This document shows positions 1 to 64,000 of a stretch of DNA of 64,000 bases, in pieces; positions within the stretch are counted from its first letter, which is position 1; the number at the start of each line of letters is the position of its first letter. The DNA is from Conexibacter sp. CPCC 206217 (lineage in GTDB: Bacteria; Actinomycetota; Thermoleophilia; Solirubrobacterales; Solirubrobacteraceae). The notes beneath the pieces are model-generated. The model was not told where the DNA came from. It saw only the letters and a list, made by a program, of their open reading frames with translations, and made no database searches. The position numbers were made by a program, and so were the translations under genes. The stretch spans positions 372,001 through 436,000 of the forward strand of contig NZ_JAUTDO010000003.1 in NCBI RefSeq assembly GCF_030646165.1, given 5' to 3'.

Positions 1-89
1 GCACGTGCAGGAGCTTATCTCAGGATTCGGCGCGCGTGCGCCGCGGCGGACGCCAGCCGGTTGCCGGCGAGGCCGCGGGAGCGATCGGG

Positions 90-95
90 TACCTT
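90..95 (+). promoter_or_regulatory. -10 box of the zinc-ribbon gene
   Basis: TACCTT lies six bases before the ATG at 102. This spacing puts the transcription start at or next to the start codon, so the mRNA is probably leaderless. No Shine-Dalgarno sequence precedes the ATG. Confidence 0.45.
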
Positions 96-101
96 TGGCG
101 C

Positions 102-1151
102 ATGGAGTCCTCGCCCGGGCACGTCTGCCCAAGCTGCTCGGCGGCCGCCGACGAGAACCAGCACTGGTGCCTGGAGTGCGGCGCCGAACTGCCGCACAAG
201 CGACGTTCGACGATCCGGCCCGTCGTCGGCATCGCGACGACGCTGACGGTGCTCGTCGGCGCGGCCTCCGCGGCCGGCTTCACGCTGCTGCAGGACGGCA
301 CGCAGCCGCCACCACCCGCCGCGACGATCGCGCAGCAGCCGCCGCCGGTGACGACGCCGCCGGTCGACACGACCGCGACCGCCCCGCCGGCCGACACGAC
401 GCTTCCCGACACCTCCGCGGACACCCCGCTGCCGAGAACCGGTGGCGGTAGCGGTGGCGGTGGCAGCTCCAGCGGCGGCGGCAGCAGCTCCTCGGGCGGC
501 GGCACCAGCAGCCCGGGGACCTCCACCCCGCCCCCGGCCGACGTGCCGGACCTGTCCGACGACGTCGACACCTCGACGCCCAATCCGCCGCCGCCCGACG
601 ACGACGCGGGCGACGTGGACGGCGGTGACGGCAGCGTCGAGGACGAGAACTCCGGCGACGGCGCGAGAACCGAGAGAAGAACGGCGCCGCCGAAGCTCGT
701 CGACACGAACATCGCGCTCGGCGCGGTGGCGGTGCCCTACGCCCCGTACGCGACCGGCGACGAGGATCTCGGCGACGCGGGCGCGGCTGTCGACGGCAAC
801 AAGTCGACGGCCTGGCAGACGCCGCCGTTCGACGATCCCACGGCCCACCCGCAGCTCGGCATCTACGTCGACTTGGCGACGGCCGAGAGACTGACGAAGC
901 TCGTGCTGACGACGCCGACGCCCGGGATGTCGTTCGAGGCCTACACCGCGACGAGCGGGCCGCCGAAGTCGATCACCGCCGCCGGCTGGTCGCACGTGGC
1001 GACGAAGGAGAACTCGCCGGGCAAGACGACGATCGAATTGCCCGACGGCTCGAAGGCGCGCTACGTGCTGATCTGGGTCACCGGCCTGCCGCAGGACAGA
1101 GATCACGCCGCGATCTCCGAGCTGGAGATCTACTCCAAGCAGCCGCAGTAG
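102..1151 (+). CDS. Zinc-ribbon, single-TM, discoidin-like protein
   Basis: A 349-residue membrane-anchored protein of unknown function. Residues 8-30 hold two CxxC pairs (CPSC and CLEC), a zinc ribbon of the kind found at the N-terminus of many actinobacterial membrane proteins. One hydrophobic segment follows (about 40-65), then a long low-complexity linker of Pro, Thr, Gly, Ser and Asp (about 75-205). The last 140 residues resemble an F5/8 type C (discoidin) beta-sandwich, with AAVDGNKSTAWQT followed by a strand-rich tail ending in SELEIYSK. The architecture suggests a cytoplasmic zinc ribbon and an extracellular ligand-binding domain held away from the membrane by the linker. ATG 102 is preferred over the upstream in-frame ATG at 36 because a -10 box sits at 90-95. 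The ligand cannot be inferred. Confidence 0.8.
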   Translation: MESSPGHVCPSCSAAADENQHWCLECGAELPHKRRSTIRPVVGIATTLTVLVGAASAAGFTLLQDGTQPPPPAATIAQQPPPVTTPPVDTTATAPPADTTLPDTSADTPLPRTGGGSGGGGSSSGGGSSSSGGGTSSPGTSTPPPADVPDLSDDVDTSTPNPPPPDDDAGDVDGGDGSVEDENSGDGARTERRTAPPKLVDTNIALGAVAVPYAPYATGDEDLGDAGAAVDGNKSTAWQTPPFDDPTAHPQLGIYVDLATAERLTKLVLTTPTPGMSFEAYTATSGPPKSITAAGWSHVATKENSPGKTTIELPDGSKARYVLIWVTGLPQDRDHAAISELEIYSKQPQ

Positions 1152-1399
1152 GCGGTCGCGCGGGCGCCTCGTCGCCCCCGTCTGCGGGACGCTCGCGACG
1201 GTTGTCACTTGAACGTGGGCGTCTTGACTGGGAAGCTGATGTGATTCCGATCCGCGCCGATCTTGAGGAGGTCGCGTCTACCAACCATTCCGCTCGGCGG
1301 TATGGCTCATGCGAAGGTGGGGACCTTCGCCGCTGGTCGTGCCGATTGATCGCCGGGCTCGTGCAGGTGTGATGGGGGGCGCAACACAGGAGGAGCAGC

Positions 1400-1813
1400 A
1401 TGAGGAAGACGGCACGGGAGTTCGTCACCGGTATCGGTGAGTGCGTCAGTGAGTACGAGACGGTGCTCGAGGGCGCGCGCAAGCTCGCCGCGTTCGGGGT
1501 CGATGCACTTCCGGTCTGCGGCGAGGATCGCAGCGTGGTCGGAGTGCTGTCCGAGCGCGACGTGGTGCGGATCGTGGCCGAACGGCGGGATCCCGATTCG
1601 ATACGGATCGGGCTGCTGGCACATCGCGTCTGGGTCGTCGACGCGAACGCATCGGTCGCCGACGCGTTCACGACGATGGTCGAGGACGATCTCGACAGTG
1701 CGCCGGTGACTGACGAGGGTCGGCTGATCGGCATGCTGCGCCGCACCGATCTGCGCGCGCAGGTCGATGCGTGGGCAGCCACGGGCACCGTTCCCGCGGT
1801 CGCCACGGTCTGA
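1400..1813 (+). CDS. CBS-pair domain protein
   Basis: A 137-residue stand-alone CBS protein. It has two CBS motifs: VDALPVCGEDRSVVGVLSER in the first half and DSAPVTDEGRLIGMLRRTDL in the second. CBS pairs bind adenosyl nucleotides such as AMP, ATP or SAM and act as energy sensors on partner proteins. A strong ribosome binding site, AGGAGGAG, lies a few bases before the ATG, unlike many genes in this window. No partner gene is adjacent, so its target is unknown. A hairpin follows 18 bases after the stop. Confidence 0.85.
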   Translation: MRKTAREFVTGIGECVSEYETVLEGARKLAAFGVDALPVCGEDRSVVGVLSERDVVRIVAERRDPDSIRIGLLAHRVWVVDANASVADAFTTMVEDDLDSAPVTDEGRLIGMLRRTDLRAQVDAWAATGTVPAVATV

Positions 1814-1831
1814 GAAGCGTATGAATCAAAT

Positions 1832-1874
1832 GACGCGGCCGGGGCGGATCCCATCCGCACGCCCCGGCCGCGTC
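1832..1874 (+). terminator. Hairpin after the CBS gene
   Basis: A perfect 15-base stem (GACGCGGCCGGGGCG with its complement) encloses a 13-base loop, 18 bases past the stop codon. There is no T-run, so it may be a hairpin-only or Rho-assisted terminator. Confidence 0.6.
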
Positions 1875-2045
1875 GAGCATGAGGCTGGCACGTAGCCCCA
1901 CACCGGGTGTTCCCGGGGAGGGAACCCTGCGGGCGTACGGCATGCGCGGCCCCGATCGACCGCCCCGCGTAGCGCCCGCACGAACCCCGCCTGCATCGGG
2001 TCGTGCTCCCCATGCACCAAAAACTATAAACGTCTGCGTCTTCTG

Positions 2046-2074
2046 TTGTCAACGGGCTTCACAGCGGCTACTGT
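2046..2074 (+). promoter_or_regulatory. Promoter of the tandem TetR genes
   Basis: TTGTCA (2046-2051) and TACTGT (2069-2074) are separated by exactly 17 bases and end six bases before the GTG start. The short inverted repeat GTTG-T-CAAC overlaps the -35 box and could be an operator for one of the two regulators. Confidence 0.6.
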
Positions 2075-2080
2075 CGCCGC

Positions 2081-2797
2081 GTGGGACCACAGACAGAGCC
2101 ACTGCCGCCGTCGGCGCTCTCCGAGTCGCGCAGCTTCACGGTGCGCTCACGCCGCGAGCGGCTGCTGACGGCGATGGCGCAGGTCGTCGCCGAGGACGGC
2201 TACGGCGCCGCCTCGGTCAGCAAGGTCGTGACCGCGGCCGGGATCTCGCGCAACAGCTTCTACGAGCACTTCGCCAACAAGGAGGACTGCTTCCTGGCGG
2301 CGTATGACGCGACCGTCGAGCAGGTGCTCGCGCGCGTCTCCGTCGCGACCGCGGCGACGAGATCGCGGCGGGCGGCGCTGGAGGCCGGCTTCGCCGCGTT
2401 CCTCGGGTTCGCGGCCGAGGAGCCCGAACTGGCATGGCTGTGCGTCGTCGAGGTGCTGGCGGCCGGCCCGCGGGCGCTCGCGCGCCGCGACGAGGCGATG
2501 CGCCGCTTCGCGCTGTTCCTCGAAGAGACGCGGGGCCGCGGCGGCCCGGCGGTCGCGCCGGTGCTGACGGAGGTCGTCGTCGGCGGCATCTACGAGGTGA
2601 TCTACGCGCGGGTCCTCAACCGCCGCACCGCGACGCTGCCGGAGTTGCTGCCGGACGTGATGTACGTCTGGCTGGCGCCGTTCGTGGGTACCACCCGCGC
2701 GACGGCCGTGCGCGCTGAAACGGCGCGCCGTCTCGGCTATGACGGCGGGCGCCTGCTGCAAGTCGCACCGGTCCACGGAAGAACGGGCAGGACATAG
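2081..2797 (+). CDS. TetR/AcrR family regulator (first of tandem pair)
   Basis: A 238-residue transcriptional regulator. The N-terminal TetR helix-turn-helix spans about residues 20-75 with the typical SRNSFYEHFANKEDCFLAAY segment. The C-terminal ligand-binding region is helical and less conserved. The start is GTG at 2081, six bases after a good -10 box. The stop abuts the ATG of the next gene with no gap, so the two are surely co-transcribed. The neighbouring genes give no clue to ligand or target; self-regulation is plausible. Confidence 0.88.
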   Translation: MGPQTEPLPPSALSESRSFTVRSRRERLLTAMAQVVAEDGYGAASVSKVVTAAGISRNSFYEHFANKEDCFLAAYDATVEQVLARVSVATAATRSRRAALEAGFAAFLGFAAEEPELAWLCVVEVLAAGPRALARRDEAMRRFALFLEETRGRGGPAVAPVLTEVVVGGIYEVIYARVLNRRTATLPELLPDVMYVWLAPFVGTTRATAVRAETARRLGYDGGRLLQVAPVHGRTGRT

Positions 2798-3526
2798 ATG
2801 TTTTCAGAGCGTGTCTATGGTCGCGAGGTGGCCGCGGCATCAGATCGATCCCCTCAGCGCCTCCCGCGCGGCCGGCACGGCCTCCCGCGTCGCTTCATCG
2901 TGCACAACCAGCGCGAGCGGATGCTGCTCGCCGTCGCCGAGGCCGTCGCCGAGCAGGGCTACGCGACGACGACCGTCGCGGACATCATCGCCCGCGCCCG
3001 CCTCTCGCGCCGCACCTTCTACGAGCACTTCACCGACAAGGAGGAGTGCTTCCTCGCCGCCTACGACACCGTCGTCGAACAGATGCTCGCGGGCGTCGGG
3101 CACTCCTACGAGCAGGCGGGCAGAGAGTGGACCCACCGCGTCCACGACGGCTTGGAGGCGTTCGTCCACTACCTCGTCGACGAGCCTGCCTTCGCGCGCA
3201 TGTGCATCGTCGAGGTCGTCGCGGCCGGTCCGGAGGCGCGCGGCCGTCGCGACGCCGCGATGCGCGTCTTCGTCGACTTCCTCGCCCCCGGCCGCGAGCA
3301 GGCGCCGAGAGGCGTCGTCGTGCCCGAGCTGGCGGCCGACATAGTCGTCGGCGGGATCTACGAGATCATCTACACGCGCCTGCTGCGCAACTCCGCGGAG
3401 GAGCTGATCGATCTCCTCCCCCAGCTGCTCTACTGCGCCCTCGTCCCGTTCGTCGGGCACAGAGGCGCGGAGAGAGCGGTGCGCGAGAACGAGGCGCGCA
3501 AGGCGGCGGAAGCATCCGAAGCTTGA
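2798..3526 (+). CDS. TetR/AcrR family regulator (second of tandem pair)
   Basis: A 242-residue TetR-family regulator paralogous to the preceding gene. The HTH helix reads SRRTFYEHFTDKEECFLAAY, almost the same as upstream, and both proteins share VVGGIYE.IY in the C-terminal domain. An N-terminal extension of about 35 residues rich in Arg and Pro precedes the HTH, so a later start is possible, although the ATG directly follows the upstream TAG. The two proteins may form heterodimers or bind the same operator (inference). Confidence 0.85.
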   Translation: MFSERVYGREVAAASDRSPQRLPRGRHGLPRRFIVHNQRERMLLAVAEAVAEQGYATTTVADIIARARLSRRTFYEHFTDKEECFLAAYDTVVEQMLAGVGHSYEQAGREWTHRVHDGLEAFVHYLVDEPAFARMCIVEVVAAGPEARGRRDAAMRVFVDFLAPGREQAPRGVVVPELAADIVVGGIYEIIYTRLLRNSAEELIDLLPQLLYCALVPFVGHRGAERAVRENEARKAAEASEA

Positions 3527-3569
3527 TGCTGCCGAAACGCGCCAGCTCTGGTAGCGTCGCACGTGGCAA

Positions 3570-3643
<74 letters not shown>

Positions 3644-4020
3644 TTCGACAGAGAGCCCCGCCCAAGCGGGGGCCTCTCGCGCTCTCGGGTGCGTCGGCGA
3701 CGACCGGGGATTCTCCCCGGATTTCCCCAGCGCCCCGTAGCGCGGTCGTAGCGTCGACCAGCAACCCTCCGTCGGGTCAGGTGTCGCGCCAGCCATGGGC
3801 GCTCGAAAGGCCGGGCGTGCCGCCATGCCCGGCGGGACGCCAACGGCTTCTCGTCGGCGGCGGGAGCGCTGCCGTCACCGCTTCGTCGCCTGCGAACGGA
3901 GATGGCGCTCGCGCCGGCCTCTGCATCGTGTTCCGACGGTGGCCGGCTACGAGGCGTTCGACGGTGGGCGCTGACACTAGCTTGACGGGCGCTGCAGTTG
4001 TCCCGTTTTCTCGGACAGTC
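3644..4020. other. Gene-free stretch after the tRNA
   Basis: Apart from the hairpin near its start, I see no supportable gene here. Open frames on both strands have no recognisable protein features and partly reread the tRNA. The stretch lies between the tRNA and the first IS remnant. By eye I found no second copy of the tRNA 3' end, so an attachment site is not demonstrated. Confidence 0.6.
3651..3678 (+). terminator. Hairpin after the tRNA
   Basis: GAGAG-CCCCGC, then CCAA, then GCGGGG-GCCTCTC form a GC-rich hairpin with one or two bulged bases, seven bases after the tRNA end. It has no T-run. A probable tRNA terminator. Confidence 0.5.
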
Positions 4021-4537
4021 TGATCTGCCCCCGGTTTCATGGAGTTCGGGTTCTAGAGTCCTTGGCTGAGAAAGGACTCTCATGTCCCGTAGGTATCCCC
4101 CTGACATTCGTCGCCAGGTCATTGAACTCGCGCATGCCGGCACGTGCGTCAAGCAGTTCGCTTCGACGTTCGGGGTGACCGACGCGCGCTCGGGATGGCG
4201 ATCCGACACCGCAACGGACGGGACGGCCTCGTCATACACTCCGACCGCGGCGTGCAATTCACCTCCTGGGCCTTTAGCAACAACGTTCGCAACGCCGGCC
4301 TGGCGCCGTCGATGGGAGCGGTCGGCAGCCCTACGACAACACCATGGTCGAATCGTTCTGGGGCCGCATGTAGGTCGAGCTCTTCAACCGCCGCCGCTGG
4401 ACCACATCGAGCACTGGCACGACACCCGCCCACGTCACAGCGCCCTCGGCATGCGCACCCCAGCTGAATACGAAACCCTCCACACCACCACCCAAGCAGC
4501 CTGACTCCAGAACCCCGACTCCACCAACACGGGGCAG
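4021..4537 (+). mobile_element. Internally deleted IS3-family element
   Basis: The ends are imperfect inverted repeats. The left one starts TGATCTGCCCCC at 4021. The right one, read on the minus strand from 4537, starts CTGCCCC, and both continue with matching blocks (TGGAGT, GGGTTCT, GAGTC). The outermost four or so bases of the right repeat are missing, cut by the second remnant. About 0.5 kb remains of an element normally about 1.2 kb long. It cannot move by itself. Confidence 0.8.
4082..4504 (+). pseudogene. IS3 transposase remnant (OrfA start fused to OrfB end)
   Basis: The frame opens like IS3 OrfA (MSRRYPPDIRRQVIELAHAG) and after about 35 residues a deletion joins it to the end of OrfB. 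The integrase part is split over frames: HSDRGVQFTSWAFSNNVRN in one frame, YDNTMVESFWGRM followed by a TAG in another, and RHSALGMRTPAEYE back in the first. Two frameshifts, one internal stop and the loss of the first DDE aspartate region make it clearly non-functional. Confidence 0.85.
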
Positions 4538-4875
4538 CGCTTCTCGATCAGCCCGGAGATCCCGGTTTGGGCCATCAGCCGCGCCACGCGCTTTCGGCCG
4601 ACCCGGACGCCGTGCCGCATGCGCAGCTCGGCGTGGATGCGCGGAGCGCCGTAGACGCCGCGGTTGGCGGCATGGATCTCCTTGATCTGCTCGGTCAGCC
4701 AGGCGTTGGTCAGCTGCCGGTCTGAGGGCGCGGTCGCCCACGCGTAGTCGGCCGAGCGCGAGACGTCGAGCAGGTCGCAGATGACGGAGATCGGGGTGCG
4801 GGCCTTCTCGGCCGAGATCAGCCGGTGGAAGCTCACCGAATCTCGGTCCGCCGCGAAGAAGGCCGCGGCTCGTTT
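4538..4875 (-). pseudogene. Second IS3 OrfB fragment, opposite orientation
   Basis: On the minus strand the segment encodes the start of an IS3 OrfB: the HTH_21 region (VICDLLDVSRSADYAW), then IHAANRGVYGAPRIHAELR and GRKRVARLMAQTGISGLIEKR. It ends exactly where the first remnant begins, so the whole DDE catalytic part is gone. SADYAW replaces the usual SGYYAW. The two remnants lie tail to tail and come from different IS copies. The outer limit near 4875 is approximate. Confidence 0.8.
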
Positions 4876-5238
4876 GGTGGGCCTTCCACGCCAACCGTCG
4901 CATCGATCTCGACGTGGCATCGCGCGTGTATGACCAGGCGGTCGCGGAGGGACAGCAAGCCGCGACACCGGGAAGCGTCGCTGATCCGGTGGTTGACCGT
5001 CGGCGACCATGCTAGGCGCTACCGACGCAGTTGCCCCGCGGCCCAAGGTCACCGCATTCTGCTCTGCGGTGCGAGAAACTCTGCGATGATTGAAGTATCT
5101 GACAAGTCGCGCCCGAGCAATCTCCGATCGGAGCCGCGGCAAGCTTGACGGGCTGCGCTGGACCTTCCGAGACTCTTTACGAAGTGATGCATGCATCCAT
5201 CGCCGAGGGATTCGTGCCTACGAGGTTACGCCGTCATT
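4876..5238. other. Degraded stretch, no intact gene
   Basis: No supportable gene. One plus-strand open piece ending at a TAG at 5013-5015 reads HANRRIDLDVASRVYDQAV and could be the tail of a lost gene, but I do not recognise it. GC content falls from about 5100 onward, marking the edge of the low-GC accessory region. Confidence 0.5.
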
Positions 5239-5787
5239 CTATTCATCGCGCGCCTCGTACTCGGAGCGATCGACGACTTCACCATTCTTGTCACGTGCGA
5301 TGAGCGCAACGTGTGATGGTTCGATAACCAGCGCAATGGCGACGAACGCGCCGGTCGTGATGTCGAAACGAACCAAGTGCCGCTGCTGCGATGAGACTAC
5401 CTCCAATTCGGCGACATCCTGCCCGACGAACCCCCCCTGGACGACGTATCCCTCGCCGGTGTCAGTATTCGATGTCCAGCCGACATGACCAAGGAACCCG
5501 AACCCGGATCCTTGAGATCGGTACGGGCCAGGATAAGACGGCCATGGATGTGAGTTTTCGTGATCGGCTTCTTCATCCCAGATTCCCCTGACCCGCTGGT
5601 GCACGGTGCAGGTCCACTCGTACCGATTGGTGCCGCGTCTTCGAATAGTCGCAACAACGCCGTAGTCGCCTGCTACGTCGCGACCATAGAGTCGCTCGCC
5701 TGCAGCAGGGTCGCCAACCGTCGCGCCGAAGCGCGGCGGTGAGAGTGTCAATGCATCGGCGGCAGACTGATACATAGCAGGCGTCAC
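5239..5787 (-). CDS. Partner of the large secreted protein, unknown function
   Basis: A 182-residue protein not recognised as any family. It starts at GTG 5787, whose four bases GTGA overlap the stop of the large gene upstream, so translation is very probably coupled. There is no signal peptide or membrane segment, so it is likely cytoplasmic. It is rich in Gly, Asp, Arg and Trp. The C-terminal part alternates beta-like segments (HLVRFDITTGAFVAIALVIE, then HVALIARDKNGEVVDRSEYE), suggesting a beta-rich fold. GC content is clearly below the window average, as in the adjacent end of the large gene, which suggests that both were acquired together. An immunity or accessory role for the large protein is possible but unproven. 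Confidence 0.7.
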   Translation of the reverse strand: MTPAMYQSAADALTLSPPRFGATVGDPAAGERLYGRDVAGDYGVVATIRRRGTNRYEWTCTVHQRVRGIWDEEADHENSHPWPSYPGPYRSQGSGFGFLGHVGWTSNTDTGEGYVVQGGFVGQDVAELEVVSSQQRHLVRFDITTGAFVAIALVIEPSHVALIARDKNGEVVDRSEYEARDE

Positions 5788-8700
5788 ATCCCGAGAAAGG
5801 CGTTGGTACGACAGGAATCTCCCATGCCGCCACCATAATCCAATTCCGTTACGCCTGGAGCTATGACTGTTTCGAAGGGTGTGTTGAAGATGTATTTTCC
5901 GTCCCATCGCAAGAGCGAATTTGGCTGTGTCATGACTGTCTGGTGTGCGTAATACGGCCGCCAATCAGGCCGGTCGCGCTTGTCATACGAGTTGTCGGTG
6001 TGCTTTCTGTTGGAGCCATCTGGCGCCTTCCATCTGAGTTGCAATCTCGTCCAGGCGACGTTCGTACGCCAAGGGCGACGCACCTGGTAGTGCACAAAAT
6101 ACTGATAGAACAGCTGTCCGGCTCTGTTGTAACCGACTTGTTTCAGATGAATATGAAAGTGAGTCTGAAACGTCCCATATTGGCTGAGGAGGGTGATATC
6201 GGAGTTCTTAGGACAATAGGGAGATACCCCTCCGGACGCTTGTGCTGGCGGCAGCGGTGAGCCTCTTCCCCAATCCTTCCAGTACCACCCGGGTGGCTGA
6301 TGGTCTGCCCATTCTGGGGGCTCGGTCCAGCCATCGTCGGTTGACTCGGGGGCGGCGGTGATGACCCGAAGGTTTTGTACCGAGTAGCGATCGAGGTAGT
6401 CCCAAGCTTCGACGCGGACCACATCGTCGCCGACGAACTTGCTCCGGTCAGCAACCCACACTTCGTCCCGTCTCACGCAACTTGGCGTGCTGCAAGGCGA
6501 TGCGGAATACAGATATGTCTGAATTTCAGTACCGTCGAACAACAGGCGCATTCTCTTGACGCCGACGGGTTGGGATGCGCTCAGGAACAGCGTCGGTCTC
6601 GCGGGCATCTGACCGTCACCGGCGTGATTGACAAGGTCACCGGAAAGCGTGATCACTGGCGCGCCGACGACACCATCCAGGACAAGAACTCCTGGGTCGG
6701 TCGCCGTGATGTCGTTGCCTCGAGGAACAAGATCCAAAAAGCCTTGCGGGACGATCTGCGTTCTTGAAAGGTCGAGGCCGTAGGTCGTCGCGACCTCCAC
6801 AGAGGCCACAAGAAAGCGCTGCCCCCGACTGACGTAGTACACCCCCGCATCGCCGTCCATGCGAAACAGTCTCGCCGCCGTCGTGATGTCGGCACCTCTC
6901 GACAGGGACCCCAACGCTCCGTCAGGCAGCACGTGCACGGTCGCCGGGTTGATTCCGAAATGTTCCAGCGATTGGACCCAGTAGCGAGCGCCTCTGCCGA
7001 TGTAATAGACCGCCGCAGTGCTTCTTTCGCGGATCAGGCTGTTGTAGCTGTCGGCGAGAATCTTGTTCTTGTCCGCTTGGCGCAGCAAGTTCCAGATCTC
7101 GTCGTAGTTCGGCTTGGTCCACAAGTCGTTGCGCAGCGTGTCGAAGTCTGATTGCTCGTCGAGGTTGCCGTACATCCAGGCGGCCTTGTAGAAGGTGACG
7201 TTCCAGTTCATTCTCGCGACGAAGCCGGCGGCGTCGTGCACGTCGACGCGCAGTCTTCGAGTTTCGTCGTTGCCCCATCTCAGTGTAGGGTCGAGCGGGT
7301 CGATTTCGAACTCGCCGGTGAAGTCGCGTCTCTCGCAGTACACGTCGCAGGTCCGTGATCTACTGCCAAGTCTCGAATCTGCTCCGGTCGTCGTGTCGAG
7401 CAAGTCGATTGCTGTGACGCCGCTCCCGTCGTCTCCGGCGACGACGGTCAGTCTTCCTGTCGTGATTCGGTCTTGGTCGCGGCTTTCGTAGAGTCCGCCT
7501 GAGATTGCCATGAACGGCGGGTTGTTGTCGATCACGAACTTCCACTCTTGCGTCACCACATGGCCGTTGACGGCCGGGAGCCCCGGCGGGTGGTCAGTGA
7601 CGACCGTTCTGATCGTGTGAAGGCCGTCTCTGAAGCCAGAGGAGTCGAACCGGAAGCGGGCGTCGGCGCCGTTGGGGCGGTAGGCAGCGTCGGACGGGTA
7701 GAGCGAGTACCACCATCCGACACAGGTTCTGGATGGGTCGAGGTAGAGGATGGTCGCGCAGTCGTCCAGGCAGTTCGAGCCGTCCGTTCTGGTGCAGCCT
7801 CTGTAGAGCGCGTTGGTGTAGGTGCCGAGCGGTCTTCCGTCGATCGTCGCTGAGATCGACTTCACGCCCTGTCGATCCCAGGCCATGACGGTGAAGTCGA
7901 AGATGCCTGTCGCGATGACCGGCGCCGGCGCCCACACGAGATCGTTCCACGTCGTCGGGTTGGAGAGTCTGTGGTAGGTCGAGACCAGCGGCCAGTCATC
8001 GACAGGTGTCTCAGCGGGTTCCTCTGGCGCGAGCGCCGCGAGGTCGATCAGCACGTCCTGCGTGTGGCCGTCGGCGAGTTCGAACCGGAGGATCCCGATG
8101 TCACCGCTGAGTCTCAGTTCGCAGCCGGAGTCTCTGACTACGACGGTCGCGAGCGTGCAGTTGTCCGACTCGCTTCCGGCCCATTGCAAGTTGCCGTGGA
8201 CGATCTCGACGCCCTCGATTTCAGCTGTTTGCGCACCGACGTTCTTGATCACGAGGGGGAAGTCGCCTGCTGCGATGTCCGGCTGCAGGAACGGTCTGTC
8301 TGCGCGGCTCGGAAGTTCGGGAGGCGTCGGTGGGTACGCGGTCAGTCTGACGTCGACGTCGGTGATCTCGTCGCCATCCCACAGGCGCACCGTCCCGCTA
8401 TTGCCGATGAGTGCCAGCTCGCATGAGCCACTCTGCGCCGGGAGCGAGTTGCCTGAGCATTTGTCGGCATCCGGCATATCGGCCCAGGCGAGGTCGCCGT
8501 CGAGGATTTCGGCTCTGACCAGGTCGGCTCTGTACTCGCCGCGATTCACGATCGTCACACGGCCGGCGCGCCAGGATGCCCAGTCGTCGACCTCGAGTCT
8601 CGGGCTGATCGTCCCCTGCGCGATCTCGAGAACGGGTCGCTTCGAGAAGTCCGGATTGCTGGAAGATGCGATCGTAGTCCACCCTCTGGCGCAGAGGATG

Positions 8701-10034
8701 TCCTCCCCTCCGTACATGCACTCGTAACTTTGTGTCTCGCCCATCGCCTGACTCTGCAGCAGCAGGCTCGCCGGCGCATCCTCGGTGAGCGTCAGCGGTC
8801 CCTGCGGATAGCCCTTGCGCACATCGTAGATGTGCTCGTGCCAAGACCAAGCAATTTCGGTAACGTCGAACTCGAAGCTTGCTCTCGCTGCGGGATCATC
8901 GACTGTGGCCGTCTTCCAAACATCGTCGTAGCTGTCACCGGCGGTCAGCCGCAGACCGCTGGTCTGGCCGGGCAGCTCGGAGTCCTTGTAGAAGATCGCG
9001 CGCGCGCTCGTGACTCTCTTTGTCGGCGAGAGCAACTCGGTTACATCACCGAAGTCGATGCTCGCGCCGGCCTCTTGGTACTCCGATCCCTCTGAGCCGA
9101 CCCACCCGCCGACCTCATGCAATGGGACGTTCGGGTTGTTGCAGTCCGGTGACGATCTGACGTAGTTCTGCGCCAGGTTTCCTACGAGTACCGCAGTCAG
9201 CGACTGCGAACACGACCACCCGGTCGTGCTTGAGTACGGCAGGATCGTGGGGTCGACCGTGACCGGCCAAACGCGCTCGTCGGCCCTCAGCCACTCGCGA
9301 TCCAGCGCAAATGAAAGCCGATAGTCGCCGCCGTCGAGCCGTCTGAGCGCATACTGGGGCGCGGGCGCAGTCGCTGGAGCGGCCGCTGCATCGACCGCGA
9401 CCGGCGCCGGGATCACGAATGCGACTCTGGCGCCACGCAGGATCTCGATCTCACCACCTCTAGCGAGTCGCGCGCCCAAACCGTCGGAAAGTCGTACGCG
9501 GTATGAGAAGGCGCTCGAAGCAAACCTGTCTGCAAGGATCAGGTCTTCTTTCAAGCCCTCCGGCACGGCACGCATCTTGACGGCAACGCCCGGAAGCGCC
9601 TCGTCATAGGTTGCGACTTCGTCTCGCGCCGTCGCCGGGGCGTTCGCGCCCTCAACCCACGTGCGAACTGAGCCGTCGGCCGTCGAGATCGACGCTCCGC
9701 CGGCCGCTCCATCACCAAGAGAGGACGGCAGCATCACCTGCGCGGGACCCGCCGAGACCTCGTAGCCTGGCTGCTCGTCCCCGAGGCGCAGCATCAAGTC
9801 AAAGTCACGCCACCTTCCGGCGCCGTCCTTCCATCGAACCGGCCCGGTCGCGATCCGCGTCACCTGGCCTCGATCACGGGTCTCCCAAGTCGTCGAGACA
9901 GCCGTCCGCTTTGACGTCAGTTCCCGGACCGCATCCCGCGGTCGGGTCGTCGCATCCGCTGCCATCGTTGGCGTTGCCGCCAACGCTGTACCCGCAGCGA
10001 CAGCAGCAGCCGTCGCCAACACGCGCCATCTCAT
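5784..10034 (-). CDS. Large secreted multidomain protein, DNRLRE/WapA-like N-terminus
   Basis: 1416 residues. A signal peptide at 1-25 (hydrophobic AAAVAAGTALAA, cleavage after TMA) supports ATG 10034 rather than the upstream in-frame ATG at 10172. Residues about 30-265 resemble the region before DNRLRE domains in WapA/RHS-type surface proteins, ending WPVTVDPTILP. About 270-475 is a DNRLRE-like beta domain. Two 85-residue ASH-like repeats (about 480-565 and 583-668) each carry a Cys pair ending GSCEL or SGCEL. About 700-955 is Ig-like with several cysteines. At 1006-1110 come two copies of a 50-residue repeat (YYIGRGARYWVQS, YYVSRGQRFLVAS). Residues 1272-1416 form a C-terminal domain with a Cys near each end. 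RHS/YD repeats are absent. GC falls towards the 3' end: 28 of 60 bases at 5881-5940 and 24 of 60 at 6121-6180. Role unknown: adhesin or effector. Confidence 0.85.
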   Translation of the reverse strand: MRWRVLATAAAVAAGTALAATPTMAADATTRPRDAVRELTSKRTAVSTTWETRDRGQVTRIATGPVRWKDGAGRWRDFDLMLRLGDEQPGYEVSAGPAQVMLPSSLGDGAAGGASISTADGSVRTWVEGANAPATARDEVATYDEALPGVAVKMRAVPEGLKEDLILADRFASSAFSYRVRLSDGLGARLARGGEIEILRGARVAFVIPAPVAVDAAAAPATAPAPQYALRRLDGGDYRLSFALDREWLRADERVWPVTVDPTILPYSSTTGWSCSQSLTAVLVGNLAQNYVRSSPDCNNPNVPLHEVGGWVGSEGSEYQEAGASIDFGDVTELLSPTKRVTSARAIFYKDSELPGQTSGLRLTAGDSYDDVWKTATVDDPAARASFEFDVTEIAWSWHEHIYDVRKGYPQGPLTLTEDAPASLLLQSQAMGETQSYECMYGGEDILCARGWTTIASSSNPDFSKRPVLEIAQGTISPRLEVDDWASWRAGRVTIVNRGEYRADLVRAEILDGDLAWADMPDADKCSGNSLPAQSGSCELALIGNSGTVRLWDGDEITDVDVRLTAYPPTPPELPSRADRPFLQPDIAAGDFPLVIKNVGAQTAEIEGVEIVHGNLQWAGSESDNCTLATVVVRDSGCELRLSGDIGILRFELADGHTQDVLIDLAALAPEEPAETPVDDWPLVSTYHRLSNPTTWNDLVWAPAPVIATGIFDFTVMAWDRQGVKSISATIDGRPLGTYTNALYRGCTRTDGSNCLDDCATILYLDPSRTCVGWWYSLYPSDAAYRPNGADARFRFDSSGFRDGLHTIRTVVTDHPPGLPAVNGHVVTQEWKFVIDNNPPFMAISGGLYESRDQDRITTGRLTVVAGDDGSGVTAIDLLDTTTGADSRLGSRSRTCDVYCERRDFTGEFEIDPLDPTLRWGNDETRRLRVDVHDAAGFVARMNWNVTFYKAAWMYGNLDEQSDFDTLRNDLWTKPNYDEIWNLLRQADKNKILADSYNSLIRERSTAAVYYIGRGARYWVQSLEHFGINPATVHVLPDGALGSLSRGADITTAARLFRMDGDAGVYYVSRGQRFLVASVEVATTYGLDLSRTQIVPQGFLDLVPRGNDITATDPGVLVLDGVVGAPVITLSGDLVNHAGDGQMPARPTLFLSASQPVGVKRMRLLFDGTEIQTYLYSASPCSTPSCVRRDEVWVADRSKFVGDDVVRVEAWDYLDRYSVQNLRVITAAPESTDDGWTEPPEWADHQPPGWYWKDWGRGSPLPPAQASGGVSPYCPKNSDITLLSQYGTFQTHFHIHLKQVGYNRAGQLFYQYFVHYQVRRPWRTNVAWTRLQLRWKAPDGSNRKHTDNSYDKRDRPDWRPYYAHQTVMTQPNSLLRWDGKYIFNTPFETVIAPGVTELDYGGGMGDSCRTNAFLGM

Positions 10035-10149
10035 CTGGCCCCCCGGAGGTCTTACAGAATGTCGAGGCCTGGTCGCCGCGAGCTCGCAAAACTTAAGGCG
10101 GATGGCGCAACGCCATGCTCTCCGTATGGCCGAACTTGAACGTCCATCG

Positions 10150-10171
10150 TTGGCCATCTGGCCAATGGCCA
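10150..10171. promoter_or_regulatory. TGGCCA inverted repeat, candidate operator
   Basis: TTGGCCA-TC-TGGCCAA is a perfect inverted repeat (10150-10165), followed at once by a third TGGCCA. It lies about 115 bases upstream of the large secreted-protein gene. The regulator is not identified. Confidence 0.4.
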
Positions 10172-10221
10172 AGTGTCACCGTCCCATCGGCCGCGGACTG
10201 AATTGGGTGTTGGCCTCCTCG

Positions 10222-10234
10222 GAACACGGTGTTC
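10222..10234. promoter_or_regulatory. GAACAC-G-GTGTTC palindrome
   Basis: A perfect 13-base palindrome of the size of a dimer binding site, in the same intergenic region as the TGGCCA repeat. Function unknown. Confidence 0.35.
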
Positions 10235-10414
10235 ATCAAGATGTTGGGCGAGTCGCTGTTGATCAGCGGCCGCTCGACGGCTATCCCGTCGGAAGAGGAC
10301 GACAGGGCGGGCGCGCGAGCCCGATTGCGGGACGGCTTTTCTCGGTGTTTTCTCCGGCCGTCGAACGTAACGACATGGAACTGGCCTGACGCACCGCCGG
10401 CCTCGGGAGGCGTC

Positions 10415-10852
10415 TCAGGGCATCCGGCCGGAGACGATGTCGAAGAACGTTCTGCGCGTGACGACGCCCATCACGCGGCGCTCGGCGTCGACGACGGGGA
10501 CGATCAGGACGCGGTGGTGCAGGAACGTCTCCGCCAGCTCGGCGTCGGAGAAGCCCTCTCTGACGGCGATCGGCTCGCGGTTGGCGAAGTTGCCGACGGG
10601 CTGGTCCAGGCAGCCGGAGCGGCGGGCGATCGCGGCGTCGAGCGAGTGCGGCACGAAGCCGGCGTATCTCAGCTCCTTGATGTAGCCGGGGAAGATCGCC
10701 TCGATGAACTCGCGCTCGCCGAAGATGCCGAAGAAGTGGCCGTCGTGGTCCTCGACCGGCAGCGCCGGGACTTCCGCCTGCTGCAGCGCCTCGACGGCCT
10801 CCCGCATCGGGCGGTCGGAGCGCAGCAGCGCGACGTGGCTCAGGATGCCCAT
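10415..10852 (-). CDS. CBS-pair protein coupled to the permease
   Basis: 145 residues with two CBS motifs: VPALPVEDHDGHFFGIFGER and, near the end, VLIVPVVDAERRVMGVVTRR. Start ATG 10852 shares its A with the TGA of the permease gene (TGATG), so the two are translationally coupled. The second gene most likely encodes a nucleotide-sensing subunit that gates or tunes the permease, as CBS domains do in several transporter families; that link is inference from coupling. No membrane segment is present. Confidence 0.88.
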   Translation of the reverse strand: MGILSHVALLRSDRPMREAVEALQQAEVPALPVEDHDGHFFGIFGEREFIEAIFPGYIKELRYAGFVPHSLDAAIARRSGCLDQPVGNFANREPIAVREGFSDAELAETFLHHRVLIVPVVDAERRVMGVVTRRTFFDIVSGRMP

Positions 10853-12105
10853 CAGATGTAGCGCAGGTAGAGGTAGATCGTGACGAGGACCATCGACAGC
10901 AGCGTGACAGGAACGCCGACCTTGAGGAACTGTACGAAGCCGATCGGCTGACCGGCGCGGGACGCCATCCCGGCCGCCGCGACGTTCGCCGCGGCCGAGA
11001 TGATCGTCAGGTTGCCGCCGAAGCAGGCGCCGAGCGACAGCGCCCACCAGTAGGCGTTGTCGCCGGAGTCGCCCGCGATCGACTCGACGACGGGGATCAT
11101 CGTCGCCGTCAGCGGGATGTTGTCGACGATCCCGCCGACGATCGAGGCCGACCACGCGATCGCGAGCAGCTCCGCCGTGCGGTCGCCGTCGGTGATCGCG
11201 ACGAGCGCGCTCGCCAGCTTGTCGATCGCGCCGGTGTGCTCCAGCGCTCCGACCATCACGAACAGCCCGACGAAGAAGAACAGCGTCGGCCACTCGATCC
11301 CGCCGAGCGTCTCCCGCAGCGACTGGCGGCTGAGGGCGAGCATCGCCGTCGCGCCGCACAGCGCCACGGTCGCGGGCTCCAGCCCGAGCGGCTTGTGGAC
11401 GAAGAACGCGAGGATCGTGATCAGCAGGACCGGCAGCAGCCGTCTCAGCTCGTCCGGCTGCTCGATCGAGCGCGACGCGTCCAGCTCCATCACCTTGTCG
11501 CGCGCCGCCGGCTCGATCTGCAGCCTGCGTCTGAAGACGAGGTAGAGCAGGCAGACGACGACGGCTGCGGTGAAGTACGCGATCGGCGCGACGTTGAGGA
11601 CGAAGTCCATGAACGAGAGGCCGGTCGCGCTCGCGATCATGATGTTCGGCGGGTCGCCGATCAACGTCGCCGTGCCGCCGATGTTGCACGCCATCACCTC
11701 GATCAGGATCAGCGGGATCGGGTCTATGTCGAACGCGTCCGCGAGCAGGAACGTGATCGGGACCATCAGCAGGATCGTCGTGAGGTTGTCGAGAAACGCC
11801 GACAGCACGGCGGTCGGGATCGCGAGCGCGACGACGAGCAGGAACGGCCGCCCGCGCGAGAGCTGTCCGGCGCGGATCGCGATGTAGGTGTAGAGCCCCG
11901 TCGCCTCGGTCAGACGGACGACGATCATCATGCCGGCGAGCAGGCCGAGCGTGTCGAAATGGATCGCCTCCAGCGCCAGCTCCTGGTCGATCGTCTGCGA
12001 CAGCAGCAGCAGCGCGGCGCCGACGAGCGCGATCTTCGTGCGGTCGAACTTCTCCGCGACGATCAGCGCCAGCGCGCCGGCGAAGATGCCGACCGACACA
12101 ACCAT
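10852..12105 (-). CDS. ArsB/NhaD-type ion permease (SLC13-like)
   Basis: 417 residues and about 11 membrane segments. Family marks are DNLTTILLMVP, the re-entrant loop NIGGTATLIGDPPNIMI, and in the second half GGIVDNIPLTATMIPVV with the matching GACFGGNLTIISAAAN. These repeats are typical of the ArsB/NhaD superfamily, whose members move arsenite, Na+/H+ or carboxylates. The substrate cannot be read from sequence; no ars genes are near. ATG 12105 is chosen because it sits just before the first membrane segment. An upstream in-frame ATG at 12210 would add 35 residues that look non-native. Divergent from the two-component system. Confidence 0.85.
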   Translation of the reverse strand: MVVSVGIFAGALALIVAEKFDRTKIALVGAALLLLSQTIDQELALEAIHFDTLGLLAGMMIVVRLTEATGLYTYIAIRAGQLSRGRPFLLVVALAIPTAVLSAFLDNLTTILLMVPITFLLADAFDIDPIPLILIEVMACNIGGTATLIGDPPNIMIASATGLSFMDFVLNVAPIAYFTAAVVVCLLYLVFRRRLQIEPAARDKVMELDASRSIEQPDELRRLLPVLLITILAFFVHKPLGLEPATVALCGATAMLALSRQSLRETLGGIEWPTLFFFVGLFVMVGALEHTGAIDKLASALVAITDGDRTAELLAIAWSASIVGGIVDNIPLTATMIPVVESIAGDSGDNAYWWALSLGACFGGNLTIISAAANVAAAGMASRAGQPIGFVQFLKVGVPVTLLSMVLVTIYLYLRYI

Positions 12106-12272
12106 CAGCGTGGCGCTCGGGAGGCTGTGGGACGGATCGGAGCGGTCGGCACGGGCCCCTGGAGACAGTACGAGCGCCGCGGAGCCGCCGACATGGGTGC
12201 GAGCGTGCATCCGGCCGTGCGGCGAACGTGCAGATCCGCCCGCCAGAGGCGTCGCTGCGTCACACTGGTCGG

Positions 12273-13241
12273 GTGGGCCGCACCTCGCTGCTGCAGCGCA
12301 TCTTCGCTCTCAACGTCGCGGTCTTCGCACTGGCGGGGCTCGTGCTCGCGCTGACGCCCGCGACCGTCAGCGCCGAGATCGCCCGTCGCGAGGCAGCGGT
12401 GCTCGTCGCGGTGCTGCTGACGATCTCGGCGATCGACTTCGTGCTGCTGCGGCGCGCGCTCGCGCCGCTGCGGCGGCTCGCGACGCTGATGGAGACGGTC
12501 GAGCCGCTGCACCCGGGCCGGCGCCTGCCGCTCGACGAGTCGCACGAGGAGATCCGGCGCCTGACGATCGCGTTCAACGGGATGCTCGAACGCCTGGAGG
12601 ACGAGCGTCGCGGCAGCGTCGCACGGTCGCTGACGGCGCAGGAGGCGGAGCGGCTGCGCGTCGCGCAGGAGCTGCACGACGGCATCGGGCAGAGCCTGAC
12701 GGCGCTGATGCTGCAGATCGACCGCGCCGCGCGTGACGCGCCCGAGCCGCTGCAGAGCGAGCTCGCCGACGCCCGCGAGACGACCCGCACGCTGCTGCGC
12801 GAGGTGCGCGACGTCGCGATCCGGCTGCGCCCGGAGGCGCTCGACGACCTCGGGCTGGAGAACGCGCTGGAGGCGCTCTGCCGCCGCATCGACGAGCAGA
12901 GCGAGGTCTCCGTGCGACTGTCCGTGGCGCCCGACCTGCCGCCGCTGGCGCCGGAAGCGGAGCTGGTCGTCTTCCGCGTCGCGCAGGAGGCGCTCACGAA
13001 CACGCTGCGGCACGCCGGCGCCGCCACGGCCGCGCTGACGCTCGAGGGCGGCGGCGACGGCGACGTCACGCTGCTCGCGCGCGACGACGGCGCCGGACTG
13101 GGCGACAGCGTCCCCGGCGGCGGGATCCAGGGCATGCACGAGCGCGCGCTGCTGCTCGGCGGCACCTGCCAGCTGCAGACGCTGCCCGACGGCGGGACCG
13201 AGGTGCGGCTGCGGCTGCCGATCGCGGAGGTGGCCGCATGA
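12273..13241 (+). CDS. NarL/DegS-type sensor histidine kinase
   Basis: 322 residues from GTG 12273. Two membrane segments (about 6-28 and 40-60) enclose only a very short external loop, so it probably senses membrane state or an integral partner. A HAMP-like linker (about 60-110) follows. The HisKA_3 box ELHDGIGQSLTALMLQID gives the phospho-acceptor His at about 135. The HATPase_c domain has the N box (AQEALTNTLRHAGA) and G boxes (DDGAGLG, GGGIQGMHERA). Its last four bases overlap the response regulator start (ATGA). An upstream in-frame ATG at 12228 adds a non-conserved leader. A link to the divergent permease is possible. Confidence 0.9.
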   Translation: MGRTSLLQRIFALNVAVFALAGLVLALTPATVSAEIARREAAVLVAVLLTISAIDFVLLRRALAPLRRLATLMETVEPLHPGRRLPLDESHEEIRRLTIAFNGMLERLEDERRGSVARSLTAQEAERLRVAQELHDGIGQSLTALMLQIDRAARDAPEPLQSELADARETTRTLLREVRDVAIRLRPEALDDLGLENALEALCRRIDEQSEVSVRLSVAPDLPPLAPEAELVVFRVAQEALTNTLRHAGAATAALTLEGGGDGDVTLLARDDGAGLGDSVPGGGIQGMHERALLLGGTCQLQTLPDGGTEVRLRLPIAEVAA

Positions 13242-13897
13242 CGACGCCGCTGAAGACGCGCATCCTGCTCGCCGACGACCACGCCGTCGTGCGGCACGGA
13301 CTGAGGCTGGTGCTGGAGGCGGAGCCGGACCTGGAGGTCGTCGCCGAGGCCGGCGACGGCCACGAGGCGGTCGAGTTGGGGCTGCGCGAAGACGTCGACC
13401 TCGCGGTGCTCGACGTCACGATGCCGCGGCTGACGGGGATCCAGGTCGCGCGCGAGCTGTCGCGCCGGCGGCCGGAGCTGCGCACGCTGATCCTCTCGAT
13501 GCACGACAACGAGCGCTACCTGTTCGAGGCGCTGCGGGCAGGCGCGTCGGGCTACGTGCTGAAGTCGGTCGTCGACAGAGACCTCGTCGGGGCCTGCCGC
13601 GCGGTGATGCGCAACGAGCCGTTCCTCTACCCCGCGGCCGTGAGCGCGCTGATCCGCGACCACGTCGAGCGCGCGGCGGCCGGCGACGAGGCCGAGCTGG
13701 ACCCGCTCACGCCGCGCGAGTCGGAGATCGTGAAGCTGATCGCAGAGGGGAACACGAGCCGTGAGATCGCCGCCCTGCTCGTGATCAGCGAGAAGACCGT
13801 CGACCGCCATCGCGCGAACATCCTCGAGAAGCTCGGGATGCGCGATCGCGTCGACCTCACCCGCTACGCGATCCGCCGCGGGCTCGTCGAGCCTTAG
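13238..13897 (+). CDS. NarL/FixJ-type response regulator
   Basis: 219 residues. The receiver domain (1-125) has the acidic pair DD at 13-14, phospho-acceptor Asp 59 in LAVLDVTMP, and Lys 113 in SGYVLKSVVD. A LuxR-type HTH (about 153-215) contains LTPRESEIVKLIAEGNTSRE and SEKTVDRHRANILEKLGM. It is the cognate regulator of the overlapping histidine kinase gene. The 3' end overlaps a possible small minus-strand gene by 41 bases. Confidence 0.93.
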   Translation: MTTPLKTRILLADDHAVVRHGLRLVLEAEPDLEVVAEAGDGHEAVELGLREDVDLAVLDVTMPRLTGIQVARELSRRRPELRTLILSMHDNERYLFEALRAGASGYVLKSVVDRDLVGACRAVMRNEPFLYPAAVSALIRDHVERAAAGDEAELDPLTPRESEIVKLIAEGNTSREIAALLVISEKTVDRHRANILEKLGMRDRVDLTRYAIRRGLVEP

Positions 13898-14087
13898 ACC
13901 GCCGGCTCGGGGGCGGGCGCGTACGGGTCCGCGGCCTGCCGGCGAACGCCACGACGAGCACGAGCGACCACACGATCAACGTCCACGCCACCCCGGGCGC
14001 CCGCTCGGCCAGCGCCAGCGCGACGCCGGCACCGAACACGAGCAGCGCGGTCGCGAGTCCGGCGAGCTGTCGCGCGGAGCGTCCCAT
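13857..14087 (-). CDS. Small membrane protein, two TM segments
   Basis: 76 residues: ATALLVFGAGVALALAERA and TLIVWSLVLVVAFAG form two membrane helices, followed by a very Arg-rich tail. The tail reads into the end of the response regulator gene on the other strand. In the neighbouring frame the same DNA reads ADPYAPAPEPAV then stop at about 13894, a more natural C-terminus. A frameshift, real or from sequencing, just after the second helix is therefore possible. Function unknown. Confidence 0.5.
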   Translation of the reverse strand: MGRSARQLAGLATALLVFGAGVALALAERAPGVAWTLIVWSLVLVVAFAGRPRTRTRPPPSRRSKARRARGGSRSG

Positions 14088-14247
14088 CGACCCACCATCG
14101 CACCGGGTCCGATGCGGTGGAATGCATCCGAGCGTGTATCCGGCCGGCGGTCGGGCTTGCAGAGGCCGACGGGAGACGCTGCCGTGCGCGGCGGCGGTGG
14201 GCGAAACGGTGCCCCGGCGCGTGCGCGGCTATCGTTGCCGCTCTGCG

Positions 14248-15936
14248 ATGCCCGCCGACCGCGAATCGTACAGCCAGGCGGGAGTGCCGTTGCTCGATCG
14301 GGTCGAGCGGAGGTCTGCGCACCTCGCCGCGCGGGAGCTGCGCAAGGGGTACGGCGAGGGGATCGTGCTCGACGGGATCTCGCTGACCGTCGGCGCGGGG
14401 CAGCGGCTGGCGATCGTCGGCGACAACGGGACGGGCAAGAGCACGCTGCTGCGGCTGCTCGCCGGGACGCTCGAAGCGGACAGCGGCACGGTCGTCTGCA
14501 CGACCGGGCGGAAGCTGGTCGAGCAGGAGCTGCTCGTCGCCGACGACGCGACTGTCGCGACGGTGCTGGAGGATGCGCTGCGCGGGAGCCGTGAGGCGCT
14601 CGCGGAGCTGGATGCGGCGGTGGAGGGGTTGGCTGGAGGACCCGGCGCGGCAGAGCGGTATGCGGCGGCGCTCCAAGCCGCCGAGAACCTCGGCGCCTGG
14701 GACGCGCCGCGGCGGCTGGACGACGCGTTGGAGGCGTTCGGATGCGGGTTCGCGGCCGACACGCTGCTGCGTGCGCTCTCCCCCGGGCAGCGCTATCGGC
14801 TGCGGCTGGCGTGCGCGCTGCACGATCCGGCCGGAGCGGTCTTGCTGGACGAGCCGAGCAACCATCTCGACGACGACGCGCTCGACCGGCTCGGCGCGCG
14901 GCTGCAGGCGCACCCGGGGATCGTCGTGCTCGTCACGCACGACCGCTGGCTGCTCGACGCCGTCGCGACCGCGATGCTCGACCTCGATCCGACCGCCGAC
15001 GGCAGCGGCGTCCTGTTCGGCGGCACCTACCCCGAGTTCCGCGCGACGCGCGCGGCGACGTGGCGGCGCTGGCGCGAGCATCACCAGCGCGCCGTCGAAG
15101 CGGAGAGAAGATTGGCCGAACAGCTCTCCAGCGCGCAGGCGCACGCTCGGGAGCGGTGGCGGCCGGGCAGCGAGGCGGCCGGGCACGGGCGCGCCAGCCG
15201 CGCGGGCAACACGGTCGCGGCGCTGCGACGGCGGCTCGACGACGCACGCGCGAGACGCGGTCCCGGTCCGCCCGAGCCGCTGAGGTTCGGGCTGCCGCAG
15301 CTGGAGGGCGACGGCGACGAGCCGCTGTTGAAGGCTGATCGGATCCGCTTCCGCGATCGTGCGCTGCTGCCGGCCGGGCCGGGGCTGGAGCTGATGCCCG
15401 GCGGCCGCCTGCTGCTGCGCGGCCCCAACGGCGCGGGCAAGTCGACGCTGCTGGCGCTGCTCGCCGGCCGGCTCGAACCCGACGGCGGGACGATCGCGCG
15501 ACTGGACGGCGTCCGCGTGGGCCTGTTCGCGCAGGAGGACGACCTCGATCCGTCGAGAACGCCGCTGGAGCTGTTGGAGGCGGACCTCGACTCCGATCCC
15601 GACGACGACGAGGAGCAGCCCGACGCTCTGCGCGACGCCGCCCGCGCCACCGGCCTGCTCACCGACGCCGATCTCGACCGTCCCGTCGGCGTGCTCTCCG
15701 TCGGTCAGCGCCGGCGCGTGGCGCTTGCGCAGGTGCTGCTCGCGAGACCTTCGGTCCTGCTGCTCGACGAGCCGACCAACCACCTCTCGGTCACGCTCGT
15801 CGACGAGCTGACGGAGGCGCTCGTCGAGACGCCGGCCGCGGTCGTGCTCGTGACGCACGACCGCACCCTGCTCGCTGCCGTCAGCGACTGGCCGACGATG
15901 ACCGTCCGCGCTCCCCGCCCGGCCGACCCCAGCTAA
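14248..15936 (+). CDS. ABC-F type ATPase (twin ABC domains)
   Basis: 562 residues with no membrane segments. First ABC domain: Walker A GDNGTGKST, signature LSPGQRYRLR, Walker B VLLDEPSNHLDDD. Second: Walker A GPNGAGKST, signature LSVGQRRRVALAQ, Walker B LLLDEPTNHLS. An Arg-rich linker joins them. The soluble twin design is that of ABC-F proteins, which act on the ribosome as translation factors or antibiotic-protection proteins. Which of these applies here is unknown; the linker sequence and phylogeny would be needed. ATG 14248 is preferred over earlier in-frame starts because TATCGT at 14230-14235 provides a -10 box. Confidence 0.9.
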   Translation: MPADRESYSQAGVPLLDRVERRSAHLAARELRKGYGEGIVLDGISLTVGAGQRLAIVGDNGTGKSTLLRLLAGTLEADSGTVVCTTGRKLVEQELLVADDATVATVLEDALRGSREALAELDAAVEGLAGGPGAAERYAAALQAAENLGAWDAPRRLDDALEAFGCGFAADTLLRALSPGQRYRLRLACALHDPAGAVLLDEPSNHLDDDALDRLGARLQAHPGIVVLVTHDRWLLDAVATAMLDLDPTADGSGVLFGGTYPEFRATRAATWRRWREHHQRAVEAERRLAEQLSSAQAHARERWRPGSEAAGHGRASRAGNTVAALRRRLDDARARRGPGPPEPLRFGLPQLEGDGDEPLLKADRIRFRDRALLPAGPGLELMPGGRLLLRGPNGAGKSTLLALLAGRLEPDGGTIARLDGVRVGLFAQEDDLDPSRTPLELLEADLDSDPDDDEEQPDALRDAARATGLLTDADLDRPVGVLSVGQRRRVALAQVLLARPSVLLLDEPTNHLSVTLVDELTEALVETPAAVVLVTHDRTLLAAVSDWPTMTVRAPRPADPS

Positions 15937-16001
15937 CGGACCGCGACGAGCGAGGCCGGCCGCTGGGAGCGGACATCGCCGCCGCCTGCTGCGCTGAGCC
16001 G

Positions 16002-16122
16002 GTCGGTCGACGCCCCACGGCGGCCTGACGCGGGTGCTCCACGGGTCGCTGAAGTAGATCGTGCCGTCGGAGCGGACGATCACGTCGTTGGGCCCGTTCA
16101 GCGCGGACCGTGCAGCACACAA
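16002..16122 (-). pseudogene. Fragment of an SMP-30/gluconolactonase gene
   Basis: On the minus strand the sequence reads LNGPNDVIVRSDGTIYFSDP, which matches the central conserved motif of the SMP-30/gluconolactonase/LRE beta-propeller family. Only about 40 codons are left; the reading then runs into unrelated sequence. No start, signal or remaining propeller blades can be seen. A remnant of a lost sugar-lactone hydrolase gene. Confidence 0.65.
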
Positions 16123-16171
16123 TCTCCGGGCCGGTCGTGCCTGAGAGTGCCCGAAGCCGATCCATTTGATC

Positions 16172-16177
16172 TACTTT
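16172..16177 (+). promoter_or_regulatory. -10 box of the FAD protein gene
   Basis: TACTTT lies five bases before GTG 16183 and supports that start and a leaderless mRNA. Confidence 0.45.
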
Positions 16178-16182
16178 GCCTC

Positions 16183-17592
16183 GTGACCTCGCCAACCGAC
16201 CCGTTTCGCGTCGTCGTCGTCGGCGCCGGCTTCGCGGGGACGGCCACGGCGGTGCAGCTGCTGCGCGCCTGGCGCGGCGGCCCGCTGGAGCTGACGCTGC
16301 TGGAGCGCAGCGGCCGCTTCGGCCCCGGCGTCGCGTTCTCGACGCCCGACGCCCAGCACCTGCTGAACGTCAACGCCGCCGGCATGAGCGCGCTGCCCGA
16401 CGCCCCGCGCGACTTCCTCGACTGGCTGCACGCGCGCGACACCTACGCCCACGCGGGCACCTTCGCGCCGCGCGTCGCGTACGGCGCCTACCTGCAGGAG
16501 CTGCTCGCGCAGACGGCGGCGAACGCGGCCGGCGAGGTCGTCTTCACGCGCTCGCGCGACGAGGCCGTGCGGATCGTCGACGGGGGCGCGACGGTGCTCA
16601 CCCGCTCCGGCGCCGCGCTGCCCGCAGACGCCGTCGTCCTCGCGGTCGGCGTCAACCGGCCGCGCACGCCGCCCGGCGCCGGTCCCGAGCTGCTCGACCA
16701 TCCCGGCTACGTCGCCGATCCGTGGGACCACGACCGCATCGCCGCGCTCGCCGACCGAGACCGCGTCCTGATCGTCGGCAGCGGCCTGACGATGATCGAC
16801 GTCGCGATGAGCCTCTGCCCCGGCGACGGCGGCCCTGAGCTGATCGCGCTCTCGCGCCGCGGCGTGCTGCCGCGCGCCCACCACGCCGAGCCGCCCGCGC
16901 ACGTGCGCCCGTTCCGGCCGCCGACCGGTCCGCTCACCGCAGACCGCCTCGCGGCGCACGTCGAGAACGCCGCGCTGGCGGAGGTCGCGGCCGGCGGCGA
17001 CTGGCGCTCGGTCGTCGACGGCGTGCGGCCCTACACGCAGCAGCTGTGGCAGTCGCTCCCGCTCGGCGAGCAGGCGCGCTTCCTCGCCCGTCACGCGCGC
17101 CGCTGGGAGATCCACCGCCATCGGATGGCGCCCGGCGTCGCCGAGCGGCTGCGCACGCTGCGCGACGAGGGGCGCCTGTCGCTGCGCGCGGGTTCGCTGC
17201 AGCGGCTCGACCCCGCGGCCGACGGCGGGATCGACGCGCTCTACAAGACCGCCGACGGCGTCGAAGCGCTGCACGTCGACGCGGTCGTCAACTGCACCGG
17301 CCCGGATCCCAGCCCCGGCGCCGACGGCGACCCGCTGCTGTCGAACCTGATCGCGGACCGCCTCGGCCGCGCCGGCCCGCTCGGCCTCGGTCTCGACACC
17401 GACGCCGACGGCCAACTGTGCGACTGCGACGGCCACCCGTCCGGCAACCTCTTCACGCTCGGCGCGCTGCGCCGCGGCCAGCTGTGGGAGACGACCGCGG
17501 TGCCGGAGATCAGACTGCAGGCGGCCGACCTGGCCAACCTGCTGGCGGCACGCGGCGCCGCGCTGTGCGCGGAGCGGGCCGCGGCGGCGTAG
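16183..17592 (+). CDS. FAD/NAD(P)-binding oxidoreductase (COG4529-like)
   Basis: 469 residues from GTG 16183. The N-terminal Rossmann motif VVVVGAGFAGTATAVQLL binds FAD, followed by GPGVAFSTPDAQHLLNVNA, characteristic of the NAD_binding_9 / COG4529 group. A second dinucleotide motif, VLIVGSGLTMIDVAMSL, lies near residue 200. The C-terminal part has VVNCTGPDPSPGADGDPLLS. Substrate unknown; such proteins are soluble flavin-dependent oxidoreductases. An alternative GTG at 16147 would add 12 residues, but the -10 box at 16172-16177 argues against it. It stands alone between the SMP-30 remnant and a membrane glycosyltransferase-like gene. Confidence 0.85.
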   Translation: MTSPTDPFRVVVVGAGFAGTATAVQLLRAWRGGPLELTLLERSGRFGPGVAFSTPDAQHLLNVNAAGMSALPDAPRDFLDWLHARDTYAHAGTFAPRVAYGAYLQELLAQTAANAAGEVVFTRSRDEAVRIVDGGATVLTRSGAALPADAVVLAVGVNRPRTPPGAGPELLDHPGYVADPWDHDRIAALADRDRVLIVGSGLTMIDVAMSLCPGDGGPELIALSRRGVLPRAHHAEPPAHVRPFRPPTGPLTADRLAAHVENAALAEVAAGGDWRSVVDGVRPYTQQLWQSLPLGEQARFLARHARRWEIHRHRMAPGVAERLRTLRDEGRLSLRAGSLQRLDPAADGGIDALYKTADGVEALHVDAVVNCTGPDPSPGADGDPLLSNLIADRLGRAGPLGLGLDTDADGQLCDCDGHPSGNLFTLGALRRGQLWETTAVPEIRLQAADLANLLAARGAALCAERAAAA

Positions 17593-17608
17593 CACCCCCG
17601 GTGCGGTC

Positions 17609-17614
17609 TATCCT
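17609..17614 (+). promoter_or_regulatory. -10 box of the membrane glycosyltransferase-like gene
   Basis: TATCCT ends eight bases before GTG 17623, consistent with a leaderless transcript. Confidence 0.45.
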
Positions 17615-17622
17615 CCCCCGCC

Positions 17623-19005
17623 GTGCCCGCCGCCCCAAGCGCGCGCGTCCGCGGTGAGGACGCGCTCGGAACCGTCGCGGTCGCCGTCTGGGCGCTTGCG
17701 GCGGCGGTCGTGCTCGTGCTGCTCGGCCTGTGGCAGGACAACGGCTACTGGGAGTACTCCGACGGCGTCTACGCGCTGACCGCGCGGCTGGTCGCCGACG
17801 GCGGCGACCTCTACGGCGAGATCGCCGCCGCGCAGCCGCCGCCGCTCTATCTCGCCGGCGCCGCGGTGCTGAGCGTCAGCGACACGCTGACGGCGCTGCG
17901 GATCGCGATGGCCGCAGTCGAGCTGGTCACCTCCGGGCTCGTGCTCGTCGCCGTCTGGCGTCTCACCGGCGCGCGCTGGGCCGCTGTCGTCGCGGCGCTG
18001 CTCGCGCTCGTGACGCCGTGGGCGCTGCGCGAGCACGCTCAACTGCTGCCCGAGACGTTCGCCGCCCCGCTGCTGCTCGGCGCCGCACTCGCCGCCAGCC
18101 GCGCCCGCACCGCCCTCCTCGCGGGCGTTCTTGCGGCGCTCGCGACCGCGTTCAAGCTCGCGTTCGGGCTGCCGGCGCTGGCGCTCCTGCTGGCGGCGGC
18201 TTCCCGAGCCGTTCGCCTGCGCGCCCTCCTCGCCTTCGTCGCAACCGGCATCGTGCTGGTCGCGCTGTCGCTCGCGCTGTTCGGCGACAGCGTGCTCGAC
18301 GGCGCCGTGCGGGCTCAGCGGGAGAGCGGGCTGGCGGGGCTTTCGTACGTCGGCGGGCTGTGGGCGCAGGGCGCGTGGAACCTGCTGCCGCTGCTCGTCT
18401 GCGCCGCGCTCGCCTGGCCGCTGCGCGCGCGGATCGGCGACCCTGACCTGCAGCGGACGCTCGCGGCCGGCGCGCTCGGCGCGCTGCTGCTGTTCCTGAC
18501 GCTCTTGAAGACCGGCAGCTATCTGACGCTCGTGGTCGTCGTCGAACCGCTGCTGCTGTGCCTCGCGGCGGCGGGCGTCGTCGCGGCGGTCCGCCCGGTC
18601 GCGGACGCTCAGCAAGTCGGCTCGTCGCCGCCGGCCGCGGGCGGTGGTGACGCGGCGCGCTTCGGCTCAGCTCCGCTCGCGGCCCTCGCCGCCGTCGCGA
18701 TCCTCTTCGGTGTGCTCCAGGTCGGCTCGCTGCTGGTCGCGCCCGACGACCGTGGGATCTTCACGCGGCCGCTCGCAGCCTCGGGACCGCAGCGCCAGCT
18801 GACGCCGAGCGAGGTCGACGTCGCCGTCGCGGCGATCCGCGCGTGTCCGCCGCAGCGAGCGACGAGCGGTCCGCCGTTCCTCGCCTTCGCCGCCGGGCGG
18901 CGCATCGCCGGCGATCAGCCGGACCAGTTCATCCTCGCTCACGCCGCGGTCCTTGCGCGCTTCCAAGCCGAGGCGGACGCCGACCAGCCGCGCTGTCCGG
19001 GCTGA
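17623..19005 (+). CDS. GT-C type membrane glycosyltransferase-like protein
   Basis: 460 residues with about ten membrane segments and a 100-residue soluble C-terminal end. The first external loop contains DNGYWEYSDGVYALTARLVADG followed by YGEIAAAQPPPLYL, the D..Y...A......Y......PPL pattern of polyprenyl-phosphate-dependent GT-C transferases (ArnT/PMT-like). The predicted role is transfer of a sugar from a lipid carrier at the outer membrane face. Acceptor and donor are unknown, and no other glycan genes are adjacent. Its 3' end overlaps the end of the convergent HExxH gene by 77 bases. Confidence 0.8.
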   Translation: MPAAPSARVRGEDALGTVAVAVWALAAAVVLVLLGLWQDNGYWEYSDGVYALTARLVADGGDLYGEIAAAQPPPLYLAGAAVLSVSDTLTALRIAMAAVELVTSGLVLVAVWRLTGARWAAVVAALLALVTPWALREHAQLLPETFAAPLLLGAALAASRARTALLAGVLAALATAFKLAFGLPALALLLAAASRAVRLRALLAFVATGIVLVALSLALFGDSVLDGAVRAQRESGLAGLSYVGGLWAQGAWNLLPLLVCAALAWPLRARIGDPDLQRTLAAGALGALLLFLTLLKTGSYLTLVVVVEPLLLCLAAAGVVAAVRPVADAQQVGSSPPAAGGGDAARFGSAPLAALAAVAILFGVLQVGSLLVAPDDRGIFTRPLAASGPQRQLTPSEVDVAVAAIRACPPQRATSGPPFLAFAAGRRIAGDQPDQFILAHAAVLARFQAEADADQPRCPG

Positions 19006-20320
19006 CCCATCGGGCCAGCCGCGCGGCGAGCGTGCGCGTCGGCGCGAGCGTGACGGTCGTCTGCGGGCCGCTGGTCGTGATCGTCGCGGCGGTGGCGCCG
19101 GGGAGGCTCCAGGCGCCGGGGCCGGTGGCAGTCGCTCTGCGGTCGGTCTGCAGCCAGGTGCCGAGCGCGGCGCTGACGGCACCGGCTGCCGCCGGCGAAT
19201 CGAAGCGCAGGCGCAGCACGAGCGCGTCGCGCCCCAGGCAAGGCTCGTCGCAGCCTGGCGCGGGCAGCGGGCCGCGGCGCCAGAGCGCGTAGCGGCCGCC
19301 GGTCCAGGTCGCGGCGAGCTGCTCGGCCGCGTCCTCGCCGACGCCGTCGCGCAGCAGCTCGCGCAGGTCGACCTCGCCGAACGTCGAGGCCGCGATCCGT
19401 CTCCAGGCAGGACCGGGGGCGTCGGCCGGCGGCAGGGCGAGCTTCGCCGGTCGCTGCTTGTCGAGCCAGCGGTCGACGTCGAGCACCTCCGCGGCGGACG
19501 TCGGCGGGCGGTCGCGCAGCGCCTCGTCGACGAGTCTCCAGTCGCCGCTGGTCGCCAGCAGCTGGCCGACGAACCGCTGACCCGCCTCGTACGGGAACAG
19601 CAGCGAGCGCATCACGTACGGCGGCAGCGGCGTCGAGCCGCTGGCGCCCCACAGCTGGCCGAGCGCGTCGTCGAAGCCGAGCGCTTCGGGATAGCGCTGC
19701 AGGTATCTCGTCATCACGACCGTCGCGGTCCCCTCGACGAGCGCCGACTCCGCACTGGCCGCGTCGTCGTCGCCGGAGGCGCCCGCGCCCGTGTCGCCCG
19801 TGTCAGCTTCTCCGCCTTCCCCCAACCTCGACAGGTCGAAGTGCTGGTCCTCCAGCGCGTGCGTCAGCTCGTGCGCGAGCGTCACGTCGTCGATCCCGAC
19901 GCCTCTCACGAGCGCGAGCCGCTCGCTTCTGGGGTCGTAGAAGCCCGCCACCTGCTCGCCGTAGATCGAGGCGGTGACCGCGTCCATCTGGACGTCGGGA
20001 TCGATCAGGCCGAGCACTTTCAGCAACTCCTGCGAGGCCGCTCGCTCGCGCGCCGAGCTGGCCGCGTCCTCCTCGGCGACGCCGAACGCGCGCACCTCGT
20101 CGGGGCTCATGACCGTGACGCTGACCGGCCGCTTGAAGCGCAGCCCGCGCAGCTGCTCCACACGCCGCTCGACGCGCGCCAGCCGTGCCGAGGAGACCTG
20201 CGCGGTCGCGTCCGCACCGCTCGCGTCACCGTCCGAGGACGATCCGCCGAACAGCAGCACGCCCGCCGTCAAGACGACCAGCACAGCGAGGACTGCAAGC
20301 TCGGGAGTGCGGTCGGACAC
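18929..20320 (-). CDS. Membrane-anchored HExxH metalloprotease-like protein
   Basis: 463 residues from GTG 20320. One N-terminal hydrophobic segment (about 8-26) anchors an extracellular domain. The zinc motif HELTH is at residues 150-154, followed by ALEDQHFDL; a later EGTA in SALVEGTATVVMTRYL may supply the third ligand. The region between is acidic and Gly/Asp-rich. The protein resembles uncharacterised actinobacterial and Chloroflexi putative metallopeptidases; substrate unknown. The last 25 codons overlap the convergent gene on the plus strand. The start is supported by a -10 box six bases upstream. Confidence 0.82.
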   Translation of the reverse strand: MSDRTPELAVLAVLVVLTAGVLLFGGSSSDGDASGADATAQVSSARLARVERRVEQLRGLRFKRPVSVTVMSPDEVRAFGVAEEDAASSARERAASQELLKVLGLIDPDVQMDAVTASIYGEQVAGFYDPRSERLALVRGVGIDDVTLAHELTHALEDQHFDLSRLGEGGEADTGDTGAGASGDDDAASAESALVEGTATVVMTRYLQRYPEALGFDDALGQLWGASGSTPLPPYVMRSLLFPYEAGQRFVGQLLATSGDWRLVDEALRDRPPTSAAEVLDVDRWLDKQRPAKLALPPADAPGPAWRRIAASTFGEVDLRELLRDGVGEDAAEQLAATWTGGRYALWRRGPLPAPGCDEPCLGRDALVLRLRFDSPAAAGAVSAALGTWLQTDRRATATGPGAWSLPGATAATITTSGPQTTVTLAPTRTLAARLARWVSPDSAAGRRPPRLGSAQGPRRERG

Positions 20321-20326
20321 CCCAGA

Positions 20327-20332
20327 AGCGTA
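20327..20332 (-). promoter_or_regulatory. -10 box of the HExxH gene
   Basis: On the minus strand TACGCT lies six bases before GTG 20320, indicating a leaderless transcript. Confidence 0.45.
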
Positions 20333-20431
20333 GTGCCCGCGGTAATCGGCGAGTCGTGCGCGAGGGAGTGATTGGATACCGCGCGACGGGTCGCAGGATC
20401 CGCGCTTCGCGACGAGCAAGGAATGGTGGAG

Positions 20432-21154
20432 ATGGCACAGCGTGCGGCGATCGTGACCGGCGCATCGAGCGGGATCGGGTTGGCGATCGCGCGGATGCTC
20501 GGCGAGGAGGGATACGGCTTGACGCTCGCCGCGCGACGGCCGGACAAGCTCGCGACAGCCGCGCAGGAGCTGCGCGACGCCGGCATGGAGGTGCAGGACG
20601 TCCCCGGCCCGCTGTCGGACGAGGAGGTCGTGAAAGCCGTCGTCGCCGCGCACGAGCAGCGCTACGGCCGCCTCGACGTGCTCGTCAACAACGCCGGCGT
20701 CGGGATCGGCGCGGCGGTCGCCGACATCGAGTCGAAGAAGCTCGACATGCAGCTGAGCGTCAACGTCGGCGCGGTCGTGCTGTTCTACCGCGAGTGCGCG
20801 GGGCTGTTGCGCGCGGCCGGCAGCGAGCACGGCAACGCGCTCGTCGTCAACACCTCCTCGATCTCCGGCAAGCGCGGCCAGGCGTGGCTGTCGGTCTACT
20901 CCGCGACGAAGGCGGCGGTGATCGGCTTCACGGAGGCGATGAACAAGGAGCTGAGCGCCGACGGGATCAAGTCGACCGCGCTCTGCCCCGCGTTCGTCGA
21001 CACCGCGATGACGGACTTCGTCAAGGGCCACGTCCCCGCGAGCGACATGATCCGCCCTGAGGACATCGCCGAGTCGGTGCGGATGCTGCTGAGGCTCTCG
21101 CCCGCCTGCATCGTTCCCGAGATCGTCTTCGAGCGCCGCGGGGACGAGCTCTGA
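20432..21154 (+). CDS. Short-chain dehydrogenase/reductase
   Basis: 240 residues, classical SDR. Cofactor motif TGASSGIG near residue 10, AARRPDKL suggesting NADP preference (Arg after the second strand), NNAG, catalytic Ser in NTSSISG and the YxxxK pair in SVYSATKAA. ATG 20432 is chosen because AAGGA lies nine bases upstream. The stop overlaps the next start (TGATG), so it is coupled to the luciferase-like gene. The substrate is unknown; the pair may act in one degradative or biosynthetic route. Confidence 0.9.
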   Translation: MAQRAAIVTGASSGIGLAIARMLGEEGYGLTLAARRPDKLATAAQELRDAGMEVQDVPGPLSDEEVVKAVVAAHEQRYGRLDVLVNNAGVGIGAAVADIESKKLDMQLSVNVGAVVLFYRECAGLLRAAGSEHGNALVVNTSSISGKRGQAWLSVYSATKAAVIGFTEAMNKELSADGIKSTALCPAFVDTAMTDFVKGHVPASDMIRPEDIAESVRMLLRLSPACIVPEIVFERRGDEL

Positions 21155-22188
21155 TGCGCCTCGGCGTCCACGTCGGCTACTGGGGCCTCGGGCTCACCTC
21201 GCAGCAGCAGCTCGCGATCGTGCAGGAGGCGGAGCGGCTCGGCTACGACTCCGTCTGGGCGGCGGAGGCGTACGGCTCCGACACGGCGACGATCCTCGCC
21301 TGGCTCGCCGCCGGCACCAGCACGATCAAGCTCGGCTCCGCGATCTTCCAGATCCCCGCCCGCAGCGCCGCGATGACGGCGATGACCGCCGCGACGATCG
21401 ACCAGCTGTCCGGCGGGCGGATGCTGCTCGGCCTCGGCGCGTCGGGTCCGCAGGTCGCCGAGGGCTGGCACGGCCAGCGCTACGGCAAGATGCTGCAGCG
21501 CACGCGCGAGTACGTCGCGGTCGTGCGGATGGCGCTTGCGCGCGAGCGGGTCGTCTTCAGAGGCGAGACGCTGGAGCTGCCGCTGCCGGACGGGCCCGGC
21601 AAGGCGCTGAAGCTGACGATCGCGCCGGTGCAGGAGCGCATCCCGATCTACCTCGCCGCGATCGGGCCGAAGAACACGGCGCTGGCGGGCGAGATCGCCG
21701 ACGGCTGGATCCCGACGCTGTTCAGCCCCGAGCACGTCGCGGAGTTCCGCGGCCACCTCGAGGAGGGCGCCACGCGCGCCGGGCGCACGCTCGACGGCTT
21801 CGACGTCGCGCCGACCGTCAACGCGTTCGTGACCGACGACCTCGACGGCGCGCGCGACGCGATGCGGCCGTACCTGGCGCTCTACGTCGGCGGGATGGGC
21901 TCGCGCAGACAGAACTTCTACAACGCGCTCGTGCAGCGCTACGGCTTCGAGGACGCCGCGCGCGCCGTGCAGGAGCTGTACCTCGCCGGCAAGCGCGAGG
22001 AAGCGGCCGCTGCACTGCCGGCCGAGCTGATCGACCTCGTCTCGCTGTGCGGTCCCGCCGACGTGGTGCGCGAGCGAATGCAGATCTTCCGCGAGGCCGG
22101 CGTCGGCACGCTGATGATCTCGCCGATGGCGTGGACGCTGGAGGAGCGGCTGGACCAGTTGCGGCGGATCGCGGAGCTGGCGGCGTAG
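21154..22188 (+). CDS. LLM-class F420-dependent oxidoreductase
   Basis: 344 residues of the luciferase-like monooxygenase TIM-barrel family. Seen: GVHVGYWGLG at the N-terminus, the family motif IDQLSGGRMLLGLGASGPQVAEGWHG (only partly quoted: key residues SGGR, GLG, GWHG), and IYLAAIGPKNTALAGEIADGW in the middle. In actinobacteria this subgroup normally uses coenzyme F420 rather than FMN. Translation is coupled to the SDR gene by a one-base overlap. Substrate unknown. It converges with the GGDEF gene across a GC-rich 65-base spacer. Confidence 0.88.
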   Translation: MRLGVHVGYWGLGLTSQQQLAIVQEAERLGYDSVWAAEAYGSDTATILAWLAAGTSTIKLGSAIFQIPARSAAMTAMTAATIDQLSGGRMLLGLGASGPQVAEGWHGQRYGKMLQRTREYVAVVRMALARERVVFRGETLELPLPDGPGKALKLTIAPVQERIPIYLAAIGPKNTALAGEIADGWIPTLFSPEHVAEFRGHLEEGATRAGRTLDGFDVAPTVNAFVTDDLDGARDAMRPYLALYVGGMGSRRQNFYNALVQRYGFEDAARAVQELYLAGKREEAAAALPAELIDLVSLCGPADVVRERMQIFREAGVGTLMISPMAWTLEERLDQLRRIAELAA

Positions 22189-22253
22189 CGGGCCCGCTCG
22201 CGACGGGGCGCGGGCCGGCGCGCGGGCGTGGGCGCGCCCGGCGCCGCGACCGC

Positions 22254-24206
22254 TCAGACCCCGGCCGGCTCGCGCGCGCTGCGATCGTCGTCGTCCAGGT
22301 CCGCCAGCGGCTCGTCGAGCAGCGCCAGCAGTCTTTCGACGACGCGCCCGTCGAGCTGCGCGCCGGCGACGCGGCGCAGCTCCGCGCGCGCGGCCTCGAC
22401 GGGGCGGGCCGGGCGCCAGGGCCGTGGCGAGGTCATCGAGACGTAGACGTCGCACGCGAGCAGGATCCGCGCCTCCAGCGGTATCTGGTCGCCGGCGAGC
22501 CCGTCAGGGTAGCCGCGACCGTCCCAGCGCTCGTGCTCGTGGCGGACGATCGGCGCGGCGTCGCGCAGCAGCGGCAGCGCCCTCAGCATCCGCTCGCCGA
22601 TCAGCGGGTGCTCGCGCAGGATCGCGCGCTCCTCCTCGTGCAGCTCGCCGGGGTGCGCCAGCAGCGCGGCCGGCACGCCGACGGTCCCGACGTTGTGGAA
22701 CAGCGCCGCGAGGTACAGCGCTCTGCGCTCCTCGCCGGCGAGCTCGAGCGCGCGCCCGACCTGCCATGCGAGGTCGGCCAGGCGCCACTGCTCGGCGTCC
22801 TCGACCTGCTGGCCGGGCGAGAAGCCGCGGATCGTCTCCGCCTCCGCGTCGGCGGCGATCCGGTACAGCTCGCCGAAGCCGGAGACGCTCAGCTTGTCGA
22901 GCAGCCGGCGGCAGGAGAGCGCGCGTCCGAGTTGCTGCGCGATTGCCTCCGCCAGCGCCCGTTCGACGATCCCGTACGCGCGCGGGCGGTCGCACGCGAT
23001 CAGCAGGCAGCCCCAGGTCGAGGTGCCGTCGGGGACGGCGACGGCAAGCTCGCTGCGCACGGTCGTGTCGTCGATCCAGAGCGTGCTCTGGTCGTCCTCG
23101 ACGACGGCGGGGCCGGCGGCCGCGAGCGCACGGCGGACCGTCGAGCGCGCCGCCAGTTCGCTGCCGAGCACGTGTGGGTCGCCGCCGGAGCCGAGCGCGA
23201 CGAGCCGCGGCGCGACGACCGTGGTCGCGTTCGCGTCGGCGTGCGGCCAGGTCGCGATCGCGGCGGAGCCTATGGTGTCGAACGCGCCCGTCAGGAACGC
23301 GACGGTCGTCTCCGCGAGCGTGCGCTCGTCGCGGGCGCCCGCGAGCGCGCGGGCGAGGCCGGACAGCAGCGCCAGCCGGGCGGTCTCGCCGCGGCCGAGG
23401 CGGCCGGCCGCGCGGCGTGTTGCGGGCGCCGCTGCGCGGGGGCGAGTCGTCGCGCCTCTGCCGGCGGTGGTGGCGCGCTTGGCCGCGCGCAGCGCCGTGT
23501 CGGCGCGCAGGATCAGCTCGTCGACGCTGCGCGCCTGCTCGCCGAACGTCGCCCAGCCGGCGCACGCGCCGAGCCGCCGTTCGCCGTTGACGCCGAACGG
23601 GATCTGCTCGATCGCGCTCGTCAGGCGCTCGGCCAGGTCGGCAGCCTCCTCCGCGGCGGCGCGCACAGCGATGACGGCGAACTCGTCGCCGCCCTGGCGG
23701 CAGCAGACGTCCTCCTCGCGCAGCGTCTCGCGCAGCGCGGCAGCGACGTGGCGCAGCGCGTCGTCGCCGGCGAGGTGGCCGAGTTCGTCGTTGATCGCCT
23801 TGAAGCCGTCGAGGTCGAGCAGCACGAGCGAGAAGGGGTCGTCGTGACGGCGCGAGCGCGCGACCTCGGCGGCGAGCTGGCGCGTGAACATGCGGTAGTT
23901 GCCCAGGCCGGTCAGCTCGTCGAGGTCGGCCATCCGCAGCGCGTCCGCCTCGCGTCTGGCGAGCTGCGCATGCGCGGCGTGCAGGCCGCTCAGCGCGCGC
24001 ACGAGCACGAAAGCTGCCGCGAAACCTGCAGCCCCCGCGACCGCGGCGCCGAGCGACCTCGCGAACGTCGAGACGTCCAGCAGCGCGAGCAGCACGAGCG
24101 CTGCGACCGCGAGTGCGCATACGATCGCGGCGGCGCGGACGATCGCGCCGCGGGCCGGCGCGGGCGGCGACGCGTCCGCGAGCAGGCTGGCGCCAGCGGT
24201 CGTCAT
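22254..24206 (-). CDS. GGDEF - GAF-like - degenerate HD-GYP protein
   Basis: 650 residues. Two membrane segments (about 20-70) lead into a GGDEF domain with an intact active site (RQGGDEFAVI, residues 172-176) and an RxxD inhibitory site (REED) five residues before it, so diguanylate cyclase activity with product inhibition is expected. A GAF-like domain covers about 285-430. The C-terminal HD-GYP domain keeps HERWDGRGYP (about 558-567), but the metal pair HD is HN (504-505), GK in HDIGK is replaced, and the late D..DA motif reads DVYVSM. Phosphodiesterase activity is therefore doubtful. ATG 24206 has GAGGA eight bases upstream; 24251 is an alternative. Confidence 0.87.
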   Translation of the reverse strand: MTTAGASLLADASPPAPARGAIVRAAAIVCALAVAALVLLALLDVSTFARSLGAAVAGAAGFAAAFVLVRALSGLHAAHAQLARREADALRMADLDELTGLGNYRMFTRQLAAEVARSRRHDDPFSLVLLDLDGFKAINDELGHLAGDDALRHVAAALRETLREEDVCCRQGGDEFAVIAVRAAAEEAADLAERLTSAIEQIPFGVNGERRLGACAGWATFGEQARSVDELILRADTALRAAKRATTAGRGATTRPRAAAPATRRAAGRLGRGETARLALLSGLARALAGARDERTLAETTVAFLTGAFDTIGSAAIATWPHADANATTVVAPRLVALGSGGDPHVLGSELAARSTVRRALAAAGPAVVEDDQSTLWIDDTTVRSELAVAVPDGTSTWGCLLIACDRPRAYGIVERALAEAIAQQLGRALSCRRLLDKLSVSGFGELYRIAADAEAETIRGFSPGQQVEDAEQWRLADLAWQVGRALELAGEERRALYLAALFHNVGTVGVPAALLAHPGELHEEERAILREHPLIGERMLRALPLLRDAAPIVRHEHERWDGRGYPDGLAGDQIPLEARILLACDVYVSMTSPRPWRPARPVEAARAELRRVAGAQLDGRVVERLLALLDEPLADLDDDDRSAREPAGV

Positions 24207-24279
24207 CCCGTCGTATCCTCGCGGCCGCTCAGTGGTGGCGCCTTCGTCCATCGGCCCCCTACGTCATTGCAGGTCATCC

Positions 24280-25542
24280 GTGCCACAGGTCATTAAAGCT
24301 CATCAAACCTCTCGGCTTCCTGCACCGCTTGTCGGTCATTCGTCTAGTCCGAGCCTGAGGCTGTTCCTGGGAGCGTTCGGCGACCCTGGACACGCCTTCC
24401 CGATGCTCGCGCTCGGAACCGAACTGGCTGCGCGCGGGCACGCCGTCACGCTGGAGACGTGGTCGCGCTGGCGCGAGCACGTCGAGGCGGCCGGGATGAC
24501 GTTCGTCGCGGCGCCCGAATACCCGGTCTTTCCAACCCAGGAACGCCCGATGACGATGTACGAGGCGGTCGTGAAAGCGGTCGGTCAGACACGGCCGGCG
24601 GTCGCCGCGGCGCGCCCGGACGCGGTCGTGGCGGACATCCTCACGCTCGCCCCCGCGCTGGCGGGGGAGCTGGAGGGGATCCCGGCGGCGACGCTGATCC
24701 CACACGTCCACCCCGCCCCGCCGCCCGGCGCGCCGCCGTACTCGTTCGGCGCGCGCTGGCCGCGGACGGCGCTCGGGCAGCAGCTGTGGCGGCGGTTGGA
24801 CCCGCTCGTCGAGCGCGGCCTGCGCTGGGGCCAGCAGGAGCTGAACGACACACGCGCGCAGCTCGGGCTGCCGCCGGTGACACGCCTGCACGGCGGGCTC
24901 AGCGAGCAGCTCTGCATCGTCGGGACCTATCCGCAGCTGGAGTACCCGCGCACGTGGCCGACGCACACGCATGTCGTCGGGCCACTGCTGTGGGAGCCGC
25001 CGACCGATCCGGTGCAGCTGCCGCCCGGGGACCTGCCGCTCGTGCTGGTGGCGCCGTCGACCGCGCAGGACAGAGACCACAGACTGCTGCGCGCGGCGCT
25101 GGCCGGCCTCGGCGAGCTGCCGATCCGCGTGCTGGCGACGTGGAACCGCCGGCCGCTCGGCGAGCCGGTCGAGGTGCCCGACAACACGCGGCTGGTCGAG
25201 TGGGTCTCCTACGCGCAGACGATGCCGCAGTGCGCGCTCGTGCTGTGCCACGTCGGCCACGGCACGATGGTGCGCGCGCTGGCGTCGGGCGCGGCGGTCG
25301 TCGCCTGCCCGGTGGCGGGCGACATGGGCGAGAACGCGGCGCGACTGGACTGGGCCGGGGCCGGCGTGCGGCTGCCGTGGCGCTTCACGACGCCTCGCGG
25401 TGTGCGGCTGGCGGTGCAGCGGGCGCTCGACGAGCCGTCGCTGACCCGTCGCGCCGGCGAGCTGGCGGCCTGGAGCGCGCGCAACGACGCCGCGGCGCGA
25501 GCCGCCGACCTGGTCGAGCGGCTCGCGCGCGGGACGGTGTGA
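24280..25542 (+). CDS. UGT/MGT-type glycosyltransferase (GT1)
   Basis: About 420 residues. N-terminal GAFGDPGHAFPMLALGTELA is the typical acceptor-side start of erythromycin/macrolide-type GT1 enzymes. The C-terminal nucleotide-sugar site contains VEWVSYAQTMPQCALVLCHV, GHGTMVRALASGAAVVACPV and DMGENAARLDWAGAGVRL. These enzymes transfer a sugar from a nucleotide donor to a small hydrophobic acceptor. Most members read HHGG..T.. where this one has CHVGHGTM. The GTG at 24280 is the last plausible start before the conserved region; exact start uncertain. It faces the DUF6941-like gene, with stops six bases apart. Confidence 0.85.
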   Translation: MPQVIKAHQTSRLPAPLVGHSSSPSLRLFLGAFGDPGHAFPMLALGTELAARGHAVTLETWSRWREHVEAAGMTFVAAPEYPVFPTQERPMTMYEAVVKAVGQTRPAVAAARPDAVVADILTLAPALAGELEGIPAATLIPHVHPAPPPGAPPYSFGARWPRTALGQQLWRRLDPLVERGLRWGQQELNDTRAQLGLPPVTRLHGGLSEQLCIVGTYPQLEYPRTWPTHTHVVGPLLWEPPTDPVQLPPGDLPLVLVAPSTAQDRDHRLLRAALAGLGELPIRVLATWNRRPLGEPVEVPDNTRLVEWVSYAQTMPQCALVLCHVGHGTMVRALASGAAVVACPVAGDMGENAARLDWAGAGVRLPWRFTTPRGVRLAVQRALDEPSLTRRAGELAAWSARNDAAARAADLVERLARGTV

Positions 25543-25548
25543 GGCGAG

Positions 25549-25965
25549 CTACGCGACGCCGAGCGGCTCGACGACCGCGAACGGCGCGCGCGCGACGGTG
25601 TCGCCGTCGATCGTCAGGCGCCACTCGTACTGGCCGGTGCCGAGCACGAGCCCGGTGAGGTTGAACGCGAGCGGCATGTTCAGCGTCGAGCCCGGCTTCA
25701 GGCCAGCGGGCCTCCCGAGCTCGAAGCGACCGCTCGGCGCGACCGCCTCGCCGTTGACGATGATCCGCTCGCCGTCGGCGTCGAGCAGCTCCGCGACCAG
25801 CTCGTGCGGAGCGTCGGCCTCGTCCCAGGCGACCTTGACGACGATCGCCAGCGCGATCGTGATCGCCTGGCCGGGCGCCTGCAGCAGGTTCCACGCCGCG
25901 CCCATGATGTACAGCTTGCCGTTGATCGCCTCTGCGTGGTCGCAGAGGAGCAGGTCAGCTTCCAT
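25549..25965 (-). CDS. DUF6941-like protein, third gene of the hicAB operon
   Basis: 138 residues, beta-rich, no signal or membrane segment. It begins ADLLLCDHAEAINGKLYIMG, then AAWN, and ends in strands YEWRLTIDGDTVARAPFAVV. It resembles actinobacterial proteins I associate with DUF6941, with a lipocalin- or sandwich-like pattern; the family name is from memory and should be checked. The start lies three bases after the hicB stop, so it is transcribed with the toxin-antitoxin genes. Whether it contributes to that module is unknown. Confidence 0.75.
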   Translation of the reverse strand: MEADLLLCDHAEAINGKLYIMGAAWNLLQAPGQAITIALAIVVKVAWDEADAPHELVAELLDADGERIIVNGEAVAPSGRFELGRPAGLKPGSTLNMPLAFNLTGLVLGTGQYEWRLTIDGDTVARAPFAVVEPLGVA

Positions 25966-25968
25966 TCC

Positions 25969-26262
25969 TCAGGCCGCCGTCTGAAGGCCGCTGGTGCGGA
26001 TCGAGAGACCGGGGTTCGGGCCCTGCGGCGCCAGCTCCAAGCGCGCGCGCTGGCCGACGCTCGGGACCGTCCACCACGTGTGCGGACCGGGTATCAGGTG
26101 GTGCAGGTCGAGCGCCTCGTCGGCGTACCAGGGCGCGCCGTCGCGCGCGAGGTCGCGAACTTCCTCGAAGCTCGTGCCGGCCGCGGAGTAGCCCGGCAGG
26201 TCCGGCGAGGCGGCCCACCAGCCCTCGGGGGCGTCGTGGTAGATCAGCTGTGCGGTTCTCAT
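25969..26262 (-). CDS. hicB: HicB-like antitoxin, no recognisable DNA-binding domain
   Basis: 97 residues. The first half has the degraded RNase H-like HicB fold: YHDAPEGWWAASPDLPGYSA, then GTSFEEVRDLARDGAPWYAD. In typical HicB a ribbon-helix-helix or HTH domain follows for autoregulation. Here the last 45 residues (LDLHHLIPGPHTWWTVPSVG onward) show no such motif. It probably neutralises the HicA-like toxin encoded just upstream, with which it shares TGATG. How the operon is controlled is then open. Confidence 0.8.
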   Translation of the reverse strand: MRTAQLIYHDAPEGWWAASPDLPGYSAAGTSFEEVRDLARDGAPWYADEALDLHHLIPGPHTWWTVPSVGQRARLELAPQGPNPGLSIRTSGLQTAA

Positions 26263-26501
26263 CAGAGCAGGCTCCTTGCCATATCTTCGCTCAGTCCGAC
26301 GTCTCCCACAAGGACCTTTCGCACGAGTCCGCCGGGGAGCGTGATCGGGCCATGGAAGGAGAAGCCGATGTCAGGATGGCCGTTGCGCGAGCGCAGCCGC
26401 CGGTGCGAGCCGCGCTGACGAAGGATCTCGTACGCCAGCGGCTCTCGTTGCAGGATGGCCATCAGCTGCGCCGGTTTGAGGGCCGGGAACTGGTGCGCCA
26501 C
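26262..26501 (-). CDS. hicA: HicA-like mRNA interferase toxin
   Basis: 79 residues. It matches the small dsRBD-like HicA fold: LMAILQREPLAYEILRQRGSH, then a beta hairpin and SFHGPITLPGGLVRKVLV, ending VGLSEDMARSLL. His in RGSHRRL is the expected catalytic residue. HicA toxins cut mRNA and tmRNA until bound by HicB. The start is GTG 26501, seven bases after a GGGGGAGG ribosome binding site; longer in-frame readings from 26606 overlap the MFS gene and are unlikely. Toxin-first order and a one-base overlap are typical of hicAB. Confidence 0.82.
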   Translation of the reverse strand: MAHQFPALKPAQLMAILQREPLAYEILRQRGSHRRLRSRNGHPDIGFSFHGPITLPGGLVRKVLVGDVGLSEDMARSLL

Positions 26502-26538
26502 GAGTTGCCTCCCCCGCAAGGTCTCATAGCTTCCAATC

Positions 26539-27852
26539 CTATGCGGCCGCGGGGTCCGGCTGCCGGGAAGCGGCAGCCGCGGCGTTCGCGGCCGCATCCG
26601 CTGCATCGGCGGCGCGCTCGCGCTGGCGCGAGAGCCGCAGGCAGCGCACGAACGCGAAGCTCGACAGCACCAGCATCGGGGCGAGCGCGATGCGGAAGCG
26701 CTCGGCGTCCGGCGCCGTGTCGCCGCCGAGCAGGAGGCCGGCCAGCTCGAGCGCGACGATCGCCGCGCTGAAGCCGCCGCAGTTGACGATCGCCGTCGCC
26801 GCGCCGCCGGCCTCGGACGGGGTCTCGCGGCGACCGAGTGCGAACGCGACCATGCCGCCGGCGGCGCCCGCCCCGACGATCGCGAAGCCGGCCATCAGCA
26901 GCGCTCTCGGCACGCCGTCGCCGTCGGGCCAGCAGAGGATCGCCGCCCACAGCAGCACGACGAGCGCGTTCATCACCAGCAGCGTGCGGTTCTGCGCGCG
27001 GATGCCGCGGTCGGCGAGCGCGCCCAGCAGCGGGCCGGCGACGGCGAAGCCCGCGGAGGTGATCAGCAGGTAGGTCGCCGCGCTCGCCTCGTCGAAGTGC
27101 TGGCCCTCGATCAGGAACGGCGCGCCCCACAGCGAGCTGACGACCTGGAACGGGCCCATCATCGCCATGTGCGCCCAGAAGCCGTGGCGCGTGCCGGGGC
27201 GCGCCCAGGCGGCCTTCAGCGTCGCGCCGATCGGTGCGTGGTCGGCGCGCGTCGGTGCGGGGACGCCGGGCGGGCGGTCGCGGATCGCGACCAGTGCGAG
27301 CGCGAACAGCAGCAGCGTGACGGCGCTGCTGCCGACGAAGGTGGCGGTCCAGCCGATACCTTCGAGCGCCGCGCGCAGCGGGATCGTGCCGAGCAGCTGG
27401 CCGAGCGCGCCGACGACGCCGGTCAGTGCCGCCAGCAGCGAGCCCATCCGCGCGGGGAACCAGCTCTGCGTCAAGCGCAGCACGTTGATCAGGATCAGCG
27501 CGTCGCCGAAGCCGATCAGCGCGCGCCCGGCGATCGCGGGCGGGACGCTCTGCGCCAGGCCGAAGATCAGCTCCCCCGCGGCGATCGCCAGCAGGCCGCC
27601 GGCGAGCGTCTTGCGCGGGCCGATGCGGTCGGCGGCGAGGCCGGCCGGGATCTGCATGCCGAGGTAGATCAGGAACTGCAGGGCGGTGAAGCTGGCGAGC
27701 ACCTCGTGGTCGAAGTGCAGCCGCTGCTCCGCGCGCAGCCCGGCGACGCCGAGTGCCATCCGGTGGAAGACCGCGGCGAAGTAGAAGCTTGCACCGATAC
27801 CCCAGATCCACCAGGCGCGACGGCTTGGACGCAGATTGTCGACGGCTTGCAT
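26539..27852 (-). CDS. MFS transporter
   Basis: 437 residues with 12 predicted membrane segments. The loop 2-3 motif is GLAADRIGPRKTLAGG, and a second related copy ALADRGIRAQNR occurs in the C-terminal half. FPARMGSLLAALTGVVGALGQ suggests the NarK/ACS-like or GlpT-like part of the superfamily, but the substrate is unknown. The C-terminus is an Ala-rich tail. It is divergent from a GntR regulator only 31 bases away, so regulation by that protein is very likely. A -10 box lies eight bases before the ATG. Confidence 0.9.
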   Translation of the reverse strand: MQAVDNLRPSRRAWWIWGIGASFYFAAVFHRMALGVAGLRAEQRLHFDHEVLASFTALQFLIYLGMQIPAGLAADRIGPRKTLAGGLLAIAAGELIFGLAQSVPPAIAGRALIGFGDALILINVLRLTQSWFPARMGSLLAALTGVVGALGQLLGTIPLRAALEGIGWTATFVGSSAVTLLLFALALVAIRDRPPGVPAPTRADHAPIGATLKAAWARPGTRHGFWAHMAMMGPFQVVSSLWGAPFLIEGQHFDEASAATYLLITSAGFAVAGPLLGALADRGIRAQNRTLLVMNALVVLLWAAILCWPDGDGVPRALLMAGFAIVGAGAAGGMVAFALGRRETPSEAGGAATAIVNCGGFSAAIVALELAGLLLGGDTAPDAERFRIALAPMLVLSSFAFVRCLRLSRQRERAADAADAAANAAAAASRQPDPAAA

Positions 27853-27860
27853 CTAAGCCG

Positions 27861-27866
27861 AATCTA
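27861..27866 (-). promoter_or_regulatory. -10 box of the MFS gene, overlapping that of the GntR gene
   Basis: TAGATT on the minus strand is eight bases before ATG 27852. On the plus strand TACCAT (27867-27872) is 11 bases before ATG 27884. The two -10 boxes touch back to back, so only one polymerase can bind at a time. Confidence 0.5.
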
Positions 27867-27883
27867 TACCATGCTGTGCGCCG

Positions 27884-28537
27884 ATGTCCGCCTCCACGCG
27901 TGCCTACGACCACGTCAAGCAGCAACTGCTCGACGGCGCCTACGCCGACGGCGAGCTGCTGAGCGAGGGGGTGATCGCCGAGCAGCTCGGCGTCAGCCGC
28001 ACGCCCGTGCGAGAGGCGTTGCTGCAACTGCAGTCCGAGCGCCTGCTGACGCTCTACCCAAAGCGCGGCGCGCTCGTGACGCCGCTGTCGGCGCGCGAGA
28101 TCGCGGACCTGTTCGACGTGCGGCTGCTGGTCGAGCGCCACGCGTTGCAGCTCGTCGATCCCGACGCGGTCGTCCCCGCGCTGGAGCAGGTGATCGCACG
28201 CCAGCGCGAACTGCTCGCGGCCGACGCCCGTGCCGCCTTCGCCCGTGCCGACCGCGACTTCCACCGCACGTGGGTCGCCGCGGCCGGCAACGAGATCCTG
28301 CTCGACCTCTACGACGGCCTGCGCGACCGCCAGCATCGCGTCGTCGCCGCGACGATCAGCGCCGACAGCTCCCGCGCCGGCGACATCCTCGCCGAGCACC
28401 TGCGGATCGTGATCGCCCTGCGCGCCGGCGACGTCACCGCGGCCGAGCGCGCACTCGTCGACCACCTCGACGTTGCCCGCACCCACAGCGGAGGTCTCCC
28501 CCTCCCGCTGACGCGCCGAGCGGGCGTCGTGCGCTGA
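27884..28537 (+). CDS. GntR family regulator, FadR/FCD subgroup
   Basis: 217 residues. The winged HTH (1-72) contains LLSEGVIAEQLGVSRTPVREAL, the hallmark of GntR proteins. The C-terminal helical FCD domain has DLFDVRLLVERHAL, the metal ligand region RADRDFHRTWVAAAGN, and EHLRIVIALRAGD with His residues that normally bind Zn or Ni. FCD members respond to organic acids or similar small molecules. It probably represses the divergent MFS gene in the absence of its substrate (inference from position). Confidence 0.9.
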   Translation: MSASTRAYDHVKQQLLDGAYADGELLSEGVIAEQLGVSRTPVREALLQLQSERLLTLYPKRGALVTPLSAREIADLFDVRLLVERHALQLVDPDAVVPALEQVIARQRELLAADARAAFARADRDFHRTWVAAAGNEILLDLYDGLRDRQHRVVAATISADSSRAGDILAEHLRIVIALRAGDVTAAERALVDHLDVARTHSGGLPLPLTRRAGVVR

Positions 28538-28563
28538 CGCCCCGGCCGTCCCCGCCGGGGCGT
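28537..28563. terminator. Bidirectional hairpin between convergent genes
   Basis: ACGCCCCGGC and GCCGGGGCGT form a perfect 10-base stem with a seven-base loop, between the ends of the GntR and Panacea genes. No T-run. Confidence 0.6.
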
Positions 28564-28580
28564 TCTGTCGTCCGGGGCAG

Positions 28581-29066
28581 CTATCTGCGCAGTCTGCGGT
28601 CGTCGCGGGCCAGCTCGAGCTGGAGCGGGTCGCCGGGGGTGGCGTCGAGCATCGGGCTGGTCTGGTTGGCGACGTAGTCGTCGAGCGCTTCGGTGTCGAG
28701 GCCGGCGTAGGCGCGGATCACGCCGTCGACGAGCATCTTCGTGCCGGCGATCCAGTCGTCGCCGCGCGAGGGGTCGCGGAAGCTCTCGTGGACGACGCTG
28801 CGCCCCCACTGACCGGACTCCTTCTCACGTGTGGCGAGGTCTCTCAGCGTCGCTTCGAGGCCGCTCGCCGTCGGACCCGATCTGCCGAGGATCCACGCGA
28901 CGCCGGTGACCGGCTGGCGACGCGTGCGCACGCGCTCGACGTCGACCAGGTAGAGCAGCTTGACGAGTCTCCCGCGGTTGACCGCGATCCCGCGCCCGCG
29001 GGCGGACTCGACGATGTAGGCGGCGAGGTCGCCCAGCTCCGGCTCGCGCTTCTTGAAGAGGGTCAT
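28581..29066 (-). CDS. Panacea (SocA/DUF4065-like) domain protein
   Basis: 161 residues. The core RGRLVKLLYLVDVERVRTRR, with GVAWILGRSGP after it, is typical of the Panacea domain, found in the proteolytic antitoxin-adaptor SocA and in hyperpromiscuous antitoxins. Such proteins often neutralise toxins encoded next to them. Here the neighbour on the divergent strand is a small membrane protein starting 63 bases away, not a co-directional toxin. The C-terminal end is Asp/Arg-rich. Start ATG 29066 is the first one near the conserved region. Confidence 0.78.
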   Translation of the reverse strand: MTLFKKREPELGDLAAYIVESARGRGIAVNRGRLVKLLYLVDVERVRTRRQPVTGVAWILGRSGPTASGLEATLRDLATREKESGQWGRSVVHESFRDPSRGDDWIAGTKMLVDGVIRAYAGLDTEALDDYVANQTSPMLDATPGDPLQLELARDDRRLRR

Positions 29067-29117
29067 CAGAGCCGCCCATGGTGACGAACCGCGCGACTCG
29101 CCGTCGGCGCTGCGACG

Positions 29118-29123
29118 TACGCT
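29118..29123 (+). promoter_or_regulatory. -10 box of the small membrane protein gene
   Basis: TACGCT lies six bases before ATG 29130; leaderless arrangement. Confidence 0.45.
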
Positions 29124-29129
29124 GAGCGG

Positions 29130-29624
29130 ATGAGCGCGACAGGGCAGGCAGGAAAGGCGGTCGACCGGGACTTCACGGCGGCGATCTACGGCACGATCGT
29201 GGTCGCCGGCGTCGTCGGCTCGCTCGGCCAAGCCGACGTCAGCATCGGCGCGGTGATCGCCTCGGTGCTGGCGACCTCGGGCGTCTTCTGGCTCGCGCAC
29301 GTGTGGGCGCAGACGATGTCCGAGCGCCTGCGCGATCCCCAGGACTTCACCTGGGCCCGGTTCGCGACGATCGCGCGCCATGAATGGTCGATGGTTCAGA
29401 GCGCGACCCTTCCCGTGCTCGCCCTGTTGCTCGCCGCGTTCGACGTCTACTCCGAGGAGACGGCGATCGACGTCGCCCTCGCGATCACGATCGTCCAGTT
29501 GTTCGGCTGGGGCCTGCTCGTCGGCCGCCGCACGTTCGAACGCTGGCCCTCAGCGCTCCTCTCCGGCGTCGTCAACGGAGCCTTCGGCGTCGTGATCGTC
29601 GTCCTCAAGACGCTGATCCACTGA
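29130..29624 (+). CDS. Four-TM membrane protein, paralogue of 40378-40875
   Basis: 164 residues with four hydrophobic segments. The N-terminal pattern FTAAIYGTIVVAGVVG and the end GAFGVVIVVLKTLIH match the gene at 40378-40875 (NVVYGSIVVLALVL, GVVLVLLKSILGH). The two proteins have the same length and layout and are clearly paralogues. Function unknown. It is divergent from the Panacea gene; a toxin-antitoxin relation is conceivable but the orientation is not the usual one. A strong hairpin follows the stop. Confidence 0.8.
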   Translation: MSATGQAGKAVDRDFTAAIYGTIVVAGVVGSLGQADVSIGAVIASVLATSGVFWLAHVWAQTMSERLRDPQDFTWARFATIARHEWSMVQSATLPVLALLLAAFDVYSEETAIDVALAITIVQLFGWGLLVGRRTFERWPSALLSGVVNGAFGVVIVVLKTLIH

Positions 29625-29630
29625 CTGGCA

Positions 29631-29676
29631 GCGGCCCCGGCGTCCGCCCGGGGGATAAGCGGAACGCCGGGGCCGG
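29631..29676 (+). terminator. Hairpin after the membrane protein gene
   Basis: GCGGCCCCGGCG-TCCGC pairs with GCGGAACGCCGGGGCCGG (about 16 pairs, one bulge) around an 11-base loop, seven bases after the stop. No T-run. Confidence 0.6.
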
Positions 29677-29787
29677 GTGCCGGGACACACACCCCTGCAT
29701 CAACCCGTCGAGCAGACGCCCGCGGTTCCCCCCGGCGGAATCGCAAAACGCCGCCAGATCGTTTCGCGAAATCCGGCCGAGAACGAC

Positions 29788-29813
29788 AAAAGCCCCGCAT
29801 TTGCAGGGCTTTT
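29788..29813 (-). terminator. Rho-independent terminator of tRNA-Asn
   Basis: On the minus strand AAAAGCCCTGC-AAAT-GCGGGGCTTTT forms an 11-pair hairpin with one mismatch and a short T-run, 12 bases after the tRNA. It is the clearest classical terminator in the window. Confidence 0.85.
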
Positions 29814-29825
29814 GCTGACAATAAG

Positions 29826-29898
<73 letters not shown>

Positions 29899-29950
29899 CC
29901 GCGCGGAGAGCATGGTAGCGGGACTGGGCGCGGAAGGCGTCCTCACCCCG

Positions 29951-31843
29951 TCATCCGCGCGACTGGATCCGCTCGTACAGGCGCTTCGACTCGCTGACCA
30001 CGCGATTCCACTCGCGACCGAGTTGTTCGACGCCGCCTTGTCCCAGCGCGCGCTCGTGCGCGATCTCACGTCTCAGTCGATCGAGTTCGAGCGAGGTCCA
30101 GGCGAGTTCAAGACTGTCCGGTGAGACTTCGCGTTGGAGGCTCTCTTGCTCCAGTTCGACGACGAAGTCCCGCAGCGGACCACTCGCGGGAAGATCGGTC
30201 GTCGGCGACTCCAACCGGCCGTCCGCCGAGAGATGTGTTGCGGCGCGGCGTGTGACGTCGCTTGTCAGGTGTCTGTCGTGGTCGAGTCTTCTGATCGCCT
30301 CGGCACCCTCTCGTGGGAGTGCGATGCAAAGCGTCAGGAACATCCGTTCTCTTGCCGCCACGACGCGAGTCGTCGTGACCGTGGTCAGTGGCGGTCCCAT
30401 CGGCTCCGGCTCATGGGCGTAGTCGTCCGGCGGCGGCTGCCACGCCGGGTCGGGGCCGGGGTCGTAGTAGTCCTCGACCTCTGCGGCAGGTTCTCTCTCT
30501 CTGGAAGCTGGCGTGGCCGACGGCTCGGGAGCCTCCTCCGCCGCCCGCTCCAGCAGCTGCGTCGCCAGCGGCACCGCGATCCCCAATCTCCCCGCGATCC
30601 GCCCGATCAGGTCCTCGCGCAGCACGCTCGGGGGCTGCGCGGCCAGCACCGGGCCCAGCTCGGCAAGCGCGCGGTCCTTGTCCTCCGCGTCGCTGAGCGA
30701 GGCGCCCGCGAGGATCTTGTCGACGTGGAAGGAGACGAACGGGACCGATCTGGCGACCAGCTCTCGCACCGCCGCCGCACCCTGTTGCTGCACGATGTCC
30801 GCCGGGTCCATCCCGTCGGCGAGGCGTGCGACGCGCAGCTCCAGTCTGCGCCCGGCGGCGATCCGCGACGCGCGCACCATCGCCTCCTGACCGGCGCCGT
30901 CGGCGTCCAGGGCCAGCACGAGCGTCCGGGCTGTCCGCTCCAGCTCGCGCACCTGCTCCTCGGTCAGCGACGTGCCCATCACGCCGACCGCGTTCTGCAC
31001 GCCCGCCTGATGCAGCGCGATGACGTCGGTGTAGCCCTCCGCCAGCACGATCGTGCCGGCGCGCGCGGCCGGTCTGCGCGCGACGTCGATCCCGAACAGC
31101 TGGCTGCCCTTGTGGAAGACCTCGCCCTCGCTCGTGTTGAGGTACTTCGGCGGCTGGTTGTCGCGCATCGCGCGCGCGCCGAAGCCGACGACCTTCCCGC
31201 GCGCGTTGGAGAGCGGGAACATGATCCGCTCGCGGAAGCGATCGTAGTAGGAGCCCGGGCGCTGCCTGCTGCGCTGCGCCAGGCCCGTCGCCAGCAGCTC
31301 CTCCTCGCTGAAGCCCGCCTGCCGCGAGCCCATCAGCATCTTGTCCCACGCGCTCGGCGCGTAGCCGACGCGGAACGTTCTCAGCGCCTCCTCTTCCAGA
31401 CCGCGTCTGGCCAGGTAGTCGCGCGCGCCTGCCGCCTCGGCCGACTCCCACAGATACCGCGCGTAGTAGCCCGCGGCGCGGTCCAGCAGCGCGTGCAGGC
31501 GGTCGCGCCGGTCGCGCCGCGCCTTCGCCAGCGGGTCCTCGTCCTCGACCTCCAGCGTGATCCCGAAGCGCTCCGCCAGCGACTCCAGCGCACCTCTGAA
31601 GTCGAGCCCCTCGGTCTGCATCACGAAGTCGAACGGATCGCCGGACTCCTGGCAGCCGAAGCAGTGGTAGTGCTTCTCCTCAGGGCGCACGTGGAAGGAG
31701 CCGGTGCGCTCCTCGTGGAACGGGCAGCGGCCGAAGTAGGAGTTGACGCCGGCGCGCCGCAGCTCGGTCTTGCCCCCGACGAGCGTGAGCATGTCGACCG
31801 CGTCGCGGACGCGCTCCTTCGAGTCGGGCGAGTAGCGGCTCAC
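29951..31843 (-). CDS. dnaG: DNA primase
   Basis: 630 residues, the usual length. It makes RNA primers at the replication fork. The CHC2 zinc finger has ligands C40, H43, C61 and C64 (CPFHEE ... CFGC). The catalytic core contains PKYLNTSEGEVFHKG and the Toprim motifs EGYTDVIALHQAG and LALDADGAG. A linker of about 60 residues rich in Pro and Glu (about 430-500) separates it from the C-terminal helicase-binding region. The start overlaps the dgt stop by four bases (ATGA), giving a dgt-dnaG operon common in actinobacteria. Confidence 0.96.
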   Translation of the reverse strand: MSRYSPDSKERVRDAVDMLTLVGGKTELRRAGVNSYFGRCPFHEERTGSFHVRPEEKHYHCFGCQESGDPFDFVMQTEGLDFRGALESLAERFGITLEVEDEDPLAKARRDRRDRLHALLDRAAGYYARYLWESAEAAGARDYLARRGLEEEALRTFRVGYAPSAWDKMLMGSRQAGFSEEELLATGLAQRSRQRPGSYYDRFRERIMFPLSNARGKVVGFGARAMRDNQPPKYLNTSEGEVFHKGSQLFGIDVARRPAARAGTIVLAEGYTDVIALHQAGVQNAVGVMGTSLTEEQVRELERTARTLVLALDADGAGQEAMVRASRIAAGRRLELRVARLADGMDPADIVQQQGAAAVRELVARSVPFVSFHVDKILAGASLSDAEDKDRALAELGPVLAAQPPSVLREDLIGRIAGRLGIAVPLATQLLERAAEEAPEPSATPASREREPAAEVEDYYDPGPDPAWQPPPDDYAHEPEPMGPPLTTVTTTRVVAARERMFLTLCIALPREGAEAIRRLDHDRHLTSDVTRRAATHLSADGRLESPTTDLPASGPLRDFVVELEQESLQREVSPDSLELAWTSLELDRLRREIAHERALGQGGVEQLGREWNRVVSESKRLYERIQSRG

Positions 31844-32904
31844 GGTGCGAAGGCGTCGGGGACCGTCAGCTCGGTGAACTGGCGGATGCAGAAGCGGTCG
31901 GTCATCCCGGCGAGGTAGTCGGTCACGCGATCGGCGAGATCGGCGCCGGCGGCCGCGGCGGCGTTCGGACCGGAGCGCGGGATCTGCTCGGGATGGTCGG
32001 CGTAGTGGTGGAAGAGCGTTCTCAGCACGTGCTCGATCTTGCCGTGCTCGGCGCGCGCGACGGGCCCGAGGTAGACCTGCTCGAACATGAACGTGCGCAG
32101 GGCGGCCATCGCGGCGCCGGCCTCCTCCCCCTGCACGATGTCGTCGCCCGCGCGCGCGGAGTGCTCGACGACGTCATGGACCAGCGCGTCGATCCGTCGC
32201 GGCCCGGTCTCGCCGAGCGCGGCGATCGCGTCACTCGGCAGATCGCGCTCGTCGAGCACGCCGGCGCGGACGGCGTCGTCGATGTCGTGGTTGATGTAGG
32301 CGACGCGGTCCAGCAGCCGCACGATCCGGCCCTCCAGCGTGCTCGGCATCGGCGCGCGGCCGGAATGGCTCGCGATCCCGTCCCGGACGGGCGCGGTGAG
32401 GTTGAGGCCGGCGCCGTCGCGCTCCAGCCGGTCGACGATCCGCAGCGAGTGCTCGTGGTGCTTGAAGCGGCGGCCGAAGCGCTGCTGCAGGCAGCGGTCG
32501 ATCACGTCCTCGCCGATGTGGCCGAACGGCGGGTGCCCGAGGTCGTGCCCGAGCCCTATCGCCTCCGTCAGGTCCTCGTTGAGCCCGAGCGCGCGCGCGA
32601 CCGTGCGCGACACCTGCGTCACCTCGAGCGTGTGCGTGAGCCGCGTGCGGTAGTGGTCGCCCTCAGGCGCGACGAACACCTGCGTCTTGTGCTTGAGCCG
32701 CCGGAACGCCTTGCTGTAGACGATCCGGTCGCGGTCGCGCTGGAACGGCGTGCGCACACCGCACTCCTGCTCCGCCCGCTCCCGCAGCGCCGGGTAGGAG
32801 CGCGTCGCGTGCGGCGCCAGCGTCAGCTCCTCGTTCGCACGCACGCGCGCGGCGAACGCGTCGGCGACGGGGCCTGACGGGTGACGGGGAGAGGTCGCGG
32901 ACAT
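31840..32904 (-). CDS. dgt: Deoxyguanosinetriphosphate triphosphohydrolase-like protein
   Basis: 354 residues. The HD phosphohydrolase residues are visible as RLTHTLEVTQVSRTVARAL, GLGHDLGHPPFGHIGE and DRVAYINHDIDDA. The N-terminal TPFQRDRDRIVYSKAFRRLK is the dGTPase signature. It cleaves dGTP or other dNTPs to the nucleoside and tripolyphosphate and so limits dNTP pools. ATG 32904 is the first start before the conserved region. It is translationally coupled to dnaG. A hairpin upstream separates it from ppdK. Confidence 0.93.
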   Translation of the reverse strand: MSATSPRHPSGPVADAFAARVRANEELTLAPHATRSYPALRERAEQECGVRTPFQRDRDRIVYSKAFRRLKHKTQVFVAPEGDHYRTRLTHTLEVTQVSRTVARALGLNEDLTEAIGLGHDLGHPPFGHIGEDVIDRCLQQRFGRRFKHHEHSLRIVDRLERDGAGLNLTAPVRDGIASHSGRAPMPSTLEGRIVRLLDRVAYINHDIDDAVRAGVLDERDLPSDAIAALGETGPRRIDALVHDVVEHSARAGDDIVQGEEAGAAMAALRTFMFEQVYLGPVARAEHGKIEHVLRTLFHHYADHPEQIPRSGPNAAAAAGADLADRVTDYLAGMTDRFCIRQFTELTVPDAFAP

Positions 32905-32944
32905 CGCACCCCTGATTCTGGCAGCGCTGGCCAGCGGAACGCCC

Positions 32945-32976
32945 GCGGTCTCGGTTCGGCGTCGAACCGAGACCGC
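32945..32976 (-). terminator. Hairpin after ppdK
   Basis: A perfect 14-base stem (GCGGTCTCGGTTCG and its complement) with the loop GCGT, 12 bases past the ppdK stop on the minus strand. No T-run. Confidence 0.65.
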
Positions 32977-32987
32977 TCGGGCCGGCG

Positions 32988-35683
<2,696 letters not shown>

Positions 35684-35687
<4 letters not shown>

Positions 35688-36448
35688 CCCGGCACTCTAA
35701 TGGTCTGACCACTTGGACGGTGGTCAGGACGCGCGAGCGCTCGCAGATGGACGTGCGCGTGATGCTCCGCCGTCTCGCTGATCGCCCGCTCCGCCTGGCG
35801 CAGCGACCGCTGGCTCGCAGCCGGCGCGTCGGCGAGCGGACGGCCGAGCGCGGCGACGAGAAAGCCGTGCGCCTCCTGCGAGAGCGGGAACGCGGATGCC
35901 TCGCAGGCGGTGCAGACGACGCCGCCGGCCGCCCCGGAGAAGCCGGCGAGGTGGTCGCTCTCGCCGCACGACGCGCACGAGGCGAGCTGCGGCGTGAAGC
36001 CGCCGGCGACCAGCAGCTTGAGGCGGAACGCGAGCTGCGCGGCGGTCGCGGCGTGGCGCGGGTCGCCGTCGAGCAGCGTCAGGTTGTTGGCGAGCAGGTG
36101 GAAGACCGCGGGGCTCGGGTCGTCGGTCTCGAACAGGCGCGAGACGGCGTCGCAGGCGCGCGCGGCGGCGTCGAGCGAGTCGGCGCGCTCGCGCAGCGGG
36201 CCGTGCGCGGCGATCGTGTCCGCGCTCGTGACCGTGTGCAGGTCGCCGCGGCTGAGGTGCAGGTTCATGCTGAGGTGGAAGAACGGCTCCAGCCGCGCGC
36301 CGAAGCGGCTGCGGGTCTTGCGCGCGCCCTTCGCGATCGCGCCGAGGCGGCCGTGCTCGGGCGTGTACAGATGCAGGATCCGATCGGCCTCGCCGAAGCG
36401 TATTGAGCGCAGCACGATCGCCTCTGTGCGCAGGGAGCGGGATGCCAT
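35684..36448 (-). CDS. recO: DNA repair protein RecO
   Basis: 254 residues. N-terminal OB fold (EAIVLRSIRFGEADRILHLY, GRLGAIAKGARK), then the helical domain, and a zinc-finger-like segment with CASCGE and VVCTACEA. RecO helps RecA load on SSB-coated DNA in the RecFOR pathway. It is co-transcribed with ppdK, an unusual functional pairing. Divergent from the glutaredoxin gene, with 37 bases between starts. Confidence 0.93.
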
Positions 36449-36469
36449 CTGTCGTCAGCCCGCTGTCGC

Positions 36470-36475
36470 TATATT
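36470..36475 (+). promoter_or_regulatory. -10 box of the glutaredoxin gene
   Basis: TATATT lies ten bases before ATG 36486, within the short recO-glutaredoxin divergent spacer. Confidence 0.45.
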
Positions 36476-36485
36476 CACTGAAGTA

Positions 36486-36743
36486 ATGGCCAAGATCACG
36501 CTCTACACCACCGATGTCTGCCCGTACTGCGTGCGGGCGAAGCAGCTGCTCGAGAAGCGCGAGCTCGCATTCGAAGAGATCAATCTGGCACGTGACCCCG
36601 ACGGACGCGCGCAGCTGGTCGAGCTGACCGGCATGATGACCTTCCCGCAGATCGTCATCGACGGCGTCCCGATCGGCGGCTACGACCAGCTCGCAGCGGC
36701 CGACAAGAGCGGCAAGCTCGCCGAGCTGGCCGCCGCCGCGTAG
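36486..36743 (+). CDS. Glutaredoxin (dithiol, CPYC)
   Basis: 85 residues. The N-terminal ITLYTTDVCPYCVRAKQLL carries the classic CPYC active site. TFPQIVIDG holds the cis-proline, and GGYDQL the glutathione-binding Gly pair. Actinobacteria generally use mycothiol, so the physiological reductant may not be glutathione; mycoredoxins have the same fold. It reduces protein disulfides in the cytoplasm. Confidence 0.92.
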   Translation: MAKITLYTTDVCPYCVRAKQLLEKRELAFEEINLARDPDGRAQLVELTGMMTFPQIVIDGVPIGGYDQLAAADKSGKLAELAAAA

Positions 36744-36770
36744 CGTCGTCCCGACGGCTGCCGCGCAGCG

Positions 36771-37541
36771 TCAGACCCGCTTCGCGTCGAGCAGCCGTCT
36801 GAGGAACCGCTGCGTCTCCGGCTGCTGCGGGGCGGTGAAGATCTCCTCAGGCGCGCCGCGTTCGAGGATCAGGCCCTCGTGCAGGAAGCAGACCTCGTCG
36901 GCGACCTCGCGCGCGAAGCCCATCTCGTGGGTCGTGATCAGCATCGTGATCCCGTCCGCCTTCAGCTCGCGCACCGCCTCCAGCACCTCCCCCACCAGCT
37001 CTGGGTCGAGCGCGCTCGTGACCTCGTCGAGCAGCAGGGCACGCGGGTTCGGCGCCAGCGCCCGCACGATCGCGACGCGCTGCTGCTGACCGCCCGAGAG
37101 GCGGTCCGGGTAGGCGTCCTCGCGGCCGTCGAGGCCGAAGCGCGCGAGCAGTTCACGTGCCCGCTCCTCCGCCGCCTTGCGCTGCTTCCCGTGCGCGCGG
37201 CGCGGCGCGAGCGTCACGTTCTCCAGCACCGTCAGGTGCGGGAACAGGTTGAACGCCTGGAAGACCATCCCGAGTCTGCGGCGCACGGCGGCGGCGCGCA
37301 CGCTCGGATCCGTCACGACCTCACCGTCGATCAGCACGTCGCCGTCGTCGATCTCGTCGAGCAGGTCGATGCAGCGCAGCAGCGTCGACTTGCCCGAGCC
37401 CGACGCGCCGATCAGCGCGATCGCCTGGTGCTCGCGCACGGTCAGGTCGATGCCGCGCAGCACCTGCAGCTCGCCGTAGGCCTTCGTCACCCCGCGCACC
37501 TCGATCACGGGTCTGGCGGTGGCGCTCGCGTTCATGCTCAT
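36771..37541 (-). CDS. Polar amino acid ABC transporter, ATPase (GlnQ-like)
   Basis: 256 residues. Walker A GASGSGKST, Q-loop VFQAFNLFPHLTVLEN, signature LSGGQQQRV, Walker B ALLLDEVTSALD, switch His in THEMGFAREVADEV. The last motif is specific to GlnQ/HisP-type ATPases for polar amino acids. Its ATG overlaps the permease stop by four bases. It powers import of a polar amino acid with the two preceding genes. Confidence 0.93.
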   Translation of the reverse strand: MSMNASATARPVIEVRGVTKAYGELQVLRGIDLTVREHQAIALIGASGSGKSTLLRCIDLLDEIDDGDVLIDGEVVTDPSVRAAAVRRRLGMVFQAFNLFPHLTVLENVTLAPRRAHGKQRKAAEERARELLARFGLDGREDAYPDRLSGGQQQRVAIVRALAPNPRALLLDEVTSALDPELVGEVLEAVRELKADGITMLITTHEMGFAREVADEVCFLHEGLILERGAPEEIFTAPQQPETQRFLRRLLDAKRV

Positions 37542-38401
37542 GCCGTGACCCCCTCGGCCGACTGCGCGCGGCGTCTGCGGCGCTGCAGGTGGTCGACGAA
37601 ACGCGCGAGCGGGACCGTCACGCAGATGTACAGCAGCGCGGCGGCGATCAGCGGCGTGTAGTTGAAGTCCGAGGAGGCCTGGATCTGGGCGACGCGAAAG
37701 GCCTCCAGCGGGCCGAGCGTCGAGACCAGCGCGACGTCCTTCTGCAACGAGATGAAGTCGTTCAGCAGCGGCGGGATCACGCGCCGCACAGCCTGCGGCA
37801 GCACGACGAAGCGCATCGCCTGCACGCGATTGAGCCCGACCGCGAGCGCCGCCGCCTGCTGGCTCGGGTGGACCGAGTCCAGGCCGGCGCGGTAGACCTC
37901 CGCGACGTAGGCGGAGTACGACAGCGTCAGCGCGATCCCGCCGAGCACGAGCGGGTCGGTCGGCAGCCCGCTGAAGGCGAGCGCGGGGATGCCGAAGCCG
38001 ACGAGGTAGACGAGCAGGATCGTCGGCACGCCGCGCATCACGTCGGTGTAGATCGACAGCAGCAGCCGGATCGGGAACAGCGCCGGCGCCTGTGTCGTGC
38101 GCGCGAGCGCGATCAGCAGGCCGATCACGAGCACGACCGCCTCGACGATCAGGAACAGCTTGACGTCGAGCCAGAAGCCTCTGAGGACGTCCGGGAAGCT
38201 CGTCTTGAACGCGCTCCAGGAGAAGAACGTCTCGCGCACGTCGGGCCAGCCGGGGCTGGTGACGACGAGCAGCGCGAGGCCGCCGATCACGACGACCGAG
38301 GAGGCAAGCGCGATCAGCAGGCCGCGGCGATCGCGCCGCCGGCGGGCGGCGGCGCGCACGGCGCGGCGGTCGGTCGGGTCTATCTGGTCGAGTGCGGACA
38401 C
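37538..38401 (-). CDS. Polar amino acid ABC transporter, permease
   Basis: 287 residues, five or more membrane segments. The inner-membrane component motif is SQQAAALAVGLNRVQAMRFV, the EAA loop that docks on the ATPase, followed by LPQAVRRVIPPLLNDFISLQ. A long Arg-rich N-terminal cytoplasmic extension of about 28 residues precedes the first helix. Only one permease gene is present, so it probably forms a homodimer. Confidence 0.92.
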   Translation of the reverse strand: MSALDQIDPTDRRAVRAAARRRRDRRGLLIALASSVVVIGGLALLVVTSPGWPDVRETFFSWSAFKTSFPDVLRGFWLDVKLFLIVEAVVLVIGLLIALARTTQAPALFPIRLLLSIYTDVMRGVPTILLVYLVGFGIPALAFSGLPTDPLVLGGIALTLSYSAYVAEVYRAGLDSVHPSQQAAALAVGLNRVQAMRFVVLPQAVRRVIPPLLNDFISLQKDVALVSTLGPLEAFRVAQIQASSDFNYTPLIAAALLYICVTVPLARFVDHLQRRRRRAQSAEGVTA

Positions 38402-38485
38402 GCGGGTGCGGATGCGGTGCGGTGAGACGCGATGCGGCTGGCTGCGGGTGCGGCGGTTGCTGAAGTGTCCGCTGTGGGGCGGTCG

Positions 38486-39379
38486 CTACTGCAGCTCAGG
38501 CGCGCCGGCGGCCTCGCCCATCCACTGCTGCTCGAGTCTTTCGAGCGTCCCGTCCGCTCTGAGCGCGTCGACGGCTCTGGAGACACAGGCGGTCAGCGAC
38601 GAGCCTCTCGCCAAGAGCGCGCCCCACGAGTCGCCGCCCGGCGCCTCGAACTGGCCGACGATCTTCGCCTCCGGCACCTGCGCGGCGGTCAGGTAGAACG
38701 CGGTCGGAAGGTCGACCACGGCGGCGTCGACCTGGCCCTGCTTGAGCGCGCGCACGACGTCGTTGGAGTCGTTGAAGACCTTCGGCTGCCGCGACGGCTG
38801 GATCGTGTCGGAGACCGCGTCGAGGCTGGTCGTGCCGATCTGGACGCCGAGCTGCGCTTCCTTCAGCTCCGCGAGCGTGGTCGCTCTGGCGGCGTCGGAT
38901 CTCTTCAGCGCGACGACCGCCTGCGGGGCGGTGTAGTACGGCGAGGAGAAGTCGACCTGTCTCGCGCGCTTGGGCGTGATCGAGATCTGGTTGACGTCGA
39001 AGTCGAAGTTCTTCGGGCCCGGCGCGTAGGAGGAGTTGAACGGCTCCACGACCCATCTGACCTCGCCGTCGGCGAAGCCGAGCTGTCTCGCGATCGCGTA
39101 CGCGACGGCGCTCTCGAACCCTCTGCCGTTCTCCGGCTTGTCGTCCTCGAAGTACGGCGGGTAGGCCGGCTTGTCGGTCGCGACGGTGAGCGTCCCGTCG
39201 GTGACGAGGTCGAGGCTGCCCTTCTCGCAGGCGGCAGCGGCCGTCGTCGTGGTTGACGCGGCGGCGGAGGTGGCGGCCTGCGTCGAGTCCGACTCGTCGT
39301 CGGAGCCGCAGGCGGCCAGGGTCAGCGGCAGCGCGGCGGCCGTGAGCAGGGCGACGGCGTGGCGACGTGTCGGACGCAT
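38486..39379 (-). CDS. Polar amino acid ABC transporter, substrate-binding lipoprotein
   Basis: 297 residues. The signal peptide ends in the lipobox LAAC, so Cys 24 is probably lipidated and the mature protein sits on the outer membrane face. A Ser/Thr/Ala-rich linker is followed by the SBP_bac_3 fold: VATDKPAYPPYFEDD, FDVNQISITPKRARQVDFS, SSPYYTAPQAVV and GTTSLDAV. The ligand is probably a polar amino acid or opine. First gene of the transporter cluster, 115 bases after mutM. Confidence 0.92.
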   Translation of the reverse strand: MRPTRRHAVALLTAAALPLTLAACGSDDESDSTQAATSAAASTTTTAAAACEKGSLDLVTDGTLTVATDKPAYPPYFEDDKPENGRGFESAVAYAIARQLGFADGEVRWVVEPFNSSYAPGPKNFDFDVNQISITPKRARQVDFSSPYYTAPQAVVALKRSDAARATTLAELKEAQLGVQIGTTSLDAVSDTIQPSRQPKVFNDSNDVVRALKQGQVDAAVVDLPTAFYLTAAQVPEAKIVGQFEAPGGDSWGALLARGSSLTACVSRAVDALRADGTLERLEQQWMGEAAGAPELQ

Positions 39380-39471
39380 GAGGAGAGCTTCGCTTCCTGG
39401 TGGGGGATGACGTTTCGGCGTTTCTCCGCAAAGCCGGTCGGCTTTCCGGGATTCATCATCGTAGCGGGGGC

Positions 39472-39494
39472 GGCAGCGGCGTCCGCCAGCTGCC
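39472..39494 (-). terminator. Hairpin directly after mutM
   Basis: GGCAGC-GGCG and CGCC-A-GCTGCC form a bulged stem that begins right after the mutM stop. A second small hairpin, AAAGCCGGTCGGCTTT, lies at 39430-39445. These probably separate mutM from the transporter genes. Confidence 0.4.
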
Positions 39495-40349
39495 TCACCG
39501 CGTCATCGGCACGATTCTCGCGCCGCGCGGGCGGGGCTGGCAGTTCTCGCAGACGTAGGTGCCGCGGCCGGCGGCGAGGATCTTGCGGATCGGGCCCCCG
39601 CAGGTGATGCAGCCGTCGTCGGCGCGACGGTGGATCAGGAAGCGATCCTGGAACGAGCCGCGGGCGCCGTCGAGATCGCGGAAGTCGTCGATCGAGGCGC
39701 CTCTTGCGTCGATGCCGGCGTTGAGCGCGTCGAGGATCCCGTCGCGCAGCAGCGCCCACTGCGCGGTCGTGACTCTCCCGGCCGGACGCAGCGGGTGCAG
39801 ACCGGCGCGAAACAGCGCCTCGTCGGCGTAGATGTTGCCGACGCCGGCGATCCGCTTCTGGTCCAGCAGGAACGCCTTGATCGGCGAGCGCGACCCTCTC
39901 GCGAGCGCTCTCAGGTGCTCGGCGGTGAAGTCGTCGGAGAACGGCTCGACGCCCAGGCGCGCGTCGAGGTACGCGTCCAGCTCGTCCTGACCGGCCAGCA
40001 GCCAGCCGGTGCCGAAGCGGCGCGGGTCGACGAAGCGCAGGTCGTGACCGTCGTCGAAGCCGAAGTGCGCGCGCGTGTACGGTGTTCTCGCCGGCGCGTC
40101 GTAGAGCAGGTTGCCCGTCATCCGCAGGTGGATCAGCAGGAACAGCTCCTCCTCCGCCTCCCAGATCAAGTACTTCCCGCGCCGACGGAAGCCCTCGATG
40201 CGGCGCCCGACCAGCGGCGCGACGACCTCGCTGGGCGCGCGCGGCGCGGTCCAGCGCGCGTCGCGGACGGCGTAGGCGACGAGCGTGCGGCCGACCAGCC
40301 GCGGCTCGAGCTGACGGCGGACGGTCTCGACTTCGGGCAGCTCGGGCAT
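39495..40349 (-). CDS. mutM: Formamidopyrimidine-DNA glycosylase
   Basis: 284 residues. It starts PELPEVETVRRQL, where Pro 2 is the Schiff-base nucleophile and Glu 3 is catalytic. The H2TH motif contains IAGVGNIYADEALFRAGLHP. The zinc finger is CITCGG ... CENC near the C-terminus. It removes 8-oxoguanine and other oxidised purines with beta-delta lyase activity. TATCTT 11 bases before the ATG is a candidate -10 box. Confidence 0.96.
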   Translation of the reverse strand: MPELPEVETVRRQLEPRLVGRTLVAYAVRDARWTAPRAPSEVVAPLVGRRIEGFRRRGKYLIWEAEEELFLLIHLRMTGNLLYDAPARTPYTRAHFGFDDGHDLRFVDPRRFGTGWLLAGQDELDAYLDARLGVEPFSDDFTAEHLRALARGSRSPIKAFLLDQKRIAGVGNIYADEALFRAGLHPLRPAGRVTTAQWALLRDGILDALNAGIDARGASIDDFRDLDGARGSFQDRFLIHRRADDGCITCGGPIRKILAAGRGTYVCENCQPRPRGARIVPMTR

Positions 40350-40377
40350 CGCTGCGGTCGAAGATATCGGGTCGGCG

Positions 40378-40875
40378 TCAGTGACCGAGGATCGACTTCA
40401 GCAGCACCAGCACGACGCCGATCAGCGTCATCGCGCCGCCCGCGAAGAGGCTGCGCTGGATGCTGCCGCCGGCCGCGCGGTAGGCGCCGAAGGCGTACAG
40501 GCCGAGCACGCCGACGCCGACCCACTTGGCGGTCGTGTAGGCGCCGTCGAGGCTGATCGCGTCGAGCGCGGCGAGCACGAAGAAGACGATCGGCGCCAGC
40601 GCGGCGACGCCGTGGACGGCGATCCCGGCGAGGATCTGGCGCCGCTCGCGCCCTCTCAGCGGGCGGTGCAGCTGGATCATCTCCTGCAGGAACTCCGAGT
40701 ACGCCTCGGCGATCGAGACGACCAGCGAGGCGCCGACGATCGAGACGATCGCCGTGCCGGCCGAGGCGTGCTCGTGCGAGAGCACGAGCACGAGCGCCAG
40801 CACGACGATCGAGCCGTAGACGACGTTGGCCGCGTGGCCTTCCGTGACGTGATGACGCAGCCAGGGCCAGAACAT
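40378..40875 (-). CDS. Four-TM membrane protein, paralogue of 29130-29624
   Basis: 165 residues with four hydrophobic segments, including NVVYGSIVVLALVLVLS near the N-terminus and LIGVVLVLLKSILGH at the end. Length and spacing match the paralogue near the Panacea gene. ATG 40875 is chosen because it puts 18 residues before the first helix, as in the paralogue; the longer reading from 40908 is possible. Function unknown; no toxin or antitoxin gene is adjacent here. Confidence 0.78.
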   Translation of the reverse strand: MFWPWLRHHVTEGHAANVVYGSIVVLALVLVLSHEHASAGTAIVSIVGASLVVSIAEAYSEFLQEMIQLHRPLRGRERRQILAGIAVHGVAALAPIVFFVLAALDAISLDGAYTTAKWVGVGVLGLYAFGAYRAAGGSIQRSLFAGGAMTLIGVVLVLLKSILGH

Positions 40876-40916
40876 GGCGGGAGTATCGCGCCTGCGCCGG
40901 TGGTACACATTCCGGC

Positions 40917-41273
40917 ATGAGCACCGTGGACGAGCTGCGCACGATCGCGCTGTCCCTGCCCGAGACGATCGAGAGAACGTCGTACGGGAACGTCGGCTTC
41001 CGCGTCAAGAACAGACTGTTCGCGCGGATGCGGACCGAGGACGTGCTCGTCGTCTGGTGCGCGAGCGAGTTCGAGAAGGGCGCGCTGATCGCCTCCGAGC
41101 CGGACAAGTTCTTCACGACGCCGCACTACGACGGCTACCCGGCGGTGCTCGTGTGGCTCTCGAAGGTCGATCGGACCGAGCTGCGCGAGCTGCTGATCGA
41201 GGGCTGGCTGGCGCGCGCGCCGAAACGGGTGCTCGCGGCGCACGCGGCGGATCTGCTGCCGTCGCAGGAGTGA
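40917..41273 (+). CDS. MmcQ/YjbR family protein
   Basis: 118 residues of the YjbR-like (DUF419) fold, related to the double-wing DNA-binding domain of MotA. It contains LSLPETIERTSYGNVGFRVK, the middle strand LVVWCASEFEKGALI and HYDGYPAVLVWLSKVD. The biochemical role of this family is unclear. It ends one base before the convergent deoB stop. Confidence 0.88.
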   Translation: MSTVDELRTIALSLPETIERTSYGNVGFRVKNRLFARMRTEDVLVVWCASEFEKGALIASEPDKFFTTPHYDGYPAVLVWLSKVDRTELRELLIEGWLARAPKRVLAAHAADLLPSQE

Positions 41274-41274
41274 C

Positions 41275-42432
41275 TCAGGGTACGAACGGCGCGCCGGGCA
41301 CCGCGGGCGCGTCGCGGCCGGCGAGCCAGCGCAGGACGCTGGCGCCGACGTCGGCGAGCGGGCCATCGTGGCGGCGGCCGTCGTGGCCGTCGAAGAGCGC
41401 CAGCAGCGGGGCGTACTCGCGCGTGTGATCGGTGCCCGGGTGCGCGGGGTCGCAGCCGTGGTCGGCGGTCAGCACGAACAGGTCGCCGGGGCGCAGGAGG
41501 CGCTCCCACTCCCCCACCGCCGCGTCGATCTCGCGCAGCGCGCCGTGGAAGCCGGCGACGTCGTTGCGATGGCCGTAGACCTGGTCGGTCTCGATCAGGT
41601 TGGTGAAGACGAAGCCCTCGTCCAGTTCGTCCATGAGGCGCGTCGTGGAGGCGATCGCCTCGGCGTTCGTCGCGCCGGGGTGCTGGCGGGCGAAGCCGCG
41701 ACCACCGAACAACTGCCCGACCTTGCCGACCGCGTGCGTCTGCACGCCGGCCTCGCGCAGCTCGTCGAGATGGCTGCGGCTGGTCGGCGCGAGCGCGAAG
41801 TCGCGCCGCTCGCGGGTGCGCTCGAACGCCCCGGGCGCTCCGTCGAACGGCCGCGCGATCACGCGTCCGACCGCGTGCTCGCCGACCATCAGCTTGCGCA
41901 CGCGTGCGCAGAGTCCGTGCAGTTCCGTGGCAGGCAGCGCGTCGGTGTGCGCAGCGATCTGCAGGACCGAGTCCTGCGACGTGTAGACGATCAGCGCGCC
42001 GTCGCGCAGCGCCCGCTCGCCGTACTGCTCGATCACGGCGATCCCGTCCGTCGGCGCGTTGCAGACGACGCGGCGACCGCTGGCCTGCTCGATCGCGTCG
42101 ATCACGCTCGGCGGGAAGCCGTTCGGATAGGTCGGGCGCGGCGTGCGCGCCGCGACCCCCATCAGCTCCCAGTGCCCGGTCGTCGAGTCCTTGCCGGGGC
42201 CGAGCGGGTGCAGCCGACCGTGGACGGCCGGCGCCTCCGCCGGCGCGACGCCCTGCAGCGGCAGGATCGAGCCGAGGCCGAGGCGCTGAAGGTTCGGCAG
42301 CCGCAGGCCGCGGGCCAGCTCGGCGACGTGCGCGAGCGTGTTCGTCCCCGCGTCGCCGTAGTCAGCCGCGTCGGGGAGCGCCCCCGCCCCGACCGCGTCG
42401 AGCACGACGACGACCGCCCGTCGCCGCATCAA
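41275..42432 (-). CDS. deoB: Phosphopentomutase
   Basis: 385 residues of the alkaline-phosphatase superfamily. The N-terminal metal Asp is in VVVLDAVGAGALPDA; the substrate region is GKDSTTGHWELMG; the C-terminal metal site is LTADHGCDPAHPGTDHTREY. It interconverts (deoxy)ribose 1-phosphate and 5-phosphate in nucleoside salvage. The start overlaps the xerD stop by four bases (ATGA). It is the last gene of the long minus-strand block. Confidence 0.94.
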   Translation of the reverse strand: MMRRRAVVVVLDAVGAGALPDAADYGDAGTNTLAHVAELARGLRLPNLQRLGLGSILPLQGVAPAEAPAVHGRLHPLGPGKDSTTGHWELMGVAARTPRPTYPNGFPPSVIDAIEQASGRRVVCNAPTDGIAVIEQYGERALRDGALIVYTSQDSVLQIAAHTDALPATELHGLCARVRKLMVGEHAVGRVIARPFDGAPGAFERTRERRDFALAPTSRSHLDELREAGVQTHAVGKVGQLFGGRGFARQHPGATNAEAIASTTRLMDELDEGFVFTNLIETDQVYGHRNDVAGFHGALREIDAAVGEWERLLRPGDLFVLTADHGCDPAHPGTDHTREYAPLLALFDGHDGRRHDGPLADVGASVLRWLAGRDAPAVPGAPFVP

Positions 42433-43391
42433 CCGTCGTCTGAGCCGAGCTGTGCGCGCGGGTGCGCGTCGAAGTAGACGTCGCGCAGCCGGTCCGCGGA
42501 CAGGTGCGTGTAGATCTGCGTCGTGGCGATGTCGGCGTGGCCGAGCATCTCCTGCAGCGAGCGCAGGTCGCAGCCGCCGGCGAGCAGGTGCGTCGCGAAG
42601 GTGTGGCGCAGCGTGTGCGGGCTCATCTTCTCGCTCAGCCCGGCGGTTCTCGCGTGGCGCTGGACGATCTTGTACAGCCCCTGCCGCGTCAGCCCCTGGC
42701 CGCGCTGGTTGACGAACAGGCGCTTCTCCTCGCCGTCGCCGACGAGCACGGGGCGCCCGCGCATCAGGTAGTAGCGCAGCGCCTCGAGCGCCTTGGAGCC
42801 GATCGGGACGAGCCGCTCCTTGTTGCCCTTGCCGTTGGCGCGCAGGACGCCGTCCTCGACGTCGATCTCGTCCAGGCGCATGTCGACGGCCTCGGAGGCG
42901 CGCAGCCCGCAGGCGTACATCAACTCCAGCAGCGCGCGGTCGCGCAGCGCCGCCGGGCCGGTGCCGCTCGGCTGCGACAGCAGGTGCTGGACCTCGTCAC
43001 GCGAGAGCACCTTCGGAAGTCTCTTGCCGCGCGGCGGGCCCTTCAGCTCGGCCGTCGGGTCGCGATCGAGGATCTCCTCGCGGCGCAGGTGACGGTAGAA
43101 CGAGCGCAGGCAGGCGACCTTGCGCTGGACGGTCGTCGCCGCCGCGGGCGCACGCCCGTCGCCACCGGTCGCGAGCGCCCCGACGAACGCCGACAGGTCG
43201 CTGTGGTCGACCTCGAGCGCGTTCTTGCCCGCCCGTTGCAGGTAGGCGCCGTACTGCAGCAGGTCAGAGCGGTACGCCTCCAGCGTGTTGCGACTCAGCC
43301 CGCGCTCCAGTTCCAGATACGCGATGAAGTCGAGCACGAGGTCCTCGTAGGCCCCGGTGCGCAGCGGTTCGATCAGCGGCGTCGTCGTCAT
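42429..43391 (-). CDS. xerD: Site-specific tyrosine recombinase XerD
   Basis: 320 residues. The N-terminal SAM-like domain (15-100) has FIAYLELERGLSRNTLEAYR. Catalytic residues are Arg 164, Lys 188, His 259, Arg 262, His 285 and Tyr 294, in GLRASEA, NGKGNKERLVPIG, SPHTLRHTFATHLL and GHADIATTQIYTHL. It resolves chromosome dimers at dif. Its place after the NUDIX gene in the pyrG block matches M. tuberculosis Rv1701 and supports XerD rather than a phage integrase. Confidence 0.93.
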   Translation of the reverse strand: MTTTPLIEPLRTGAYEDLVLDFIAYLELERGLSRNTLEAYRSDLLQYGAYLQRAGKNALEVDHSDLSAFVGALATGGDGRAPAAATTVQRKVACLRSFYRHLRREEILDRDPTAELKGPPRGKRLPKVLSRDEVQHLLSQPSGTGPAALRDRALLELMYACGLRASEAVDMRLDEIDVEDGVLRANGKGNKERLVPIGSKALEALRYYLMRGRPVLVGDGEEKRLFVNQRGQGLTRQGLYKIVQRHARTAGLSEKMSPHTLRHTFATHLLAGGCDLRSLQEMLGHADIATTQIYTHLSADRLRDVYFDAHPRAQLGSDDG

Positions 43392-43481
43392 CGACACCGT
43401 GGTTCCGCCCCCACCGCCCGACTCCTCCAGGCCGCAACGAAGCGCCCAGACAGGTGGCGCTCGACCGAGGGCGGACAAGAC

Positions 43482-43516
43482 CACCACCTGGTGGTGAAGA
43501 TCCCGCCATCGGGCGG
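43482..43516 (-). terminator. Palindrome and hairpin between the NUDIX gene and xerD
   Basis: CACCACC-T-GGTGGTG is a perfect palindrome (43482-43496); CCGCC-ATCG-GGCGG forms a small hairpin (43503-43516). The spacer is the only one above 100 bases between pyrG and deoB, so it may end the pyrG transcript or carry the xerD control region. Confidence 0.4.
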
Positions 43517-43528
43517 AGGCTGCTGTCG

Positions 43529-44065
43529 CTAGGCGCCGCGCACGCTGCGCTGGAGCAGCAGCAGGCCGATCAGCGACTTCGCGTCGTGGCACGACGCGAT
43601 CGCGTCGTCGAGGCGGGTGAGCGGCCAGGGGATGATCTCGATCCGCTCGTCCTCGTCGACCGGCGGGCGCGGGACGTCGCTGAGGCCGGTGGCGCGGAAG
43701 AGGTGCAGCTGCTCGTCGCTGAAGCCGCAGCTGGTGAAGAAGTCGTGCAGCGGCATCCAGGTCGTCGCGGCCTTGCCGATCTCCTCGGCCAGCTCGCGCT
43801 TGGCGGTCTCCAGCGGGGCTTCGCCGTCGACGTCGAGCTTGCCTGCGGGGATCTCCAGCAGGTCGCCGACGCCGCAGATCTCGCGCGGCTGGCGCACGAG
43901 CCAGACGTGCTGGTCATCGGTCGCGACGATCCCGACCGCGCCCGGGTGGTGCATGTTGTCGCGCTCGACGACGGCGCCGTCGGCATGGCGGAATCTCTCC
44001 ACGCGCACCTCGACGACGTGGCCCTTCCAGATCGTCTCCTGGCCGAGCTTCTCGAACTGCGTCAC
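43529..44065 (-). CDS. NUDIX hydrolase, ADP-ribose pyrophosphatase-like
   Basis: 178 residues. The Nudix box follows GDLLEIPAGKLDVDGEAPLE: the continuing ETAKRELAEEIGK gives the REx2EE core. VVERDNMHHPGAVGIVATD fits the ADPRase subgroup. GTG 44065 is the start: it overlaps the stop of the DUF3866 gene (GTGA) and has CGGAGG nine bases upstream. It is the counterpart of Rv1700 in the same position of the mycobacterial block. Confidence 0.92.
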   Translation of the reverse strand: MTQFEKLGQETIWKGHVVEVRVERFRHADGAVVERDNMHHPGAVGIVATDDQHVWLVRQPREICGVGDLLEIPAGKLDVDGEAPLETAKRELAEEIGKAATTWMPLHDFFTSCGFSDEQLHLFRATGLSDVPRPPVDEDERIEIIPWPLTRLDDAIASCHDAKSLIGLLLLQRSVRGA

Positions 44066-45074
44066 GACAGCATGCCTCCGAGTGTTGTGCCAGCCGCGAG
44101 CGCGGCGGCGAAGAACGGCTGATCCGCTTCCAGCGTGCGGCCCATCGTGCGGGCCGGCAGGCCGCTGGCGCTGTAGCCGGACAGATCCGCGTGCGCCTCG
44201 TGCACGACGTGGCCGCGGGCGCGGGCTGCGGCGAACGCCGGATCGGTCGCGCCGAGCGGAACCGGCAGCGTCACCGGGGCCAGCAGCAGCTCCAGCACCG
44301 TGCGGGTGTGGTGCGAGAGGCCCTGGTGACGGGGCCGCGGATCGCCCGAGGACATCCGCGCGACGAGCACGGTGCGGCAGCCGAGCGCCAGCGCCGCGTG
44401 CGCGCTGTCGAGCGCGAAGATGCCGCCGTGGCCGAGGGCGGAGCCGGACCCGAGAATCCCCGGACCGGGGCCGACGAGCACGACGTCCCAGCCCTGCCCA
44501 ACGATCCCGTCGTGGATCGCGCCCGGCGTCGTGATCGCCTCGCGCTCGCCGCCGTAGGTCGCCCCGGCGGTCGTGTGGCCGGCGAGCAGACCGCGCTCGC
44601 GCAGTTCCCGCACGGTCGCCGAGATCGCGCCGGGCAGCGCGCCGCCCGCCGTCTGCACGTAGCCGACGCGCGTGCCCGGCCGCGCCTGCGCCAGCGCCCA
44701 CGCAACCGGTGCGAGGTGGCCGTGCAGCGGGAAGGCGGCGGCGACGCCCTCCAACGGGGTATTCAGTTCACGTCCCTCCACCGGCCGCACCGTGTGCTGC
44801 AGCGAGGTGTAGTTCAGCTTCATCACGTTCTCGTCGTGGTCGACGGTCGCGCCGAGGCCGCGGGTGAGGTTCACGTGGACGATGTCCGCGCCGCCCGAGC
44901 CGAGGGCCAGGTCGATCGCGGCGACGTTGACGACGACGTCGTCGCCTTCCTCGCAGACGCCGACGAGGCCGATGTCGGCGACGGCCGTGCGCCGCTCGCC
45001 GGCGATCTCGGTGCTGAGCTGCTGCCAGCTGCCTTCGGAAGCACCCGCCTGGACGACGACGCCCCGCCGCAGCG

Positions 45075-45081
<7 letters not shown>
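44062..45081 (-). CDS. DUF3866 family protein
   Basis: 339 residues, no signal or membrane segment. It matches the actinobacterial DUF3866 family, with HVNLTRGLGATVDHDENVMK, LNYTSLQH, GTRVGYVQTAGGALPGAIS and GPGPGILGSGSALGHGGIFA. The Gly-rich motifs suggest phosphate or nucleotide binding, but no activity is known. It starts at GTG 45081, overlapping the M20 gene by seven bases, and is coupled to the NUDIX gene. Confidence 0.9.
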
Positions 45082-48791
<3,710 letters not shown>

Positions 48792-48829
48792 GTGGAGAGA
48801 AGGTAGCGGGACGATCGGACGGCGAGCGC

Positions 48830-49687
48830 TTACAGGACCGGCGGCAGCCTGCCGCCATCGGCCGTCGACTTGACGCCGAAGTGGCCGCGCTCGCCGGCGA
48901 GCGCGAAGACGAGCGCGGCGCGGCCGAGCGGATCGTCGAGGTCGTCGACGCTGGACAGGTCCTGGTCCTTGAACCAGCCGATCTGCGACGGATCGGCGTC
49001 GATCGTCTCGACGCCGACGACCGGCACGTTGTTGACGCGCAGCCCGCGCATCAGGCCGTGCTCGAAGTCCTCGACGACCTTCTCCTCCTCGGGATCGTCG
49101 AATCTGCGCTCGTCGCGCACGATCACGACTGCGTCGGCACCCTCGAGCGTGCCGCTGCCCTGGTCCAGCAGGTCGCCGCGAACGTTCTGCAGCAGCTCGC
49201 CGCCCTGCGTGAACTGTATGCCGATGCGCGTCCCGAACGGATGCACGAGCGACGGCTGCTCGGCCAGCCTCTCGTAGCGCGTGCCTCTCGCGGCCTTGCC
49301 GATCTGCTCGAGGTCGAGCGGCTCCTTGATGACGGAGACCGACGACAGTCTCGCGCCGGAGCCCTGCAGCGCGCTGCGCGTCAGGTCCCACATCTTGTCC
49401 GAGGAGCCGCCCAGTTCGATCAACGCGACTCTCATCCCCTCCAGCCGGCCGTCGACGAGCGCCGGGTAGGCGTCCTCCTCGAAGACGCGCCGCTGCTCGA
49501 GCGTGTCGCGTGCGTCGTCGCGCTCCTGCTGCGCCTCGCGCACGTCCTTGCGCAGCGAGTCGCGCACCTCTCTCTCGGCGCTGGAGACGAGGCCTCTGTC
49601 GCCGACCGCGACGCCGAGCAGCAGCCCGATGACGAGCGCGAGTATGACGGCGACGAGCGAAAGGGCGTGGTAGCGGAAGCTGAGCAT
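48830..49687 (-). CDS. MctB-like protein (copper transporter family, DUF3186)
   Basis: 285 residues. One N-terminal membrane segment (about 8-28) follows MLSFRYHALSLVAV, the family start. A coiled-coil stretch (about 35-70, REVRDSLRKDVREAQQERDD) leads into an extracytoplasmic domain. It is the positional and sequence counterpart of M. tuberculosis Rv1698 (MctB), named for copper homeostasis. Whether it handles copper here is not shown; no Cys- or Met-rich motif is present. It lies between the steA and GT4-like genes. Confidence 0.88.
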   Translation of the reverse strand: MLSFRYHALSLVAVILALVIGLLLGVAVGDRGLVSSAEREVRDSLRKDVREAQQERDDARDTLEQRRVFEEDAYPALVDGRLEGMRVALIELGGSSDKMWDLTRSALQGSGARLSSVSVIKEPLDLEQIGKAARGTRYERLAEQPSLVHPFGTRIGIQFTQGGELLQNVRGDLLDQGSGTLEGADAVVIVRDERRFDDPEEEKVVEDFEHGLMRGLRVNNVPVVGVETIDADPSQIGWFKDQDLSSVDDLDDPLGRAALVFALAGERGHFGVKSTADGGRLPPVL

Positions 49688-49816
49688 GCGGAGACGTGTG
49701 GTGGGTAGGTGTGGCGAGGCGGTCGGCGGGCGCTAGGCGGCGGCCGACCGCGCCGGCGTCGGGGCGGCGGCAGCGCGCGGCGTGGCCGGCGGCATCGGCG
49801 GCGGGGCGGCAGCCAT

Positions 49817-50989
49817 CTAGGCGTCGATCCCCAGCAGCACCTGCAGCTTGAGCCACAGCAGGTCGGCGACGTCGTGCAGCGCCGGGGTCAGCAGGACGAC
49901 GACGATCAGCGCGATCACGCCGGTGCCGGCCAGCAGCAGCACGGGTCCGATGCCCGGCTGCGGCCGGTAGAGGCGACTCACGCCCTTGGCGTCGACGAGG
50001 ATCTCGCCGACGCGCAGGCGCGTCAGGAAAGTCGACGCCATCCCCTGGCGGTTCTTGTCGAGGAACTCGACGAGGTTGAAGTGGGAGCCGACGGAGACGA
50101 TCAGCTCGGCGCCCTTCTCGGACGCGATCAGCATCGCGATGTCCTGGCTGGTGCCGGGCGCCGGGACGATCTTGTAGTCGAGCCCGAGCGACTCGAGGTA
50201 GTTGCGGCCCGGGGCGCGGCCGTCGGAGTAGGCGTGCACGACCAGCTCGGCGCCGGCGCGCAGCGTCGGCTCGGTGGCCGAGTCCATGTCGCCGACGATC
50301 ATGTCGGGCTTGAAGCCCTCCTCGATGATCGCGTCGGCGCCGCCGTCGACGCCGACGAGCACCGGGCGCACGTCGCGGATGTAGGCGCGCAGCGCCTTCA
50401 GGTCGCGCTTGTGGTCGACGCCGCGCACGACGATCAGGACGGGGCGGTCGCGGAAGTCGGTGTCGAAGTGCGGCAGCTCCAGCTTGCCGGAGAGCAGGTC
50501 GCGCTCTTCGATCATGTACTGGACGGTGTTGGCGGCGAACGCCTCCAGCGCGTCGCCGATCTCGCGGCGGCGCTTGTCGGTCAGCGCCTGCACGCGCTCG
50601 GGCTCCTGCCGCTCGCCCTCCGCCATCAGCTCGTCGCGGCGCCAGACCTGACCGCCCCTGAGGACGATCGGGTCGCCGTCGCTCAGACTGCTCATCAGGT
50701 CGGCTCCGGGCGCGTCGATCAGCGCGATGCCTGCCTGCACCAGCAGCAGCGGACCCATGTTCGGGTAGCGGCCGCTGGACGACGGCGAGCAGTTGACGAC
50801 GCCCGCGACGCCGCAGGCAACGAGGTCTTCACCGGAGACGCGATCGAGATCGCGATGATCGATGATCGCGACGTCGCCGGGGCGCAGTCTCTTGACGAGA
50901 TGCTTGGTGCGCTTTCCGATCCGGGCGATGCCGGACACCTCGGTGGTGGCCGCGCCGTTCTTCGACGCGGTAGGGGGGAAAACGGCCAC
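49817..50989 (-). CDS. steA: SteA-like cytokinetic ring protein
   Basis: 390 residues. A thiamin-pyrophosphokinase-like domain (about 190-330) includes LVGVDGGADAIIEEGFKPDM, IVGDMDSATEP and PAPGTSQDIAMLIASEKGA. A membrane segment lies near the C-terminus (LLLAGTGVIALIVVVLLTP). It corresponds to Rv1697/SteA of actinobacteria, which acts in septal cell wall splitting with SteB. The mctB-like neighbour occupies the place of the partner gene. GAGGGG precedes the GTG start. Confidence 0.9.
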   Translation of the reverse strand: MAVFPPTASKNGAATTEVSGIARIGKRTKHLVKRLRPGDVAIIDHRDLDRVSGEDLVACGVAGVVNCSPSSSGRYPNMGPLLLVQAGIALIDAPGADLMSSLSDGDPIVLRGGQVWRRDELMAEGERQEPERVQALTDKRRREIGDALEAFAANTVQYMIEERDLLSGKLELPHFDTDFRDRPVLIVVRGVDHKRDLKALRAYIRDVRPVLVGVDGGADAIIEEGFKPDMIVGDMDSATEPTLRAGAELVVHAYSDGRAPGRNYLESLGLDYKIVPAPGTSQDIAMLIASEKGAELIVSVGSHFNLVEFLDKNRQGMASTFLTRLRVGEILVDAKGVSRLYRPQPGIGPVLLLAGTGVIALIVVVLLTPALHDVADLLWLKLQVLLGIDA

Positions 50990-51068
50990 GGTTGACCCCT
51001 CAGTCTAATGATGGCGCCCGACATCGCCCTAACCGGATTCCGGAATGCCGAAACGCTTCTGACGTTTG

Positions 51069-52739
51069 TCAGGCGGCCTTCAAGAGTTCTCTTGCGTGTT
51101 TCCGCGCCGCTCTGTCGGTCTCGTCCGCGCCCAGCATCCGCACCAGCTCGCCGACGACGCCGTCTCTGCGCAGGTCCGTGATCGTCGTGACAGCAGTGGA
51201 GGCCGTCCCGTCCTTCTCGATCCGGAAGTGGCGCTGGGCGTGGGCCGCGACCTGCGGCAGATGGGTGATGCAGAGCACCTGGCGGCCCTCAGCCAGCGCG
51301 CGCAGCTGCGAGCCGACCGCCCGCGCGGTGTGACCGCCGATGCCGGCGTCGATCTCGTCGAAGACGAGCAGGCCGGCGCCGTCCTCGACGTCGGCGTTCG
51401 CGACGCCGAGCAGCGCCAGCATCACGCGCGACGTCTCGCCGCCGGACGCCACGTCGCGCAGAGGACCGGCCGGCACGCCGGGGTTGGCGGCGATCAGCAG
51501 CTCGACCGTGTCGCCGCCGCTCGCGGTCGGCTCCTCGCGCTCCGACAGCGCGACCTCGAACGTCGCGCCCGCCATCGCCAGCTCCGCGAGCCGCGCGCGC
51601 ACCGCCTCCGCCAGGCCGGGCGCCGCCTCCGCGCGCGCCGCGCGCAGCTCCACCGCGACCGCCTGCAGCCGCTCCCTCGCCTCCGCCAGCTCCGCCCGCG
51701 TCTGCTCCAGCGCCGCCTCCGCGCCGGTCAGCTCGTCGCGCCGCGCGCGGCACTGCTCCGCGTGGGCGAGCACCGCCGCGATCGTGCCGCCGTGCTTGCG
51801 CTCCAGCCGCTGGAGCGCCGTCAACCGCTCCTCGACCTCGTCGAGCCGGCCGGGCTCCCCCTCGACGCCCTGCTCGTAGCCGCGCAGCTCCGTCGCGAGG
51901 TCGTCAGCCTCCAACACGAGCGCGCGGTATCGCTCGATCAGCGGCTCCAGCTCCGGATCGACCCCGGCCATCGCGTCGAGCGCGCCCGCAGCTGCCGCCA
52001 GCAGCGCGCTGGCGCCGCTCTCACCGCTGTCGGGCATGATCGCCTCCGCTCCCGCAAGGGCGGCCCCGCGCAGCCCCTCGAGGTGCCGCAGCCGCGCCGC
52101 CTCGCGCTCCAGCTCGGTCTGCTCCGCCGCGCTCGGATCGACCTCCTCGATCTCGCGCAGCTCGAACTCGAGCAGGTCCAGCTCGCGCTCGCGCGCGCCG
52201 CCAATCGCCCCCAGCTCCTGCGCCCGCCGTGTCAACGTGCGCAGCTCCGCATGAGCGGCAGCCGCCTGCGCGCGCCGCTCGCGCTGCTGCGGGCCGCAGA
52301 ACGAGTCGACGATCTCTAGCTGCGCAGAGGCGAGCATCAGCTTGCGGTGCTCGTGCTGGCCGTAGAAGGCGAGCAGCTCGCCGCCCAGCTCGCGCAGGTC
52401 CGCGACCGTCGCGGAGCGGCCGTTGAGGTAGGCGCGCGTGCGCCCGTCCGGCCAGACGCGCCGTGCCAGCACCAGCTCGTCGGCGTCGTCGGGCAGCCGT
52501 TCCCCGAGCTGCTCGCGCAATCGCTGCGGGAAGTCGAAGACGCCCTCGACGTACGCCTCCGAGGCGCCCGGGCGGACGATCCCGCTGCGCGCCTTGCCAC
52601 CCAGCAGCAGGTCGAGCGCGTGCGCCAGCATCGTCTTGCCGGCGCCCGTCTCGCCCGTCAGCACGTTGAGCCCGGGCCCGAGGCGCAGCTCGGCCCGCTC
52701 GATCAGGAGAAGATTCTCGACACGCAGCTCGTGAAGCAT
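51069..52739 (-). CDS. recN: DNA repair protein RecN
   Basis: 556 residues, SMC-like. Walker A GETGAGKTML near residue 30, a central coiled coil with short hinge (about 150-370), then the C-terminal ATPase half with LRDVASGGETSRVMLALLG and Walker B LLVFDEIDAGIGG, and the final CITHLPQVAAHAQRHFRIEK. It acts in double-strand break repair. It lies between nadK and steA as in mycobacteria. A 92-base spacer separates it from nadK. Confidence 0.96.
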   Translation of the reverse strand: MLHELRVENLLLIERAELRLGPGLNVLTGETGAGKTMLAHALDLLLGGKARSGIVRPGASEAYVEGVFDFPQRLREQLGERLPDDADELVLARRVWPDGRTRAYLNGRSATVADLRELGGELLAFYGQHEHRKLMLASAQLEIVDSFCGPQQRERRAQAAAAHAELRTLTRRAQELGAIGGARERELDLLEFELREIEEVDPSAAEQTELEREAARLRHLEGLRGAALAGAEAIMPDSGESGASALLAAAAGALDAMAGVDPELEPLIERYRALVLEADDLATELRGYEQGVEGEPGRLDEVEERLTALQRLERKHGGTIAAVLAHAEQCRARRDELTGAEAALEQTRAELAEARERLQAVAVELRAARAEAAPGLAEAVRARLAELAMAGATFEVALSEREEPTASGGDTVELLIAANPGVPAGPLRDVASGGETSRVMLALLGVANADVEDGAGLLVFDEIDAGIGGHTARAVGSQLRALAEGRQVLCITHLPQVAAHAQRHFRIEKDGTASTAVTTITDLRRDGVVGELVRMLGADETDRAARKHARELLKAA

Positions 52740-52831
52740 GCGCGCAAGTCCATCACCTTCGCCGGACGGAAAAGCGAACAGAGGTTCGCATGCGAGCAGG
52801 GCTGCACGCGAACACCCGTGCGAATCCCCGC

Positions 52832-53698
52832 CTAGGCCCCCCGGGCGAGCCGCCCGAACTTCTCGCGCAGGCGGTGGTAGAAGCTCGCGTCGTGTGCCTG
52901 CGCGAGCGTGCCGACGTCGTGTCTGAAGCGCGCCGACAGCGCGCCGCCCGGCAGCAGCTCGCAGATCGGCCGCCCGTCGATCGAGACGTCGACCGGTTCC
53001 TCGCGCGAGCGGTTGCGGATCGTGATCGGGTCGGCCGGCGCGACCACGAGCGCGCGCGCCGTCAGCGAGTGCGGCGCGATGTAGGAGACCGCGAGCCCCT
53101 CCACGCCCCACGCCATCACGGGTCCGCCGTTGGCGAGGTTGTAGCCGGTCGAGCCGGCGGGCGTGGCGACCACGAGGCCGTCGCAGCGCACGCGGCCGAC
53201 CTCCTCGTCGCCGACCTCGACCGCCAGGTCCGCGACGCGCAGGCCCTGCTGGCGGTGAAACGAGACGTCGTTCATCGCGAGCCACTCGCCGCCGCCGCTC
53301 TGCGCCTCGATGCCCGGCAGCGAGAGCATCTCGAAGTTGCCGTCGAACGCCATCTTCAGCCCGACGCCGACGTCGTGGTCGGGGTCGACGGTCGCGAGGA
53401 AGCCGACCTCGCCGAAGTTGACGCCGAAGACCGGGACGCCCGTCCGCGCATAGCAGCGCAGCCCGTGCAGGATCGTGCCGTCGCCGCCCAGCACGACGCA
53501 GAGGTCGGCGTCCGGCGCCGGCGGCGCGTCGACCTCGATCCCCGGCTCCGCCTTGAGGCCGTGCTTGATCGTCTCCTCCGGTGAGAAGCGCAGCGTGTAG
53601 CCGGCCGCGCGAGCGGCCGCGACCAGCTCGCCGAGCGCCGCGCTCGTCTCCGTCGGGCGGCGGTGGGTGAAGACCGTCGCAACCCTGCGCTCACTCAT
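52832..53698 (-). CDS. nadK: NAD kinase
   Basis: 288 residues. The kinase motif GGDGT is at 71-75; then FGVNFGEVGFLATVD, MNDVSFHRQ, and the second conserved Gly-rich region VVATPAGSTGYNLANGGPV. It phosphorylates NAD to NADP. The start overlaps tlyA by eight bases; the tlyA-nadK-recN order equals Rv1694-Rv1696. Confidence 0.96.
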   Translation of the reverse strand: MSERRVATVFTHRRPTETSAALGELVAAARAAGYTLRFSPEETIKHGLKAEPGIEVDAPPAPDADLCVVLGGDGTILHGLRCYARTGVPVFGVNFGEVGFLATVDPDHDVGVGLKMAFDGNFEMLSLPGIEAQSGGGEWLAMNDVSFHRQQGLRVADLAVEVGDEEVGRVRCDGLVVATPAGSTGYNLANGGPVMAWGVEGLAVSYIAPHSLTARALVVAPADPITIRNRSREEPVDVSIDGRPICELLPGGALSARFRHDVGTLAQAHDASFYHRLREKFGRLARGA

Positions 53699-54488
53699 GT
53701 GGCTCGACCTCCAGGGCCGCAGACTCCAGATCGTCGAGCGCGCCCGCGCGGCCGCCCTCGGCCAGTCGCACGAACGTCTCCCGGTTGCCCTTCGGGCCAG
53801 GCAGGCCAGAGGATACGAAGCCGAGCACCGCGGCGCCGAGCTGCTGCGCCGCGGCGGCGACCGCGACGAGCGCCGCGCGGCGGTCGGCCGGGTCGTGCAC
53901 GACGCCCTTGCCGACCTTCTCGCGACCGACCTCGAACTGCGGCTTGATCATCGCGAGGCCGTCGTAGCGCTCCGCCAGCGTCGCCAGGACGGCCGGCAGG
54001 ACCTTCGTCAGGGAGATGAACGAGACGTCGGCGACGAACAGGTCCGGCGCGTACGGGAGCTGCTCGCGCGTGAGCGCGCGGGCGTTGCGGCGCTCCATCA
54101 CGGTCACGCGCTCGTCGGTGCGGACCTGCCAATGCAGTTCGCCGTAGGCGACGTCGAGCGCGACGACGTGGACGGCGCCGCGCTGCAGCAGGCAGTCGGT
54201 GAAGCCGCCGGTCGAGGCGCCGACGTCGAGCGCATGGCGTCCGCTGACGTCGAGTCCGACCGCGTCGAGCGCGTTCGCGAGCTTTCTGCCGCCGCGCGAG
54301 ACGAACGCCGGCGCGGCGTCGACGTCCAGCTCGACGTCGTCGGCCACCATCTGGCCGGGCTTCAGCGCACGTCTGCGGTCGGCGCCGATCAGCACCTCGC
54401 CCGCCAGCACGGACGCGGCCGCGCGCGAGCGAGAGGCGAAGACGCCTCGCTCCGCGAGCAGCGTGTCGAGTCGCATCTTCGTCGTCAC
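53691..54488 (-). CDS. tlyA: TlyA family 2'-O-ribose RNA methyltransferase
   Basis: 265 residues from GTG 54488. An S4 RNA-binding domain (1-65, LDTLLAERGVFASRSRAAAS) precedes an FtsJ/RrmJ-type methyltransferase domain with the SAM motif DVGASTGGFTDCLLQRGA. The catalytic tetrad is spread over GRKL, DVSF, KPQFE. Mycobacterial TlyA methylates 16S and 23S rRNA and its loss gives capreomycin resistance. The GTG start gives the same N-terminal length as the M. tuberculosis protein and has a -10 box nine bases upstream; ATG 54476 is the alternative. Confidence 0.92.
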   Translation of the reverse strand: MTTKMRLDTLLAERGVFASRSRAAASVLAGEVLIGADRRRALKPGQMVADDVELDVDAAPAFVSRGGRKLANALDAVGLDVSGRHALDVGASTGGFTDCLLQRGAVHVVALDVAYGELHWQVRTDERVTVMERRNARALTREQLPYAPDLFVADVSFISLTKVLPAVLATLAERYDGLAMIKPQFEVGREKVGKGVVHDPADRRAALVAVAAAAQQLGAAVLGFVSSGLPGPKGNRETFVRLAEGGRAGALDDLESAALEVEPHE

Positions 54489-54497
54489 CGCGCAGAC

Positions 54498-54503
54498 ACG
54501 GTA
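54498..54503 (-). promoter_or_regulatory. -10 box of the tlyA block
   Basis: TACCGT on the minus strand lies nine bases before GTG 54488, at the head of the 12-gene minus-strand block. Confidence 0.4.
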
Positions 54504-54588
54504 CCGGCACGGGCGCCCGTTGCCACCTGCAGCCCCTCGAAAGCACGCCGCGACGACCAGATAGACGCCAACGTGCATGTGAGGAGAT

Positions 54589-54619
54589 TCACACAACGGT
54601 CTCGTGCGAAGTCACACAA
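54589..54619 (+). repeat. TCACACAA direct repeat
   Basis: TCACACAA occurs at 54589-54596 and 54612-54619, 23 bases (two helical turns) apart, directly before the small membrane protein gene at 54627. Candidate regulator-binding pair. Confidence 0.4.
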
Positions 54620-54626
54620 TCGCTGC

Positions 54627-54971
54627 ATGATGACGGCGCTTCGACCACTTCCACTCTCGCTCCACGGAGCCGTCGAGTTGCTGTTCGGGGTGCTCGCCCT
54701 GATCGCGCCCTTCGCATTCGGCTTCACCGCCGCCGGGACCGTCCTGGCCGGACTGATCGGCGTGCTCGCGATCGGCCTCGCGCTCGATGCGACGAGCCCC
54801 CGCGACGTGATCGCCCACCGCGCGTTCGACCACGGGCTGGCGTTCGGCGCGGTCCTCGTCGCGCTCGCACTGGCGATCGCCGGCGACGGCGCCGCGGCGC
54901 TGGTGCTCGGCGGCCTCGGGCTCGCGCAGCTGACGCTCAGCGCGGGCACGCGCTACACCGTCCGGGGTTGA
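54627..54971 (+). CDS. Small membrane protein, SPW/DUF-like
   Basis: 114 residues, four hydrophobic segments: LFGVLALIAPFAFGFTAAG, VLAGLIGVLAIGLALDA, GLAFGAVLVALALAIAGDG and a last short one. The pattern resembles small actinobacterial membrane proteins with a repeated LHG..E...G..L...P segment. Function unknown. Two ATGs in frame (54627, 54630) follow the direct repeat. It is divergent from tlyA. Confidence 0.7.
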   Translation: MMTALRPLPLSLHGAVELLFGVLALIAPFAFGFTAAGTVLAGLIGVLAIGLALDATSPRDVIAHRAFDHGLAFGAVLVALALAIAGDGAAALVLGGLGLAQLTLSAGTRYTVRG

Positions 54972-55137
54972 CCGCGGGGTTCTCGCGGCGCGCCGCGGCG
55001 CGGCGCGGCCGCGCGCAGCGTCGCGTAGAAGATTCGTCCGTGTTGGGACGAATCGCATCGCACAGCTTCCAAGCCGCGCCGATCAAAGGGAGGGTCGCAC
55101 CGATCCCGTCCATCGTCCCCTCCCCTTCAGGCGTGTC

Positions 55138-56553
55138 ATGTCCAAGACCCCCCTTCGTCTCGTCCTGCTTGCGCTGCTCGCACTGCTGCTGATCCCGGCG
55201 GCGGCATCCGCGGCCGGCACGATCCGTCTCACCTCCGACCACTTCAGCGTCAACGAAGGTGACGGCAACGCCGTCATCACGATCGTCCGCGACGACGTCC
55301 GCGAACGTGGCGAGATCCGCTACGACGCCTACTACGACCGCAGCGCGGAGGCCAACCAGGACTGGAAGCCGGTCCAGGGCACGATCAGAATCGATCCGGG
55401 CGTCGCCGAGGCCTCCTTCACGATCCCGATCATCGACGACACGATCGTCGAGGGTCCCGAGACCGTCAAGGTCGGCATCTACGGGCCCTACAACGCCAAG
55501 CTCGGCGAGCCCAACCGCGCGATCCTGACGATCGTCGACAACGACGCGATCGGGACGCCCGACCTGCGCGACGACGCCAACCCGCTCGCGCTCCCGGTCG
55601 CGCCGACCAACGGCAACCCGCTCTTCGGCGCGCGCTTCTTCGTCGACACCAAGTGGAACCTCGCCCGCGTCGCGATGCAGAAGTACCGCCGCGCGAAGGG
55701 CGTCCAGCAGCTCAGAGTGATCGCCGACCAGCCGGAGACGAAGCGCTTCGGCACCTGGACGAAGGCGCCGCGGCACGAGGTCGCGACGCTGCTGCAGCGT
55801 GTCCAGACCGAGGATCCGGGTGCCGTCCCGCTGCTGGCCACCTACCGCCTCAAGCACCTGCAGTGCGGTGGCGTGGCCGACTCGCCGGCCGACGTCGCCG
55901 CGTACAAGCGCTGGTACGACGAGTTCGCGCTCGGGATCGGCAACCAGCCCGTCGTCCTCTTCTACGAGATCGACGCGCTGATCACGATGAAGTGCCTCTC
56001 CGGCCCGGGCCGCGCGCGCCGCATCGAGGAGGTCAAGTACGCGATCGACGTGCTGTCGAAGCTGCCGCGCGCGGTCGTCTACGTCGACGCCGGCAGCGGT
56101 CTCGCGCACGGCGCGCCCTACATAGCGGCGAAGCTGCGCCAGGTCGGCGTCAACAAGATCCAGGGCTTCTTCACCAACGCGACGCACCAGGACAGAACGC
56201 TGAAGGAGATCAAGTACGCGCGTGACCTCGTCAAGCGCACGGGCGGCACCGCCCACTACGTGATCAACACGTCCGGCAACGGCAGGGGCCCGCTGGTCCC
56301 GAAGGACCGCGTCAGGGACGGCAACTCGTTCCGCTGCAACGCGCCCGGCCGCGGCCTCGGCCCCAAGCCGACGTCGAACGTGCCGGCGAAGTACCGCGGG
56401 CTCGACGGCCTCTTCTGGATCGGCAACCCCGGCCGCTCCGCCGGCCCCTGCGCGCAGGAGCTGTACCCGGGCCAGACGATCCCCGCGACCGGCACCTTCT
56501 GGCTGCAGTACGCGCTCTCGCTGATCAAGAACGCCGACTTCCGCATCACCTGA
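55138..56553 (+). CDS. Secreted Calx-beta + GH6-like protein (first of pair)
   Basis: 471 residues. Signal peptide (1-25). A single Calx-beta domain follows (about 26-137: FSVNEGDGNAVITIVRD, IIDDTIVEGPETVKVGIYG, ILTIVDNDA). Residues 150-470 follow glycosyl hydrolase family 6: DQPETKRFGTW, GIGNQPVVLFYEIDAL, AVVYVDAG, HYVINTSGNGRGPL, LGPKPTSN, GLDGLFWIGNPGRSAG. Cysteines 243, 286, 400 and 438 fit the two GH6 disulfides. Asp 279 in EIDAL aligns with the proton donor (Asp 221 of T. reesei Cel6A). The RDC Asp (175) is Gln 242 here, and the D of the ESDG motif (401) is Ala 435. Normal cellulase activity is therefore doubtful; a glycan-binding or altered-specificity role is possible. Confidence 0.85.
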   Translation: MSKTPLRLVLLALLALLLIPAAASAAGTIRLTSDHFSVNEGDGNAVITIVRDDVRERGEIRYDAYYDRSAEANQDWKPVQGTIRIDPGVAEASFTIPIIDDTIVEGPETVKVGIYGPYNAKLGEPNRAILTIVDNDAIGTPDLRDDANPLALPVAPTNGNPLFGARFFVDTKWNLARVAMQKYRRAKGVQQLRVIADQPETKRFGTWTKAPRHEVATLLQRVQTEDPGAVPLLATYRLKHLQCGGVADSPADVAAYKRWYDEFALGIGNQPVVLFYEIDALITMKCLSGPGRARRIEEVKYAIDVLSKLPRAVVYVDAGSGLAHGAPYIAAKLRQVGVNKIQGFFTNATHQDRTLKEIKYARDLVKRTGGTAHYVINTSGNGRGPLVPKDRVRDGNSFRCNAPGRGLGPKPTSNVPAKYRGLDGLFWIGNPGRSAGPCAQELYPGQTIPATGTFWLQYALSLIKNADFRIT

Positions 56554-56614
56554 TCCGGAATTCGCGGACCCAGGTCCGCCGTTCGTCCGCTCCAAGGCTC
56601 CAATAGCTCACCAA

Positions 56615-56646
56615 ACCGCCCCATCGCTGACCAGCGGTGGGGCGGT
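56615..56646 (+). terminator. Hairpin between the two GH6-like genes
   Basis: ACCGCCCCATCGCT pairs with AGCGGTGGGGCGGT (14 pairs, one G-T) around the loop GACC, 62 bases after the first gene. No T-run. It suggests that the two paralogues are transcribed separately. Confidence 0.65.
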
Positions 56647-56727
56647 CGGCGTTCATGCCCTATTGAAGCCCTTGGCGGCGGGTAGTTTCGAGAGAGCTAA
56701 AACCGACGCCTGGGAGGCCGTCGACCG

Positions 56728-58149
56728 ATGTTCCGTTTCACGCATTCCCCCATGCGAGTGGTCGTGCTCGCCTGTCTGGCGCTGCTGCTCATGCTTCTGC
56801 TCGCTCCGCGCGCCGCTTCGGCCGCGGGCACCGTCAGCCTCACGTCGACCTCGTACACGGTCAACGAAGGGGCCGGCAACGCCGTCATCACCTTCACGCG
56901 CTCCACCGCCTCCACGCGCGGCGAGGTCCGCTACGGCGCCTGGCACAGAACGGCGCAGCAGTTCCAGGACTACAAGCCCGTGAAGGGCCGCGTCGACCTC
57001 GCGCCCGGTCAGACCGAGGGCTCGTTCTCCGTCCCGATCGTCGACGATCCGCTCGTCGAGGGCAGAGAGACGATCGCAGTCGGCATCTTCGGCACCTATC
57101 CCGAGAGAGTCGGCAGACCGGACCGCGCGATCCTCACGATCGAGGACAACGACGCGATCTCGACCGATCCGCGCGACAGCGTCAACCCGCTCGGACTCAA
57201 CCCGGCGCCGACCGACGGCAACCCGCTGTCCGGCGCGCGCTTCTACGACAACCCGTCGCAGACGATCGCGGGCGTCTACGCGAACCGCATCAAGCGCAGC
57301 AAGCCGGGCGCGGCGAGAATGCTCTCGGCGATCAGCTCCCAGCCCGAGTCCAAGCGCTTCGGCAGTTGGAACGACCGCCCCGGCTACGTCGTCGCGAAGT
57401 ACCTCGCGCAGGCGTACAACGACGACCCGGGCGCGATCCCGCTGCTGGCGACCTACCGGCTCAAGCACCTCACCTGCCACCGCGTCAGCGACTCTGCCAG
57501 AGAGGCCGCAGCCTACAAGCGCTGGTACAGCGACTTCGCGAACGGGATCGGCAACCAGAGAGTCGTGCTCTTCTACGAGATCGACGCGCTGATCACCGCG
57601 CCGTGCCTGTCCGGCAGAGGCCTGCAGGTGCGCATCGACGAGATGCGCTCCGCGATCGATTCGCTCGCGAGGCTGCCGCACGCGGTCGTGTACGTCGATG
57701 CCGGCGCCAGCGACGCGCACCACCCGAGATTCATCGGCTCACTGCTGCGCAAGGTCGGCGTCAACAAGATCCAGGGCTTCTTCACCAACTCCACGCACCA
57801 CAACCGCACGACGAAGGAGATCCGCTACGCCGACGGCCTCTCCCGCGCGACCGGCGGCAAGCACTACGTCGTCAACACCGCCGTCAACGGCAAGGGCGCG
57901 CTGCGGCCGAAGAACAAGGTCGAGTTCGGCAACTCGATCCGTTGCAACCCGAGAGGCCGCGGCCTCGGTCCCAAGCCGACGTCGAACGTGCCGCCGCAGT
58001 ACCCGCGGCTCGACGGCCTCTTCTGGATCGGCAACCCCGGCCGCTCCGCCGGCAACTGCGGCACGTCGAGAAACGCGCCACCGACGGGCACGTTCTGGCT
58101 CGACTACGCGCTCATGCTGATCAAGAACGCGGACTACCGGATCCGGTAG
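56728..58149 (+). CDS. Secreted Calx-beta + GH6-like protein (second of pair)
   Basis: 473 residues, same plan as the upstream gene and alike over its whole length: signal peptide (1-32), Calx-beta domain (about 34-145), GH6-like domain (about 155-473). Conserved pieces include QPESKRFGSW, YRLKHLTC, GIGNQRVVLFYEIDAL, RGRGLGPKPTSN and LFWIGNPGRSAGNC. Cysteines 250, 293, 406 and 444 are kept. Asp 286 is the proton-donor position; the RDC Asp is Thr 249 and the ESDG Asp is Ala 441. Arginine is AGA 11 times and AGG once. GGGAGG lies 12 bases before the ATG. Convergent with dxs, whose stop is one base away. Confidence 0.85.
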   Translation: MFRFTHSPMRVVVLACLALLLMLLLAPRAASAAGTVSLTSTSYTVNEGAGNAVITFTRSTASTRGEVRYGAWHRTAQQFQDYKPVKGRVDLAPGQTEGSFSVPIVDDPLVEGRETIAVGIFGTYPERVGRPDRAILTIEDNDAISTDPRDSVNPLGLNPAPTDGNPLSGARFYDNPSQTIAGVYANRIKRSKPGAARMLSAISSQPESKRFGSWNDRPGYVVAKYLAQAYNDDPGAIPLLATYRLKHLTCHRVSDSAREAAAYKRWYSDFANGIGNQRVVLFYEIDALITAPCLSGRGLQVRIDEMRSAIDSLARLPHAVVYVDAGASDAHHPRFIGSLLRKVGVNKIQGFFTNSTHHNRTTKEIRYADGLSRATGGKHYVVNTAVNGKGALRPKNKVEFGNSIRCNPRGRGLGPKPTSNVPPQYPRLDGLFWIGNPGRSAGNCGTSRNAPPTGTFWLDYALMLIKNADYRIR

Positions 58150-60102
58150 TCAGGACGTCGCTGGCGTGCGGTGGCCGCTGCCCACCGCCGCCAGCACGCG
58201 CTCCGCGATCGCGGGGCCGGTGAAGCCGACCTCCTCGTGCAGCAGCGCCGGGGAGCCGTGCGTGACGTAGCGGTCGGGGATGCCGACGCGCAGGATCCGC
58301 GAGGCGATGCCGCTGTCGGACAGCGTCTCCCACACGGCCGAGCCGAAGCCGCCGGCCAGGACGCCCTCCTCGACGGTCACGAGCAGGTCGTGCTCGGCCT
58401 GCAGTTGGGCGACGAGACCGGCGTCGATCGGCTTCGCGAAGCGCGCGTCGGCGACCGTCGCGGCGATCCCGTGCTCGGCCAGCAGCGTCGCGGCCTCCAG
58501 CGCCTTGGCGACGCCGCTGCCGTAGCCCAGCAGCGCGACCTTGCCGTCGCCCTCGCGCAGGATCTCGCCGCTGCCGATCTCCAGCAGTCTGGGCTCCAGC
58601 GGCAGCGGCACGCCGGTCGCCTCGCCGCGTGGGTAGCGCAGCGCGACCGGGCCGTCGTACGCGAGCGCGGTGTGCAGCATGTGGACCAGCTGCGCCTCGT
58701 CGCGCGGCGCCATCAGCACGATGTGCGGCAGCGGGCGCAGGTAGGAGATGTCGAAGACGCCGTGGTGCGTCGGGCCGTCGTCACCGACGAGGCCGGCGCG
58801 GTCCATCGCGAGCACGACGTCGAGTCTCTGCAGGCAGACGTCATGGACGATCTGGTCGAACGCGCGCTGCAGGAAGGTCGAGTAGATCGCCGCGACCGGC
58901 TTGCAGCCCTGCAGCGCCAGGCCGCAGGCGAACAGCAGCGCCTGCTGCTCGGCGATGCCGACGTCGAAGTAGCGCTCCGGCAGCTCTCTCTGGAGGATGT
59001 TGAGGCCGGTGCCGGAGTTCATCGCAGCGGTGATGCCGATCACGCGCTCGTCGCGGCGGCACTCGTCGACGAGCGCGTCGCCGAACACCTGCGTGTACTG
59101 CGGCGGCTTCGGCTTCGCCTTCGCGGCGCCCGGGATCGCCGCCGGGGCCGGCGCGGGCGCGCCGTTGGCGATCGACTTCGGCTTGGCGGCATGCCACTTC
59201 TCCATGCCCTCCAGGCCGCCGTCCTCGGCCGGCGCGAAGCCCTTGCCCTTCACCGTCGAGACATGCACGACGACCGGCCGCTCGGCCGCGATCGCCTCTC
59301 TCAGCGCCGCGCGCAGGGCGTGCACGTCGTGGCCGTCGACGACGCCCATGTAGGCCCAGTCGAGCTCCTCCCAGAAGAGGCCGGGCGCCCAGAACGCCTT
59401 GATCGACTCCTTCAGCTGCGGGCCGAGGTGGGCGAAGCGGTTGCCGATCCCGGCCGGCAGCTTCGTCAGGCCGTCCTCGACGCCCTCGCGCGCCTTCCAC
59501 AGCTTCGGGTTCAGCCGCACGCGGTTGAAGTAGCGCGACAGCGCGCCGACGTTCGGCGAGATCGACATGCCGTTGTCGTTCAGCACGACGACCATCGGGG
59601 TGCCGAGGCCGCCGGCCTGGTGGACCGCCTCGAACGCGACGCCGCCGGTCATCGAGCCGTCGCCGATCACCGCGACGACCGCGCCGTCCTCGCCCTGTCC
59701 GTGGCGCATCGCCTCCTTCAGCCCGACGGCGTAGCCGATCGAGGTGGAGGCGTGGCCGGCGCCCATGATGTCGTGCTCGGACTCGTCGATCGAGCAGAAC
59801 GGCGACAGGCCGCCGTACTTGCGGATCGTCTCGAGCTGGTCGCGGCGGCCGGTCAGGATCTTGTGCGGGTAGGCCTGGTGGCCGACGTCCCAGAGGATCT
59901 TGTCGCGCGGCGACTCCAGCAGCGAGTGCAGCGCGACGGCCAGCTCGCAGGTGCCGAGGTTGGCGCCGAAGTGCCCGCCGATCTCTCCGACCGTGTCGAT
60001 GATGTGCTCGCGCACCTCCTGCGCGAGCTGCTGCAGCTGTTCGTCGGAGAGGCCCTTGAGGTCCTCGGGACCGTCGACGCCGGGAAGGATCGGTTCGCTC
60101 AT
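58150..60102 (-). CDS. dxs: 1-deoxy-D-xylulose-5-phosphate synthase
   Basis: 650 residues. It condenses pyruvate and glyceraldehyde 3-phosphate in the first step of the MEP isoprenoid pathway. TPP site: VIGDGSMTGGVAFEAVH to NDNGMSIS. Substrate residues: DVGHQAYPHKILTGRR, PFCSIDESEHD. Pyrimidine domain: YFDVGIAEQQALLFACGLAL, FLQRAFDQIVHDV, DRAGLVGDDGPTHHGVFDI. A Pro/Ala-rich insertion sits at about 300-325. The ATG overlaps the ispA stop by four bases. Confidence 0.97.
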   Translation of the reverse strand: MSEPILPGVDGPEDLKGLSDEQLQQLAQEVREHIIDTVGEIGGHFGANLGTCELAVALHSLLESPRDKILWDVGHQAYPHKILTGRRDQLETIRKYGGLSPFCSIDESEHDIMGAGHASTSIGYAVGLKEAMRHGQGEDGAVVAVIGDGSMTGGVAFEAVHQAGGLGTPMVVVLNDNGMSISPNVGALSRYFNRVRLNPKLWKAREGVEDGLTKLPAGIGNRFAHLGPQLKESIKAFWAPGLFWEELDWAYMGVVDGHDVHALRAALREAIAAERPVVVHVSTVKGKGFAPAEDGGLEGMEKWHAAKPKSIANGAPAPAPAAIPGAAKAKPKPPQYTQVFGDALVDECRRDERVIGITAAMNSGTGLNILQRELPERYFDVGIAEQQALLFACGLALQGCKPVAAIYSTFLQRAFDQIVHDVCLQRLDVVLAMDRAGLVGDDGPTHHGVFDISYLRPLPHIVLMAPRDEAQLVHMLHTALAYDGPVALRYPRGEATGVPLPLEPRLLEIGSGEILREGDGKVALLGYGSGVAKALEAATLLAEHGIAATVADARFAKPIDAGLVAQLQAEHDLLVTVEEGVLAGGFGSAVWETLSDSGIASRILRVGIPDRYVTHGSPALLHEEVGFTGPAIAERVLAAVGSGHRTPATS

Positions 60103-60989
60103 GAGGTCCGCGTGTAGATGAAGTCGGTGATCTGCGTCAGCTCCCCTGCGCCACCCGGGGCGGCGCTCTGCAGCGCTGCGCGGGCGTTGGCGTGCGATTC
60201 GGCGGCCAGCTCGCGCGCCCGTTCGAGGCCGAACTCGCTCACGTACGTGCGCTTGCCGAGCCGCTCGTCGCTGCCCTGGGTCTTGCCGAGTGCGTCGTCG
60301 GTGCCGACGACGTCGAGGATGTCGTCGACGATCTGGAAGAGCACGCCAAGCTCGCTTGCGAAGTTGCGGAAGGCGTCGATTGTCGCAGGTGGCTGGGTCG
60401 GAGCGAGCAGCAGCGGGCACATGATCGACGCGCCGATCAGCCTGCCGGTCTTCAGCGCGTGCAGATGACGCAGGCCTGCCGGGTCCTTGGGGGCGGAAGC
60501 GGCCACGTCCAGGTACTGCCCGCCGACCATCCCGTTGACTCCCGTCGCGGACGCGAGCTCGCGCACGGCGGCGAGGATCGCGGCCGGCTCGCCCGGCTGG
60601 CGCTCCAGCACGTGGCGGAAGGCCTCCGCGTAGAGGCCGTCGCCCGCGAGGATCGCGACGTTCTCGCCGAACGCCTTGTGGCAGGTCGGTCTGCCGCGAC
60701 GCAGGTCGTCGTCGTCCATCGCCGGCAGGTCGTCGTGGATCAGCGAGTAGGTGTGGATCAGCTCCAGCGCCGCCGCTATCGGCAGGACCGCCTCGGCCGG
60801 CTGGCCGATCGCGCGCGCCGTCGCCAGCGCGAGCACGGGGCGTATGCGCTTGCCGCCGGCCAGCAGCGAGTAGCGCATCGCCTCTTCGAGGCCGTCCGCG
60901 CCGGTCGTCTCGGCGTCGATGAAGGTGAGCTGCGCGAGGTACTCCTCCACCGTGCGGCGGAGGGCGTCGGGATACTCGCCCGCGCTCAT
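60099..60989 (-). CDS. ispA: Polyprenyl (farnesyl/geranylgeranyl) diphosphate synthase
   Basis: 296 residues. First Asp-rich motif LIHDDLPAMDDDDLRRGRPT, second QIVDDILDVVG, with GGKRIRP near the start and GKRTYVSEFG near the end. The four-residue gap in DDLPAMD is typical of bacterial FPP/GGPP synthases. Product chain length cannot be fixed from this alone. It sits directly after xseB and before dxs, with ATGA overlaps on both sides, linking both steps of isoprenoid synthesis. Confidence 0.93.
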   Translation of the reverse strand: MSAGEYPDALRRTVEEYLAQLTFIDAETTGADGLEEAMRYSLLAGGKRIRPVLALATARAIGQPAEAVLPIAAALELIHTYSLIHDDLPAMDDDDLRRGRPTCHKAFGENVAILAGDGLYAEAFRHVLERQPGEPAAILAAVRELASATGVNGMVGGQYLDVAASAPKDPAGLRHLHALKTGRLIGASIMCPLLLAPTQPPATIDAFRNFASELGVLFQIVDDILDVVGTDDALGKTQGSDERLGKRTYVSEFGLERARELAAESHANARAALQSAAPGGAGELTQITDFIYTRTS

Positions 60990-61204
60990 GCGGGCTGCGT
61001 CGGGAGCGACGTCTGACCCGGCGCGGGCGGCTCCGCGGCGACGCGCACGCGGCGATCGAGCTCGTTGGCGGCGTCGCCGGCGAGGCGGGCGCACTCCTCC
61101 ACCAGGCGCGCGGCCTGCTCGGGCTCCAGGTCGCCGCCGCGCAGCTGCGCGGCCGCGTCCTCGAGCTGACGGCTGAAGTACTCCAACTGATCGACGCCGC
61201 TCAT
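60986..61204 (-). CDS. xseB: Exodeoxyribonuclease VII small subunit
   Basis: 72 residues. The helical core YFSRQLEDAAAQLRGGDLEP followed by EQAARLVEECARLAGDAANEL matches XseB, although YFSRQ..DA replaces the more usual FE.A...L. It overlaps nusB and ispA by ATGA. The large subunit gene xseA is not next to it, unlike in Bacillus, so it must be elsewhere. Confidence 0.8.
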   Translation of the reverse strand: MSGVDQLEYFSRQLEDAAAQLRGGDLEPEQAARLVEECARLAGDAANELDRRVRVAAEPPAPGQTSLPTQPA

Positions 61205-61647
61205 CGGCCGCCTCCGTTCTCGCTGCCGTTGCCGCTCGTCGCGCCGTCGGCGGCGCGGTGCTCGCGCAGGATCGCCGCCAGCACGCCGTTGAGGAAACCG
61301 GGCGCCTCGGCGCCGCAATAGGCCTTGGCGGTCTCGATCGCCTCGTCGATCGCGCCCTCCGGCGGGATCGAGCGCTCCGCCGGGACGTCGCCGGGGTGCA
61401 GCATCTCCAGCAGGCTGACGCGCATGATCGAGCGCTCCAGCGGGGCGATCCGCGACAGCGTCCAGCCCTCGGCGTGGCGGCTGATCAGGTCGTCGAACTC
61501 CGGCTGACGGGCGAGCGCCGCGCGGGCAAGCGCCTGCGTGAACGTCGCGGCGTCCTTCGGCAGCGTGTCGTCGAGGGGCCGGCCGGTGAGGTCGTGCTGG
61601 TACAGCGCGAAGACCGCTTCGCGTCGTTGGTCGCTTCGGCGAGACAC
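61201..61647 (-). CDS. nusB: Transcription antitermination factor NusB
   Basis: 148 residues, all helical. RRSDQRREAVFALYQHDLTG is the family start, and ISRHAEGWTLSRIAPLERSI, MRVSLLEML and GAIDEAIETAKAYCGAEAPG, then FLNGVLAAI are the conserved C-terminal parts. It binds the boxA RNA of rRNA operons with NusE. It comes nine bases after efp and overlaps xseB. Confidence 0.95.
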   Translation of the reverse strand: MSRRSDQRREAVFALYQHDLTGRPLDDTLPKDAATFTQALARAALARQPEFDDLISRHAEGWTLSRIAPLERSIMRVSLLEMLHPGDVPAERSIPPEGAIDEAIETAKAYCGAEAPGFLNGVLAAILREHRAADGATSGNGSENGGGR

Positions 61648-61656
61648 GAGGTCGCG

Positions 61657-62217
61657 CTACGCGCGGGACATGTATTCGCCGGAGCGCGTGTCGACCCGCA
61701 CCTTGTCGCCGATGTTGACGAACAGCGGGACGTTGATCTGCGCGCCGGTCTCCAGCGTCGCGGGCTTCGTGCCGCCGCCGGAGGCGGTGTCGCCGCGCAG
61801 GCCGGGCTCGGTCTCGGTGACCTCGAGGTCGACGGCGCTGGGCAGCTGGATGTCGGCCGGGACGCCGTCGATCGACAGCAGGTCGACGTTGTCGCTCGCC
61901 TTCGTCCAGCGCAGCGCGTCTCTCAGCGCGGCTGCGGGGATCGCCGACTGCTCGAAGCTCTCGACGTCCATGAAGTGCGCGTCGGACTCGTCGGAGTAGA
62001 GGTACTGCATCTTGCGCACCTCGGTCCGCACCGAGCGGAACTTCTCGCCCGCGCGGAACGTCTTGTCGATCACGTTGCCGTCGCTGGATCGGCGCAGCTT
62101 CGTCCGCACGAACGCGGGGCCCTTGCCCGGCTTGACGTGCTGGAACTCGACGACTTTGAAGATCGTCCCGTCCACTTCGATGTGGTTGCCGTTCTTGAGC
62201 TGGTTCGTGCTGATCAC
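61657..62217 (-). CDS. efp: Elongation factor P
   Basis: 186 residues, three beta-barrel domains. The tip loop is FQHVKPGKGPAFVRTKLR, a KPGKG type with an unpaired lysine, the position that is modified in other bacteria. SGGGTKPATLETGAQINVP is the C-terminal OB domain. It relieves ribosome stalling at polyprolines. The start is GTG 62217, seven bases after a perfect TACAAT box. efp-nusB is a frequent bacterial pair. Confidence 0.96.
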   Translation of the reverse strand: MISTNQLKNGNHIEVDGTIFKVVEFQHVKPGKGPAFVRTKLRRSSDGNVIDKTFRAGEKFRSVRTEVRKMQYLYSDESDAHFMDVESFEQSAIPAAALRDALRWTKASDNVDLLSIDGVPADIQLPSAVDLEVTETEPGLRGDTASGGGTKPATLETGAQINVPLFVNIGDKVRVDTRSGEYMSRA

Positions 62218-62224
62218 GGTGAGG

Positions 62225-62230
62225 ATTGTA
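62225..62230 (-). promoter_or_regulatory. -10 box of efp-nusB-xseB-ispA-dxs
   Basis: TACAAT on the minus strand, seven bases before GTG 62217. It is the best match to the actinobacterial -10 consensus in the window and implies leaderless efp mRNA. Confidence 0.6.
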
Positions 62231-62273
62231 GGGCGGCGGGAGGCGTGGGGCGAAACCGGGGCGGCGCAGCCGC

Positions 62274-63179
62274 TCAGCGCACCACGCAGCGGAAGCCGAT
62301 GTGGCTTGTGGAGGTGTCGATCGGCTCGCCCTGACGGGCGGCGGGGCGGTAGCGCAGGCAGTAGTTGGGGGCGCACAGGTGGGAGCCGCCCTTGATCACT
62401 CTGCGCGGGATGTGGGCGCCGGGCTCTGAGGTCGGCGCCGGCGGCGGGGCGCAGCAAGCGCGCTCGGTCGCGTGCGACTCGGTCCACGCGTCGGCCGTCC
62501 ACTCCCAGACGTTGCCGGTCATGTCGTAGAGGCCGTGGCCGTTGGGCGGGAAGGTCGCGACCGGCGAGGTGCCCTCCCAGCCCTTCGCCTTCAGGTTCTG
62601 CCACGGGAACTCGCCCTGCCAGTGGTTGGCCATCAGGCGCCCGTCCGGCCGCTCCTCGTCGCCCCAGGCGAACGTCGCGCCGTCGAGGCCGCCGCGGGCG
62701 GCCAGTTCCCACTCCGCCTCCGTCGGCAGCGCCTTGCCAGCCCAGGCGGCATAGGCGGCCGCGTCCTGGTGCGCGACGTGGACGACCGGATGGCGGTCGC
62801 GGCCGCGGATGCTCGTTCCCGGGCCGCCCGGGTGGCGCCAGTCCGCGCCCGGCACGTACGCCCACCACTGCCGCCAGTCGTTCAGCGAGACGCGCTGCGG
62901 CGCCTTGCGGAAGACGAGCGAGCCTGGGACCAGCAGCTCCGGAAGAGCGTCGGGGTACTCGTCCGCCGCGGGCTGCTGCTCGGCGAGCGTGACGTAGCCG
63001 GTCTCCTCCGCGAAGCGCCGGAAGTCGCGCACGGTCACGAGCCGGCTGTCGATCCAGAAGCCGTCGACGTCGACCTCGCGCAGCGGGGCCTCCTCCGGAT
63101 AGAAGCGCTCGGAGCCCATCCGCACGCGCGCGGCGTCGATGCGGACCATGTTGCGGGGAGCGGTGGTCGTCGTGGCCAC
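62274..63179 (-). CDS. Formylglycine-generating enzyme (FGE-sulfatase family)
   Basis: 301 residues. It has the FGE fold with WVSDYDATNF-like pieces VTVRDFRRFAEETGY, PVVHVAHQDAAAYAAWAGK, RLPTEAEWE as ALPTEAEWELAARGG, and GNVWEWTAD. The copper-binding active-site pair Cys 269 and Cys 274 (GGSHLCAPNYCLRYRPAAR) is intact, with DTSTSHIGFRCV at the end. It should oxidise a sulfatase CxPxR cysteine to formylglycine. No sulfatase is in the window, so its client lies elsewhere. No signal peptide, as usual for bacterial FGE. Confidence 0.93.
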   Translation of the reverse strand: MATTTTAPRNMVRIDAARVRMGSERFYPEEAPLREVDVDGFWIDSRLVTVRDFRRFAEETGYVTLAEQQPAADEYPDALPELLVPGSLVFRKAPQRVSLNDWRQWWAYVPGADWRHPGGPGTSIRGRDRHPVVHVAHQDAAAYAAWAGKALPTEAEWELAARGGLDGATFAWGDEERPDGRLMANHWQGEFPWQNLKAKGWEGTSPVATFPPNGHGLYDMTGNVWEWTADAWTESHATERACCAPPPAPTSEPGAHIPRRVIKGGSHLCAPNYCLRYRPAARQGEPIDTSTSHIGFRCVVR

Positions 63180-63213
63180 GCCCTCCAGGATCGCGCTCGT
63201 GTCAACTGGTCAC

Positions 63214-63219
63214 TAGATT
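63214..63219 (+). promoter_or_regulatory. -10 box of the TRIC gene
   Basis: TAGATT, ten bases before ATG 63230, in the 50-base spacer shared with the divergent FGE gene. Confidence 0.45.
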
Positions 63220-63229
63220 CGCCCCCGCA

Positions 63230-63895
63230 ATGACTGCGGACCAGACAGAAGCGCTCCGCCCCACGGCGCCGCCGTGGCGCCGGCCCGACCGGCTCGTGCT
63301 GGCGTTCGACCTCGCCGCGACGGCGCTGTTCGCGCTCGAAGGGGCGCTGAACGCGGCAGAGGCCCGCTTCGACCTCTTCGGCGTGCTCGTGCTGGCGTTC
63401 GTGACCGCGCTCGGCGGCGGGATCGTGCGCGACGTGCTGATCGGCTCGGTCCCGCCCGCGTCGCTGTCGTTCAAGCGCTACCCGCTGACCGCGTTCGCGG
63501 CCGGCGTCGTCGTCTTCCTGTTCGAGGACTACGTCGACGAGCTGCCCTCAGCCGTGCTCGTGACGCTCGACGCCGGCGGACTCGGGCTGTTCGCGGTCGC
63601 CGGCGCGCGCAAGGCGCTCGACTTCGGCACAAACGGCCTGACGGCGGTGCTGCTGGGCGTCGTCACCGGCGTCGGCGGCGGCGTCATGCGCGACCTGCTG
63701 CTCGGCATCCCGCCGCGCGTGCTCAACACCGACGTCTATGCGAGCGCCGCGCTGGTCGGCGCTGCGATCGCGGTGATCGGCATACAGCGCGGCCACCCGG
63801 CTGGGAAGACCATGCTGCTCGGCGGCGCCGTCTGCTTCGCGCTGCGGATGATCGCCTACTGGCAGCACTGGAACCTGCCGAACGTGGGCTTCTGA
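63230..63895 (+). CDS. TRIC-type cation channel protein (YadS/UPF0126)
   Basis: 221 residues with seven membrane segments arranged as two repeats. Each repeat carries the family motif: TALGGGIVRDVLIG and TGVGGGVMRDLLLG. ALFALEGALNA and LGLFAVAGARKAL are the matching first helices. Bacterial TRIC homologues form K+/Na+ permeable trimers. Physiological role here unknown; some relatives are linked to glycine uptake. Confidence 0.92.
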   Translation: MTADQTEALRPTAPPWRRPDRLVLAFDLAATALFALEGALNAAEARFDLFGVLVLAFVTALGGGIVRDVLIGSVPPASLSFKRYPLTAFAAGVVVFLFEDYVDELPSAVLVTLDAGGLGLFAVAGARKALDFGTNGLTAVLLGVVTGVGGGVMRDLLLGIPPRVLNTDVYASAALVGAAIAVIGIQRGHPAGKTMLLGGAVCFALRMIAYWQHWNLPNVGF

Positions 63896-63904
63896 GCACA
63901 CCAC

Positions 63905-63910
63905 TAGCCT
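63905..63910 (+). promoter_or_regulatory. -10 box of the last gene
   Basis: TAGCCT, eight bases before GTG 63919. Confidence 0.4.
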
Positions 63911-63918
63911 GAGACGCA

Positions 63919-64000
63919 GTGCGCAGAGTGAACCCCCTCCCCCTGCTCGCGCTCGCGTTCGGCTGCGCGGGCGCGGTCGTCGCGACCTACGCCGTACTCG
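63919..64000 (+). CDS. Truncated gene, secreted or membrane protein N-terminus
   Basis: Only 27 codons are in the window. From GTG 63919 it reads VRRVNPLPLLALAFGCAGAV, then VATYAVL, which is a positively charged start and one hydrophobic segment: a signal peptide or first membrane helix. A -10 box lies eight bases upstream. Family not identifiable. Confidence 0.6.
   Translation, partial: MRRVNPLPLLALAFGCAGAVVATYAVL

What the first reader, a model, noticed from the sequence alone, without database searches (positions are those of the whole stretch)
5239..10034. Large secreted multidomain protein with falling GC and a coupled small partner
A 1416-residue secreted protein starts with a DNRLRE/WapA-like region but has no RHS repeats. 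Its 145-residue C-terminal domain has a Cys near each end. The coding GC drops towards the 3' end (24 of 60 bases at 6121-6180, against about 72 percent in most of the window). A 182-residue cytoplasmic-looking protein starts on the GTGA of its stop. High-GC shared front, low-GC variable end and an adjacent small gene are the layout of polymorphic toxin/immunity pairs. The cysteine-bounded end could equally be an adhesion or binding domain.
Basis: partly seen in the sequence, partly recalled or inferred. Interest (0 to 1): 0.7.

Follow-up and report, generated by a model that had tools for sequence, protein, structure and literature searches.

The report
Secreted toxin-style protein with coupled partner
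A soil-type actinobacterium carries a large secreted protein that shares its front with relatives but ends in its own 150-residue tip, followed directly by a small opposite-charged partner gene: the layout of bacterial toxin and immunity pairs, here with a tip and a partner that match no known family, and with toxicity untested.

Summary
In detail: a 1416-residue secreted protein (10034-5784, minus strand) has a GC-poor 3' end, the lowest-GC stretch of the window, and a 182-residue gene starts on the GTGA of its stop. The polymorphic-toxin reading is supported as a layout. The front of the protein recurs in more than 20 Solirubrobacterales genomes. Over 28 proteins the first 450 residues form one BLAST cluster and the last 130 fall into 18. 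Relatives end in RHS cores with unrelated tips, an Amidase_6 cell-wall hydrolase, DUF6973 or trypsin-like domains, and most have a small gene directly after the stop, one of them a SUFU immunity protein. A same-genus protein matches residues 480-1110 at 40% identity, then has an unrelated tip and an unrelated, equally coupled lipoprotein gene: a direct swap. The window's tip (net +7) and partner (-9) match no Pfam, NCBIfam or PDB entry. The tip recurs once, as a stand-alone secreted protein in a Solirubrobacteraceae MAG, followed by another acidic gene; similarity between the two partners is not significant. Structure models were too poor to use. Toxicity, target and neutralisation are untested. 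Most likely a new, narrowly distributed effector/immunity pair on an RHS-less relative of WapA-like proteins.

The parts
5784..10034 (-). large secreted multidomain protein, 1416 aa, start ATG at 10034
   Evidence: signal peptide read directly
9225..9950 (-). shared N-terminal domain, residues about 29-270, recurring in RHS-bearing and RHS-less relatives
8601..9224 (-). second front segment, residues about 271-478, aligned to L037 (23%) and L035 (27%); CBM96/DNRLRE-like only by position in relatives and by its RPVLE end motif
   Evidence: not confirmed by profile
6705..8597 (-). middle section, residues about 480-1110 (Ig-like/choice-of-anchor-like repeats and a YYIxxGxRxWV-type module), 40% identical to a same-genus protein with another C-terminus
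   Evidence: Big_7 sub-threshold at 709-745
5787..6236 (-). C-terminal tip domain, residues 1267-1416, pI 9.5, net charge +7, Cys1274 and Cys1408; lowest GC of the window
   Evidence: single other relative
5239..5787 (-). candidate immunity gene, 182 aa, GTG start overlapping the stop (GTGA), pI 5.1, net charge -9, no signal peptide
   Evidence: no family match
4435..5196 (-). decayed IS3-type transposase piece (HTH_21) directly behind the pair
   Evidence: E 2.8e-19

Best explanation
A polymorphic effector/immunity pair. The large protein leaves the cell by a Sec-type signal peptide. Its shared front and Ig-like middle act as a surface-displayed carrier. The exchangeable C-terminal 150 residues, a basic, probably all-beta and disulfide-closed domain, are the effector delivered to neighbouring bacteria. 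The acidic 182-residue protein, translationally coupled through GTGA and without an export signal, is its immunity protein, binding the tip inside the producer and so protecting siblings. Because this partner looks cytoplasmic, whereas the sister protein with a cell-wall amidase tip is followed by a lipoprotein, the tip most likely acts inside the target cell; a nucleic-acid or ribosome target fits its charge but is a guess. Shown: secretion signal, shared front, swapped ends, coupling, opposite charges, GC fall. Inferred: toxicity, delivery, disulfide, binding and neutralisation.
For: Front shared by relatives in 25 of 201 related genomes at E<=1e-3. First 450 aa of 28 proteins form one cluster (287 of 378 pairs match), last 130 aa 18 clusters. 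Ends of relatives: RHS core plus varied tips, Amidase_6, DUF6973, trypsin-like, Vps62. By my reading 23 of 27 relatives have a plausible small gene at or near the stop: small membrane proteins, lipoproteins, secreted or cytoplasmic proteins. One is SUFU, E 3.3e-16, a catalogued immunity superfamily (PMC3482391). The two DUF6973 tips in different genomes are both followed by homologous small proteins (E 6e-8), one weakly BamE-like; membrane-anchored BamE-like proteins are described as immunity proteins of other polymorphic toxins (PMC12419801). In a same-genus genome, 40% identity over residues 480-1110 is followed by no significant match between tips (best pair E 0.016) or partners, both coupled to the stop (GTGA here, TAATG there). 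3' GC falls by 0.053 on average in 27 relatives and 0.130 here, 0.000 in 82 control ORFs. Tip +7/partner -9 here; +18/-7 in the only relative, where the tip is a stand-alone secreted protein directly followed by a gene, matching the stand-alone toxin cassettes of PMC3482391.
Against: No catalytic signature or known toxin family in the tip and no usable structure (mean pLDDT 41 and 50.5). The gene behind the only other copy of the tip is not a significant relative of this partner (BLAST pair E 0.007; 74 of 2000 shuffles reach the local score; not among the best of 1168 ORFs), so co-inheritance of the pair is not shown. That other copy is split by a frame slip. A disulfide-closed tip with signal peptide and a cytoplasmic partner are not an obvious match of compartments. 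In high-GC operonic genomes an adjacent small gene is common anyway, and no background rate was measured.
Confidence: 0.68

Rival explanations
1. The tip is an extracellular binding or adhesion domain: a small disulfide-closed beta domain at the end of a long surface protein, and the downstream gene is an unrelated or accessory protein that happens to be coupled.
For: All-beta alternating pattern with terminal Cys residues (the latter low confidence); stand-alone secreted relative; no catalytic family; partner homology between the two loci not significant.
Against: Sister proteins with the same front end in enzymes and toxin-type tips with their own coupled small genes; the tip and partner are swapped as a unit relative to the same-genus protein; low GC and narrow distribution fit an exchanged cassette.
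Confidence: 0.2
2. The tip is a secreted hydrolase or effector aimed at non-kin, such as prey or polymers, as for the trypsin-like ends without partner (L051, L058), and the small gene is a chaperone or regulator.
For: Two relatives with trypsin-like ends have no small partner; the Amidase_6 relative shows that enzyme ends occur.
Against: Here a partner is present, coupled and of opposite charge; no enzyme family is matched.
Confidence: 0.08
3. A decaying or chimeric locus: the 3' end is foreign DNA left by the adjacent IS3-type element and the pair is no longer functional.
For: HTH_21 transposase piece about 40 bases behind the partner; low GC and GC3 of the 3' end.
Against: Both frames are open to the end with no stops, the coupling is precise, and the GC fall is shared by 24 of 27 relatives.
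Confidence: 0.04

Closest known systems
[quoted passage not shown] 2012, PMC3482391)
   Same: Signal peptide, shared front, exchangeable short C-terminal domain, adjacent small gene, stand-alone cassette elsewhere.
   Different: Tip and partner belong to no catalogued family in the libraries searched; toxicity untested.
RHS/WapA-type secreted proteins of Gram-positives and actinobacteria
   Same: The front is homologous to that of RHS-core proteins in the same family (L037, L041, L035).
   Different: No RHS repeats and no RHS-associated core in this protein; Ig-like/anchor-type repeats take their place.
Same-genus protein L034 (Amidase_6 tip plus lipoprotein)
   Same: 40% identity over residues 480-1110, 3' GC fall, coupled downstream gene.
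   Different: Lacks the N-terminal domain; unrelated tip (Amidase_6, E 1.6e-19) and a lipoprotein instead of a cytoplasmic-looking partner.
Stand-alone secreted tip homologue in Solirubrobacteraceae MAG JAUYGN010000062 (L050/L100)
   Same: About 30% identity over the domain including both Cys and the APDG and YAH motifs; acidic gene directly downstream.
   Different: No large carrier; reading frame split in the middle; downstream protein not significantly similar.

Membership tests
Polymorphic toxin system | N-terminal secretion signal and shared front | tested here: met
   signal read; relatives in 25 of 201 genomes, nearly all by the front
Polymorphic toxin system | Different C-terminal domains on the same front | tested here: met
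   one cluster of fronts, 18 clusters of ends; swap within the genus
Polymorphic toxin system | Small gene immediately downstream | tested here: met
   GTGA overlap; most relatives likewise
Polymorphic toxin system | Stand-alone cassettes of the toxin domain elsewhere | tested here: inconclusive
   one stand-alone copy in L050/L100, but its frame is split
Polymorphic toxin system | C-terminal domain is toxic and the partner neutralises it | not testable with these tools
   needs expression and binding assays
Polymorphic toxin system | Known toxin or immunity domain family in this pair (usual, not required) | tested here: not met
   no Pfam, NCBIfam or PDB match
RHS/WapA proteins | RHS/YD repeats and RHS-associated core | tested here: not met
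   absent here, present in relatives
RHS/WapA proteins | DNRLRE/CBM96 domain in the front | tested here: inconclusive
   no library hit; hhalign probability 2.7%; relatives have it

The most novel reading that the evidence does not exclude
The tip and its acidic partner are a new toxin and immunity family, with a disulfide-closed all-beta effector, carried by an undescribed RHS-less branch of a large polymorphic toxin family of Solirubrobacterales in which RHS and non-RHS carriers share one front.
Probability: 0.45. Interest if true: 0.55.

Novelty: new member of a known kind. Interest (0 to 1): 0.42.

Why it matters
It would add a toxin and immunity family outside the libraries searched and point to a whole family of exchangeable secreted effectors in Solirubrobacterales, a soil lineage for which the literature searches found no report on polymorphic toxins. 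The front gives a handle to find many more tips and partners.

Tried and rejected
Partner matches in G142 and G191 lie antisense or out of frame of ordinary genes: chance. Weak class-wide tip hits (L066-L073 read) are other-frame translations of high-GC DNA: rejected. Weak class-wide hits of the partner profile were not examined one by one. Partner half-domain search: the three hits read look unrelated. Plasmid and viral collections: nothing. AlphaFold models too poor; Foldseek with the partner model gave nothing below E 1e-3 and is not used. Homology of the two downstream genes, which I first suspected from the alignment, fails the shuffle and ranking tests, so I do not claim it. PDB sequence search: nothing credible.

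Full report
Observation. The large gene runs 10034..5784 on the minus strand (1416 aa, Sec-type signal peptide) and the partner 5787..5239 (182 aa) starts on the GTGA of its stop. The tip DNA has GC 0.520, below every 450-bp sliding window tested in the 64-kb window (mean 0.709, sd 0.042, minimum 0.538), and GC3 falls from about 0.8 in the middle of the gene to 0.596 at the 3' end. Pfam and NCBIfam find nothing above threshold in either protein.

Shared front, different ends. In 201 related genomes, 25 have a match, almost all to residues about 5-270. I fetched the surroundings and extracted 27 relatives of 907-3126 aa. Pfam and NCBIfam show RHS repeats, DUF6531 and RHS-associated cores in many, and in others Amidase_6, DUF6973, trypsin-like or Vps62 ends. 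With the window protein added, the first 450 residues of all 28 link into one BLAST cluster, while the last 130 fall into 18 clusters, 15 of them single proteins. The nine-member end cluster probably reflects the RHS core still inside the last 130 residues, so the true diversity of tips is higher.

A swap within the genus. L034 (G005, same genus) matches residues 480-1110 at 40% identity (E 1e-126); beyond that the tips do not match significantly (best pair E 0.016). Its tip is Amidase_6 (E 1.6e-19) and its downstream gene, coupled by TAATG, is a 193-aa lipoprotein with no similarity to the window's partner. It also lacks the N-terminal domain, so the middle section travels with different fronts too. 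Carrier section kept, tip and partner exchanged: this is the core of the polymorphic layout.

Partners in the family. By reading the ORFs after each relative, 23 of 27 have a plausible small gene at or near the stop: small membrane proteins after RHS ends, lipoproteins, a TPR protein, and SUFU (E 3.3e-16), which PMC3482391 lists as a common immunity superfamily. Two DUF6973 tips in different genomes are followed by homologous small proteins (E 6e-8), one weakly BamE-like (E 0.027, below cut-off); BamE-like membrane-anchored immunity proteins are described in PMC12419801. This count is by eye, on mechanical ORFs, without a measured background rate. The two trypsin-like ends have no partner.

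GC. The 3' fall is shared: mean 0.053 over 27 relatives (24 positive) against 0.000 over 82 control ORFs, and 0.130 in the window gene.

Tip and partner. The tip is basic (pI 9.5, +7) and the partner acidic (pI 5.1, -9). The tip has one relative in all searches (201 relatives, 349 class genomes, 396 phylum genomes, and a pattern scan of the collection of 84,980 species genomes): a secreted stand-alone protein in Solirubrobacteraceae MAG JAUYGN010000062, with both Cys, APDG and YAH kept, split by a frame slip. The pattern scan uses only two short peptides and would miss diverged copies. Directly behind that relative lies another acidic gene, again with opposite charge (+18 and -7). Alignment suggests shared motifs between the two downstream proteins, but shuffles (74 of 2000 as good) and ranking among 1168 ORFs do not support homology. 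I therefore count position and charge, not homology.

Structure. Two AlphaFold jobs gave mean pLDDT 41 (tip, single sequence) and 50.5 (partner, two sequences). Both are beta-rich in the models; nothing more is concluded. Foldseek on the partner model was uninformative.

Mechanism. Most likely a surface-displayed carrier with an exchangeable effector tip and a cytoplasmic immunity partner. The lack of an export signal on the partner, against the lipoprotein next to the amidase tip, suggests action inside the target cell. Toxicity, delivery, the Cys1274-Cys1408 disulfide and neutralisation are inferences.

Membership. It meets the positional criteria of polymorphic toxin systems; it is not an RHS protein (no repeats, no core); the DNRLRE label of its front is inconclusive. 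Novelty lies in the tip and partner families and in the RHS-less carrier, not in the kind of system.

Noticed in passing
window 4082-5196: Decayed IS3-type transposase pieces (HTH_21 at 4435-5196) directly behind the pair.
   Followed up: partly
L053 5280-5690 and L054 5586-6014: DUF6973 ends are each followed by homologous small proteins, one weakly BamE-like: a candidate toxin and immunity pair for DUF6973.
   Followed up: partly
L055 3629-4189: SUFU immunity protein behind a 3126-aa DNRLRE/RHS protein whose end looks nuclease-like.
   Followed up: partly
L051 10326-13580 and L058 2329-5052: Trypsin-like ends on the same front, without a coupled small gene.
   Followed up: no
window 36-1151: Protein with CxxC zinc-ribbon-like start, a membrane segment and an F5/8 type C domain.
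   Followed up: no
window 2081-3526: Two adjacent TetR-like regulators in tandem (by reading; not scanned).
   Followed up: no

What the first reader, a model, noticed from the sequence alone, without database searches (positions are those of the whole stretch)
55138..58149. Tandem secreted Calx-beta + GH6-like proteins with an altered catalytic centre
Both proteins carry a signal peptide, one Calx-beta domain and a GH6-like domain. The probable proton-donor Asp (279 and 286) and all four structural cysteines are kept. The Asp of the RDC motif is Gln 242 in one and Thr 249 in the other, and the Asp of the ESDG motif is Ala in both, with Glu changed to Arg. The same acid positions are lost in both copies, so this looks like a selected feature and not decay. 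The pair may bind a glycan, or act on it by a different mechanism. Calx-beta fused to a GH6-like domain is unusual to my knowledge. Residue equivalences to T. reesei Cel6A (Asp 175, 221, 401) are from memory.
Basis: partly seen in the sequence, partly recalled or inferred. Interest (0 to 1): 0.8.

Follow-up and report, generated by a model that had tools for sequence, protein, structure and literature searches.

The report
Remodelled, secreted cellulase-family protein pair
Two neighbouring genes in a soil bacterium related to Conexibacter encode secreted proteins with the fold of a well-known cellulase family, but the usual sugar-cutting and sugar-gripping residues are gone and a new conserved set has taken their place, except for one acid that is kept in every relative examined; this suggests a changed substrate or chemistry and not a broken gene.

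Summary
Both ORFs are intact, carry a signal-peptide-like N-terminus and match Pfam Calx-beta and GH6 well above cut-off. AlphaFold models superpose on M. tuberculosis Cel6 (Z 31-33). Sequence alignments place no acid at the Cel6A Asp175 site (Gln242/Thr249) or the Asp401 site (Ala435/Ala441); the proton-donor Asp (279/286) and four Cys are kept. The finding is larger than a pair. Every genome of the genus searched has such genes, the tandem locus sits at a conserved place (tlyA...dxs), and 55 altered GH6-like proteins, all from Solirubrobacterales, form one branch (SH-aLRT 99 with long rows removed). Asp175, Arg353 and Lys395, invariant in 52 canonical GH6, are lost in all; the donor Asp is kept in 56 of 56. 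In the Conexibacter clade the old substrate-contact positions are more conserved than the rest of the domain, but in new states (Trp135->Arg, Glu399->Arg, Ser181 position->Asp248). The Asp175 position itself drifts, so 'Gln/Thr' is not the selected feature. Best reading: a GH6-derived protein with a rebuilt pocket, acting on or binding a different, perhaps anionic, glycan. Hydrolysis versus binding only is undecided.

The parts
55138..56553 (+). Protein 1 (471 aa): signal peptide - Calx-beta - GH6-like
56728..58149 (+). Protein 2 (473 aa): same architecture; 59-60% identical to protein 1
55138..55215 (+). Probable signal peptide of protein 1 (residues 1-26, ...ASAA)
   Evidence: sequence inspection; helix 6-17 then low confidence in the model
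55213..55545 (+). Calx-beta domain of protein 1 (26-136); putative Ca2+ ligands E40, D75, D100, D101, E105, E108, D134, D136
   Evidence: Pfam; alignment to CALX CBD1; Foldseek rmsd about 1.4 A to CBD1 structures; ligand roles from general knowledge
55612..56541 (+). GH6-like domain of protein 1 (159-468)
55744..55746 (+). Arg203 at the Cel6A Trp135 (-2 subsite) position; 13 of 13 in Conexibacter clade
55861..55863 (+). Gln242 at the Cel6A Asp175 (water-wire base) position; variable Q/T/S/R/E in the clade
55879..55881 (+). Asp248 at the Cel6A Ser181 position (orients the attacking water); 13 of 13 in the clade; candidate relocated base
   Evidence: role of Ser181 from PMC6091422
55972..55974 (+). 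Asp279, kept proton donor (Cel6A Asp221); 56 of 56 altered homologues
56434..56442 (+). Arg433-Ser434-Ala435 at the Cel6A Glu399-Cys400-Asp401 positions
56824..57153 (+). Calx-beta domain of protein 2 (33-142); putative Ca2+ ligands E47, D81, D106, D107, E111, E114, D140, D142
   Evidence: motif positions
57217..58137 (+). GH6-like domain of protein 2 (164-470)
57472..57474 (+). Thr249 at the Asp175 position
57490..57492 (+). Asp255, equivalent of Asp248
57583..57585 (+). Asp286, kept proton donor
58042..58050 (+). Arg439-Ser440-Ala441 at the Glu399-Cys400-Asp401 positions

Best explanation
A secreted, probably Ca2+-binding, two-domain protein (Calx-beta + GH6-derived barrel), tandemly duplicated. 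SHOWN by sequence comparison: GH6 ancestry and fold; loss of the water-wire base (Asp175), Arg353, Lys395, the glycone-side Trp135/Trp367/Glu399 and Asp401; retention of the proton donor Asp221 (279/286), Asp263, Asn305 and Tyr169; a new conserved pocket set (Arg203, Asp248, Asn377, His350, Arg399, Gly429, Arg433). INFERRED: it is still a glycan-active protein, and slightly more likely than not to be a slow or re-specialised inverting glycosidase rather than a pure binder. Asp279 protonates the leaving group. Asp248, on the site of the serine that holds the attacking water in Cel6A, may act as the base, or a longer water wire does. The Arg-rich -2/-1 side suits an anionic sugar (uronic acid or phosphate-bearing glycan) better than cellulose. 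The Calx-beta domain would be a Ca2+-stiffened spacer or attachment module.
For: Fold and homology. Donor Asp kept in 56 of 56 altered homologues while Asp175 (0 of 56), Arg353 (0 of 56) and Lys395 (0 of 56), each 52 of 52 in canonical rows, are gone. The donor is not needed for folding, since D221A mutants are crystallised (1hgy, 4ax7), so its retention points to function. In the Conexibacter clade 16 of 21 contact positions are at least 92% conserved versus 108 of 284 other positions (Fisher p 7e-4); with narrower sets of 17 or 11 positions p is 0.010 and 0.006. Asp248 sits on Ser181 in two independent alignments and is invariant. Mayes et al. 2016 (PMC6091422): Ser181 side chain and Asp401 backbone position the attacking water, and D175A keeps 2-3% activity, so the base is not absolutely needed.
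Against: Lys395, Glu399 and Asp401 bind the -1/-2 sugars in Cel6A, and with them and Arg353 lost a -1 sugar may not be held productively. Asp248 is mostly D/N in the sister group and absent in three other altered clades, so a common relocated base is not supported across the clade. No coordinates were available to measure Asp248-Asp279 geometry. No expression, ligand or activity data. The anionic-ligand idea rests only on Arg substitutions.
Confidence: 0.42

Rival explanations
1. Binding-only pseudo-glycosidase (lectin-like): the rebuilt cleft recognises a glycan or other ligand and does no chemistry; the kept Asp hydrogen-bonds the ligand. Comparable to heparanase-2 or chitinase-like proteins.
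For: Base, Arg353, Lys395 and mostly Asp401 lost; cleft conserved in new states; a non-catalytic-looking companion domain (Calx-beta); tandem duplication, a usual route to pseudoenzymes (PMC6549527 abstract).
Against: Donor Asp kept in 56 of 56 although other pocket residues differ widely between clades; pure binders often lose the donor acid (general knowledge).
Confidence: 0.4
2. Ordinary cellulase/beta-glucanase that works through a water wire without Asp175, as the D175A mutant of Cel6A does.
For: D175A keeps 2-3% activity (PMC6091422); the genome also has GH9 and GH5 matches.
Against: Glycone-side residues that hold cellulose (Trp135, Trp367, Lys395, Glu399, Asp401, Arg353) are replaced, some by Arg.
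Confidence: 0.08
3. Decaying GH6 cellulase genes without function.
For: dN/dS (0.33-0.60 between orthologues) is higher than for neighbouring housekeeping genes (0.15-0.30); one copy in a permafrost MAG carries a stop.
Against: Intact frames and a kept locus in the genus, one old clade, cleft more conserved than the rest, cysteines and donor Asp kept.
Confidence: 0.03
4. The equivalences are misaligned and other acids fill the Asp175/Asp401 places in three dimensions.
For: The loop after Cys243 differs by one residue and Asp248 lies close by in sequence; region 382-399 of the model is low confidence.
Against: Cys243, Cys400 and Cys438 anchor the loops; phmmer, the profile search and MAFFT agree; the fold superposes at Z 31-33.
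Confidence: 0.07

Closest known systems
GH6 endoglucanase Cel6 (CelA1) of Mycobacterium tuberculosis, 1up0/1uoz
   Same: Whole barrel (280 residues, Z 31-33, 34% identity), proton donor, DAG Asp, Asn, four Cys
   Different: RDC Asp, DTSRNG Asp/Arg, Trp of WCN, Lys and Glu/Asp of WIKxPGESDG and the -2 Trp all replaced
GH6 cellobiohydrolase Cel6A of Trichoderma reesei and endoglucanase Cel6A of Thermobifida fusca (1tml)
   Same: Fold and the Asp221/Asp117 donor
   Different: No Asp at the 175/79 or 401/265 positions
Calx-beta domains of NCX1/CALX (CBD1)
   Same: Fold (rmsd 1.3-1.5 A) and, by alignment, most Ca2+ ligands
   Different: Secreted bacterial protein, single domain fused to a GH6-like barrel; one DDD Asp is Asn
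Pseudo-glycosidases: chitinase-like proteins, heparanase-2, beetle GH28 pseudoenzymes (papers)
   Same: Glycosidase fold with catalytic residues lost in a conserved lineage
   Different: GH6 family, not reported there as far as the held papers show; here the general acid is kept

Membership tests
GH6 (PF01341) by homology | Profile match above curated cut-off | tested here: met
   90.6 and 76.4 bits against a cut-off of 27
GH6 (PF01341) by homology | GH6 barrel fold | tested here: met
   Z 31.4/32.5 to 1up0
GH6 cellulase (catalytic) | General acid Asp221 | tested here: met
   D279/D286; 56 of 56 altered homologues
GH6 cellulase (catalytic) | Water-wire base Asp175 | tested here: not met
   Q242/T249
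GH6 cellulase (catalytic) | Asp401 and Glu399/Lys395 at subsites -1/-2 | tested here: not met
   A435/R433/G429 in protein 1; A441/R439/G435 in protein 2
GH6 cellulase (catalytic) | Two disulphide pairs (four Cys) | tested here: met
   C243, C286, C400, C438 in protein 1
GH6 cellulase (catalytic) | Inverting hydrolysis of beta-1,4-glucan | not testable with these tools
   needs an assay
Calx-beta (PF03160) | Profile match above cut-off and CBD1 fold | tested here: met
   48.7/43.3 bits vs 27; Foldseek rmsd about 1.4 A for protein 1
Calx-beta (PF03160) | Ca2+-binding acidic cluster | tested here: inconclusive
   Acids aligned with CALX CBD1, but which of them bind Ca2+ is from memory and binding was not measured

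The most novel reading that the evidence does not exclude
A large clade of GH6-derived enzymes, found here only in Solirubrobacterales, has rebuilt the glycone subsites for a non-cellulose, probably anionic glycan, and in its Conexibacter branch has moved the catalytic base from the Asp175 site to the site that orients the attacking water (Asp248): natural variants that would test the disputed identity and need of the GH6 base.
Probability: 0.2. Interest if true: 0.8.

Novelty: new variant of a known kind. Interest (0 to 1): 0.55.

Why it matters
The catalytic base of GH6 is a long-standing question (PMC6091422). A natural clade that keeps only the acid, in many sequences and with several different solutions in place of Asp175, offers ready-made variants to test whether a base is needed, where it can sit, and how a cellulase barrel is turned to a new substrate or to binding only. 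It also warns that a Pfam GH6 hit in these soil bacteria should not be counted as a cellulase.

Tried and rejected
Decay: rejected by the conservation pattern. Gln/Thr as the selected residue: rejected, the column is variable. A common relocated base at the Ser181 site for the whole altered clade: rejected, it holds only in the Conexibacter clade and partly its sister (D/N), not in three other clades. Functional hint from neighbours: none; the pair lies among housekeeping genes (recN, nadK, tlyA, dxs, ispA, nusB) in the genus. Promoter/terminator scan: nothing above shuffles. GH48 in the own genome: no match, but that search had no positive control. Literature: no held paper joins Calx-beta with GH6 or was found by title and abstract to describe altered GH6 of Conexibacter/Solirubrobacter; many subscription papers are not held.

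Full report
OBSERVATION. Both ORFs exist as described. Each has a signal-like N-terminus, one Calx-beta domain and one GH6 domain, both well above Pfam cut-offs. The closest solved structure is M. tuberculosis Cel6 (E 6e-39; profile E 7.6e-66). AlphaFold models of protein 1 (pLDDT 82.7) and protein 2 (81.5) superpose on it with Z 31.4 and 32.5. The Calx-beta part of protein 1 matches CBD1 of NCX1/CALX at about 1.4 A.

CATALYTIC CENTRE. Alignments to 1up0 and 1tml, the profile alignment and a MAFFT alignment of 97 sequences agree. Asp175 -> Gln242/Thr249; Asp221 -> Asp279/Asp286 (kept); Asp401 -> Ala435/Ala441; Glu399 -> Arg433/Arg439; Lys395 -> Gly; Trp135 -> Arg; Trp367 -> Arg; Trp269 -> Ala; DTSRNG -> NTxxNG. 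Mayes et al. 2016 (PMC6091422) give the roles: Asp221 is the acid; Asp175 accepts the proton through one bridging water; the Ser181 side chain and the Asp401 backbone place the attacking water; Asp137, Asp401, Glu399 and Lys395 hold the -1/-2 sugars; D175A keeps 2-3% activity.

HOW WIDE. The window's genome (5.94 Mb, 28 contigs) has a third copy on another contig and no canonical GH6. All six other genomes of the genus searched have two or three copies. Named matches are Conexibacter and Solirubrobacterales only. In the genus the genes lie downstream of recN-nadK-tlyA; where the fetched stretch shows it, dxs-ispA-nusB follows. Four of these genomes (the window, G003, G004, G005) carry two full-length copies there, G006 a full copy plus one without Calx-beta, and G001/G002 a single copy at this place (lengths). 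A survey of 399 genomes of the class, with sequences fetched and read, finds altered GH6-like proteins in about 33 genomes counting the genus (my count), all in this order. Canonical GH6 occur in other genomes of the class and, in some genomes, beside altered ones. In a phylum sample of 396 genomes the loci read outside the class were canonical apart from single departures in a few rows such as L124 and L130.

ONE OLD CLADE. With the trait columns masked, the altered proteins group together (57 rows, SH-aLRT 84). Without the long rows 55 altered rows lie on one side of a branch with support 99. The Conexibacter clade (13 rows) has 99. SH-aLRT from a quick search is the only support; no bootstrap was run.

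WHAT IS SELECTED. In 56 altered sequences the donor Asp is kept in 56 and Asp263 is D/E in 56, while Asp175, Arg353 and Lys395 (52 of 52 in canonical rows) are kept in none; Asp401 is kept in 14. Canonical rows were defined by holding Asp175 and Asp401, so those two columns are 52 of 52 by construction; Arg353, Lys395 and the donor are not. In the Conexibacter clade 16 of 21 contact positions are at least 92% conserved against 108 of 284 others (p 7e-4). The set of 21 included some motif positions that I added after seeing the alignment; smaller sets give p 0.010 (17 positions) and 0.006 (11 positions). The Asp175 column itself is Q/T/S/R/E, so that site is free to vary. Conserved new states are Arg203, Asp248, His350, Asn377, Arg399 (12 of 13), Gly429 and Arg433. 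dN/dS between orthologues is 0.33-0.60 versus 0.15-0.30 for neighbouring genes; this simple method is rough at such high G+C, so it is used only to say that selection is purifying but looser.

MECHANISM. Two readings remain close. (a) A re-specialised glycosidase: the donor is kept everywhere although it is not needed for folding (D221A crystal structures 1hgy and 4ax7 appear), and in Conexibacter an invariant Asp248 takes the place of the serine that orients the attacking water. (b) A binding-only pseudo-glycosidase: most residues that hold the -1 sugar and the base are gone. I lean slightly to (a), 0.42 against 0.40. The Arg residues on the glycone side suggest an anionic ligand; this is inference from residue type alone. 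Other altered clades have other solutions: one clade in family f1 (rows L081-L101) has a conserved Pro-Trp-Glu just before the place where RDC stood, and another (L078-L100) and the f2 clade have no consistent acid there.

KNOWN OR NEW. Homology to GH6 is certain, but membership in the catalytic GH6 cellulases fails on two defining residues. Pseudo- or re-tooled glycosidases are a known kind (chitinase-like proteins, heparanase-2, beetle GH28: papers). I found no report of one in GH6, nor of Calx-beta with GH6, in the held literature, which is incomplete. Hence: new variant of a known kind.

Noticed in passing
G000:C28:91523-92311 (locus L002, L102): Third Calx-beta + GH6-like copy in the window's genome, on another contig; nearest to the second copy of Conexibacter arvalis in the tree.
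   Followed up: partly
L039 6654-7784 / L076 (G383:C547): Tandem partner of an intact copy in a permafrost MAG is split by a stop codon, i.e. one copy decaying (or an assembly error).
   Followed up: no
L081, L083-L085, L087, L091, L097-L099, L101: A separate altered GH6-like clade with a Pro-Trp-Glu motif near the lost RDC and Gln in place of the Glu before the donor Asp.
   Followed up: no
L010, L011, L024, L061: GH6 proteins of family f2 in which Asp175 is replaced (RSC, or no RDC motif) while Lys395 and Asp401 are kept: separate losses of the base outside the altered clade.
   Followed up: no
L035 6327-7421, L042, L043: Altered GH6-like copies without a Calx-beta domain in relatives, so the fusion is not obligatory.
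   Followed up: partly
G000:C1:806375-807658 and 858004-858804: GH9 and GH5 matches in the window's genome.
   Followed up: no
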